A stretch of DNA of 64,000 nt from Tubulanus polymorphus (taxonomy: Eukaryota > Nemertea > Palaeonemertea > Tubulaniformes > Tubulanidae): NCBI RefSeq assembly GCF_964204645.1, contig NC_134029.1, positions 20,602,450 to 20,666,449 of the forward strand, in the 5' to 3' direction. How positions within the stretch are numbered: position 1 is the first letter of the stretch; every line of letters begins with the position of its first letter. Positions 1 to 64,000 of this stretch are shown here, in pieces. The notes beneath the pieces were generated by a model. That model did no database searches. It worked only from the letters and a program-made list of their open reading frames with translations, and was not told the origin of the DNA. Both the position numbers and the translations under genes were made by a program.

Positions 1-2443
1 CCCGTGAGTACCCTTCGAAAGCTCTATCCATGTTCCGTACGAATAGCTTCGGAATTATCCGTACGAACAGCCACTTTCTAAGCGGGCTTGTATCATGTTC
101 TAATCACAAAAATACAGGATGAACTGAATTCCGAATCCGGCGTCCTGGGGCCGAGCCCGGTGCATTGGCTGAAAGCGTATCGTTCTGGAACGATACGTAT
201 ATCGTATCGTATTGTATCGCATTGTATTGTATGGTGTCGGATTGAATACAAATGCTGCTTTGACTATATCATCAATGAGTAAAGTTCTATCGAAATGAAA
301 TTTATCACAGAAGAATACGACATTTAACAACTATTTGATCATCAAAATATTTTATTCATGATTTTTCAATAAATAAAAACTTTCGTTAGTACACGCACTT
401 GAAAATCATCTCACGATAACAGAGTTGAGTAGATTATAGTAAACTAGATAAAATATGATAAGAACTAATGTTATTTCTGATGAGATTCATGCAAATATTC
501 CAAACTAACACGTTCAGGTTTCCATGGTAGCATATTGAGATACTTGCATTAGCAAGCGGGAACCAGCACCTGGTCTGCGGTTTAGTTTTGTGATTGGATA
601 CACAGCCTATTGATTATGCAAGCTTGGGGGCACCAAAGGTTGGCCATGAAGTATCCAGACAATGAGTGCCAATAGTCAGGATACTATGGATTTCATAATA
701 TTCCCTGGGATCACAGTAGAATCAATATAAAACCAGACTAATAACAGTTCTGACTACCATTGAATTTCTTATTGAATCTAGAATCGAACATCCAATTCAA
801 ACTGTGGAATGGTCCTTAGAGTATAGTCTGGTGGTGAGCGTGCAAGGTAGTTTTCAAAATAAAGAAAAAGCAGAGAAAATCGAATAAATGAATCAAAAGC
901 AGTCTTTTTTATTTCATTTCACAATAGTCTAAATGGCCAGCCATCACAGAGCAATATAAAACACGACTAAATGATTATCCAGTAAATTCAATATTTCGTA
1001 ACCTAAATAGAATCATTAAATTCAACAGATCAGTATTTCGGAAATTAACATAGGGGCTCTGAATAACTTCTTGACCAGCTTCCTAAAATACTAGATAATA
1101 ACAATTTGCATTTTTTAACTAGTTTGGAGCAATGAAATACACCCATTGCCACTGAAACCCCCTAGTCACCGCTAAAATTTCAGCAAAACTGTAACTTTTT
1201 AACCGCTCTGTTGTCATAAAAAAAGCTAAATGGCATAAATTGATTTTTAAAGTGATTTTTCAAACAATAACTAGAATTTTGCCATTTTAACCTTATACCT
1301 TATCAGCGTCCGATCTAAGCACTTGCCTGATTGCCCGTGACAAATATATATTTTCATTCGGACGTGTAGGTTATCATTATCACTTGTCTACCGGGTTAGA
1401 GCAATTTTATGTCTCAAAGTCTTTTTTCTCACTCGATACAACAGATGATTGTGCCACCAATCGGACTGCCTTTGTAGAGCAAGTTGATTTTCGAGGGGGC
1501 AAATTAAATTTCAGATATAAGGATATATTTCAGATATATTCAGGGCAAGTGGATTTTACTCCTTAGATCGAAGCCTGCCTATAAATCAGTTTTTTTTTAC
1601 AATGTTATATTAACATGCGATACATAAAAAGACGAATGTATACATTTTGAATAATCTAAAAGAACACTGTAAAATATGATAACCATGAAGCACATACGTT
1701 CAATGTATATAATACCAGGGAAGTGTACACTTCCCTGATAATACACAGTAAACATTACTAAAAATGTTTCTATTCGATCGAAACAAGGAGGTGGGAGAGC
1801 CCCCCCTAATATGAATGACTAGAATATCAAGTCCCAGAGTTATATTACATATGAACTATGAACTATGAATTACACAACAACGAATGAAAACAGAGGTAAA
1901 TTACAATTTGTGTACAAATATAACACACAGCGGTTCCGTTTTTAAAGGTCGATTTTTAATGTTGTACATCGATTTTCATATGAGTTCATTCGGATACAAA
2001 AATAGATTCAGTGATTTACAAAAAAAAATGTAAAATGTATAATACGCCTTCAGCTGCTTTAAAAATGTATAATTACATCGCTTTTGTTACCAAAATATTG
2101 TAGCAGATTGTTAACTGGCAATTCAATACATTATGAACGATCTGATATGGAGATAAAAGATAAAAGTATTGGAAAAATTTATGAACGTTTTCGGTTCAGA
2201 AGCTGACTATGAAAAGTAACGTTACAGGTTATCAAATTGACTGTGTAAGCCGTGAATAAAATGCCTCTCCATTCCCATAAACTAAGACTAAGCCTACACC
2301 GAAATTCAATTATCTATTAATGAATAGATTGCTCATAAATCCCAGCTAATGATCTATAGATTAACCATGCACCGATTAATCCTTGAGCTTTAGTTCTAGT
2401 CACAAATGTTCACCGTATTACTTCTAAATAGCCTGCCGATAAT
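1..2443. other. Intergenic / 3' flank of PPEF gene
   Basis: No coding exon could be supported here. Positions about 180-245 hold a degenerate simple repeat built from GTATC/GTATT units. A short perfect palindrome lies near 1706-1740 (arms around CCAGGGAAGTGTACACTTCCC). The part next to 2444 is presumably the 3' UTR of the minus-strand phosphatase gene. Short open frames in this stretch have no splice context and no recognisable domain. Confidence 0.6.
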
Positions 2444-5400
2444 TCATGAAATGCCATTGCAGTCGTCTTCTTCGACAATCTTTAAAGGCGATTCTAAACT
2501 ATTTCTGTGTTCGTTATCCACTAATCTAAAAGCCTCTAAAAATTCATTAAAATCAATATGTCCATCGTTGTTCATATCGATGCTTTTAGCCATGTCTTCG
2601 ACGTAAGATGCCGAGATAGGCGTGCGAATGTGACGACTCAGTATTTTACAAGCATCGGCAAATTCTTCCATTGATATCTGACCTGAAATATTGACCAGAA
2701 AAATGAAGTCATCGGTAATAATAGAGATAATTCTGAATTCATAATGATTGATAAACATATAGATGCAGTTGAGTGCCTACAACGATTATTCACACTATGG
2801 TGTAACATTATGCATCCATGATCATACTTTTACATAATAGTACCATAGTATTCTTTTATGTAATTTTGTTTGTATAATCGTGTTGTATTCAAGGGAAAAT
2901 GAAATTATCATAATCAATTATTACCATTATCATTATCATTATCATCATAGTGATATCTGATCAGCTTAGCCTAACCCGATCGAATTCGTTAGGTAGTTTT
3001 TTGTAAAATAATTGGTAAAAGTTCTACGTACCCGAATTATCTTTATCAATCGCTCGAAAGATCATCTCTAAACTGTTTCTGTTCCTATACAAAACTTCAG
3101 TGACAGTTTGTCCTTTCTATAAAAAATATGCAAAGAAAAGATCATGTTAATGGATAGGGTATAGCTACGAGCAATTAGTTGAAATAATTGCTCGTAGGGT
3201 ATAGGTACCGCAAGACGCACTCATAATACTTGTCAGCTGATCACATAGAAGCCTACCTCGGTGTATTTGTTTTTCAGTTTGAAATTTTCAAACGAAGACA
3301 AATAGCTAACCGATCCATCTTTATTTAGTTTAACGATTTGCGGGCGCAGCGTTCTCCATGGAAGACCAAGTTGAGTGACGAACTCCACAGCATGACACCA
3401 ATCGTTCACGCTGATCGAACCTTGATTATATTAAAGACAAAAAAAAAACATTCAATGAAATGTAATTTCAGGTGATAGTTCAATTTGCCTTTCATGTGTT
3501 CAATTTATTCGTTTAAAAATCAACTGCATTTGAATTTTCGTAGGAACTAAATCAATAAGTTTCAGAAAAGATGTTTCTACATGTATCTATTTTTACTATG
3601 GGTCACAAGAAGTTCAATCAATCACACTCATATAATGATGATCTACTGCGTGAGAAACACTGTTAGAAAACTGATGAAAAAGAAACAAGATAGAGACAGT
3701 AATTCAAGCCATGAAAATAACTAAGTGGAAAGGAGATGAGGGAAATGGTAGACTTTGCAGTGCAGGACTAATTACCTGTGTTACTGGGGTCAAACTTTTT
3801 AAACGCTTCAATCAGTTCAGATTTCAGAGCAATTAATTTACTTCGCAGATCACGCATAGCCGATGATTCCACCAGACTCACCCTATTTCAAAGAGATAGA
3901 CCAATTTGGAATCTTTAAACATTTTTCTCAGAAAGTTCTAGTACACGAGAGACTGGTATTGAATCTGTTTACCGTTGAGTAATAGTCAGTTTTCGTGTCT
4001 GAGCTTTTGAGCTTTGAAATTGTACTAAATGAGGTTTCAGATCTGTACCGAGTTTTACATATGCTCCTTTATTGCTGCCATATTCATAATAATTTGAAGC
4101 TGAGAAGACTGTCAATACCTGGAAAAATAGAGGACCGGACTCACAACAGTGGAACTGGATCCTGGATATTTTCCATTTAGACTTATAAGACGAGATGATT
4201 GTATAACTGACTTCATGTCTGTAAATGTAACTTACTTGGTTGTCATGCATGAATTCGTAGCCATCGATTTTACACTCGTGAGACCGAATCAATAATTGAT
4301 AGCCGTGTTTTTGCAATATTTGCTTGGTAACATCCGGACCGAAATAACTGCCACCACCTCGGAACGTGTTCGGTGAACAACCTTTCTTCACTCGGGGATC
4401 GCTCCATAAAATATCTAATACCTGGAAGAAAAGATATCATTACCACAATTTCGGATGAAGTATATGGGCAGATCTAGGAGAATTGTAAGGCCAAGTTCCG
4501 AAAGAGAAGAAAAGGCAGTTCTCCGATAAAGCAGCCATGTCAAAGCCCAGTAGTGGAGTCCCTCCATTTAAGGTTAGATACATTTGAAGAAATCCATCCT
4601 AAAAGATGCAGATTTCCTAGAGGATGAATGTCAAATTTACAAGTCATCACAATCTCTGTCATGACAAAAAGTGCAACCTCCATGGGAAGGCAGGGGTGCG
4701 GGCAACTAGAGACCACCCCCTAAATCCGCCCCTGAAAATGTGAGGAAATTATTTCCATTTAAGATAATTTCTAAGAAGAATTAGATTGACATAAAGATGA
4801 TCACTATAACATACTTGTCTCCAGTCATTAAAATCGACAATGGAATCTTCATCAGCATCGCTGTCTTCATCTCCAAGTGGCGGCTGTAACACCGATATAA
4901 ACTACAATACAGAATACAAGAAAACCCTTCATTACATTATCAGAAATACTACATGTACAGGCCTACATGTTTTCTATTGCTTCAAGCTGATTTCGTCTAT
5001 TCACACCTTATGGCGATCGACTTTTCCCAATTTCTTTATATCCGTTCTAGTCGAAATTCCACCATGACAAACAAGGATCTTTCCATCAATCACTGTCGCC
5101 AACGGCAACCAACTGAAGATGTCTTCAAATAAGCGAATGATTTTTGACGCGTTGTCCTGAAATTCAATTGAAATGTAAATATGACTGCATTCGCATACAA
5201 ACTATAAATTCCGCGAAGCAATACAAATGTTTGCTTTGCAATTATCTTACTTAGAAAATAGTTTTCAGGAAATTCTAATGAAATAGAATTTTGACGCTAT
5301 TTCGCTTCAGGGGGCGTCTGGAGTATATTTGTGGTATTTTTATTGACTTGAATTTTAAGGTGTCTTATATGTTTTTTTTTTTATTTTGAAAAGGCCAAGA

Positions 5401-8400
5401 AGCCATCAGAATACACCAGATACAAAATCTTCTGAAGTCCCAGGCATCTTCGGGCTCTAGCCCTGAACCAATGAACCAATAGTGACTTCGGTGAATTAAA
5501 GCAATACAGCATTTTGTTGAATTTTTGTTAATAATTAGGCCCCTAATATACTACTCATCTTCAACAAAAAATAACTCGCTACCGTGACTACAAATATGAA
5601 TATACAGGTTCATAGGGGAAGTTAGGTCTATAATCAAATACTGCTTCATGCAAGCTTACATGCTGGAGTACTGTACATGTGAAAAACATAGGGCTACAGA
5701 CATCAGCAGAATATTTTCCAGAATAATGACTCCTGGAAAACCCAAGACACTTTCAGGAAAAGAGAGTACTTTCCTGAATATCATGGATACTTAACATTTA
5801 TGTTCCTAACAAATTGAAAGTTCTATTCTAATCGAAAATTGAGAGAGTTGTTCAAACCAGTTTTTTCTTTTCCGAATTCTGTTCACTTTGCTAGCAGGCT
5901 GATCTCGACACACATTGCCAGTTAAGATCTCACATTCTAATGTGACTATTTCAAAAATAATACATCCTTCCTGACAATCCGAGCAATTCCTTGCACGGTC
6001 ATTTTTCAATGCAAGTCGATTGTTTCCTGTCGACATTTTTATAAGGTTTACATTGTGATTTGCCATGCCAAAAGCGGTGATGAACAGCATTTGGTTGTGG
6101 GACAGAACCGTACTAACAGTACATACGACACAAAATATTGCAATTGTAGTAATGAATTAAGAATGTTTTGTTTGTGCTTGTGTATCTCTGTGAATCTATT
6201 TTGAGTTTAAGTCTTGATGATATCTGACTATAGCTGCTCTAGGTCTGAATGATATCGTAATTCAATACCTCAAAGGTTATAAAACATGGCTGAAACACAA
6301 CATTTACATTTCTGTCACATACATATGATGTTCCGGACAACTGTTTTGTCTATGAAAGCATCCGTGTAAAGATATCATGAGTTCAAATAATAAACAATCA
6401 AAGGTTTTCGTTTAAAATTATCACCAGATTAATTATCTCAATCATTCAAATCAAAGTAGCTTCAAGATACAATTTTGCTAGAAGCCACAAAAACCGGGCC
6501 CTGAAATAAGGGCATGAATACAGTCGCAATTCCTCAGTCTTTACCTGAGAGGAATAGAGGAATTTTGACTCAAATTTTGACATTAATAATTTGAATCAAA
6601 TTATCGCATAAAATTATAAAAAATTTCCAGATTTCGTACCGTGTATTTGTTCATAACTTCTTTCACAAAACCATATCTGCAATAGACAGCATCAATTTCG
6701 AAAAAGCGGACCTAGATATTGAAATCGAAAAGAAATTCGGATTTTGCGCTAGTGAATCAATTATACCCCCGGCGCATTTAGGGTCTTAATCATAAAAAAG
6801 TGCCTCTATATTGACTTACCTTAGATTCATAATATGATCCTCGTGGTTTCCGCGGTTCAAACACACTTCGTTAGGATGTAACAGAAAACAAGCAAACAGC
6901 ACGATCGCAACTTCCAACGAATTTTGACCCCGATCGACGAAGTCACCGTTGAATACGTAAGGATTGCTGACTGCAGGAAGACCATTCTAGAGAGGGAAGA
7001 AATATGACACATGAAAGAGTCGCAGGGGCGGATGATCTACACAGTCTCAATTTCCCTGCGCGCTCTCGAAAAACAACGGACATTTTTTCTGGGAATCTAG
7101 ATTTCTCTAAAATGTCATTCTTAGATAGCTGTTCTCGATGGCATCCCAAATATTTGTGAACTCATTATTCCTGAAGATAACTATCAGTGTTTAGTTTGTT
7201 TAGTTGAAACGTCATATCAATAATTTATTAGCTTTAAGGAAACTTTTTCGGACTTCATCTTAGAGTGGAATTCTCTATATATCAATCATTCTAGCAATTG
7301 CATTAAAATGCCCTAAAATTTAAAATTTTTTCGGACCGCATTGAGTGGATCCACTGATTGCCCATGGATCCTCCTTAAGGTTGGTTAAGTTTGACTTTTT
7401 CGTTCCTAAATATGACCTGACCACAAATTAAGGTTGCGCGTCATTCGCATCATTTTCGCTTACCTTATAAAATATGAGACAAAGATCCTCGAATTTACCG
7501 TGAAGATCGCCGCATACCGTGATTTGTCCGGCTATGGAAGTCGAGGCGTGGTTAACTGTACCGCATTTGCGTAACGCTTTACGGGTTTCATGCAATAGCT
7601 CGAGCACGTAATGAGCGTGTAATTTCTGAAAAATTCGATATTCACAATTAATAATAATAATAATTGACATTCATATAGCGCAGGTATCCGAACTAGAGTC
7701 TGTTCAAATGCGCTCCAAACTTGGTATTATTACCCCCAGCCTATAACTCCATTCCATGTATCAGTCATCTCTCCCTGGGGAGAGGTAACATCCGAGCAGC
7801 TGCTAGGCGCTCAGGAGTCATCTATCAGACCAGGTCCCCATTTACTCCTGGGTGGAGAGAGGCAATGAGGATAAGTGTCTTGGCGAGGACACTACGGTAA
7901 TGTACGGGGTTTGAACCCACGACCCAGAGCCGAACGCTCTATCCGCTCGGCCACACCGCTCCACAAATTAACGCTGCATCAATTAATCAATCGCGCTAAT
8001 CTATTGATTTAATCATCTTAATACCGATCGATCATTCGTTCACGTCAATTATTCTATTAAATCGATCGCGGAAACGCGATGTCGATCGATCAATATTTTT
8101 AAAGCTTCGCTCTTCTAACGATGATCACACAGTTATCTTCTCCAGCGATCGATTTGAAAAAACCAACAAAATACAAAAACATTCGCTCGGTTTATGGATC
8201 TTAGAGCTGTTATTTCGAGGAGAGAAATTCTTGTCGTAGATATACATGTCCTTCTATATTTACTCGGTATTCATTCGACATTATCATTTCACACTTACAA
8301 CGAAATATTTCTAATAATTCTTCATAAAATTTCAATGTTTTCTCCTAAAATCAATTGTATTCGAGTTTCGAATGCTATTCCAATAAATCTTCAGAAATCG

Positions 8401-11400
8401 TCTAACATTAATTTATTCAAGCGCAATTTGAAAAGGCATGTACTAGGATCGTACCAGTTGCTATTCTTAACTTATCATCATTACATGTCCATTTCTCGAT
8501 TACCGATAACATCCCATCCAATTCTCATTCCGCCCGGGCATTAGGCTTTTTTATTAAAAGTATACCCCCCCTTGGAGTCCCTTTTTGTCATTTTTCTTTA
8601 CTATGCTTTACAATATAGAAGTACTTTCTCAAACTATTTCTTTCATGCAATAGTGATGACTCAAAGAAATAAACTTATAGTAAATAAATAGAAATATGTA
8701 AATATTTTAGTCATCAGATTTTACGTCTAACCTACCTGTTTATTTCTAAATGCATCGATTAACATTTCAATTTGAGCAGATGATAAAGGGAACGTCAAGT
8801 GAGGTCCTCTATACGATGATTCGATTTTGATGTGACTGGGATCTGTAGCGGCGAGTAGGTCTTCATCTTCCACATCGAGACTCGGGCCTCCTTTAAAACC
8901 GATAAAAGGGAAAACATTATTGTATTCGATTGTGGTCATTATAGATTGATTCATCATATGTAAATACTTTTCAGTTTTTATGCAAAAAGAATTTTTTCTT
9001 ACGTGTTTTCGATAGTCTCTGGCCGAGGGCAGACGCCAATGATCCGAATTCTTTCTGCAACTGGTCTGTATTGACGTGGACCAATAAATCATTGAAGAAG
9101 TTATATAACTAAAAAGAAAGAATCAGTCAAAATCTACTTCATCCCAAGAAATATTATATATTGTTTAAAAAAGAATCTTCAATGTCAATTTCAGGACACT
9201 GTATTCAACTAGAAATAGAAAAACTAACAAATAGCAGACATTAGAAAATAAACAGTTTTTGTTCATAATCTTCCTGCAATGGTGGTATGAAATTAACACC
9301 ATATTCAATCAATATATGTTAATGAGCTTAGAAAACTAGTAATAGAAGACAAGAAAGCTGGAAAGATTGCACAACAGATTGAACGAAGCAAAAAACATGT
9401 GATATTGACAGATTTTTAAAACATGACCCGGTTTCTCAAAACGATTGGTTTCGCAAAATCGACTCAAGAATGAGAATCAACCAGGTGTGGAATCAGACGG
9501 TAGCCACGTGTGTTACTGTTGCAAAAAATTCCGTGCCCTTTTTCTTCATCATCACAGTGAAAAGGCCACATTTAGTCGTCTCTATCATTCCCAAAAGTAG
9601 AAAAGGGCACATTTCTACAAGATGGGGCTGATAATTTTCAAATGAAGGTACATCGTCCTTCGGGATTTCAACTTAATTGCCTGGAAACTTCAAACTTCAT
9701 TCATTCGTTGTTTGGAAATTGCACCAAAATCAGTAAACTATCAAAATTTGATGACCCCAGACCCTCCTTGTTTGTTATGGATTATGCCCTTTTTATAAGT
9801 TGCGCAACCCTCAACAGTTGTCCCTGGATCGGTCTCTGTTAACTTTGAGAAACTGATACCAGATTTCAAACTCAGTTTTCTTTACAACCTTGAGATGGTC
9901 TTGTTCCCCTTCATATTCGATAGATTGATAAATGCTCCACGAACACCGGCGTCGAGCTTCCAATCTGGCCATATAACGACGATACCAGTTCTGTATGAGT
10001 ATAGCCGCCTTGATCGCTGCAAAAAATACGACAACGACGAAATCATTGAAAACATCGTAATAATTACTCTTTTTCTCACAATGCATATCTAGCTTTTCAC
10101 AAAGAATATTAAATTGAGAATAAGTCAGTTACATGACCCTAATTTTCACGAGTGATAAATCAGTAAAATCCATGCAATTCAGTAATTCAGACAAGATAAA
10201 CTCATGTTTCAGCGTTCACGTTCGGAGATGTGCAATCTATAGACGTACAATAATTTCTGGTATCATATTGATGCGAATATGATGGTGCTGGTCTTTGATT
10301 TATGGTTATCTCGTGTGTCTGTGAGTTTTGTCGAGTTTCCGGGATACTTTGATATTTGATTCGACGCGAACGCGACATAATGGCATTTTACAATCGGAAA
10401 TTACCGATATTCGTAACAATGGATGCAGCTACGTATTCCGCGATATCTAAACATGCAGTGAAGATAATACAAACAGGCAATAACTCAAATGGAACTGATA
10501 CACTCGATTCTGAAACAATAGCCGCGATCACACGAGCATTTTTGGCCTCCCCCCCCCCCCCGGAACAACTGTTCACACCCATGACAAATGGGGCAAAATG
10601 ACAAGCTCACTTCGCATTTTTTAAATATTGTTTAGTATCGAGTGAATGGTTTACGTGTGAACACGCTCTCTACTTAGGCACGGGCTTAGTAAAGCTGCGA
10701 TCGCACGAGCATTTTTGGCCCGTGCCAAATTTGGCCCGGAACAACTGTTCACATGGGTGCCAAATGGGCCCGAGCTTGTTTGGCCCCACCAAAAACGTCG
10801 GACCAGGCCCGAGGCAAATTTTAGCTCCAGACAAATGATTGCGTTTGAATTGCAACTGGCATTGTTTAGTATCGAGTGAATGGTTTGCGTGTGAACGCGC
10901 TCTCTTCCCCGAGCCTGATCCTACCAATTTGGCCCAGGCCAAATCGTTGACTCAGGTCTGATCTGGGCCAATTTGGCCAGGGCCAAATCATTGCCGTGTG
11001 ATCGTGGCAACTTCAATAGCTTTAGAGTATGAAATGGTGGATTCCTCGTGCCTAGACATTCTGTATTCTATAACAGTGATTTCTGATTAGGAATGACCTT
11101 TAGCTGAATCCTGAACTTTACAACTATCATGCACCAACCACAAATGAATGATATTACACGATGGACGTATAATCTAGTTTATACGTCCATGATTATACCA
11201 AGGTATATATTTATATACATTGATATATCTTTAATGCCCTGAGAGAAATTGGATTATACATGGCTCTCACTATGGAATCATGAGTTCGATCGAAGTATGA
11301 TTATTTAGAGTCCATGATCGACATCAAGTCAGTTCTAAACCCTGGGCCCTGTCAGCGAAAGGTTTTTATTCAGAATTAAATCAATGCAGGAGTTAAACTC

Positions 11401-11764
11401 CATAAAATGATAATGGGCCGTGGAAACGCATAGCAGAAAACATTGAGAAATATGAATGTCTTTCTCATCTTGAGCAAGATAAAAAAAACCTTGCTATTTT
11501 GAATACACTTAGTAAGAATATTTTGAAATCAGCTACGTGCATCCAGGAATTCATCATGTGGGAACTATATCATCTTTGATGAATTCGATTCTAGAATTTT
11601 CTACAGGTATTTGGTATTTCTTCTACAGTCTAAGACCGGGTGATCGTGTAGATACTATCAGACACGCTACAATCGTATGTCTGAGAGCTTCTTATGAAAT
11701 ATAATAAACCTAAAAAGGGAGATCTCCATCTCGATTGCGATGATTCCGAAGGTGTCGCGCTCAT
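2444..11764 (-). CDS. PPEF: Serine/threonine phosphatase with EF-hands (PPEF / rdgC family)
   Basis: Calcium-regulated PPP-family phosphatase; rdgC dephosphorylates rhodopsin in flies. Exons in coding order: 11710-11764 (tentative), 9889-10016, 9003-9108, 8736-8890, 7464-7625, 6820-6986, 6640-6676, 5007-5156, 4815-4883, 4236-4421, 3973-4118, 3776-3882, 3257-3420, 3032-3116, 2444-2682, giving about 651 aa, close to rdgC. Exon 2 encodes an IQ calmodulin-binding motif ([20 protein letters not shown]). The catalytic exons show GDLHG, GDFVDRG, GNHE, HGG, RSHE and FSASNYYE, so all metal and phosphate-binding signatures are present. Two canonical C-terminal EF-hands follow (loops [12 protein letters not shown] and [12 protein letters not shown]); the first is split by a phase-1 intron at its glycine. 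Vertebrate PPEFs have a longer insert between the catalytic blocks; it is short here. The first exon rests only on ATG, donor and phase (it leaves one G that completes the next Ala codon). The rest is secure. Confidence 0.93.
4138..4164. repeat. Fragment of CAGTTCCACAGTT hairpin repeat
   Basis: A 27-base fragment in the PPEF intron between exons 4236-4421 and 3973-4118. It matches the terminal part (CTCACAAC.GTGGAACTGGATCC) of the inverted-repeat elements at 12098-12211 and 23713-23801. Confidence 0.5.
5157..6639. other. Large PPEF intron
   Basis: A 1.5-kb intron of the phosphatase gene. It contains a 94-codon cysteine-rich open frame on the minus strand (5806-6090) with no splice support. 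The split of the catalytic core around it is consistent with family intron structure. No mobile element with clear ends was recognised. Confidence 0.5.
7646..7962 (-). mobile_element. tRNA-derived SINE
   Basis: Read on the minus strand, the head is tRNA-like: GTGTGGCCGAGCGGATAGAG gives a pol III A box and GGGTTCAAACCC gives a B box. About 240 bases of unrelated body follow, and the element ends in a short ATT-repeat tail (AATTATTATTATTATT). This is the layout of a tRNA-derived SINE. It lies inside the PPEF intron between exons 8736-8890 and 7464-7625, in the gene's orientation, with its tail about 20 bases from the 7625 acceptor. The tRNA head lacks the full cloverleaf closure, so it is not a functional tRNA gene. 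Confidence 0.8.
8194..8660 (+). mobile_element. Decayed non-LTR retrotransposon 3' end
   Basis: An open frame of 116 codons ends with [18 protein letters not shown], a pattern like the C-terminal tail of LINE reverse-transcriptase ORFs (…P..L+.S.N...FK+.LK.+L). AT-rich DNA follows with AATAAACTTATAGTAAATAAAT near 8668-8690. It lies in the same PPEF intron as the SINE but on the opposite strand. No catalytic RT motif is present, so only a 5'-truncated remnant is claimed. Confidence 0.45.
10520..10693. repeat. GCCGCGATCACACGAG inverted-terminal element, deleted copy
   Basis: Begins with GCCGCGATCACACGAGCATT and shares the internal blocks GGAACAACTGTTCACA and TTTAGTATCGAGTGAATGG with the fuller copy directly downstream. 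A C-run (10551-10562) replaces part of the interior. Its right end merges into the next copy. Confidence 0.6.
10694..11007. mobile_element. GCCGCGATCACACGAG MITE-like element
   Basis: About 314 bp, starting GCTGCGATCGCACGAGCATT and ending GTGTGATCGTGGC, so the ends are inverted repeats. The interior is rich in GGCC/CCAAATTTGGC blocks. Related copies are at 10520, 16154 and 18320. There is no coding capacity, as expected for a non-autonomous DNA element. The superfamily was not determined. Confidence 0.7.
11162..11192. repeat. Short palindrome
   Basis: ATGGACGTATAA and its inverted partner TTATACGTCCAT flank a short loop. No association was recognised. Confidence 0.5.
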
Positions 11765-12097
11765 CTTACAGCTGTAACAAAACAAATGATTTCAAAATGT
11801 AACTTAAATAGATTGATTCCACTGATAACAATTTCACCTTGGATTTAGTATACAAACCAAAACCATACAACCAGGCATGCACATTTTCAGGCAACACCAC
11901 TTCACAAATGGGCAGTCTTGGGTCATACCTCAGAAACTCTTAAAAAGTTGGTCCTTTTGGATGGCATTTCTTGCATTTAAAACATAAATATCGGTATTAT
12001 TCTTTACATTCTCTCAATGCTTTTTTTTAACAACATTCGATTGAAAAAATTAAGGACCAGAAATTTCCCCGTATTCAGATTATGAATCATTTCATCA

Positions 12098-12211
12098 GGG
12101 TCCAGTTCCACAGTTCTGAGTTAAGATTTGACCCTGGGTTAAAACATTGAAAATGAACTAACTTTAACTCAGAGTTAACTCTAACTCACAACTGTGGAAC
12201 TGGGTCCAGTT
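12098..12211. mobile_element. CAGTTCCACAGTT hairpin MITE
   Basis: Termini GGGTCCAGTTCCACAGTT and AACTGTGGAACTGGGTCC are inverted, and the inside repeats GAGTTAA/TTAACTC. A second, diverged copy is at 23713-23801 and a fragment at 4138-4164. It sits between the poly(A) signal of the unidentified gene (12252) and PPEF exon 1. Confidence 0.7.
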
Positions 12212-12251
12212 CTTTCATGGATGAAATGTTCTTATTGAGTCATCGCAACAA

Positions 12252-12257
12252 TTTATT
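12252..12257 (-). terminator. Poly(A) signal of unidentified gene
   Basis: AATAAA on the minus strand, about 33 bases after the TAA stop at 12290. It supports the reading of 12290-12433 as a 3' terminal exon. Confidence 0.55.
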
Positions 12258-12289
12258 CAGAACCAGTTAATCATTTGATTTTTTTCTTA

Positions 12290-14937
12290 TTATAACATTT
12301 CATACACCTCAGAAGTCTGAAAGTTTGTAGTCTTCCACACTGATTCAAGAAGCACTTCATCGGTGAATCCTTGTAAATACGTGTAGAAAGCAGGATCCAG
12401 TTCCATACTGGCAATCGTTTTTTGTCGTTGTTGCTAAAATTAGTTCATTTCAAATCGATTTTAACTCGAAGAGTGAAGATTATTTTGACGCAAGCGAATG
12501 TTTTATAAATCTGGAAGAACAGTTCCCCAGACCAGACAGACATCACAGATAAATCTAAATGCAGAAAAAAACAACCATGCACAAGAAATGACACGGTCTA
12601 ACGAAGACACAATTAGGGATATCAAAGAACCTAAGAATAAAAAATCTAGAAATATGAATAGAAAATAAAAAGGAGTCAATACATCTTCATATATAGATAC
12701 GTAAATGCCAAAACAGATTGGTATGAGGTTCGATTGATGATTTGACTTCAAAGCCATCTTTATCATTCTAAGATCAATTTCAATCATGGATTGGTTGAAG
12801 CCGCTGGGAAATGTTCTTCTCGGTGCGAAAGTTGAAAAAACCACAAGGAAAAGTGGTGGCATAGAAAAATATAGCACGAGGTATTTTTTTCCATCCAAAC
12901 CAATACATTTCGAGCTTTCATAATTTCAATTTCGAATATCATGGAAAATGAATTTCTCCCAGACTGAGCTTAACAGGGTTAACGTGTTCCTGCAGATGCT
13001 TGATTACAGAATTTCAATGCACCACGCAAGCGATATACGGCGTGAAAAATGCCTTCAGTTCTGCAAGATTCCATTAGTGTTTTCTTTTTCCAGTGGATTA
13101 TTTCAACACTCGGTATCACCATTTTCAGATGGTAAGCCGCGTATACTGGGATTTTACAAGTACACGTTTCGAGCAATTGGATCACAGGGGCGCGTATTTG
13201 AAGTTTGGGGGTAAACTGTAGCTTAGATCATCCAGTATCCCAGGTACTTTTCTTTTTATATATATATAGTACCAGGGGTACTAGATGATCTAAGCTACAG
13301 TTCACCCCGAAACTTCAAAAACGAGCCCCTGTGAATTGGATGCCTCGGTGTCGCAAAAAAAACGGTGACCAATCTGTTTTGGCTGAACTCATAACTTACA
13401 AGGTTGAAAGTTTGATGAACTTCTCGCTGTGGATTTTTTATATTCGACTACAGTAGAAATAAGCATAAACAGAGGCGATTTATTTTTTACGAATTAAAGA
13501 TTCCGAAATTTCAGTTGAAATAAAACAGTTCGTAAAAAGCAATTTAAGCTTGTATAGAAGCAATAGTGATCATAAAATAATCTTGGAGTTTCAATGATTA
13601 CTCCAAGATATAACGATATATATGATCACTATATGTGTGACTACGAAGTGTGAGTTTTTAGATCGCCTTCCATCATAATCGTAAAAACATGGGGAACTAT
13701 ACAGCTGTGTCGCATACAAATGAATTGTAAACATGTGTCGGCGATAATTGTAATTATGCGGGAATAGGGTGATCAATATCGACAGATAGTCTAATCTTGA
13801 GCCGATGAAGTATTTTACAGATAATCATTCTCGGATTCATGGATGGAAATTTTTTCAAGGAAAAGCTATCAAATACTTATTTCTTTAGCGATGGCATTTT
13901 TGAAAGTTGATGCTTTTTTACACGCGGACGATGCTAATAGTCTTCTTCCCGGAAAATTTTCAAAATTATTTTTCATTAAATTTAGCAAATCTTTGATTGA
14001 TAAGTGGTTGGACCATCCTCCCTCGACGGGAATTCGAAGCCAATGGCATCGATAGACTCAGCCAAGGCACGGAGTCCAGCAACCTCATCTAGTTCTAATC
14101 CCTGCCCAGCGAGGATGATTCCCGACGAGCTATAAGGGCAAAATTTGTAATTAGTAAATTGGGTAAAACTCACCACTGTCCGACTTCCTAAGTTCATTTC
14201 TTCCGAGGAATGATGTTCCACATCCCATACTGTCACGAGTCTAATCCTGTCGCCTCATAATCACTGTCCGCAGTTTCAAATAATCTACAATTGAAAATTT
14301 AAAATAACTGCACTGAATATGCAAAGACAAACCGCAACTTCAAAATACGAATCATTGAATGCAAACTCGAACTAGAGCCAAACCAACGACGTACTCGGTT
14401 TATTTTTGCAGGTAACATACCCGTACTCACATGTATGTCAACTCAATACGTATTCATGTATTGTGTATCGATTACTATGTTTTTTATGTATTGTAACGCG
14501 CGAATTGACGTACAATAGTCCCGTACACTCCGACATGGAGACTAGATAATAAGTTTAAAACTCGCTATATACAAAGTTTAAAAAATTCAAAGCCAGTTTT
14601 ATTTGTCAAAAATCAAAAGACGCGACGTTTCGAATTTGCGCTGAAGATCATCGTCAGGTGTGATCTGACAATAATCTCTAGTGAGAGTTTCGAGCGTTGT
14701 ATCTTTTAATTTTTGACGGATGAATTTGCTTTTAAACTTTTTAAACTATGTATATAGTAGGTTTCAAACTTACTTGAATTGTCATTTGTAATAAACCCCA
14801 ACTAGAATAATACCCGTGGAAACCAAAGTTCTGGGCCAAAGGAAACCACTGGTGATTTCCTTTGGCCCAGAACTTCAAACTGATTAATTTATCGGCGATA
14901 GTTTTGCGAATAAAGTAAAGCAAAGTTCGATGAGGAT
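12290..14937 (-). CDS. Unidentified gene, 3' part (partial model)
   Basis: I do not recognise this protein. The best-supported exons are 13400-13447 (16 codons, flanked by CTGTAG and GTAAGT) and the terminal exon 12290-12433 (acceptor TTTTAG, 47 codons, TAA stop, AATAAA just downstream); both join in phase 0. The terminal exon reads ASMELDPAFYTYLQGFTDEV and ends SEVYEML. Candidate upstream exons are 14774-14937 (54 codons, donor GTAAGT, containing FHGYYSSWGLLQMTIQ), an acidic segment near 14240-14286 (ETADSDYEATG), and 13990-14128 (DEVAGLRALAESIDAIGFEF). Their mutual splice phases were not resolved, so order and membership are inference. The 5' end lies above 14937; a possible non-coding first exon ends at 19723. 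Confidence 0.45.
13173..13342. mobile_element. Long perfect-arm hairpin element
   Basis: Two arms of about 75 bases (13173-13247 and 13268-13342) are inverted copies with only scattered mismatches. The inner parts share AACTGTAGCTTAGATCATC, and the loop is an AT-repeat (TATATATATA). Minimal-loop palindromic MITE, or recent inverted duplication. Confidence 0.75.
14826..14875. repeat. Perfect 20-bp palindrome
   Basis: Left arm AAGTTCTGGGCCAAAGGAAA (14826-14845) and right arm TTTCCTTTGGCCCAGAACTT (14856-14875) match exactly around a 10-base loop. It lies inside a candidate coding exon of the unidentified minus-strand gene. Confidence 0.8.
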
Positions 14938-15486
14938 CTTTTGTAATAAGAACAACAATTTTTCAAATGAAGTTTTAAGTACGATAAAGTTCAAAATGAC
15001 AATACCTAAAAAAAACCGTGCCAAGCATATTTAGTGTATGACACAAGTAACAACCTCAAGAGGAAATCCCTAAAATGGCCCCAAATGAGCTGCCTCACTA
15101 TAAATGCACTTTATGCTATACTTATATATAAATACCAGTGATAAAGATAGGGATGCATTCAGTGTGTATGGCTAGTGATGATAAGTTCTTAGAGATGTAA
15201 AGTAATTAAGAGGAAATATGAGAAATAAGTCAGTGTAGTGAATCTATTCATGCGTAAGCACTTTATGATTACTGAGGCACATAAATCTACAGAACGCATA
15301 TAGGTCTTAGATCTTGGATTGGAAACTGGCCGTCTGCAAATAAAAGGAATCTAGATGCTGAATTATCCAGGGTTCGGGAGTATACAGTACCTTCCCCACC
15401 CATATATTCATTAATACTAGACAAATTAATTCCATCTTTTTGTATAGATTAACAGAATGCTTTTCATATACCTTTCACTTTTTGCC

Positions 15487-15714
15487 GGGTGGCCACTTTT
15501 ATTTGGCTTGCTTTAACCCCGACTTTTCCTTGTCATGAACGTTGTTATCCCTGATTTGATCTGGTAAGAATTCAATCGATCAACGCAGTCAAATACGTAA
15601 AACATAGATTAAAACGATTTTACGTACCATCTAGCGTCATGTCAACAAATCATCCTGGACCTTTACCCGATCTTTAGCTTCTTTTTTTTACAAAATTGTC
15701 TGTGGCCACCCTTC
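15487..15714. mobile_element. GGGTGGCCAC-ended element
   Basis: Starts GGGTGGCCACTTTTA and ends TGTGGCCACCC, an inverted-terminal pair matching the CAGGGTGGCCAC family seen at 27120, 44706, 56239 and 63902. The interior is unrelated to those copies. Confidence 0.5.
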
Positions 15715-16153
15715 ATTTCAAAGATAACATGGATTTTAATTTTTTATTCATTCTCCCTACATACATTACATAATTAAAACCAGTAAATTCAGTTGTGGCA
15801 GATCCATAATGAAAGTTAAGGCAGCACTCCCACTTGCTAACGCGTGCACTCTCTACACCCCTCTGGTACTCCAAATATACAAATTATCACCTCTATAGGA
15901 TTGCCTTAAGGTGGATCTGCATGCTAAGACTTCCAGGGCTTCCTCAAATTATCACCACAGCCTGTTATATGTACGCAACATCTGTGCTTATAGTCGATGT
16001 AACATCTGAATATCCTTTTGTGTGATTATGCATGAAATACAAATTCGCTACTGAATAATGTCCAGAAGTAATATGTCTTCATTTCTAATTCCCCTATATT
16101 GGTGACTCCATGTTCTCTAGACCCAAAAGACCTTGATACTCAAAAATTCATAA

Positions 16154-16386
16154 GCCGCGATCATACGAGTATTTTTGCCCGCGCCAAATTTGGCCCCACC
16201 GAAAATGTCAGACCAGGCCCGAGCAAAAATTGCAACTGGTTCAGGAAATGACTCACTTCACTTTGTTTGAGCATTTTTAAGTATCGAGAGGTTTGTGTGT
16301 GAGCGCGCTCTCTAATTAGACACAGGCCAAACTTGACTCGGGCATGGTCCATACTAATTTGGCTAGGGTCCACATTTTCGCGGCTG
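16154..16386. mobile_element. GCCGCGATCACACGAG MITE-like element, copy 3
   Basis: Starts GCCGCGATCATACGAGTATT and ends TTTCGCGGC, with the family's internal blocks (CGCGCCAAATTTGGCC; GTATCGAG; GTGAGCGCGCTCTC). Confidence 0.65.
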
Positions 16387-16949
16387 TAACTGACACCATC
16401 TTGGATCTAAGGCCCGATATTTAATAAAAGCCATCTCCCGTTGCGATGCCTGGTAACTGGTTACAGCTCTTAAGGATAATTACTCCTTCGCTTTATACAT
16501 ATTCTCTCGACTTCGCTTTTCATTCACTGTTATAAGATTAGCCTCTAAACATCTATCTATATCAGGAGTGACACGCAAAATAGTCATTAACAGCAACAGC
16601 GACGGTTTTGCCCGTTGGTCAGTCGTGTTCCAGCGCCGACGCTAATTACATATCATTTTTCACGAATGCCCGACAAGACAGACACGAACCCAGGCAAAAT
16701 AATGCAAATTACGCATTACCGGTAATCTAAAAGGGATTTGTTACCATCTCGCATGAGAATGACAACGTTTGATATCGTTTAATCGTCGAAGAATTAAACC
16801 GGTTAAACAGCTCGTTTCGAAATATTAGATCTGACAACGCCGGGAAAAGTGGTTTCATTCGAACCTGTGCCTTCCAACGAGTCACGCTAATCGCGATATT
16901 TCCGCACACGGCGAACGTGACTTTAAAGTATTCAATCAACACAAATGAA

Positions 16950-16950
<1 letters not shown>

Positions 16951-17020
<70 letters not shown>
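16951..17020. repeat. (TA)n microsatellite
   Basis: About 70 bases of uninterrupted TA dinucleotide. Confidence 0.95.
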
Positions 17021-17022
<2 letters not shown>

Positions 17023-17250
17023 GTCAGGAAATTAGAATGAATCGAAGAAGGAAGACTTTATTAACCGAGCTACAAACAGACAGCGGCAGCGGCTTCCAAA
17101 GCTCTACGTGAGCAGTGATCAAAGAATGAACGATGTCCACAAGGTAACGATGAGGTGATATGCACATTACGCAATCTAATAATTCGGTAATTAATTACAC
17201 TGTAATTAATGTAATTTATCTTCATATATGAAGATTAATTCTTCTCCCCC

Positions 17251-17364
17251 AGTCAGTAACCTGTCTGTGATCTAGTTTCACGATAGGATATTTTCATAAA
17301 CCACGTATACTGTCGGTATAAGCCCATCCGATTATAAAAGCTTACCACCAACGATTAGGTAACC
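17251..17364 (-). mobile_element. 110-bp hairpin element, copy 1
   Basis: Starts AGTCAGTAACCTGTCTGTG and ends CCAACGATTAGGTAAC. Shares nearly the whole length with 25198-25313 and 36001-36103. The two halves of the element are imperfect inverted repeats of each other. Orientation is opposite to the other two copies. Confidence 0.7.
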
Positions 17365-18319
17365 TTGGAGTTCCGTCGGATAACTCCAAGAGGTAACTTA
17401 CTACTCCTCACCGACCTCGCAGTATCAGCTACCTGTACCTCGGAGTTGAGTTCGCATCGGTTGAAGACTAATAGCTTTTTGCCGAAGTAGACCCAGATGC
17501 GGAAAAAGTGTCATTCAGCCCACAGCACGGCGAGATCAAAGCGCGGAAAGAGCCAAACGAGCCCGAGAGGAAGAACGTGAAAAAAGACAAGTGATCCGCA
17601 ACACCGTTGAAATAAGGAGATTTCTCGGAACGTAATACACTTATCTCGTGTATTCGCTTCTGGAAAAATACCGATAAAAAAGGTAATAACCGTAAACGGA
17701 CGAACGGTTCACTACGACGCGATGTGATGGATTCCATGCTTTAGAAATAACTGTTCACTGACTCTAAAGTGGACTCTAAAGTCCATGCTGAAATCAAGTT
17801 TAGATGAACAAAAAATGCTCGACCCCCGATAATTAGTTTAATGAAAGAAAGTTATAAATACTTGCTATGACATTTTCCCCGAATATACAGTTAGTTTATG
17901 CGCAAATAATCGTCATAACCATCGCATATCATAAACTGAAACCCAGTTGGTTTATCGATAGTTGCAGCTCAATCAAATTCAATCAAAATATCAATTGACA
18001 ACTATTGAACGAGGCGCAAATTATACCTCCAACACGACTATTCTATAGCACTGATTAGAACAACTTTTTCTAGTCAATAGCATTTACTGATTTGGTATCA
18101 GTAGAAATGGAGATTGAGAACTCTTAGATTCCTAAATCACATGAATTCAATGTCCATTAAACCTCGCCTAACTTGGAACAAACTGGGACCAGCAAAATAA
18201 GTCTGATGATTTAAACAAGTCCAGTTGAAGGATTGAAAAATACAATACTTCACTCTTATTAACTGAAATAATAATTGACAACTGTAGAATCGGCCACAAA
18301 TGATATCTTAAAATCTATA

Positions 18320-18610
18320 GCCGCGGGAAGACGATTTGGCCCGGGCCAAATTGGCACGGATCGGGCAAGGGCCAAATCTTACACGCAAACCATTCACTCG
18401 ATACTAAACAATGCTTAAACAAAGCGAAGTGGATCATTTCCCGTACCGGTTGCAATTCAAACGCAATCATTTGTCTCGTGCTAGAATTTGGCTCGGGTCT
18501 GGTCCGACGTTTTTGGTCGGGCCAAACACGCTCGGGCCAAACACATCTGCGCGAACAGTTGTCCTGGTTCAAATTTGGCCTGCGCCAAAAACGCTTGTGT
18601 GATCGCGGCT
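18320..18610. mobile_element. GCCGCGATCACACGAG MITE-like element, copy 4
   Basis: Inverted relative to the 10694 copy: starts GCCGCGGGAAGACGATTTGG and ends GTGTGATCGCGGCT. It keeps the block GTTTGAATTGCAACTGG / CCGGTTGCAATTCAAAC seen in the other copies. Confidence 0.7.
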
Positions 18611-19723
18611 TATGACACTAGGTGTCCTCTCAATTTAGAACAACTTTTACTAGGACTAACATTTACCGTGGATGTGGTTATACATCCATACATTTACTAC
18701 TGATTCAGCCAGTATCAGTGGGAAGCTATGCAATTACGGGGCATTCGGGTATTCGAAACATGAAAAGTTCCATGTTAACTGCATCCTACCTGATTTATGA
18801 AGCTCGACTTATGGCTGAAAGGCTTTTCTAGCGTAATAGATTTTATACGCCTCATTAAATTTCAATTTCAATACAATAACTAAATCATCATCTCTTCAAA
18901 CGATGATCATCAAAGCCCAGTGCGCATTAAGTTCAGTCAGAAAGTTTCAAATTTATGATGGAAAATTATGGAAAATTAGTCTCTGCAAACAAATATTCAT
19001 CGAACCCAGTGTTGTCCGTATGATGGAATTTTAAAGGGCTTGAGTTACAGGAAGTAGCAAGGCTCTCGACCTGCCCCCTCCCCCCCCCCCAAACTCAGAA
19101 AATTAAGCTAAATGGTATAATCTTTGGAATAATCTTCTATTTTTTCACATTTCATCAATTTATTTCAAAGCAACATTGATATCCTATATAAGGGGTGGCT
19201 GATTATCAGAGGGATGGATGTGAAAATGAAAGGGGTGGCTGCCCCTCTAAAACCCGTAGAACACTGTAACCATATTCATTCATGGTGTTTACTGGTATAG
19301 TGAAAAGGTTATTGTAGCCTTTCGCTTGAAAAAAACCCACAAAACCCAGATTATGCAACCTCTACTTTAATACTGGTTTTCAATATTCATTCATTCCCCA
19401 GTAACTATAAGATACTTGCCAATTTTTAGACCAAGTAAAAACTAATTAATAACATAATTAACAAACTACACCCATAAGAAATGATCTATCCATAAACCAA
19501 ATTTGCACTTAGTTTCATAATATTCAAAAAGACTTTTAAAGTTTAGATACATGCAAAACGGTTATTTCCTATTTGACGCGGCAATTTTTAGAATATCTTC
19601 TCCAGTAACAATGATTTTGAACGATCTGGCATCGAAGCAGTATTTCAAATTCCAGAAGTTGTATATAAGCCTAAATTGGCACCGCGGACGAATTCGAGCA
19701 AAGTAAAAGAAAAAAAACTTACC

Positions 19724-19910
19724 AAAGTACTCTTTCGAATGTCGTTACTCGCCGACAAACCAAATTACGACTAGACAGATGTTTTTTACAGAGCGTGAAA
19801 ACGTGTTGCAATAATGTGCAAGCTTTCCCAGCAGCAAATGAAACACGCTTGTTGAGTTTCGAACCGACTGACTGACAACCAGAGCGCATGCATTCGAGTA
19901 TAGTTACGTG
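19724..19910 (-). other. Possible non-coding first exon
   Basis: The minus strand shows a strong donor (TACTTTG then GTAAGTTTTTT) at 19723-19724 after DNA without a usable long frame. This could be the 5' UTR exon of the unidentified minus-strand gene ending at 12290. There is no transcript evidence and the upstream limit is a guess. Confidence 0.25.
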
Positions 19911-20394
19911 TAATGACGTAGGTTTGATCAGAAATCAATATAACTCTATTACACAGTATCAAATGTACGATGTATCAAAACAAACGTGCAAAAATTGATA
20001 CGGCAATGATACTCGAATAGAAGGTCATTTGTTACGAAACCGCAATATTTTCCTATAATCTTCTATATTTCTTGTTTGCGGCGTTACTATCTAAAGGATG
20101 AATGCACGGATTGAAATAAGCCAATTTTGTATTTGTACCACACTACGGAAAAAGGAAATAACCATTAAATGCTAAACATATTATGCAAAGAATTAGAAAG
20201 TTTTAGGTTTCCCCGCCCTCAGATGAAGAAATAGACAGTACAATAGATCCCTTTTTAATACAGTAAATGTCTTTTATAACGTCCTTGTTGGGACCAATGG
20301 AAAGCATGGTGTTATAACAAATTCAGCGTTGTAAAGAATGTTATTTTTATTGAATTTGAGTGAGAATGCGCAAATTTGTAAAAAAATGTAGACA

Positions 20395-20470
20395 AGTTCA
20401 AGTTCAAGTTCATTTATTTCAGACGGACTACGGCTCCGAGCCAAGTAGCCTACAGATCCATGCATGTTTA
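20395..20470 (-). repeat. Retroelement 3' tail fragment
   Basis: On the minus strand it ends GAAATAAATGAACTTGAACTTGAACTT, a simple-repeat tail typical of LINE/SINE 3' ends. The adjacent 50 bases may be element-derived. No further match was found. Confidence 0.35.
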
Positions 20471-23400
20471 CAGTAGATAAATTCTAGGCCTAGGAACGCG
20501 TACGCGCCCACATTCATTACTTAAATCTACAAGTACAAGCATTTTAGCCGACAATATCGAGAAGAACTTTTCGATTCGAAATTTTTCTGATCGCGACAAA
20601 TCCATCACCAAATATCAAACATTTCGATAAACCTTTATGACGTAGTCGTCTATTGTTAACAGAAGGATAGGATATTATTATACATTCATTAACGCATTAT
20701 CCCGACTATAGATCTGACGTGTAACGCGTACCCGATCACAGCACAGCACGACGATAAACAACGGCTGATTACGCGCGTGTACATCTTAACTAATTGATGC
20801 TGATGCCGGTATATCAAATATTAACCATATTATATAAGCGTTAGCGTAGAAAAGGTCACTGATATAATCGTACGAAATGACGAATATCGTCACTAAGGCG
20901 ATGTAAAATAATGTTTATATAAACACATGGTTTCCACGGTAACACGAATTCATAGTATTTCGCGGGCGATTTTTCAATTATCCCGAATGGAAATCGGGCC
21001 TTCGCTATAGCGTTAATTCTGTCACACTTCAGGGACTTCAATATCGGTTGATGAATACGATTTTCAGAAAGAAATGCTGATGAAAGTTGCAAAAAAATTT
21101 GACGGACTCGTAGAAGTCTCACAAGTTGCCCTGGATCCACCCCTGAACAGGTAAGTAGGATTCATCTCCGAGTTAGGCGGGGTCACTTAATAAACTAAAC
21201 AATATTAATGTGTATGAATAGCGAATACGAGACTGCAAGAAAAATTGATTTCATTCGGTACATTTGAGTCATCGAACTATCACAACATACAATGACACAG
21301 AGAAATATATTTCTATATATAGCGTCTAACGACATAATCGACGATGAATTTTCTGCTGAAGATGAGATCAGTAATACAATATCGCAAGGTCTGAAATAAC
21401 ATACATCGAACGTACAGTAAACCATGGATCGGAAAACACTTTAGAAAATCAGAAAAATTCTTTCGTTTTAGTCCTAGTTGAGTCAACTTCTTAGTTCCCA
21501 TGTCCGAGAATGGCAAGGATTGCTGTTTATACCCGTAGACGTCAGATACGCTTCTATAATCAATGATCAGTAGGTAACCGTTTATTACAAGGATATTATA
21601 CTTAACTGAGCCGTAAAACTAGTTATTAATTGATTAATAAAGGACCGATTTGACGACATTTCAATTCAATATTCAATCCAATTTGACATTGGATTGAACT
21701 CCAGATACAAAGAGGGTTATTCTAGGTGTTAAACGAACGATTACCAACTATGATATATATAATATGGCGATATAACGACCACCTAATGTCCACAGTTTTA
21801 ACGCCACGGTCATTGGTAATACCTGAGTGAGCTTTTCTCTCAAATTAATTTAGGAGCAGCTTAACATTCATCTATCTATGAGAAATCCTGATAGAAGATT
21901 ATGAATTACGAATATCATCAATATGAAATTGGCCGCTGAATCCAATAATATCGTATGATTTGGGACCGACATGAAAATGTATACCAGGTATTATTTTCAA
22001 GACAAGCCTTTTCAAAATTCAGATTCAAAAACAAACAGCGTTATTCGAAATGCATCTTTACAGTTACAACAAATGAATTTCTCTTTTCTAAGATTCTAAT
22101 CTTTTCAGATATATGATATTTTTAGAATGATAATCAAGTGTCATCACAGGTTTATAGAAATTTACATAGCTACCATGGAAATGATTTTTGCTTTGGTTAA
22201 TCAAATCTACAGCGTAATTCATAGCCATGTCTATAATGTATATGTTTATGTAGTTGATATAATTCTCCGTCCTACCCATAATTATGTATTTACACATATA
22301 TTGTATGTATTTTCTGCGCTCTAAGCAATTGTCTTTTTGATGAGAAAAATAAACTTGAACTAAACTTAACTAAACCTAGAAGTCGGAAACATACAATATC
22401 CCCATGAATTGGTATGTAAATAAACGCGAAAAGAAATGTTATCGCTCAGAAGTCAGAACCCCGCATAAATAGCCGATAAAGAAAGCCATACATTTTCAGC
22501 TCATATCTACGCTAAGACCTGTTTTAATGCGGCACCGAATCTTACCGTATTTCAACTGTTTTATCAGCTCGACAGGTTTTAAAATCGACATGTTTTCGCC
22601 CCGATAAAACGTAAGGAGGCAATAAATCTCATTCATTCCCGACGTAAGAAACTTATTGAATTAAGCCTCGCGTAAAATGTCCACTCATGACACACAGCGC
22701 TTATTAGGCCCTACCTGTTTCATGTTTTTTCAATGAACTACTTTCCGAACGACGACGCAGGAATTTTCACACGCACGTATTTAATGGTTTCAAAACGAGC
22801 CATTGATAATGAGAGCATAGTAGTATATGGCGACATTAGATTCCAAAACACATACGCGCGGAGAAAACAGCAACAGCAAATCGTATTGAATACGAGACAG
22901 TTTCCCTAAAGACCCTAAAGCATTAATCAATATCAGGAAATGGAGTAATATTGAATTTATTCACGGCGAAAGATTTCAACGTTAGAATCGAACAAACGGA
23001 TGGTTTTTCGAAAATAAAAATTATACGGAAGCGCTATCTACAGGCGAGATGTGTTAATTGATTATCGAGTTATTCTTGATCGCAGTTATTCACGATGAGA
23101 CTTACGTTAACCGGTGATACTAGAAAAATATTTCTTTTCATTTCACTTACGCTGAGAACCCGACGAAGACGGTCGGCCGTTAATTAGATCTATTATAAGG
23201 CTGGCTCGGCGCCATAATCCGTGAATCAATATTTGAAAAAGATTTCGACTTTTGCGTCGGCAGGTTTGCGATGGTGCGTACGCCCCGGATCATAATAATA
23301 AACAACGGACTTTAAAGCGACACTCGACGCCCGCATATCAACAAGCAGGACTTGATTTCACTGTCGAAACAAACTTTTACCACTTCACGACCTGAATAGA

Positions 23401-23712
23401 ACCTAGAAAGATTTATCACGTCTAATGCAATAAAAATGACATATTTACGGGGCGAAGAATATGTTTTATTTATAACTATAGCCGGGCAAGAAAATATATG
23501 CCGATGTAGGCGACGTATGGAACACAAACCATGTACTAAATAAAGTATATTACCCAGATATTTGCAGATATTCAGCTCTAATTCACTTATCAACGCTTCT
23601 ATTCCACAATCGAATGTTAGTAACGGATCGTTGAAAATATATTTCCAGAGTCAATGAGATACGGATATCACACACTTGTCGCTAAACACGCGAAAAATCT
23701 ATGAATCGCAAG

Positions 23713-23801
23713 GACTCAGTTCCGTAGTTGCGAGTTGACTCGGAGTTAACTCGTTGAACTCAGAGTTAACTCTTACTCACAACTGTGGAACTGGATCCTG
23801 A
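23713..23801. mobile_element. CAGTTCCACAGTT hairpin MITE, copy 2
   Basis: Termini CTCAGTTCCGTAGTTGCGAG and CTCACAACTGTGGAACTGGA are inverted. The centre carries two GAGTTAACTC palindromes. Diverged relative of 12098-12211. Confidence 0.65.
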
Positions 23802-25197
23802 CGAATTAAACACTTAGCAATAGAGAGAGTTAATGAGTTGACGCACCGAGCGCCGAGTTTCCCTTTTGGAACTGTTACATATTATCGTCGTCTATTTGGT
23901 TACCTTGACAACATTTCTGCCTCGATATAGGCTTTTAAGGACGAAGAAGAAAATGACAATGATTTTCTCCGCGTGGGAGAAGAGAATTATCGTCGAAAAT
24001 ACGATGTCGTAATTACCGGAGAGGATCCGGGTACGTTCGTTAATCAGGATAATTAACAAACGAGACATTTTATAATTAGTGACGAGGCTTCCTTTCGAAA
24101 AACGCCAAGGCACCTGCAGTTGGGCAGTGAATACTCGGTACTCGTGTCTAAAAGCTGAAGTAATGCCGCAGCCAGACCTGGATTGACTCTCTCAAAATCT
24201 TTGGTGCCCCTAAAAATCTTTGGCCCCATTTATCTCCGTAAGATAAATAAATAAAAGAAATTTTGAGAGAAATTCAAAGAGATTTGCTTGTGCATGTTCT
24301 CTATCAATGTTGTCAATTTCAGCAAAAAGGCTATCGAGATGAAATACAGAGGTGGATTCAAGGGGAGGGTTATACAGGGGGGAGGGGGTGCACGTATCAA
24401 ATTGCCCTGAAATTTTACAGGAAAATGAAAAGTATTATACTGATACCTAAAAAAGTTCAAGCTAGTTCTTTTCATTTCCAAAAATGAATAGATTTTTTTC
24501 GAAGACCTTTCTTTTGGGGAGGGGGGCCCTTTTGATTGTATGATATGCCCTATTTTGGGGGTGCGCAGAGTCAGACCCTATGGAAAAATTTCATCTAATG
24601 CTCCTTTTATAAACAGGCCAAATTTGTTTTTCAAGATTTGGATTTTTTTTTCTAGAGGTTGTCTGCAAATCATTTAGTTGGTTTTGGTGCCCAAAAACAA
24701 GTTCTTTTTGCCAATACATGTAATTAAAGAAAATTATTAAGGGGTTGACTATTCACTAATTTTACTTTGTGACATTCTGAAATCAACCACAGGCCAACTC
24801 AGTTTGAGGATTTCAATGGTCCAACGGTTTATAGTTGTCGAACACTCTATTCTAGTCTTGGGTGGGGCTAGTTCTTTGTACAAGAGACACACAACACACG
24901 GTGTAAACAAAGAATATCGGTGAAGAAATGTTCATCATTTTAATTTTGATAGAAAAATAAATATTCCCAAAAAACTAAAAAAAGTTTGATCCAACTTTGC
25001 CTTTGGCAATTAAATTCTGATGATGGCTTATATTATTAGACTAAATCTAAGTAGTCAGGTATGCAAATAGATGCGCTGAAAGTACTTACGGGTGACTTGC
25101 ATGCATGCCTGATTTCATTGTGAAGTATCAACAAGCAGTAGCCCGTATTATTGTTTGCACGCTGTCCAATGGTCCATTGTTGGGGTCGCAGCGCGCG

Positions 25198-25313
25198 TAG
25201 TTAGTTACCTAATCGTTGGTGGTAAGCTTTTTATAATCGGATGGGCTTATACCAAGATGTGGTTTGTGAAAATATCCGATCGCGAAACTAAACCACAGAC
25301 AGGTTACTGACTA
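25198..25313 (+). mobile_element. 110-bp hairpin element in POLR3C promoter region
   Basis: Starts TAGTTAGTTACCTAATCGTT and ends CAGGTTACTGACTA; these termini are imperfect inverted repeats, and flanking GCGCGCG blocks extend the pairing. It ends about 120 bases before the POLR3C start codon. Confidence 0.7.
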
Positions 25314-25435
25314 CAGCGCGCGCGTTTTGTTTACATCGGGGACATACATCAATCGGGGATAGGGACATAGGCCGATATCGGAGGGCTGCGCGCCTGCGCT
25401 CCACACTTCCTCTTTGGGATGTATTGAACATTACA

Positions 25436-28400
25436 ATGTCGGCCAATCAAATCAAACTAGCCGGAGAAATACTGCGCGAATACTATGGAGAAGTTACTGA
25501 GAAGATCGGCAACTTTCTCCTGATGAAGGGACATTCGCCTTTGAAATTAATTTCGCAAGAAACGAAGACGAAACTTCAACAGGTTCGTCCTCAGCTCACT
25601 CGAAAACTGTCAAACTATTTACCAAAATATACCAATACCATTCAAAACATCATCATCAGAATCACATAGATCATTATTGAAAAATTATTTGATCTGTAAT
25701 GAATTATGCATTATTTTCCAGGTGAAAAAGTCATTATGCGTCTTGATACAGCACAATATTGTTAATTTTGAGGCGAACAAACGTGGTTACGTCGATTACA
25801 GCATAAACCTGAATACTATTCTGATGTGTATGAAATTTCCGAGTATGATCTACTGTTCGAAGACTCTGTACGGAGACGCCGGAGAACTGGTCATCGAAGA
25901 ACTACTCCAGAAAGGACGCATGCCTACGGATGATATCCTCGTGAGGGCGTATGAAAGGCTACAAGAAAATAGTAATAACGGAGGTATGGCTAATTAATGA
26001 TTTGTTTCATCGATCGATTAACTTGTGAGAATTTTGAAATGCAGTCAATTTCTTCGCTCAATTGTAGTAGGTTTATACAGATTTTCGGTTATTCAGTTAA
26101 ATTTCAAAGTCCCAAATCACATTTGAAGCATTTTCTTAATTTGCTGTTTTATCCCGGAAACATTTTGGACTTCATCTTTCATTGTGTTAGTGAACGTTTT
26201 TTTTATATCGTCACAACACTGACACATGTTTCATCAATGGTTATCAATATGGGCCTAATGAAATTTATTCATTCAAGTAATGTGGAATTCGAATACGGTT
26301 ATTGGTTAGGATCTGAATAAAGCTGAATTGATTGTAGGCTAGTTGCCTGTAATGAACAGGTAGAAAAAGCTTAATAAGTCAATCTTTCTTTGTAAGTATC
26401 AAATGCGGTATTATTTGATTTTTTTTCCATTTGTGTTTAGATAATAAAGTATCCCTCGGCGATGTGAAAGACAAGTTTGTATCTTTAGTGCGAACTCATT
26501 TCATCCAGCGATGTCCGTATCCGACGCCTGATGCCGAAACTAGTACCAGTGCTTCACTGGTGCCTTCATTAGACATAACGAATAACGAGTTATACCTGGT
26601 TCCTTCCATTGATCTAACAGGTGAATATTTCATATATAAATCAGCTCAGTGAATGAAAAGTCGGGCAAATATCTGAGAAATTTAAAGTTAAATGAAAATT
26701 GTTCGTTATGGCTGTCCTGAGGTATTATACAAAGTAAATGTTGTTGTTTTTTCGTTCAATGTAGCCATCCAGGAAAAATGTAATTTAAATGCCGGTGATG
26801 TGTCCGAACCACCCAAAAAGAAAATTAAAACAGAAGATCTGGTGGTAAGAACTAAACTTGTCCATTTACCTGGAAATCAGGCAAAAGTCAGCGAATTTTC
26901 TTTTCTTTAAAAGTCTGGGAATAGTTAGGGAAATGCTAAAAATCAGCAAAAAGTTAGGTAAATTTGTTGATGCACTATCAACAAACAGTTCGCACGAAAA
27001 ATCCAACAGTTCCATGTATGTTTTACGATTTTCACTGTGATAATTCATTGGATTTTTAACAGATCAAGTCAAGGAAAACAACATGTATGTCAGGGAATGA
27101 ACAAGTCAAATAAAAGTAGCCACCCTGTGCAATTTCACTTACAAAACAATTGTTTTATATGAACTATCTATTTTCTGTTTTATTTTCAGAATAATGTTTT
27201 GTGGCAGGTTAACTATGACCGTTTTCAACAGCATTTCAGAGATTCAGCGATAGTGCAGGCAGTTTCTAATAGATTAGATGAGGTATGTTTAGAATTCGGC
27301 CGACAGAATTCAGAGAACTGAAATTCCGACGATAGAGTTTGGTCTTGATGGTCATTTTACTTTTATCTGATATTTAATGTATAAAATCATGGTTAGTATT
27401 TTATGATTTATTTATTCTCTTCAATATGAATGATATTTGCACGTTGAAATATCTTTGTCAATTATGAATTTTTTTTTGGAACTTGAATTTCTTTAACTTA
27501 ACACGGGTACTAATTTTCTGACGAATATCAACGTTCATTTCGTATAGAAAGCAGGTGAAGTAATGCGCGCGATGCTCCGTTTGAATGAAGTACACAGCAA
27601 TTGCTCAGAAATTGTATCCGTCTCGCCACCACTTACGTTAAATGAGGTACATGTATTTCATAGTTTCTAGCACCGTTTCATTAATGATTCGTACTTATTT
27701 GAACATAGAGCTTTATTTAACGTTCAGATTGTGCGTACGATACCGAATGAATTTGGAATCTGGAGGACGGCTGTCGATCAGTATTTAGTTCAGTTATCAG
27801 ATGATTCAGTAAGTTTATATATAAATGTACATGTTCTACGAGTTTTGATTTTTAAATTCTTCAGAATTTTATAGTACATGAATTGGTATTGATTGTTATA
27901 TACATGTATGTAGACATAAAAATATTTGATTGCCCGAAGACTAATGTTATACTGCATTAGTTAGAATGAACAGGGCCAAGTTTCATCACAAAGTTAAACC
28001 CAAATTTTTACTTTCGGTAAGAGGTTCATTTCAATTATTCTTTCAACTTGCATTTATTTATTCTAGTGTCCATTTATTACAAAAATTGGTGACAGCGGAG
28101 GAGGAACATTTTCGATCGGTATCCTTTGTTTTTAGGAGTACAAATAGAATCCTAGCTTTAGACTTGGTAATATCAAGAAAATGATTCCTTAACGAGTAAA
28201 TAGATTTTAGGACTTGTATGACAAAGATCTGTGAAGCACACATCGAGGCTGTAGTCTTAGAGAGGCAAGTTTTTCTGCTCTCAACTGAAAAGATGTTTAA
28301 GCGGACAGTAATTATTTACATGCATTGAACTTTGCAGATTTGGTTCCAAGTGTTTAAGAATATTCCGACTTCTTTTGATCAAAAAGCATTTAGAACAGAA

Positions 28401-29518
28401 ACAGGTACCGAATTATTACTACGATGATATGGTTAAGTTCATGGGAAGTATGCTACAATGATTTGTTTAATTCTAAATTTCTTTTTAGATCGAGGAGTTT
28501 GTGATGATTCCTGCGAAAGAAACCAAAGAGCTTCTATACAGCATGTTTGGGGAACAAATTGTGGATATCACAGTAAGTGGGTACAAAAGAGAAATATTCT
28601 GATATCGTCAGTTAGATCTTTAGGGTGTACTAAATTCTTGTTGTAATTGTAGGAAGTGCCCAAGACACCCGATCATGCCCCGTCTAGAACTTACTACGTG
28701 TTCACAGTTGATTTGAATAAGATTTGCAGGAGAGTGCTTCAGATGTGCTATAAGGTATCATATCCGAATAGATAAGCAACGTGGAAACTAATGAATATTA
28801 TTAATGAAATAATAGTGGAATCTAATGAATATTTTCAGACATTATATAACTTGATTATACGAAGGAATCATGAAACACAAGATCATAGGTTAGTTAATGG
28901 TATTTCGGGGTTCTCAACTGACTCGATAAATAGATTTCACACTTTCCTGGTCTGGTGTCATTCATCGATTTGTGTTGTCAGTCATGTTTAATTGTGCAAT
29001 TCTTGCATAAAAATCTCATCAAAAATGAAGAAATCGCGTTGAGGCTTGTCCCTTTTTGAAAAATTGTTTTTGGTATGAAAAAATGTGAACAATCCTGTGT
29101 TTTGGTATGTGAGGCAATGCGAAAAAAGTGGAAAATGGAAAGGTAAAAATTTCAGAATCTTGCATCTCAACCCTGAACTCGTTATATCTATGTAGGCGTT
29201 TACTGGAGAAACAACAGAGAGTTGAAGCTATTGCTGCATCAATGGAACAGAGCGGTGTCGACGAGGCTCAAAGAGCCGAGATTGAGGAAATGATCACTCC
29301 TGCCGAAAGACAACAATTAGCCAAAGTGAAACATATGACACAGAAGTAAGTGCAGTGGAAAAGCCAGTTGGTGCAATTGATTTCATTCATAATTTGATTA
29401 TCGATTGCGAAACATATTTCATTTCAGGTTGGAACAGAGCGAGTTAGAAATAGACAATACGTTATTCATGCTGGAATTGTATCTCAAATATGCTAATGTG
29501 AAAAAAAAAGTTGTATAG
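25436..29518 (+). CDS. POLR3C: RNA polymerase III subunit RPC3 (POLR3C)
   Basis: Nuclear Pol III subunit of the RPC3/RPC6/RPC7 initiation subcomplex, built of extended winged-helix domains. Fifteen exons: 25436-25582, 25722-25983, 26441-26620, 26765-26844, 27190-27282, 27548-27646, 27728-27808, 28067-28118, 28204-28264, 28338-28404, 28489-28572, 28653-28754, 28839-28888, 29196-29345, 29428-29518. Together they encode 532 aa, the family's usual length. The N-terminus (EILREYYGEVTEKIGNFLL… KKSLCVLIQHNIV) is the first winged helix. A lysine-rich PPKKKIKTED tract could be nuclear localisation. The conserved C-terminal blocks EVPKTPDHAPSRTYYVFTV and EEMITPAERQQL are present. The ATG at 25436 is chosen because it starts the conserved MSANQIKLAGEIL. 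Intron 8 has U12-type signals and intron 9 a GC donor. Confidence 0.95.
26874..27130 (-). repeat. CAGGGTGGCCAC-family repeat in POLR3C intron 4
   Basis: Ends (plus strand) with AGTAGCCACCCTGTG, the inverted terminus of the family. The interior has the family's repeated AAGTCAGGGAA / GGAAAAC motifs. It lies between POLR3C exons 26765-26844 and 27190-27282. Confidence 0.5.
28119..28203 (+). other. U12-type intron of POLR3C
   Basis: The donor is GTATCCTTTG, matching the minor-spliceosome 5' splice site. TTCCTTAAC at 28185-28193 matches the U12 branch site exactly, and an AG follows 11 bases after the branch A (28202-28203). This choice restores frame (phase 1 to GAT) and an aligned block of the expected length ending EAHIEAVVLERF. 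The later AG at 28210 would break the frame. Confidence 0.75.
28265..28337 (+). other. GC-AG intron of POLR3C
   Basis: The exon ends GAGAG and the intron begins GCAAGT, the consensus for GC donors. It ends TTTGCAG. The junction codon AG+A gives Arg, producing ERFGSKC as expected for the family. No GT donor nearby keeps the frame. Confidence 0.75.
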
Positions 29519-29626
29519 ATAATGGGTAAACCGGCTAATTTGGAAGGATTGCATTAGGGTTAACTCTGACTTTATAAGCACATATCTCAAGTGATTAGAG
29601 AACGCAATTTAAATACAGCGTTGAAG

Positions 29627-29632
29627 TTTATT
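29627..29632 (-). terminator. Poly(A) signal of DHX34
   Basis: AATAAA on the minus strand (TTTATT on plus), 130 bases beyond the DHX34 stop at 29762. It lies upstream of the POLR3C signal, so the two 3' UTRs would overlap. Confidence 0.5.
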
Positions 29633-29654
29633 GTATCGACAAATATACAGGTTA

Positions 29655-29660
29655 AATAAA
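29655..29660 (+). terminator. Poly(A) signal of POLR3C
   Basis: AATAAA, 137 bases after the stop codon at 29518. Confidence 0.6.
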
Positions 29661-29761
29661 TTTACAAATTATTTGTACAGAAATGCAAAACTTTTGTTTA
29701 CTTTTCTAAGTCTACATCGGATCTCTCGAAGCCAAACTACCAGGAGATTATTGGACTATCA

Positions 29762-32700
29762 TCAACTTTTTCCCGAGGAATGAGATTTACGATGCCGCAA
29801 TATTTCCGTTTTTGTAAACATGAATTGTTCATTGCACGTATCACAGTTGTATAATTTACGCAAAGGACCGGCTGCCGTCTGCTTCTCACGACTTGTTCCC
29901 TCGTTTAATGCATCTATAAATAGAAACGGTCCCGATTTAAACGCATGACATCGATTCGACGGAATCCATTATTCTGAAGGAGGTTGAAGCAAATTTAGTA
30001 CTCGTGTGCGTAATTAATTTTTAGATCATAGTTTTATTGACTGGTATTATATTCAAGCCAGCTTACTCAATTCATTTTCAATTGAGTTGACCCCAGTAAT
30101 AATACCAGTCTATAAAACTGGGCTCTGGATAATTTTGCAAAATTCTTTTCAATGGATTTTTTACAATTCAATAAACTCTATTGTACCAATACACCCTTCC
30201 GGGCTTTGAGAGCAATATTTAAATAGTAATTTCTATAACTTTAACATTTTACATGGTAATGTTGAACGAAAGTACTGCAGGACTATATCATACCAGTATC
30301 CCTAAATATATACACTAATTATCAATTCTGAAATTTTAAAAAGTTGAATTCAGTACCTGGATGTAGAGCTTGGCATTCGGTCTGATGCGCTAAGCGTTCC
30401 TCCACTGTCACTATCATTGTTTCATTGCAATAAGGACACAGCCAATGTTTCTGCAAACACGACGTGTATTCACCCCAGATATCCGCAGTACTGTTGTCAC
30501 ATAGACTAGAAAATTACATAATTCAACAGTTTTACGAGATATGTAGGTCGTCTTTGATATCAAATCCTCGAAAGATATCTTACCAGTTATAAATTAAATA
30601 TTCATTGATCTGTTTCCCACCTTTTATGGGATGACATTTTCCTTGATTAGACTCGAATACCGGTAACTCTGATTTTGACTCTGAAAAAAAAAATCAAAAT
30701 TTTGAGACTAGCACAGTATAAAAAGTGTAATGAATATAGTCGTAAGATCTACTGACCAGTCTGAGGTCCAATGTAAACGTGTTCGATTTCTGCTGCCATG
30801 ACCCTGCGCAATGAATATAACACACTGCTATCGAGGAATTCTGTTAGCTTCGTAGCTAGAATTCGTTCTAGCTTTTTGGATTTCGGCGGAATCGGGTCAC
30901 CATCTTCATCTAACTGGACTATTGTTTCTGAAATCAATACGCATCAAACTATAATTCAAACTAATAATTAATTCAAACTAATAATTCGAGGTGATTTGGT
31001 TTCCATAGACAAGTTGCTGTCCAATATCAATAGTAGATAAAAACCCACAATAAAAAACAGTTTTTGAAAATCGCTCATAGAATTGAGTTGGAACGTTAAG
31101 CTACCAGATAGTTTTTTTTTATAGTGGGTTTTTATCTACTAGAGGTGATTTGTTCCTGCATGAGTACCGGCAAGTAAACATGCCTCTTCTAATGTAATAA
31201 TTCAATAAGATCAAGAGATCATCTCCAGCAGCTCACCTTGCAGTCTTTGCTTGAGTAAATCTTGCCACGTCGTTCGTAGCTGAATAACACTGGAAACTAG
31301 AAATTGAGCTTCGTCGCTGTCTTTAAACTTCAATTCTAACCAACCGTCACATAGAATCCTGACAAAAAATTATGAGAACAACCTCAGGGTTAATTTTAAT
31401 TTAATTAAGAAAACAAACCATCCAATTAATTGAAAAAATTCTAACACAGCTGCTAACCCCTGAAAAGTGTTATTAGTAGCGAGTAGAAGTTTTCTCAGTA
31501 ATAGTTCATCGAAATACGAGAAGATATTTTCAATGGTAAGAGCTTCAGTAATATCTTTCGCGTTTCTGTACAGGTCAAACAAATCAAATCAGTTATTCTA
31601 GGGACAAGACAATGAAATAGTAACAAAATACTTATTATAATCAGGGACTGTTCCCACAAATACCCCTTCATAATCTGAGTTACCGTAACCACTGAAAATG
31701 AACTAATTCTCACTCAAATTTGAATGTAACTCAGAAGAATTGATGTCTTGTAAACAACTATTTACCTTGTCATATCAGCGTTTGTATCAATAGATGCAGA
31801 AAACAGTAGCAGCGTTTGTAATGCAGGAACCCTCATTGTGTTGATTAGATACGGCTTGTTTGTTTCTAATAAAGACCTATCAAAATGTTAATAGAAAGCG
31901 ATGAGCAATTTTTCAAGCAAGCCAAAAGTGAGAAACTTCTAAAACCGTTTAAGCTACTTACACATAAACTAACAACTCGTTTCTTGTACTGAACGTTTCT
32001 TTAGTCATACCTCTCATTTCTTCATACTCCGGTTGTTTCGGTTGCAGAATATCAGGATTCGTAGCGAATATGCTGGTCGGATGCAGCAGAATAAATCCTT
32101 TTTGCTGCAGTCGAGAAAGACATTTTTACGATGATGCATTCAATTCAATTCACAACTGCAAAATTTGTAACTTCACTTACTCTAGTATGAAACGCTTGAT
32201 CGGAGTCCTTTTTATAGGAATTAGTCTCATCTGCTATCGCCCACTGTGGATATAAACCACTGCATAGAATAATCTTCAGTAGATTTATATCTCTGAGAGT
32301 GAAATTCATGCTGTTGAAACTTGTATCCTAAATATTGAATGGAAACATTTTTTCATTTCATCAAAGACGAATGGATGTAAAGACCGACTAACGACAGGCC
32401 TAGAACCCTTACCTGCATTACGTCTAAATTATTTGTCAACCGAAATTCTAAATCTTTGATATCCGAATCTTGATTATCAGCGGCAGTTTCTTCCTCGTCG
32501 CTTATCACAAAATCCTGTGAAACCAATGAAATTCTGATTTCATTAACCAGCGTTTGAACTGCACAATCTATTTCACATAGGATAAAATGGTTGGGTGGGC
32601 CAAATACATTTGATATATTGTAAATGTTATTTCTCAGCAAACAGGAAATTTCAGTAGTTTATAGTCCATGCTGGGGAGATTTTTGTTTTTATGATATAAC

Positions 32701-35700
32701 AACGATATCATAAACTCTGACTTACGTCTTGATCAGGTTTTAGAAATTTCGGTTTTTTACTTTTTCGATAATTTTCCCATTTAAGATGTCGTAATCGTTT
32801 GCGGTCGGCGTGTTGTTGCTTGCGTTGCGTGCTAGTTGTGTACTGTTGCTGCTCTTCACTGAACAATAAGTTATGATCCTTCAATAAATCTTTGAATTGT
32901 TGTCTTAATTTCGACATTTCGTAAAATCTTTGTTCCTCGAATCCGCGTCTGCTGCACCATTTCTTGCTTCCACGTCCTTCGGCTTTTATCTGAAAAAACA
33001 ATTTTCCCACTTTGAGCTTATTGTTCACTAGATTATATGATAATGAATTCTAATAGATGGCATTAAGATATAACCGATTAATGCAGTCAGCAGAGCTTAT
33101 GGACATATGGGCACTCACAATTCCCTCATTAATTCCCTGATCGAAATCTCCAAATTCCCTGACCCACGCTCGACAATAACTGAACGACTGATTTATTAGC
33201 AGGGATGTCGGAAAGAAATTTACGATGTCACCTAAGATCAGAAAATCTTACCTTGATCCACTCGTCATAGGCATTCAGAATTGTAAATGGATCACCGTGT
33301 TCAGACTCCAGTGATTTCCTATTAGCCTAAAAATTGAAATGCACAACTTCCAGATACAATGTCCCTACACATTGAATGAACTAACGTGCTTGCGATAAAA
33401 ACACCAAAAATTCAACTCACAACTGCATCTCGGTCGGTATGCGCTTTACTCGTGAATGGTGATTGTACGCTGAGAGCAGCCGCCAACCTGAGAACAGGTT
33501 CTACCATCTGTAAAACAAAACATCCCAACGTTTTAAATTCATCAGAACTTTTTCATACACGTTCAATAATGACTTAGACGCTTACATGAAAATTGGATCC
33601 CATGATTAACATTTTTCCAACTACGACGTCGACGGGCAGTCGAGATAAGAGCTGACCAATAGGAGTAATCTCCTCATTTGAGTTTATAGCGCCTTGTTCT
33701 TTCAAGTAAAATATTGAATTCTCTATACTGGAGGCTGGCGGCGATTCAATGAATGGAAATCTGTAATCACGTGAATAAAAGTTCTAAGATAATCAAAGAT
33801 TCCTTGAAATATAGGCTTGAAACATTTCATTTAATCAAACTCTTTTTCAAAATCTGGTTTTTGAAATCGCGCTTACTTTCTGGCATCTGGAAGGCCCATG
33901 TTGATAACTTGTAAGACAACGGAATCTAACGGTACCCTCTGTATTTCAGGAGTTGTGTACTCTTGGAAATTATTATAATCAGATTCATCGTACAGTCGAT
34001 AACAAACACCCGGTCCGGTACGTCCTACAAGATCGAATATTTCATTCATGAAAGCATTGTCGTCTAAAGCCTATTCGTATTAGTCTGGGGTTGATTTTTT
34101 GGGGATATTTCTCTCAATTTCTTTAACGCATATCTCAATTTGGTCTTAATACGACCAGTGAAACTGTGCAGTCTAAATAAACCATCGATTTTATATCCAT
34201 TTTACACTGTATTGAAGGATTGCCAAAAATTCCAAAAATTTGGCCATGTGTTCATGTAAATACGTACCAGCTCTTCCCTTCCTCTGTTCGGCGCTTGCTC
34301 GACTGATCCAGAACTCTTGTAATCTTTGCATCTTATATTTCGGATCGTAGCTCATTTCTTTCACCTTTCCCGAATCGACGATGAATCTGACGCCATCGAT
34401 AGTAACAGACGTCTCCGCTATATTCGTCGACACGATACATTTCCTCGTACCTTCCGGAGCAATATCGAACACCTGTGATACATACGAAACATTCAGAAAT
34501 GATCCAATACAGATCCTGATATGGAACGGACCCGTAGTCTGACCGATTTTATGGGCAGTCCATTTTCGCGAAAAATGTGGACCTTGTTTGACAGACCTTC
34601 TACAATGCCCCTATTATGATGGCAAAAATGCTTGGAATTCGAGGCCTCCAATGGAGTTCACTACCCATCCTGATAGTATTATGTATCATGTATTAAATAC
34701 ATAGGACAAGCCTAGGATTTTTTAGTTTTCTGAAACTTTATTTTTTCAAAAGCGGACCTTTTTCGGATTTTGGGCGCTTCATCACAATCCCCTTTAACCC
34801 ACCCTCGCTACGGGTGTGTGGAAGGTGGTTATATTGAAAATGCTATATTCGGATAAGTAGGAATAAGAATGAAAGTTTTCGTCTGACCTTATCCTGTTCA
34901 GCTATCGATAAAGCGCTGTGTAACGGTAAAACAATCCATCGTCTTGTTTCCTGAGCAAACATACGAGCAGTTTCACAAACGGTCATAATTTCAGTCATAC
35001 CACTGAGAAATATTAACATATCACCTCTTTCTGTAGCTGGATACTGAAAATACGAAGATTTTAGTAACCTGTTTATTGAAACTGAACGAATGAGTCGTAA
35101 ATATTCCTCTGTTTAGGCCCATGTTTCATAATACTCGATAAACTCTGGATGGTTTTATTCCATCATTTCACCTTGTGATCAATCTTCTGCATGATTCTTA
35201 TGTACGGTCTTGGATCGATTTTTGCCGCCTTGTCTTCAGAAGCGATGGGACAATACTCGAGCGTTATAGGGTAAAGTCTGCCGGGAACCTGTAGAAACAA
35301 TGCTAACAATTTACATGATTTGTAGGTATGATTGATTTCTTTATCATCTGAAATGAGTAAATAATAGAAATAAACTGACCTTAACAACTGGACAATTGCT
35401 GAAATAACTGCCGAAGAGTTCAATGTTTATAGTTGCCGACATCAAAATGATCTTTAAATCTGGGCGATGCATAATGAGACATTTTAATACACCGAGTAAA
35501 AAGTCTGTATGAATGTGTCTTTCATGCACCTGAAAATAGAATACACATTTTTCACCAAAACCAGGATTCAACCCCTTACGTGTTATGTTCAGTGTATCTG
35601 AAAACTGGAATTAAGACAAACCTCATCAATCACAATGACGGAGTAGATTGACAATAATTCATCTGAAGCCATCTGTCGTAATAACAAGCCTACAAATCAT

Positions 35701-37836
35701 TCAAATCACAAAATTAACGAATCAATCTATTACATTCTATGACAAGATGCCAAAAGTAAAGCATTCAACGACAAGAAATCAATTTACCTTCAGTTAAGAA
35801 CAGCACTCTGGTTCCTTGGTTTTTCTCTCTTTCAAAGCGAACCTTAAATTCAAAGAAACAATTATCTACTGGTATATAAAATATGACAAACCATGAAACA
35901 GCTTCAGGCCCAAGCAACCTTTTTCGGTACAAAAATATATCACACCACAGCCATCTCATGTTCGATCAACCAATTTTTCTTGTAATGATCAGCTTTGGGT
36001 AGTTAGTTATCTAATCGCTGGTGGTAAGCTTTTTATAATCGGATGGACTTGGTTTGTGAAAATATTCGATCGTGAAACTAAATCACAGACAGGTTACTGA
36101 CTAGGCTTTAGGGAGATACACATGTACATATCAAACATCTAGATAATTGATCGAAGCGTATTCAGGTGGTCTGAAAATGACAGAAGACTTCCTTTACCTG
36201 GTAACCAACGTCTTTCGTTTCTTCTTTCAACATTTCATAACCGACTCTTTTAGCTAACGAAATACAGGCTATACGACGAGGTTGTGTACAAGCAATCTTA
36301 TCGTAACCAGCTTCGATCAAATACTGAGGCACCTGTAAAACATTTCGGCAATCCTCATAAGCTATGATAAAGCAACCGTTTAACGCCATATATAGGCCTA
36401 CCGATATTTCTAAATTTGCGACCGAAATGGAACCGATAGTTTTACCTGCGTTGATTTCCCGCAGCCAGTATCACCGGCCACCAAAATAACTTGATTAGCT
36501 TCGACCATCTCCAATATGTCGCTCTTATATTGGTAAATTGGCAAATTTTGCTTTGCTTCGATTATTTTCTGTTCTTTCGCGATCTTCGTAAAAAAATTAG
36601 ATTGCCATAGTAAATTATATTAATAATGTGCAGTATATACTATGTATCATATGAAAGTACTTCCTCATTATCTATCTACCTTTTGTTTCTCAAGGAAGAA
36701 AAAGTAATGCATGACGATATTTTTGAATTGAGAAACTCTTCTTCCCTCTAATTTTGAATTATCTGCAATTATCATAAATCCATAATCAGGCTTCAGTAGG
36801 ATAAGGCCTGATGCTGTTATACATTCACTATCAGTGCTGAGTAGCAAGCAGTTTTCTGTCCTGCTGGCTGCATAAATATAGCGAGCTGGCAACATTTCAA
36901 AGGCATCAAACAATTCATGAGGTTGAAGAATCCATTAGGGAAGGCTTCAGGGAACCAAGATCCGACGTAAAGCAAGATAAAAACAGATACATAGAAACAA
37001 AACAATCTAACAGAACAAGATTGATCCGCTTACCGCTGGTGTAAACTCCGTGTTTCAAGTATTCTTGAATCTCCTTCGTTTCTATTTGTTTTTTGTACTT
37101 CTCAGGTAAATCGGCGCTAGTTCTTTTAACTGGTTCAGATGGCGTAAGTGGATCATCTAAAAATGAGGAGATGACATTTAGATTTTCTCATCGATATATC
37201 ACAAAATATGCAGTAAAACATGTACAAACCCGTACCTTTCCTCGAGAGAAGTTTCCTTCTTTTTACTGACTGATATTTCCTTAGAAATTCCCAGAACTCA
37301 TGATATTCTTTCGAGCCCCTGATAATGATACAAAAGCAAAATTTTCAACAGCCCATTTTAAATCACAAGACAGGACATAGGCCTAATAGACTTAGAATAC
37401 AGTACCTTTTTATAGTATCTTCATCTTTGAAGAAGATCTTCGCCAAAGATGACCTGTATTCTTCAAAGTTGAAATCATAGTCATCATCATGTTCCTCACG
37501 TCTTTCCTTCCACTCTTGTTTGGAAGTTACATTATCGTAATCTTGCTCTTCTTCCTTTTTACAAGTCTTTTTGCTCTTTTCGTCCAACTCTTCAGCATAT
37601 CTGGAATCAGATCTCCTACATCTGCCATAATTATCACGTTCCACTTGGTCGCTATCTTTGTGGTTATAATATCTAGTTTGTGAGTCACTGCATTGATTTT
37701 TATTATGTCGCGATCTTTCTGTCATGTGTTCAGCGTATTCATCGATTGATTTCCTTTTTTTTTCTTTCGTGTTTGTGTTTTTTATGTTTACTTCTTGATC
37801 TCGATGAATCTTTTCGATGGTGTGAGTAATCTTCAT
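29762..37836 (-). CDS. DHX34: DEAH-box RNA helicase DHX34
   Basis: ATP-dependent helicase that acts with UPF1 and SMG1 in nonsense-mediated mRNA decay. Twenty-six exons, coding order: 37406-37836, 37236-37318, 37034-37156, 36680-36762, 36446-36583, 36198-36332, 35788-35842, 35622-35689, 35380-35529, 35172-35288, 34888-35043, 34268-34472, 33877-34024, 33586-33760, 33421-33507, 33252-33326, 32726-32989, 32413-32514, 32181-32327, 31962-32104, 31766-31876, 31237-31358, 30757-30927, 30584-30680, 30357-30505, 29762-29913; 1228 aa. Motifs: I GDTGCGKS, Ia [22 protein letters not shown] (split by an intron), [34 protein letters not shown]. Family-specific blocks [17 protein letters not shown] and [11 protein letters not shown] follow, and the end is a C2H2-like finger (CDTCN…HRKSH). 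The N-terminus is a charged K/E/D-rich tract. An ATG ten bases upstream (37846) is in another frame and soon stops. Confidence 0.96.
30031..30120. repeat. Hairpin repeat in DHX34 intron 25
   Basis: TTTTATTGACTGGTATTAT and ATAATACCAGTCTATAAAA are inverted partners, with a second pair CTCAATTC / CAATTGAG inside. MITE-like; only one copy was seen. Confidence 0.6.
31031..31140. repeat. Inverted-repeat element in DHX34 intron 22
   Basis: Ends AGTAGATAAAAACCCACAAT and ATAGTGGGTTTTTATCTACT are inverted repeats of 20 bases with one mismatch, enclosing about 70 bp. It fits a small MITE. Confidence 0.7.
33108..33190. repeat. Partial CAGGGTGGCCAC-family repeat
   Basis: Carries the family's TTCCCTCATTAATTCCCTGA and AAATTCCCTGACCC motifs in the DHX34 intron between exons 33252-33326 and 32726-32989. 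Both termini are missing. Confidence 0.35.
34510..34820. other. DHX34 intron between exons 12 and 11
   Basis: A 415-base intron (34473-34887) filled by moderately GC-rich sequence unlike nearby introns, including TTTTCAAAAGCGGACC and CCCACCCTCGCTACGGGTG. It looks like a repeat fragment, but no second copy is in the window. Confidence 0.3.
36001..36103 (+). mobile_element. 110-bp hairpin element, copy 3 (DHX34 intron 6)
   Basis: Starts AGTTAGTTATCTAATCGCTG and ends AGGTTACTGACTA. It lacks about ten loop bases compared with 25198-25313. It lies in the intron between DHX34 exons 36198-36332 and 35788-35842, antisense to that gene. Confidence 0.7.
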
Positions 37837-38776
37837 CTTCTTTCATCTTTCACTCAAACCAATTTGGAGTAGGCCTAGCATAGCCAATTAAATCAAAGTC
37901 AAAACTGCCATCGCTTGCTAAAATAGAAAGTAATAGTTCTTTCAAACAGATGTAAACTTTCTTTTATCAGTCTAAATTGCCCACATCATAATCTGCATCT
38001 ATGACGGCAAAGCAACTACTCTGGAAAAAGATGACACAGTAAACCAACTCCAACACGGCACAGGGGACTTTGTTTGAGCTGAGGATCACAATGTGTGACA
38101 GGTCTTCTTCTTGGTAGGATCAGGTACTACGTCTACGTGGTAGGACTGCATCAGAATTACTTTTAATTTAGAGCAACAGATGTGATGGATTATTTTAGAA
38201 TATGGAGGTCGATATTTAGATCAAGACTACAATGACTAAGTATCAACAGGTTGTCAAAAGCCAAAACGTATTGCGCAATACCAAACAACGAACCACCACA
38301 CTACCAGGTTGGTTATGTCTCAACTCAATGGCTCTTAATCAGTCAAATTGGAAACGTATTGCAACATCGTCATGATCATATTAGGAAAATATAAACAATT
38401 TAACATTAAGAATCGTTGATTCAAATGAATGAATTCCCCAAATACTTAGAAAAGAATTGCCAAAGTTGAACTTAGTTTTTCTTACTAAATTTACAAAGCA
38501 AAGTTCTTTACTCAAACTCTTGAGATGTAATAATAATAAAGTTTATATTTTGTGCTCTTCATAACGGTAATCAATCTCAAATATGTTTGTGTGACAGGGT
38601 TTGAGTTTGACGTATAAACTTCAGAGTCTATTGCACTAATTGCACTGTGTAATTAGGAATGTTAATTACGTAATTGCGCGCACGCGCGGCGGCGAGTACG
38701 TGTCCAAACTAGCTCAGCGGCGATGACGTATTTGCACCGCCGCCTGATGATCGAAGAACTATAAATAGTTTGAGCT
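37837..38776. other. Intergenic region between divergent DHX34 and polyubiquitin genes
   Basis: About 0.9 kb separates the DHX34 start from the recognisable polyubiquitin promoter. Near 38680-38760 the base composition turns CpG-rich (GCGCGCACGCGCGGCGGCG), with a CRE-like TGACGTA at 38724-38730. No coding exon was recognised. Confidence 0.5.
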
Positions 38777-38842
38777 AGAATATTCGAGAACTGACCAATG
38801 AAGGATTGCCATTTAGTCACGTGAGTTGAATTGGTATATAAA
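38777..38842 (+). promoter_or_regulatory. Heat-shock-type promoter of polyubiquitin gene
   Basis: A perfect three-unit heat-shock element aGAAtaTTCgaGAAc occupies 38777-38791. A CCAAT box is at 38795-38799, an E-box CACGTG at 38818-38823, and a TATA box TATATAAA at 38835-38842. Spacing predicts transcription start near 38865-38870, followed by a non-coding exon ending AATCAA at 38936 before a GTAAGT donor. HSF binding is inferred from the motif. Confidence 0.8.
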
Positions 38843-39242
38843 CCGTCGGGCGCCCATTGTTAGGCATAATAAACACAAACTCGAACACGAACGCAGAACT
38901 TTGTCTATCGCGAAAGCTTAAATATCACAAAATCAAGTAAGTTTTATAAGCTGTTTACTCGTTTAAATGTTTTGGTAACGATCATTCGATGTATGAAATA
39001 GTAAGCGATGTATAAGTTGCGAAGATATCTCTGTTAAAATAAATACGTAGAAAGACGGAAAAGGATGATTACATTTGGGAACGAAGTTCAAGGTCAAACT
39101 AAATGAATAAATTAGAAATTTGCTGACGTAGTTTATGCGTTGTCATTCTAGGAAATGGACGAATTAATAATCATGAAATCTCCATATACGTACATAGAAA
39201 TAAAGTTTTTTTTTTATACGAAGTTAAAAAAGCATTGTCTAA

Positions 39243-41827
<2,585 letters not shown>

Positions 41828-41945
41828 GAATGAATGAAAGCCCAATTAATTATGTTATCGTAATCCGTGGCAATCTATTTAGTGAATGGCAGATTTGAAT
41901 AATTTCGATGTAACAGTGCTTAATTCCATGTGTCTGAACACCAAA

Positions 41946-41951
41946 AATAAA
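41946..41951 (+). terminator. Poly(A) signal of polyubiquitin gene
   Basis: AATAAA about 120 bases after the stop codon; a second candidate is at about 41960. Confidence 0.7.
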
Positions 41952-43776
41952 CAGATGAATAAATATGAATCTCAAGTGCATTTGTAGCTTTTAGTTTTAA
42001 TTTATCCGATAGAATGAACGCTTCAGTTGTAGAGGATTCGCTTCTTTTGTCATATATTACATGTTAACGTGGTAAAACTGCCAATCCAATAAGTCAATAA
42101 GTGAGTGGAAAAACAAAAGTTTGGTCATGTGCGTGCGGGTTGGGAGCACCTGCTAGGAGGTAGAGTAGAAAAGGGTGTCTCCGACTCGATGGTATCCAAA
42201 TAACCGGTATTGTCGACCATATTCCAAGATGGCTGAAAGATAGGATTTTCAAAATTGCTCAAATGAATTGTTGAATTTAGTTATATTACCAGTATCAAGA
42301 TGTTGATGCACATATTGCTAGGTGCGTATGGTTTAGTGATTGTATGAAATAATTATCCATTGCACTATGGCAGAGTAGAGGGGATTTATATTGCTGAATA
42401 GAAGTTGGGAAACAGGAGAAAATACGGAACCAACTTTTTCGCGTTTTTAATTTTATTAGCTGCTGGGGATCAGTTTCACAAAAGGTTTAAATCTTGAATC
42501 GATTTAATTTCTTCATTAATTTAGTTTATCTTAATTCGATTTAGGCCTTAATCCTTTTTGTGAAACTGGGCCCTGGTTAGTTTCAGTTCTCGTCTCTTGC
42601 TTCTTTTTTCAAGTTTAATTCAATTCAAGAAGGCTGAAAGCGTCTTAAACTTTCACCAAGAACCTTAGTGTCTGATGTACCACAGACACTAAGACACGAA
42701 CGACATTTTCTCGATACTCTTAAATCACTGTGACTTTAAACCACCAGAAATCCAGTTTCACTAAACCGATTGCGAAAAATAAACTCTCTTTACAAACCTC
42801 AAACATTCAGTTTTCTTATTATTATATTCATTTGGAGGTTTCTTCATCATAGTCCGTGCTTGATGCGATTTAAATACAGAAATAGCAAAAATGACACAAT
42901 TTTTTCACTTTGAAACTAGGCATTGTAACACTGTAGTTCGTTAGCAACAAGACACTTGAGGGATGCGTGTCTCATCGCTAAACAGCGCATCATTTTTGTA
43001 TCTTACATTTAATCGTACTAAAATCGGCTTTATCCTCAAACAAATATAATGAACAAACACAAAACGTCATAAGGTTAGTGTAGATAGTTTATTTATCAAA
43101 ATCGGTTCTTTATTTGCTGAGATATCGCAGTTTGAACACAGGCAAAAATGCCGACAGTAGTTCTGTCGGCAAAAGTCACGCGAATTTGAATGAACGTGTC
43201 TGGGTGGGTGGTTACATAGGATCGTAGAGCAACGTAGATACACTGTGGAGACAGCCACTGCCAGGACTGGGTGAACTTAAACTAAGCCCAAAAAGAACTT
43301 AATTATATTCTAAATTCGAAGACCGATAATAGTCTGCTAGCATCATCATTCATCCCATGTTTTGCTAAAATCTCTGATAGATGAAAAGGTCTGATTTTTT
43401 TAAAATTGGGGTAACGTAAATTTCTATTGGCCGTACGTTATGAGACTTAGACTGAAAACAGTTCTGAAACTATTGATTATGATAATATGTTGTGTAGAAC
43501 TGTTTATACCATTATTCTAATAGACACTATTTTGCTAAGGCTCATTCAGATAACTGATATGCACGCGCTCTCAGTCTCAGGTTCAAAAAGCATCCAATTA
43601 GTAGAAAATTGGGATCTGACCTAACGATCTATCCTCTTTGTGCTAGTCTAGTGTTTTACCACTGGACCATTGTTTTTTTTTTTGGATTCAGTTCGTTTAT
43701 GTCTGGTATTATATGATTATATTTCAGGTATCGATTCCCACTAAGAAGTACCTAGCGACTAAAAAAAGAATCAGGT
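41952..43776. other. Intergenic region with repeats
   Basis: No exon was supported. It holds a hairpin element (42466-42576), a short perfect hairpin CTTAGTGTCTG/CAGACACTAAG (42664-42692) and a 63-codon cysteine-containing minus-strand frame (43067-43258) that I regard as chance. The last part is the 5' flank of the SOCS-box gene. Confidence 0.5.
42466..42576. mobile_element. CAGTTTCACAAAA hairpin MITE
   Basis: Ends GGATCAGTTTCACAAAAGG and CCTTTTTGTGAAACTGGGCCC are inverted. The centre has paired ATCGATTTAA / TTAATTCGATTTA blocks. A palindromic non-autonomous element type common in animal genomes. Confidence 0.65.
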
Positions 43777-45890
43777 ATGGGGAATACTTGGAGTCATAGA
43801 AAAGGGATTAAAGGTACTCCTCCTAACTACGGTGGACCGTGGGTTCTACTATACTGCGGTTCAGCTACAAAGTGGCCGAAGATATCAGGTAACGTACTCA
43901 ATAAGAGAATAGGTGATAATATTTATTTCGGCAAAGAATTTTTGTTACATTCAATATAGTCGTAACACGTAAAGTCATCAAGTATGGACACCATCGGTAT
44001 GGACTATAGAGGACTAGGTACTATTGAAAAAAAATGAGAGCTAAGAGGCAGTTGAATAAGTTATTGATACAAGAAAAAGTATATGTCAGTTATTAACGCA
44101 ATAATGACACATAGTTGTTGGTTGTCTAATATAACAATATTCTTTGAACAATTAACTTTGCCTTTACTTGAATAATTGAATTTATGTATTATCAATGAAA
44201 CTGTCAAGTTCAGAATCGATGTAAATATTGTTCTAGGTCTCTATGGATTCTGTGAACAGCCGTACACATGTCACGGTGAAGAATGTGACCGCGAATCGAT
44301 TTGTTTACAGTACATGAAAGCGCAATTACATAAATGTCAATTCACCATTGAACTGCAAAGGTAACAATTAAAACCGTTATCTACAACCTTGTTCGTTTCA
44401 AAAGTCTAGTACCTAACGAGTGTTCTGGAAACAATAAGGTATTCTAGGTGTAATTTATAAGATCATCATCTAGTAATCAGACTGACTCCAGATGCAAAGT
44501 TTTAGAAATTTTGAATGGTCAACTCCGAATGGATTATTGTCTGCATATCACATGGAGAATCTCGTGTCATTTTATGTAAAGCATTTCTACGATGATTGCT
44601 TTTTTGGTGAAAACTTGTCTGATTTTTCGTTAAGTGCAATTATAAAAAATTTTAGATATTACGTTATAAAACACAAATAAATCAATATTTTCTGCCACAT
44701 TCTCGCAGGGTGGCCACTGACCTGGTAAACTGTGGGCATCAGAATAATCTGGGGAAACAATCAGGGATCAAACTCAAGGAATTTGACAAGTTTGTAGAAA
44801 ACCTGGAAAAATCAGGAAGATAGGATATGCCATCAGACAAAGCAGGTTGATTGGATATGCTATTGGACACTCATCTTGTTCACCAATTTAAACTAATTCT
44901 CATTTGTTCTTTTTGAATATCAGATTCAAGAAGTCGTCGATCATGATACCATTTGGCAATATTCCCGACTTGAAGACGAAATCGCGTTGCGGATTCACGT
45001 TGTGCGCGAACATTTGCACGAGTCGTAAAAATCTCGCTCTGTTGCTTTTGTATCGTTGGGACAATCTGAGCTACAAGGCGACGTTCATTTGCGTGAACCT
45101 AGCGAAGAAAAGCGTCATCGGATTGCTCGACGCCGAGCCGCAGAACATGTCGGTAATACAGTGCGAGTTCAGCCCGGATAATTCGATCGTCGCGGTCGTG
45201 TTTTACCACCGATCCGACTCGACGAACTTGTTTCAGTACGATCTGTTTCTGTACTCGTTGGAGACGTTTTCGTGCATCGACGTGTTGTGCTTGAACGACG
45301 AGGTGCGGCCGTACATCGCGTTCGACCCGCGTTACGCGAGCTCGCGCATCGCCGTCATCAACTACGGCAAGAAGGGCTCGCCGCAACTCGAGAAGTCGCT
45401 CGTCACTTATTGTCTGAATAAACACGCGATCGTCTGCTCGAGCAAGGTCAGTTTGCCGTTCATATTCGGAAACAGTTGCTTCTCGTTGTTGTACACGTTG
45501 GACGGACGGTATTTGATTGTGCAGAAAATAAGCGACAATCGACATGGTATCAGCAGCGATACCGATACGTACATATTCGACTCGGACACGTTGCAGCTTT
45601 TGTGGCATCATTTCACGCATTTGCCGTCGTTCGGATCGTTCTGCAGCGTGAACTATATGCCGCTGTTCTCGAAATGTTCCAGTCGCATTTGCATTCTCGA
45701 CGAGAAGCACACCGGGCGTAAGCCGTTTCAAAACGTGGCGATATTTCAACTGCCGCGACCTTTCAACCTACAGCAACTATGCAGAATTCATATACTCGAA
45801 TGCATCAGCTCATTGAACAAGGTCGATAAGTTACCACTCCCGCATAAAATCAAAGACTTTCTCAAATTTAGTCCCATGTATTACTATTGA
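43777..45890 (+). CDS. N-myristoylated SOCS-box protein with WD-like propeller
   Basis: Predicted substrate adaptor of an elongin B/C-cullin 5 ubiquitin ligase. Exons 43777-43888, 44237-44360 and 44924-45890 encode 400 aa. The N-terminus MGNTWS fits an N-myristoylation signal (Gly2, Ser6), suggesting membrane anchoring. Exon 2 is cysteine-rich (YGFCEQPYTCHGEECDRESI). The central part has WD40-like strands (VIQCEFSPDNSIVAVVFY; YDLFLYSLETF; DTYIFDSDTLQLLWHH). The C-terminus is a SOCS box: BC-box LQQLCRIHI and Cul5-box LPLPHKIKDFL, ending about ten residues later. WSB1/2 combine WD repeats with a SOCS box but lack this N-terminus, so I do not assign a known symbol. The 45050-45760 part of exon 3 is far more GC-rich than its surroundings and leaves a long antisense frame open. 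Confidence 0.82.
44706..44822 (+). repeat. CAGGGTGGCCAC-family repeat
   Basis: Starts CAGGGTGGCCACTGACCTGG and continues with AATCTGGGGAAA, ATCAGGGATC and AACCTGGAAAAATCAGG, the repeated motifs of this family. It lies in intron 2 of the SOCS-box gene. The left end is typical of hAT-type non-autonomous elements; the right end is missing. Confidence 0.6.
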
Positions 45891-47054
45891 AATCTAGGCA
45901 TTTTAATGGAGCTGAAGTCCCTAACAAACGATATGAGGCCCGTTCAAGCAAAATGATTTTTATGCATCGTAGATCTAGATGGAGGATATGATCCTTTCGT
46001 TATTCAATATTTGCCTCTTCCTTACTAATGATAAGCAAATAAGTAAACTAGTCGTGTAAGCTTCAATAGAAATGTCACTAAGATTCGATGTATCAGATAT
46101 TTATAGCAATCGATATCTTTCTATATATATAAATCATATGTTTTTTATTAGAAATATGTAAGTATACGTGTTCTAGTCTCTGTTAATACTTGATATTTTA
46201 TCGCAGAAATCGCTTTCACTCGAAGTATTCATTTCAATATTAAGACTGAGTGAACTATAAGATCTGTAATGTGTTCTATTTTGTCTCGCTATGATCTGAA
46301 TTTTCCCAGTTCGTTTCCAGTCAGCTTTTGTAAAGTAACGCATTCATGTGATAGTCTGTGCTGTATTTGCTGATAATTTTCTGATCGAAGTTCACATTAA
46401 GTAGTGTATCTCGAGTTGTTCTAAATGATAGCAATCTCACAATCTCATTGCGGAGTTATTTATTCTACGTCAATGCAATGATTATCTGAAGTGTTATTAT
46501 AGATTGTCCTATATGGTTTTCCAGGACTAGGCTATCAAGTTCCGCTTGGTGTTTTCGATCATGAAAACTCGAGCACAAAAATGAGCGCGTTTTTTTCTAT
46601 TGTTCTCATCGACTGTTGAAATATTCAGAGTTTATGCTTATGTTTACGTAGTTTATATAGTTTTATATTGAAGTCAAAGTTTCTTATCGTTACCAGTACA
46701 GGTGTATATTGTTTGAATAGAAAAATCATGAGATGTAAATATATGTGGTAGCATTTATTTATGAGCGTAGTCAGCCGGATCAGTTGATCCTGGATCGGTA
46801 TGTCGTATGAGTTGATCATGCAGTTAAGCTATTGGTCTGCATTTTTTGTACGTATCATTTTGTTCGTTGAATAAGTTTATGTTCTTCAATAGAACCGTTA
46901 GGGATTTTAAATGAATATCTATCTATCGTTAACTGTATGTTAAAAATCACAGTCGAAAATTATATCTGCAAACATAGGCCTTTAGTTTTATTGACAAAAT
47001 TTATGGATCTATGCTACTTGGACAAGGGCCATTTCTTTCAGATTGTTAGAATCG

Positions 47055-47060
47055 AATAAA
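47055..47060 (+). terminator. Candidate poly(A) signal
   Basis: AATAAA about 1.2 kb after the SOCS-box gene stop. Assignment to that gene is a guess. Confidence 0.3.
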
Positions 47061-47302
47061 CTTGATTCTTAAGAAAATAGGTGAAACAGGCTTTTGAATT
47101 ACGCGATATAAGCACACCACTAATTGATATCTGTAGTAGCAATGACGTAGATTTTGATTCCATCCTGTGTAGTTTAATTCCATAGCAATTACATTCAGTG
47201 CCATTGATTTTGTTTTAAAATATATATATATTGCAATAATTCAGTGAAGAGTTCCCTTGTTTTCTAATTCTCACTAGTTTTTCATGGCATTGTATGTCAG
47301 AG

Positions 47303-47338
47303 GTATATATATATATATATATATACATATATATATAC
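47303..47338. repeat. (TA)n microsatellite
   Basis: Short TA-repeat interrupted by two AC steps. Confidence 0.9.
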
Positions 47339-48721
47339 AGGCGAGGAAGTACTTGAAAATGCCGAACTGTCACGATGCAGTGTCCTTAAAACTTCAATTG
47401 ACATGCGGTGATATTTTCACCGACAAGACCTTCAGTTGGGACACTGAAAATGCGTATATTCTCCAGGAAGTAACATTCGAGTGCTTCTCATTGTAGGCTC
47501 TATAGTCTTTTAATATGGGGAAAGCAGAGAACCAATATATCACTATAATGTACCGGTATTTTCTCAACTACACCCTCAATAGAGACTTTAGTAGCTTCCT
47601 TTCATGCATGTAGCAAATATAATGTTTTACTATGAGGGTTGGATCTAGGAAAATTGGAAGGTAGAAGAAATACAAGACTGCTCAAATTGGATCCTATCAA
47701 CTCTGTACTCTAGTACCTAGCCGTCGTTCCACGAGGGAACCGTAACGTCTGGTATTCAGACTAATCAACTCTGATAACTGTTCAACTTGGAAACTTGTTG
47801 AAATATTCAATGTGACACTATTTAAGTAATACTTAACATCCAACTCGGATATGGCTCAATTTGGACACATTTTCATGGTCCCAGAGGAGTGTCGAATTCA
47901 CAGCTCTTAACGATCACTGTCTTCATGAAAAGGGAAAACTCAAAGGCAGTGTCTGGTCCCCCCCAAACACCCCCTTAAATCCACCTGAGATTTGAATAAA
48001 GCAAAGTCATGAGAGGAAAGACGAGAATGAGAATTCTTACTGCAACTCTTAACATTTTATTTATTCAAACAAAAACAAGTCTTGTGTGTTATAACAGAGA
48101 ATAATTACTTATCCCCTGAAATCGTATTCGACCATGGCAGGTAATTTGTCATGCTTGAGGACAAATTATCAACACAAGCAGGCGCCTATATTCTAAGAAT
48201 TTTATAAAAATTACAGCACATCACATGGCAATCTAATATTTGACCTAATTTGATGAAATAATTATTGAGAGAAAACGCCTGATGATTACCACACATATTT
48301 ATATATCCACATAATGGAATGCATACATAATTATTTACTTGGATACAACTCATGTTGGTCGATTGTCTCTGATAAAAATACGAACTATTTGTTGCCTTAA
48401 ACAAGAATGTCATGACTAGATTGTGATCGGCTTTTAAATGCATGAAGTTATGATAATTGATTTTGTCGTTGACGGAAAAAGTAGTAATGAAAAGAAAAAT
48501 AAAACAACGAAACAGATCTAGTCTGATGATGGCAATAAAAATACACGGTGAATGTTCGGGGCTCTGTTTCCCGAGTTATCTCGATGATTATTAGACACAG
48601 CCACTCAATTGGACCCTGTACTTCTCCATATGGTACAAATTGTTTTAACAACGGATTTCAATTCAAAACGCTACGTAAACATTTTTGCGTCATGAAATCA
48701 ACTCTGTATTCTACGGTTATG

Positions 48722-48813
48722 GTTTAGGTCGTGCTTGGTACACGAAAATAACAAAAATTACATTCTTCCGTTGTTTAGGTCATGCTTGGTATACAAAATA
48801 ACAAAAAATACAT
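48722..48813. repeat. Tandem duplication, ~50-bp unit
   Basis: Two adjacent copies share GTTTAGGTCNTGCTTGGTA, a variable step, then AAAATAACAAAAA and TACAT, with a few substitutions. Confidence 0.65.
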
Positions 48814-50182
48814 GAAGAGTTTTTGATAATAGCCTTAGAAAAATCGGCCCACATATATTGAAAACACCGGGAAGTAATGCCGACCAACTCAAACGCATAA
48901 AACATCATGATTCTGTAATAAATAAAATGCACAAAAGAGCTTGAATATAACACGATATTCTTGAGTACATGGCGGCTAGTCGTTGACTGATTCTCATAAT
49001 AATCTTCGGTCTCAAATACAAAAACAAGTAAAAGGTATACAGGTATAAAAGTGGATTAGTTGGGGAGATATGCAACACATGTATTTGAAAAAAAAAACGA
49101 AACAAATATTAACAATGAAATGATAAAAAAACTGGGGGTTCAGGGACACCGTGCCCATTTGGTGAAATGCCTGACCGTCTCCTGGTGAGCATATACAGAA
49201 ACCAATGACCGTGAAATTTTTCATTATCATAGAACATGTCATGAGCTACACTACTGATTGGCGATTGATTTTGATTGTGGTTGTAAAATATGCAGCAAGA
49301 TAATTGATCGAAGCATGTTCTAAATTTCCCCTGAAAGCTTCAAAATTGTGCAAGAACTGCTGATTTTGGCAATCGATAAAAGGCCGCTTGATGGCCGTCT
49401 TGATTCTATTCGGGCCAAACTTTTTGGCTGCAGACATGTCTAGTAGGTTAGACACCGGTTTAGATTAGACAATACATCAAAGGGTGTTGAAAATTTCCCA
49501 AAATGACTTTGTTTCTTTACGGACGGATGAAAAAAGTGAACATGATAATCCCACTGGAGCAACGTGCCAAGTGGGCAAAAAAGGCTCGACAAAATATTGA
49601 ACATATAAAGTGATGCTTCATGAACTACCACATGTGAATAAATGCCTAGTCGAGTCGTCTATTGCGTATTTGTACTAATGAGACATTTGAACTTTGTGTA
49701 CGACAAACAACTAGCGTCAGAAGATTCGAAATCATCTTCAAATACGAAATCTTATAAAAAGGTTAAGATACGTTAACACACCTATGAACAAGTTATGCCA
49801 TAGTTTTCTAGATTATCAATAAGTCAAGATTAAAAAACATAGTCGCTCAACACACGGTCGACAGCAACGTTCAATACATATTTTGAATGTATTTCTGTAC
49901 ATAAGTACCATGCAATATCATCTAAGAATATCAATGAATTTCTTAGAAATCTGACTACTATCCAGTTTACAAATAAACAGTTGTGCAGCATACAGTAAAT
50001 TCAATGACAATTTTGAATACAATAGAATTTATCACTAAAACACCATTCATTTTTCTGCATTAAACTTTTTAATACGTATTCATCCCTACGTAACTTTAAT
50101 ATGTACATTATACATCTAAAAAGTCACACAATGTAAGGAGCATCTCTGAAATATACAAAAGCTTCACGGTAAAAAGTTCCTT

Positions 50183-50269
50183 AGTGAACACCTCTCTATA
50201 GTGAATACCTCCAACAATGAACACTAATTGCTCGATCGCACAGGTGTTCACTATAGAGAGGTTTAACTG
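50183..50269. mobile_element. pogo/Tigger-like inverted repeat
   Basis: AGTGAACACCTCTCTATAGTGAA and GTTCACTATAGAGAGGTTTAAC are inverted. The CCTCTCTATAGTGAAC terminus resembles those of pogo/Tigger-type DNA transposons. Only about 87 bp, so a non-autonomous remnant. Confidence 0.5.
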
Positions 50270-50284
50270 TATTAAGCAATGCAA

Positions 50285-53200
50285 TCAGATCTCAAGAGCG
50301 GCTTCTATTTGGGCTTTGAATCTATCATTATTCGTGTCAACATTTGAATCCCCAATTTGGCCATCTTCATATCTGAAATGAAGAACAATATTTCAATGAA
50401 TCCCACTCCTGTAACAGAAAACTTCACACAAAAAATAGAACTTACACAAAGAAGAACCTTGTACACACTAAACTATTATCAGTGTTCACCCATACACTTC
50501 CATGCTTCTTCAGTTTTGTTGGATGAGCAATAACTGAAAAATACAAAAAAGCTCAATTCATGTACTGGCCTTCTTTAGGACAAGTGATCCCTTGAAATTT
50601 ATTTTTCGTGTAGGTGTCGTAATTCATCAATGTAAAGGTAAAAGCCTCAATTGAAGCCTCTTATTATATTTCTGTATTTTTATAGACTGACAGAAAAGGA
50701 ATAATTCAGTTTGTTTGTCCATGGATAATTTACGTTCTGATTACCTTCACAAAGGGCGATACATGTCAGATTCCGGCTGGTTAAAAATCTTGGTTTCTGA
50801 AATGAGCACATAATGTACGATACGTTCATGAAATTAAGAGTCTAAGTCTTCCCACTACAGAATTATATACACTTACCCCGGATTCACCGGAGCCACTAGA
50901 TTTTTTCTGGCATAGTTGTTTACAATTGCCGTATCCCATGCCCGAATAACCAAACGATAAACTGCCGGACGGGCTGAGGTAAATACCTTCACCGTACGCC
51001 GCACCATGCATCTAGAATCAACAATATCTTCAATAGTAACACGATAATGATTTATAATGGGAAAATGCCTTAATTTTCGAAACTAGTTTCTTTTCGAATC
51101 TGACCTGATGTTTAGTTCCCGATGCATTGATTAAACCATTTCTCATTATTGAATGCCAGTTCTCAATATGTGAGCCACTAAAATCAGAATACGTAATTGA
51201 CAAATCTATGAAAATGACTTAATACTACAATGTATTCGATTCGCACGAAAATAAAACGTACTGAAACGCAAATATGCTGCCGTGCTCTTTTTTAGCAGTG
51301 CGGAACATAGCTTCTTTAGCTGGCGGACTACATAATAACAGAAACTGATGAGGTGTATGCATAAATTTCAATTGCTGAAATTAAAGATAAACACATCATA
51401 TAACATGTAACTCAAATGTGAAATAGATGAATCATTTTTCGCGGGAAATTTACCTTTTCTTTCGGTAGTTTTACGATATGTGACCTGTTACTCGTTATTA
51501 TCCTAAAAATCGTACGCAAATAAATGCCAACATTATTAAACAAGATTACGGTTGACGCATTCGTATTATCAGATCACTTACCATTGAAGTAATGGGTATG
51601 CCAGTATATCGCGTTTATCCATTTCTTGTTTGAGTTTATTGCCAAGTAATTTCGTCATGACAGCCATGATAGGAAACGTATCTAAGGCACGTTGTACTCG
51701 CTGATAATCCCGAAACTGCAGGAAACACATTAATAAACTATAACAGTATTTCAATTCCAAATAATCAGATCAGATCTACTACAAATTATTATTATACCTT
51801 TGGATGTAGAGCCAACTCTGTAGGATTTTTTGGGTCGACTATGGTCGGAAATGGATCGAATATAACTTCTTTTCGGTGAGACCGACAAGCGGCACTTGCC
51901 ATCGCGATGAGCAAGTCTACAACCTGAATAGAGAGATTAAGATACGAGTACATGAAGAATTCTTCTGACTCAAATCGAGGTAAAACTCATGTAGATATGT
52001 TTACCTCGGCTCCTGTAGCGATATCATCAGCGGCATCAGACATGACACCTAACGTTTGGAATGCAAATACACATAATTCCCGAGCGCACACCGCCGGCTA
52101 TGAAAAAAATATGATATGAAAAACCATGTATTAACTATTTAACGAATAAAATGCACGGGCTCTTCGGAATATGCAGCGAAATTCGAGCGGTACCTTGAGC
52201 ATTGCGCCGTTTTGAAAGACGTGCTGTTCATCACATACTACGCAATACTCGTTCAGCGTTGGAATTCGTTGGCATGTGTATTGCATGACCTGACACAAAA
52301 AACCGAATTCCAATCCGGGGATTTTCTTCGCCATTTGACCGGAACTCGTACTCGTCGGCATCAGAGTTAAGTCGGCTTCACCCGCCGTCGCGACTGCTGC
52401 CACCATGTCGGCTACGGCCGGAGTACCGGCGCTGAATTGACGCCTCGTTTTTGACGCTTTGTCAGGTGGAATTTTACCGGTTGATAGCTGTCGACCGGTT
52501 GTAGTGGGAGGTTTAGTGGTTAAGCTTCGAGCTGCTGGTGTTTCGTCGACTATCATACAATCAACGTTACTGTAGAAACAACATTGAAAATCGTGATAAA
52601 ATTTATCTTAAATTCATTATTGCAACGTAACATGATAAATTCCCACGACACAAAAAGAACAACAATTACAAAAGGCGTCCTCGAGCTTTAGTTTATTTCA
52701 ACTTTTTGACTTTATCTTCAGGAATATAGTATCTTGATTATTCATGAAGATGTCTATTGGGATAGAGTCGAAACAATGAAAATGCACTATAGTTCATTTC
52801 CAGGAATATTGTCCTATTCAGTAGGTCCTACGCTTGGTGATTAGGATTACATAGTCAAAAGGTTGAAAATAAATCATAAACTACATGCATAGCTCAAGCA
52901 AACCTTTCGGACTCATTATTCTTTTAGTATTGTGGGATTTTACATGAACAAAGTTTTTCGTCAAGATTATCGAAAATCTTTTTCGAGTCTTACTGATCTG
53001 TAGATGAAGACGCGAGAAATTCAGTTGCTTCTTGAATATTTCCTTGTGTCATGATTAAAGCGTTTCTAGCCAGAGAATGTTCGAAACCCATATCGATTAA
53101 TGTAGCTAATGAGTGATCATTCACTGATTTTTCGTTGTTGTCGCTCGTTGGTTTGTCATCATTCATGCTGATAATAAACCAAATGATAAGTGTTATTTGG

Positions 53201-56200
53201 ATGAGGGATGAACGATTTTAGGACGGAAATATACTATGCCCGGGTTCTTTTTTCAGCACTTTTGTAAGTCAAAAGTGACACTTAAGACCACAGCCCTCAT
53301 CCTAATCGTCCTTGTCTATCATGCATAATTGTCCACAAAATAAAGTCAAAAGTAAGCCCTTTAAAGCAACTATGTAAGTCCTAATTGACACTTTTCTTGT
53401 CATTTAAAACCGCTCTCCTCATCCTTACTATCCTCGTCTATGACAGATGATTGTCCAAAAAATTATCTGGGATACCAATAGTCAAAAGTAAGCACTTCCT
53501 GAGCACTTTCTGAAATTTTAGTGAAATGTAACCACTTTTTAAGGGCTTTACTTAGTTTTTTCAGAAAGAAGTAAGTATTTTAAGCAGTTTAAAGACTGGC
53601 TATAAACCCTGCTACACTGACTAATTTTTCAATCAATGAATGAGTTTTATCTACCTTTGATTGCCAAGATGTGTCTCGTCTTTTGCACGTCCTTTCTTGC
53701 GGAGGGGTGACGACTCGGTCAGCGATCCAACCGGCACAATATGTTGCTTAGCTACGTACTCGTTACTCAATTTCTTCCATTCTTGGGATATGAATGCTTC
53801 AAGTATCCTGCAAATATACCGGTCATCATAAAAACAATCCTTAAAAATTCTTGAAAATTCTTCTTTGTTGTTGATTTTGGGCCAGTTGCTCAAAAGTTGG
53901 TTAGGAATTAACCAGCGGACAGATGACGAAGTGACAATTAAAAGTTCATTGTTACTATGGTATTTATCCGCCGGTTATCTTTCACACAATTTTGAGCAAC
54001 TGAGGCCCTTTGTTGTTATGTTTAAGATGAATTTCACTTACTTTCGAAGCTGACTCCCGAGACCGAATCTTTCTTTGTTCGATGGTTGAAAAACTTCGAT
54101 CTTCGGTTCTGAAATACGAGATCGAGATTTTATCCGCGTAAGCATCAAATCAGCTTCAGTAAGAAACGAAATACTTAACAAATAACAGTGAACTGCAAGA
54201 GATGAGGCGGAATCTTACCAGATGCATCTAGATATCCAGTAAACGATAAATGAAGGCGTACTACGATTGGCTCCGCTCGAATTATTTTCCAAGCTTTCGC
54301 CGTCTCTTCCTACAAAACGATAACCATACAGAAACTAGTACATGAACATATCACGAAAAATTCACGGGTTCTCTCGAATTGGATGCATTGAATTGGGAAA
54401 CTATGGAAGACGAAGACAAACGACTCAACCCGTAAATAACGCCAAGATTAGAGCGAAATACAGAGTATGTGAGTTAACAATTAATTAATTTGAACAGTGA
54501 GTTAATTGAAACAAGTAATAAATCATTAGATGAAAACGTCTAAATCTACCTCTAAAAATGACATGTCTATATTGAATTCTATATCAATATCATCTATGGA
54601 TCCGAACAACCTGAAAAACATCATAAGTCAGCTCGACATACCAGACGCTTCATAAAGATAAAGCTCGAGATGAGATTTTCGCGATCATTGCAAGACCTAC
54701 CTATAATTGATGGCGCTTTCGCCGTAACGTTGATTCACTAAATCCATGTCATGTGAAAGGAGCGGGTTGATTTCACTTTTATAATGATCGACTTCGACGC
54801 TCTAGATAAATGACAAATGATATTTACAAGCCCTGATTAAGTCAGCAATGAATCACAGTGACCCAATGAGTACCACTGGCACTTGGTCGTCAGTATTTAA
54901 CTTTCCTAGGAGTAGGAAAGTTTCTCCATGACAATGTGCCCAGTGAATTCTCGAAGCCATTTGCTAGAAAATCAAATGCTGATAGCATTGGTTACGTAGA
55001 TGTTATCACAGAAGGTAATAATCAATGTGACGTATTTAGGATATTCAGGAGTTGACTTGATGAAATAGTTCCATCATGCAGGTTTACTTTCAATGCCAGT
55101 CAGCAATGAAACCTGGAACCTCCAAAATCAATAGAGTTCTTCCCCACACAACCCAAAATTTCAAAAGATTTCATCCACTGGTTCAGCCTGTGTCTTGTTT
55201 GCGACATTGACGGCTGCTAGTCAACTTTCTCGAAAGGTGGAACCTCTAAAATCAACACAGTTGTTTACTACATGATCATAAAAAACTGTCATAGAATTTA
55301 AAAAGGATTCCATCCACTGGGTCAGCCTGAATCTTGTATGCAAGAAAAGGTGTGATTGAAGTCCCCTTTCGCTACGCAGAGTGACAAGGGACCATGGGCA
55401 TCCCCAAGATTTTTTTTGGGGAGTTCGATTTTAGGAATAGAAGGGGGTCTGGGGAAAATTTTGAGAATCTCGTGCAAGCAGGCACGTTCTAGTGCAATCT
55501 GAGGCTGATAGATCGACTGGTTCCCGTTTACTTTGCATGTATCGATTTTATTTTGCCAATTTAGCAAATGCAGACCATGCGCCGACGTTCGTCGACATTT
55601 GAAAATTCAAAAAAGGCTTCGTTCGAACTACCATACTCCCCTTAGGGACGCCCATGGGGACTAAGTAAACGATGTCATCGATGGTATCTGATAGAGCAAA
55701 CTGTCTATAGGTGGAACGAACTTCTTAATTACCTCGTTATCGTTATAATAATACTCATAATCGTATTCATCTTCTGATTCGGAACGTTCGACGACGTCGA
55801 TGATCTCGACGGATTCCGCATCGGAAACGCAATCGGAATAATGAGATTCTTCGCTGACCATTCGCATCAACGACGTGTTCTGCGTCGTCGTCGGCGGCGG
55901 TGGTGGCGGCGGTTCGATTTTCGTCAAAGTCGGCGAGTTTTCGATCTTGCACGTCGAATTGATGATCGCCGGTTCGTCGACGATCGTCATCGTCTTTTCT
56001 TGAACCGGATGACGGACAGGAGTCGGCGGTAACGAGGATATCGGAGACGGAGGCAGCGGTACTCGAACTTCTTTATTCAATTCTATAGAAATTTGATTAC
56101 TTTTTATCAGGTATAATCCATGGGATCAAGAAAGTCGCACACCATCTAAGTCAAAATGTTCGCCATGGCGGGTATAAATTGGAACAGCCAGAAACTTGAT

Positions 56201-57536
56201 TTTCAATGGGCCTTATCACTGGAACACTGGACCTACCCCAGGGTGGCCACTTTCCGCCGTTTGAAAATCCCTGAGTTTTCCATGTGATTACACAAAATTC
56301 CCGGCGTGAATCAAGAGAAATTTCTCGGTTCAAAATGTTACATTTCATTCATTTTACATGTGCCCAAACATTATCCAAATTCCCTGAGTTTTCCAGATTT
56401 TTGGTAAAATTTGTCAAATTCCCGGAATATCCCCTGATCTTCCTGATTTTTCCAGGTTTTCCAGGCCAGTACCCACTCTGATTACACAATACATCGTGCA
56501 TTACCCAGAACAATTATAAACTTTGACTGGATCGTCAGGTGAATACAATATATCGTATAGATTTAGAAACTCAAGAATATAATGCTACTTTTATTACCTT
56601 TTGAGAGTTTAGTAAAAAGAATTGGAATTCTGTCAGAGGCGATGCGGCCTTTGGCGCCTTTTTTACCATCAGAGCGACTTATCAACGTTTGATCTGTAGA
56701 AAAACACAAATGGTAAGATTGAGAATTTAAGATCGCTTTCTAGTATCTCGTTTTCCAGACACGTATAGCGTTTCACTAATTGTACTTTTTCCCGGCTGAC
56801 ACTTCCAATTTCTGCAGCATAATAAATTCTAAATCCATATCTTCCCAATATTTGTCTTTTCTTGAATGAATTAAATGAAGAATTAAATCATTCCATATTT
56901 TCATAGTTCAAATGGAGTTTTTGAGTTATGATCTTTTATATTTCAGCAAGACTACCCCCACCCCAAATCTCCTCAGGCCGGTCGCTCAAAAGTTGGTTAG
57001 ATTTAACCAGTGGATAGTTGATGTAGTGACAATTAAAAGTCATTGTTACTATGGTATTTATCTGCCGGTTATCTTTAACCAACTTTTGAACAACCAGCCT
57101 TGAATGTTAGTGGTAGTAATCCTGAGATATCTTAAATAGTGTAGTGATATCAAATTCATCAATTACCTGGATAATCATCAGAGAGGTTGAATATAAAGTG
57201 TATTTCGGACAGAAACTTTTTACACGAGAACTTGAATATGTTTTCTTCCCGTTGAAAAACTGAAATATGTGAATTCAAAGACATATAATCATCATCGATA
57301 AAAAACGAACCAACTTTCCAAAATTATCGGCTGATCTTGGCCCCTACAATCGTATACTTAATTCGAACTTGGGGCGGGCCGAATTAGATTAGAGATAAGG
57401 TATAGAAATCAAAGGATCTTTATCAGTGCATTAGTTTTATCTTACCAAAATTCCTGAATGGGCACTTGCTATCTTTTGAACATGTGTCAATAACTGCGGC
57501 TACATCGACGTTCATCAATTCCCTTCTGTTCTCCAT
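50285..57536 (-). CDS. PARP8: Mono-ADP-ribosyltransferase, PARP6/PARP8 family, with internal UBA domain
   Basis: Transfers single ADP-ribose units from NAD+ to proteins. Exons in coding order: 57446-57536, 57167-57259, 56598-56693, 55733-56082, 54701-54801, 54550-54610, 54219-54309, 54042-54108, 53655-53807, 52994-53167, 52194-52569, 52006-52098, 51798-51923, 51582-51715, 51454-51502, 51262-51374, 51105-51177, 50877-51011, 50745-50796, 50446-50533, 50285-50372; about 867 aa, near human PARP8. Family blocks: LSDDYP near the N-terminus, GSIDDIDIEFNIDMSFLE, KIEVFQPSNKERFGLG, RIPTLNEYCVVCDEQHVFQN, LQWIITSNRSHIVKLP. Catalytic motifs: FAFHGSHIENWHS (His), HGAAYGEGIYLSPSGSLSF (Tyr) and CTRFFFVYEDG at the end. 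Exon 52994-53167 encodes a UBA domain (ATLIDMGFEHSLARNALI…) that I do not know from vertebrate PARP6/8. Exon 55733-56082 is proline- then acid-rich. Orthology to PARP8 versus the PARP6/8 ancestor is undecided. Confidence 0.94.
52994..53167 (-). other. UBA-domain exon of the PARP gene
   Basis: 58-codon exon flanked by acceptor TTATCAG and donor GTAAGA, phase-compatible with both neighbours (AG+C in, CA+T out). It reads SLATLIDMGFEHSLARNALI and then MTQGNIQEATEFLASSS, with the MGF loop, helix-2 alanine pattern and final FL of UBA domains. Expected function is ubiquitin binding. Confidence 0.85.
53879..54007. mobile_element. GCTCAAAAGTTGGTTA MITE, copy A
   Basis: Starts GGCCAGTTGCTCAAAAGTTGG and ends CAATTTTGAGCAACTGAGGCC, inverted termini of about 20 bases. 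It fills over half of the PARP intron between 54042-54108 and 53655-53807. Confidence 0.75.
54802..55732. other. PARP intron 4
   Basis: A 0.93-kb intron. It holds two tandem-like segments sharing ATTTCATCCACTGG / TTCCATCCACTGGGTCAGCCTG and …TCAAAATCAATAGAG / TCTAAAATCAACACAG near 55100-55330, suggesting an old local duplication. An open minus-strand frame at 55322-55567 has no splice support. Confidence 0.4.
56239..56480. mobile_element. CAGGGTGGCCAC-family element in PARP intron 3
   Basis: Starts CAGGGTGGCCACTTTCCGCC and carries several AAATTCCC / CCTGAGTTTTCCA motifs. It ends CCAGGCCAGTACCCACTCTG, a diverged inverse of the start. This is the most complete copy in the window. Confidence 0.65.
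56975..57099. mobile_element. GCTCAAAAGTTGGTTA MITE, copy B
   Basis: Starts AGGCCGGTCGCTCAAAAGTT and ends AACTTTTGAACAACCAGCCT. The core GTGACAATTAAAAGT…CATTGTTACTATGGTATTTAT is shared with copy A. It lies in PARP intron 2. Confidence 0.75.
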
Positions 57537-57863
57537 GTTAACAACAACGGCGCTCGTTCAACTCCTTCTTCAAACCTTCTACCAGCTAAATCGCCATCTC
57601 AAAAGTGAAACTTCTTTTTTATCGAATTTCTAAAAGGGTATTACAACTCTTAGTGCAATATGTATGTACTTTTTTGACAGATCAGAAATTTACTTCCTGA
57701 TTCGGCAGCGAAGTGAGCGACCGATTCAAAAACAAGACACTAATCTACGGACTCGGACTTTCATCCGAACCGTGAATCAATCGCTCGCTTTGGTTATTTA
57801 CATTTTCTATGGCAACAACTTCTAGATCAAATCGAAAGCGTTTTAACCCCATCCGGCTGTATT
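57537..57863. promoter_or_regulatory. Divergent promoter region, PARP / coiled-coil gene
   Basis: Only 327 bases separate the two start codons, which point away from each other, so they probably share a bidirectional promoter. No TATA box is evident. TTCTATGGCAAC near 57804-57815 contains a half-site like RFX sites, but the other half is missing. Confidence 0.5.
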
Positions 57864-60354
57864 ATGGGATCAGGAGCGAGTTCGAGAGTTAAAGATATAT
57901 CTATAGCTCGTTCTGAAAGTTTGGAAGACTCGAATTCGGGATCAAAAACCAAAAGGTAAGCCCTGATGAAAAACTTTCAATTTCAATTCAATCAAATTCA
58001 TTTTATTGTGTATGTTAAGATGTCAAATCCATAGTTTAACCATTTTTTATTTCAATAGGGATCGTTGTTGCCAATGTGGCCTTGTTTCAGACGCAGAGGT
58101 ACGTATTCAATTATTACTTTAAAAGAAACAATTATCGGAAGTTCTGTCCACAATTATTAATTGATGATATAATCATTGTTAGCACCTATGGATCTATAAC
58201 AACCATTTCAGGGTAATCGTAGACCATAGTCATAAAATATAAGCCTAATAGCGAGTGAATTCTCATATTTTCAGTTGATCCAATCAGATCAGAGGTTGAC
58301 AATTACCTGGGTTGATCAAGCGGAGGCAAAAATAAAGTCTTTGGAATGGAGGGTAAGTCTGGTAGACTGATGTTGATCTCAGTATTTCCAAGCGAAAGCG
58401 AGACATCGAGGCCGATAAAAATAGGCTGTAAAGCCTTCAATGGATCCGTTAATCGATGATCATGATGATTTCACAGTTAATTAGCAAAACCAACAGTTGA
58501 TGATTTAACAGTTCTGACAATTTCGAAGTTTTGACTAATCTTCAGCATCAGAGAAAAAAAAATAACATGATAATGATGTACAGAAATTTAAAGTACCGTC
58601 TACTAAGGAAGGTTAGGGACAGGAACTTAACTGTCAGAATGAATATTAGATGATGAACTATGGGTTATGCTTATCAAGCCTAAAAGTTTTGAGATATGAA
58701 AACCACTTCTAATAGATTCGAGTTGAAGTTGAATTCAGCGATCGAAAAATTGATTTAAATTTTAGTTGGCAGAAGCAGAAAGTCAGAAACTTGATTTGAC
58801 CGATCAAATCCAAGCTTTAGAAGAACATGTGAATTCGCTGTGCTCTAAAACGCTCGAAACACAGTCCGGATTGGAATGTTCAGAAACGGTGAAATTAAAG
58901 GACGCCCATATAAAAAAATTGGAGAAGGAAACAAAAGCCGTTCATGACGAAATACACAATTTAGTAAGTATTTTAATCTGGATCTTGTTCTGAAGTTGTG
59001 GGGGACTTCGAGAAAAAATACTACGAGCAGTCTAAATGTCATCAAAGATTGAATAAAATTTCTTGAATTTTGGTTTTTTGTATCGGAGGAAATACTACTT
59101 ATCTCATCATCTTTAATCAATTTTAACCGGTAGTTAATGCTAGTTAGAAAAAGTAAACTTTTTTTCCAACAGAGAGTGAGGTATAAGAAGAAATTGCGAG
59201 CTGCAAATACAAAACTTATCACCGCGCGACAAGAAACTTCACTGAGAATATTCGAATTGAAAGGTGAAATCGAAAAACTTACTGATGAAAAGAGCGGTCT
59301 TCAAGGTGCGTCATGTTAAAATTTGAAATGAAAATTTCAACGAAAAATGTTTTCATTTCTCAAATCAGATTGTGATTATGAGTTGGATTTCAGAGTCAAA
59401 ATGAGTTCATTTTCAATTGTATTAATTAATGGCTGGGTCAAATTCACTCAAAACACCAGGGCCTGGTTTCATAGACTGAGTATCAAAGTTATCCCTAGGG
59501 GTAAATCCTCAATCAGGGTAACAACCACCGTGGTTACAATAAGAAACAATGGTAATAACTGACATATTTCAAAATGTTCCCAGGGACTATTTTTCTTCCA
59601 CATCTATGAAACCCAGCCCAGGAATTGGGTCCAGAAGTGTCAGTCAAATGGCTCACCTATGTATATTGTTAAACTTTCAGATGATTTACGCAAGTATCAG
59701 AAAACTCCGGTGCCAACTGCTGTAAACTCAAATGCCGATTCAGAAGAGGATAGTAGGACGCAGATTATATTACAACTTTCTCAGCAAATTACCGAACAAA
59801 ATGACAAAATTCATAAACTAGAAAATCAGTTATCCGATGTTAAAAATGTGTCGAGCCGTCCGAATAGTTCTAAAGTTGACGGCGATAAATCAGCCGAGAG
59901 TTCAGCCGAACTGAAATCGATAGCTGGCGAAATGCAAGCGTCGAAAGAAACGACTGTAAAACACAGACCGAAATCGTCGGCCGGTAATCGGAAATCATCG
60001 GGAATGAGCCGAGATTCGGGACTGGCGAGTCGTGAGAATTCTAGTTACGTTCGACCGGTCTCCGGACGCGTATTCTCGGCGAGTAGTAACATTTCAGTAA
60101 TAACGGGATCGGATATTTCGTTATCGACGCCGCCGGATACCGACAGAATCGGCTCGTCGAAAACGAACGCGTCGTCGTCGTCCACCATCGGTTCCGCGAA
60201 TAACGGCGACGTCAGCGATTTAGAGTTTGACGGAGCCGAATTGCTGGAAGATTTCATCGTTCCGAATGAAGCTTCGTTAAAACTGTTAAAAGAAATGGAT
60301 AAACGAGTGATAACTCCCGTGCAAATAAACAGTCCTAGAATTAAGGTTAAATAG
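57864..60354 (+). CDS. Coiled-coil protein with N-myristoylation signal
   Basis: I cannot assign a family. Exons 57864-57955, 58059-58098, 58275-58352, 58766-58963, 59173-59305, 59681-60354 encode 404 aa. The N-terminus MGSGASSR fits N-myristoylation (Gly2, Ser6). A small CCQCG cluster follows in exon 2. Exons 3 to 5 are predicted coiled coil (KSLEWRLAEAESQKLDLTDQ; LKGEIEKLTDEKSGLQ), with another short heptad stretch in exon 6 (ILQLSQQITEQNDKIHKLE). The rest is serine-rich and probably disordered, ending in the acidic DLEFDGAELLEDF segment and SPRIKVK. Poly(A) signal AATAAA is at 60468-60473. It is divergent from the PARP gene. Confidence 0.85.
59459..59620. mobile_element. GGGCCTGGTTTCATAGA palindromic MITE
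   Basis: Ends GGGCCTGGTTTCATAGACTG and CATCTATGAAACCCAGCCC are inverted, and an internal CCACCGTGG palindrome is present. It lies in intron 5 of the coiled-coil gene. Confidence 0.6.
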
Positions 60355-60467
60355 ATTCAGAGTTTATTTGTCTCCTTTCCTTTCTTTGTCCTGCTGTGAT
60401 AATTGGTGCAATTTCGACCCCACTAACTGCTGTGATCAATATCGACCGTCCTTAAAAATTTATGTCA

Positions 60468-60473
60468 AATAAA
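60468..60473 (+). terminator. Poly(A) signal of coiled-coil gene
   Basis: AATAAA 114 bases after the stop at 60354. Confidence 0.6.
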
Positions 60474-61083
60474 CTTAAGACATATGCAAATCAATATTCG
60501 CTGTTTTTTATTTCATCATTGTCATCATTATCAGATCTTTTGGTTACGAGCCATTCCGCCTAGCCCATTCTTGAGGATGTCCTTAGGTGCTGCTCAATAA
60601 GAATTGTGACAATTGGTGTAGTGTATTTGTTTTACTAAGGCGTTTTAAAAATTTTATTGTTATTCCTGTATTGTGAATTCTTCATTGGTATGTGTCCCGA
60701 TTTGTACACTTAAGGATAAATAAAGATTAATTGAATTTAATTGAATAAACGAGAAATGGGTGGCTCCAAAGAATTCTGAGTTAGATATTTTAAGAAATAT
60801 CCATTATCAGGCAGCATTTCTAATTTGGACCATTTATCGATATTTTGAACTACTCTCTCCTCTTTTTACAAGGCAAGTTTTAGATTATCATCATTTTTAT
60901 GAAAGTACGGCCTGTTTTAATAATATTCATATCTATATTCTTTTTCCAGTTTGGTCTCTCTGTTGTGGTCCTTTCCGTTTCGCCAAAAAAGCATAGAGCC
61001 GAGGATGGAAAGTTGAGCAAATATTGAAAAAAATTGTGCTAGAATTTAATTTATTTGAAGCAGTTCACTTAAAAACATTGGTA
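60474..61083. other. Intergenic region upstream of AGGF1
   Basis: No exon was recognised. A LINE-like tail (GGATAAATAAAGATTAATTGAATTTAATTGAATAAA) lies near 60713-60748. A 78-codon frame at 60760-60996 has no recognisable domain. Confidence 0.45.
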
Positions 61084-63774
61084 ATGGATGATTCAAAAGA
61101 CAGCGTATCGAATCTGGAATTGCCAGCGCAAGAAGGGATTAATTCTGAACCAACGCCTACGGGCGACAGTTCCGCACTTTCTACCACAACGTGTATAAAC
61201 TCGCAGGAGGATAGTAACGCCTTAACTTCGACAACGACCGAACTGTGTAAAAATGATTTGGTCGAAAAGGTTACAAGTTTAGAAGCCGAATTAGAATCGA
61301 GTCGCAAAAATTTAAACCGCATGCAAAGACTTTACGAACGATCGATGAAATATAATGAGGATCTTCGCGAACAAGTGAAACATTTGAGTAGTGAACTTCA
61401 TGATATTAGAACAGGTAATGACAGCCTCTATAGATAGGCCTAGCATTAGTCTATCCCTCAAATGCTGAGTCCAGATTATTGGTTCAAAGTTTCTTGGCAG
61501 TGGATATTTTGCTGACTCCGTAATTCTAGTTAACAGTTTTATGCCGATTACGCATTCTTGGTAGTTAGAAAATTCAAGGAAATAGGCCTAGTTAAAGAGA
61601 TTAGGGCAGTGAATTCAGGAATCACCAGCATTTTACTAGGTCTAGTGCTATGTCTGCCTACTAGTAGCACTAGGCCTGACCCTAATCCTAGCCCTAAAAC
61701 TAAGCCTTATCCTTCTTACCAACACCCTTACCCTCTGTGCTCTCTAAGACCCTTATCCTAAGTAGGCTATTCTGAAAATGAATAATTGATAAATTTTCCA
61801 AGGTAGTAAGCTCTAGTAAGCACCCAAAGCACCTCTTGGATCTGTGTATGTAGATCTGTCTCTGCAAAATATCCACTTCAATGTTTCATTTTCCTAATGT
61901 GGGTAAGAACCTTCAATGCTTTGTATATCAAAACGCTATCTTGTTTTATAGGTAACAATAAATCGGACGCCTCCGTACAAGTAGACATCGATCTTCTTTC
62001 ATCAACTCAGGCTGAACATGCGGCAGCAAAAGTTGATTACGGTATTACCAGTTCGCAGAATCTTCCAGATTTAGAAAATGACGCTACAATAAAAACCGCG
62101 GAATGTAATGCTCTCGACGACCTGCAGCAGAGCCATACTGATAAGTCTATTCTGACAGATACCACGGCTGGAACTACCACTGAACAAGTAAGTATCGTCT
62201 CTAATCGACTTCACACAGGAATTTCAGGTATTCTCTAGATCATGTCTTATGCACTATCATTACATGGCATCTCAAGTTCACCATTACTTGTTCAATGATA
62301 CACTATAATTTATTTTACAATCATGAGCTTCAGTTCAGGGGCATAAGTTTTTTTAACGCAGACCGTTACAATGATATGTTTATAACGTTGATACTTAGTA
62401 TGCGTTATCTAATAAGGGGTTCTGTGCGTTGCATCATCAATATTGGTGTTTCAAAATAACAATTAATTACAATTGTGAATTTTGGTGTTATTTTGTCAAA
62501 TCAAATATATTTCAGGATTCAAAAATAATTTTATTTTTGATAAATTTTGATAATTCAATTTTGAGAGCTTGTTAATCATAATTCATCATTATAACATATA
62601 TCCAATGAACACGTTTCTAGTTACTGGTAATGTTTTGCAAAGAAGTAACTGTTTTGATGAATGTTCCAGGTTGAATCGATGTCTATCGCTGATAGTTTAA
62701 AAGCCGCTGCGGAAGAAGCTGTCCAACTGTCTGGTTTTGTTTACGATTCACAGTCAAGCATGTACTATGACTACAACTCCGGTTATTACTACGATGCTGT
62801 ATGTAACGTTTTTTGCCGATTTACAACTAATTTCTCAATATGACAGTAGACTGAGGCTCAAGTTTGTCAGAACCAATAAACTTGGATAACCATTTTGATT
62901 TGGATCCAGAAAATCTGTTCGTTGCAAACCAATACTTCTCGTTGTATTCAGTATGAAATTGCACTTCTAAATTTGTAATACTGATAAATCATTATATCAA
63001 AGTTTGTCGTAAAAAAGTTCCACCCTAACATCTAATATCACTTTAACTCTTTTATTGCATCTACACCGCAGTGCGGTGTATAAATGGGTGATTGACTTTG
63101 CTAGTACACCGCATCATAGTGTATTGATGTTATTAGTGATTAACTTTTATATTCATTGAAAGATGGCAGCACCTGATAAAACATTATGAAATATCAGTAA
63201 TCAACAATACACCGCGCCGTGGTGTAGACATACTTAGCGGTATGCCCGACAACACACTAGGGTGGAATTTTCAAATTATCTGGGGCTGCACTTTTGGGCA
63301 TTTATTAGTCTGCACTGAAAGAGTGAAGTCTTTTCGTTTTTCCAAAATTGATCAGAGTCTACTGTAATTCTATTTAAAAAATAACTGAATGGCAACGATC
63401 GCATTTTTCATTTCGTTGACCACCCAAAATTTTGTCTTTATTGAGACAGATAATGTAACATCATAATGAAAATAAATTTCAACAGATGATGATGAGCGTG
63501 TGACTTAGCGTTGCATTTTATGAATGATTCTTTTTAGGAACGTGGTCTTTATTACGATTCGAGTAACGGCACGTATATCTTCTACGACGAGCAAACGCGC
63601 AGTTATAAAGTGCATTCACAAGTCGACGTCAAACTGTTGAGCGCTTATTACGAGAGCGTGAATCTTTCGCAACAACAACAACAACAATGGCGCAACAACC
63701 GAAGCAAATCTGCCAGGAGTAAAAGTCCAACGAATAATCCTCTCGTGAAAACGTACAGACCAAATAGAAATGAA
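61084..63774 (+). CDS. AGGF1: Angiogenic factor with G-patch and FHA domains 1 (AGGF1), 5' part
   Basis: Four exons are visible: 61084-61414, 61952-62187, 62670-62798 and 63538-63774 (311 codons); the last ends in a GTGAGT donor, so the FHA and G-patch domains lie beyond the window. The N-terminal coiled coil (EKVTSLEAELESSRKNLNRM, QRLYERSMKYNEDLREQVK) matches AGGF1. Exons 3 and 4 form an OCRE domain of tyrosine-rich repeats (SGFVYDSQSSMYYDYNSGYY; RGLYYDSSNGTYIFYDEQT; YKVHSQVD), preceded by the family's SIADSLKAAAEEAV helix. A run of six glutamines and an SR-like RSKSARSKSP stretch follow. OCRE domains occur in splicing-associated proteins. The start codon is the first ATG of the frame after its upstream stops and fits the family's acidic N-terminus, but an upstream exon is not excluded. 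Confidence 0.9.
63059..63232. mobile_element. CTACACCGC inverted-terminal element in AGGF1 intron 3
   Basis: Ends ATCTACACCGCAGTGCGGTG and ATACACCGCGCCGTGGTGTAGA are inverted, and each end is itself partly palindromic (ACACCGC…GCGGTGT). A third ACACCGC block lies inside. MITE-like, single copy here. Confidence 0.65.
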
Positions 63775-63901
63775 GTGAGTTTAAAAGTAAAGCACAATAC
63801 GACCTGCTCAATCCGGATTATTTGAAACTCTTTACCCGGATGAAGCGGATTACTCTGCTTCAGACCACAATGTATTCTGAGAAAACTCAAGCGGACTAAA
63901 A

Positions 63902-64000
63902 CAGGGTGGCCACTTTCCAGTACCTGGAAATCGGGGAAAAGTAAGGGAATTTCTTTTAAAAAGTCGGGGATAATTCAAGGCAATATGTTGAGATAGTTAG
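63902..64000 (+). repeat. CAGGGTGGCCAC-family repeat, cut by window end
   Basis: Starts CAGGGTGGCCACTTTCCAGT and continues with GGAAATCGGGGAAAAGTAAG and AAAAAGTCGGGGATAATT, as in the other copies. It lies in AGGF1 intron 4. Confidence 0.6.

Follow-up and report, generated by a model that had tools for sequence, protein, structure and literature searches.

A predicted UBA exon in a PARP6/8-type ADP-ribosyltransferase gene of the nemertean Tubulanus polymorphus

Few ADP-ribosyltransferases are as poorly understood as PARP6 and PARP8. Their E2-like folds were described as "enigmatic" in a 2025 review, with functional roles that are yet to be described (PMC12687431), and the domain map of the human proteins published in 2023 places a mostly disordered insertion within a split RWD (PMC10450202). 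For animal clade 6D, Citarelli et al. (2010; PMC2964712) found no known domain besides the catalytic one and a PfamB segment. Perina et al. (2014; PMC4245714) report a UBA in the PARP6/8 homologs of Acanthamoeba castellanii and Trichomonas vaginalis, a UBCc domain in those of fungi, moss and a green alga, and an RWD in that of Reticulomyxa, and also propose an ancestral link between PARP6/8 and ubiquitin. Our text searches of the open-access literature, the coverage of which is incomplete, turned up no animal PARP6/8 reported to contain a UBA, and public domain databases may already list one.

The locus described here lies in a window of 64,000 nucleotides from T. polymorphus (NC_134029.1), to which all coordinates refer. 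We read it as the only gene for a clade 6 (PARP6/8-type) mono-ADP-ribosyltransferase in this non-vertebrate animal. The gene model occupies 57536..50284 on the minus strand, from an ATG at 57536 to a TGA at 50286-50284, and its 21 exons, all separated by GT-AG introns, encode 867 aa with no internal stop. In the spliced translation, exons 1-3 (56598..57536, -) encode an N-terminal region which we take to resemble the additional RWD-like segment at the N-terminus of PARP8, and they are followed by exon 4 (55733..56082, -), which encodes a low-complexity Pro/Ser-rich, acidic linker with a negative charge/hydropathy index. By analogy with human PARP6/8 (PMC10450202), exons 5-9 (53655..54801, -) would supply the larger, N-terminal part of an E2-like RWD that is split, along with the start of its insertion. 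Exon 11 (52194..52569, -) would then encode the remainder of the insertion, the last RWD helix and the first half of a C4 zinc finger, and exons 12-21 (50284..52097, -) encode the end of the zinc finger, a helical extension and the ART catalytic domain.

The Pfam PARP domain was matched in the 867-aa model at aa 707-772 (4.7e-11, 43 bits against a cut-off of 26.7), and there was a weak match, below its cut-off, to ARTD15_N, the PARP16 helical domain, at aa 584-671. The nearest solved structure is that of PARP16, and in the alignment to 4F0D the H and Y of the ART triad are present as H723 (FAFHGS) and Y758 (GEGIY), aligned to the FHGS and GEGxY of PARP16; the C-terminal end (CTRFFFVYED), which concerns the third triad residue, a residue other than Glu in clade 6 ARTs, falls beyond the aligned stretch. 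Similarity to human PARP6/8 is presumably high through the zinc finger and the ART domain, which we treat as a lead only. Ahead of the ART domain, at aa 535-560, is a cysteine motif (CX2CX16CX4C), begun in exon 11 and completed by exon 12, whose spacing falls within the CX2CX9-19CX4C defined as specific to PARP6/8 by Perina et al. (PMC4245714). No RWD was matched in the Pfam scan of the 867-aa model, just as the RWD of human PARP6/8 was missed by full-length sequence search (PMC10450202), and the split-RWD placement therefore rests on analogy with the human proteins. Relatives of PARP6/8 were absent from the viral-contig and genome-contig sets, as expected since both are without animals. As a separate observation, PARP catalytic exons occur as two equally scoring sets on two contigs of G000 (C3:3442120-3443051 and C13:17928-18859; L001 and L002), which probably reflects either a recent duplication or a haplotype copy left unmerged.

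A polyubiquitin gene and other open frames share the window. The polyubiquitin gene, at 39879-41687 (+), lies ~9 kb from the PARP6/8 gene and has at least two blocks, its units being interrupted by an apparent intron and the second block comprising six ubiquitin matches. A 332-aa open frame at 44892-45890 (+) has a SOCS box at its end (2.4e-11) and no other Pfam domain. The open frames at 60997-63825 (+), which include a coiled-coil-like stretch, are AGGF1-like and contain an OCRE domain whose coding sequence is divided between two exons (62661-62843 and 63538-63825, +). GC is ~37%, and TTAGGG telomeric arrays are present in the genome. The arrays argue against most insects, and with the PARP6/8 gene and the GC content they are consistent with an animal other than an insect. 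COX1 had no match in the genome, from which the mitochondrial sequence may be missing; annelid Eryth_link_C and arthropod Chitin_bind_4 likewise had none, but the controls for these two were equally silent and the two negatives carry no weight.

The UBA is encoded by exon 10 of the PARP6/8 gene (52994..53167, -), a 174-bp exon that covers aa 368-425, with the UBA core at ~aa 384-425. Read from 53167 to 52994 on the minus strand, the exon is (AG)C-ATG-AAT-GAT...ACA-GAT-CA, translated as S-MNDDKPTSDNNEKSVNDHSLATLIDMGFEHSLARNALIMTQGNIQEATEFLASSSTD-H, and it has AG/GT borders, the acceptor ending in ATTATCAG and the donor starting with GTAAGA; the upstream exon ends at 53655 and the downstream exon starts at 52569. 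These coordinates, the strand, the peptide and both junctions had been given in an initial annotation of this DNA, and all were correct when we re-read and spliced the sequence. Its claim that a UBA-like exon is spliced in phase into a PARP6/8 gene also held, as both joins of exon 10 are phase 2 in the spliced translation, and the HMM search against Pfam UBA that it had proposed returned matches over the cut-offs (see below). With exon 10 removed, the spliced translation stays open and no stop is created; exon 10 is thus symmetric, and the reading frame would survive its skipping. The introns on its two sides are 487 bp and 424 bp long, whereas most introns in the 3' half of the gene are 73-96 bp. 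By analogy with human PARP6/8, the UBA would be situated inside the long stretch inserted into the split RWD, between the helices QLRKILEAF (aa 314-322) and EFGFLCQVMQY (aa 513-523).

The assignment of the exon 10 domain as a UBA is secure. We based the call on scores over the curated cut-offs of the Pfam families PF00627 and PF22562, and exon 10 matched both UBA_7 (38.3 bits over a cut-off of 27, E=1.3e-9) and UBA (32.1 bits over a cut-off of 22.4, E=1e-7), with both matches remaining above their cut-offs in the full 867-aa model. The matches listed in a sequence search of the PDB with exon 10 were UBA-containing proteins throughout, the best being the UBA of NUB1 (1.2e-5). AlphaFold2, run on exon 10 alone and with no alignment, predicted a three-helix bundle (helices 10-25, 30-39 and 44-53) with a pLDDT of ~94 in the core. 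When this model was compared with known structures by Foldseek, UBAs were top-ranked with high probability, several of them solved with ubiquitin, including those of Cbl-b (2oob, rmsd 1.2), Ede1 (2g3q), Dsk2 (1wr1/4un2) and ubiquilin; with only 57 residues to align, the Foldseek E-values are weak. In addition, the canonical MGF loop is intact (aa 394-396). The exon 10 UBA likely binds ubiquitin.

Exon 10 also has the character of coding sequence. Its frame has a codon log-odds of +0.20 bits/codon, on par with the neighboring exons, whereas values are negative in the five remaining frames; of 624 overlapping windows taken from introns of the same gene, none attains the exon 10 value. Scored leave-one-out against the gene's other introns, its donor (4.2 bits) and acceptor (5.6 bits) both fall within the range that those introns span, although the donor is one of the gene's weaker ones (16th of 20, in the lower quarter). 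Exon 10 occurs once in the genome of 268 Mb, the next UBA-like match having an E-value of 0.43, and the catalytic region of the PARP6/8 model matches this locus alone, so that a mix-up of paralogs or haplotigs is of no concern; a second PARP6/8 copy or haplotig that might have confused the assembly was looked for in the genome and none was found. We also considered whether the UBA exon could be an exonized repeat. Intron 9 (53168..53654, -) does contain a diverged, old dispersed repeat, with 19 further matches elsewhere in the genome on many contigs at 70-83% identity; however, the repeat is confined to this neighboring intron, outside the single-copy UBA exon, and the idea was rejected. Overall, we consider it very probable that exon 10 is a genuine UBA exon of the PARP6/8 gene.

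The UBA piece might instead belong to another gene, or be a stand-alone small ORF nested in a PARP6/8 intron, given that an ATG is found at 53166, one base past the acceptor, and a TAA right at the donor. However, any phase-2 exon with GTAA after it would show such a TAA, and exon 10 is on the same strand as its neighbors, in phase, between small introns and with an AG and a GT of its own, while no second copy of it is present in the genome; this reading is highly improbable. Possible, though in our estimation unlikely, is that exon 10 is real UBA coding sequence used as an optional cassette in a minor isoform only, the main enzyme being without a UBA like vertebrate PARP6/8. A length of 174 bp and the 2-2 phase would suit a cassette, as skipping preserves the frame and gives no stop, and so would the long flanking introns and the low rank of the donor. 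Against this, the splice scores still lie inside the range of the other exons, symmetric exons are frequent by chance (~one in three), and intron 9 is long partly because of the inserted repeat.

Some UBAs do not bind ubiquitin, and the fold encoded by exon 10 might serve as a structural or regulatory module with another ligand, whether the RWD in cis, NEDD8 or another protein. The best PDB sequence match, NUB1, is a protein of the NEDD8 pathway, and the position of the UBA within a split E2-like RWD, by analogy with the human proteins (PMC10450202), would make packing in cis possible. We nevertheless find a ligand other than ubiquitin doubtful, as the canonical MGF loop is retained and the closest folds include UBAs that were solved with ubiquitin.

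Our preferred reading is that the exon 10 UBA is a ubiquitin reader which acts as a tether for the enzyme. For this, at least some of the mRNA would have to contain exon 10, and the UBA would bind mono-ubiquitin or ubiquitin chains via the MGF loop and the third helix. Carried on long flexible linkers inside the E2-like fold and beside the zinc finger, the UBA could anchor the ART domain to substrates or machinery that bear ubiquitin, and the ART domain would then add mono-ADP-ribose to the ubiquitin-bearing partner or to nearby proteins. In this way ADP-ribosylation may be directed to, or stabilized at, ubiquitin-marked targets. Because exon 10 has a length divisible by three and is phase 2-2, the tether could be added or removed by splicing with the frame of the enzyme unchanged, and a symmetric exon would thus give the animal the option of both forms of the enzyme. 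The UBA in Acanthamoeba and Trichomonas, the UBCc and RWD fusions, and the split RWD of the human proteins represent repeated links of the family to ubiquitin (PMC4245714; PMC10450202), and we count these in favor of our reading. On balance we lean modestly toward the ubiquitin-tether mechanism, taken by itself. A mutant of the MGF loop would be a direct handle for testing the link between PARP6/8 and ubiquitin.

The presence of a UBA in an animal PARP6/8 makes an ancestral origin of the domain somewhat more plausible; independent gains of the UBA are equally compatible with it. A bolder proposal, which we make tentatively and consider unlikely as a whole, is that a ubiquitin-reading UBA was ancestral in animal PARP6/8, was kept in some invertebrates and was lost before or in the vertebrates, with the symmetric exon serving as a switch between ubiquitin-directed and ubiquitin-independent mono-ADP-ribosylation. 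If true, vertebrate PARP6 and PARP8 would be derived enzymes in which direct recognition of ubiquitin has been lost. The idea that this lineage of ARTs acts together with ubiquitin gains support from an ortholog whose insertion also contains a predicted ubiquitin reader.

PARP10 is a clade 3 mono-ART with ubiquitin-interacting motifs. It has in common with the gene described here a mono-ART with a built-in ubiquitin reader, but it differs in its clade, in having UIM helices instead of a UBA and in its other accessory domains. With vertebrate PARP6 and PARP8 the gene shares the C4 zinc-finger motif, the helical extension and the H-Y ART; by analogy it would also have the split RWD with a long insertion, and we assume its N-terminal extension to be of the PARP8 type. 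Unlike the single gene found here, vertebrates have two paralogs, in which the insertion is mostly disordered and no UBA has been described. The initial annotation had described the linker of vertebrate PARP6 and PARP8 at this place as unrelated sequence, and the human domain map describes no UBA there (PMC10450202). The PARP6/8 proteins of fungi, moss and algae that carry UBCc belong to the same ART clade and likewise have a ubiquitin-pathway domain fused to it; however, theirs is an E2 catalytic domain, which in fungi lies at the C-terminus, whereas the nemertean gene has an internal, predicted ubiquitin reader (PMC2964712; PMC4245714). The closest counterparts are the homologs of Acanthamoeba castellanii and Trichomonas vaginalis, which, according to Perina et al. 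(2014), share with our gene model the architecture of a clade 6 PARP6/8 ART and one UBA in a single polypeptide. Because these cases were reported in 2014 (PMC4245714), the pairing is not new in kind, and of the initial annotation's claim of a UBA built into a PARP6/8 enzyme, the domain arrangement stands in the gene model while the implied novelty is reduced. Those organisms are protists, whereas here the gene is that of an animal and the UBA would, by analogy, lie in the linker that joins the two parts of the RWD. The nemertean gene is, therefore, a new animal member of an already reported combination of UBA and PARP6/8.
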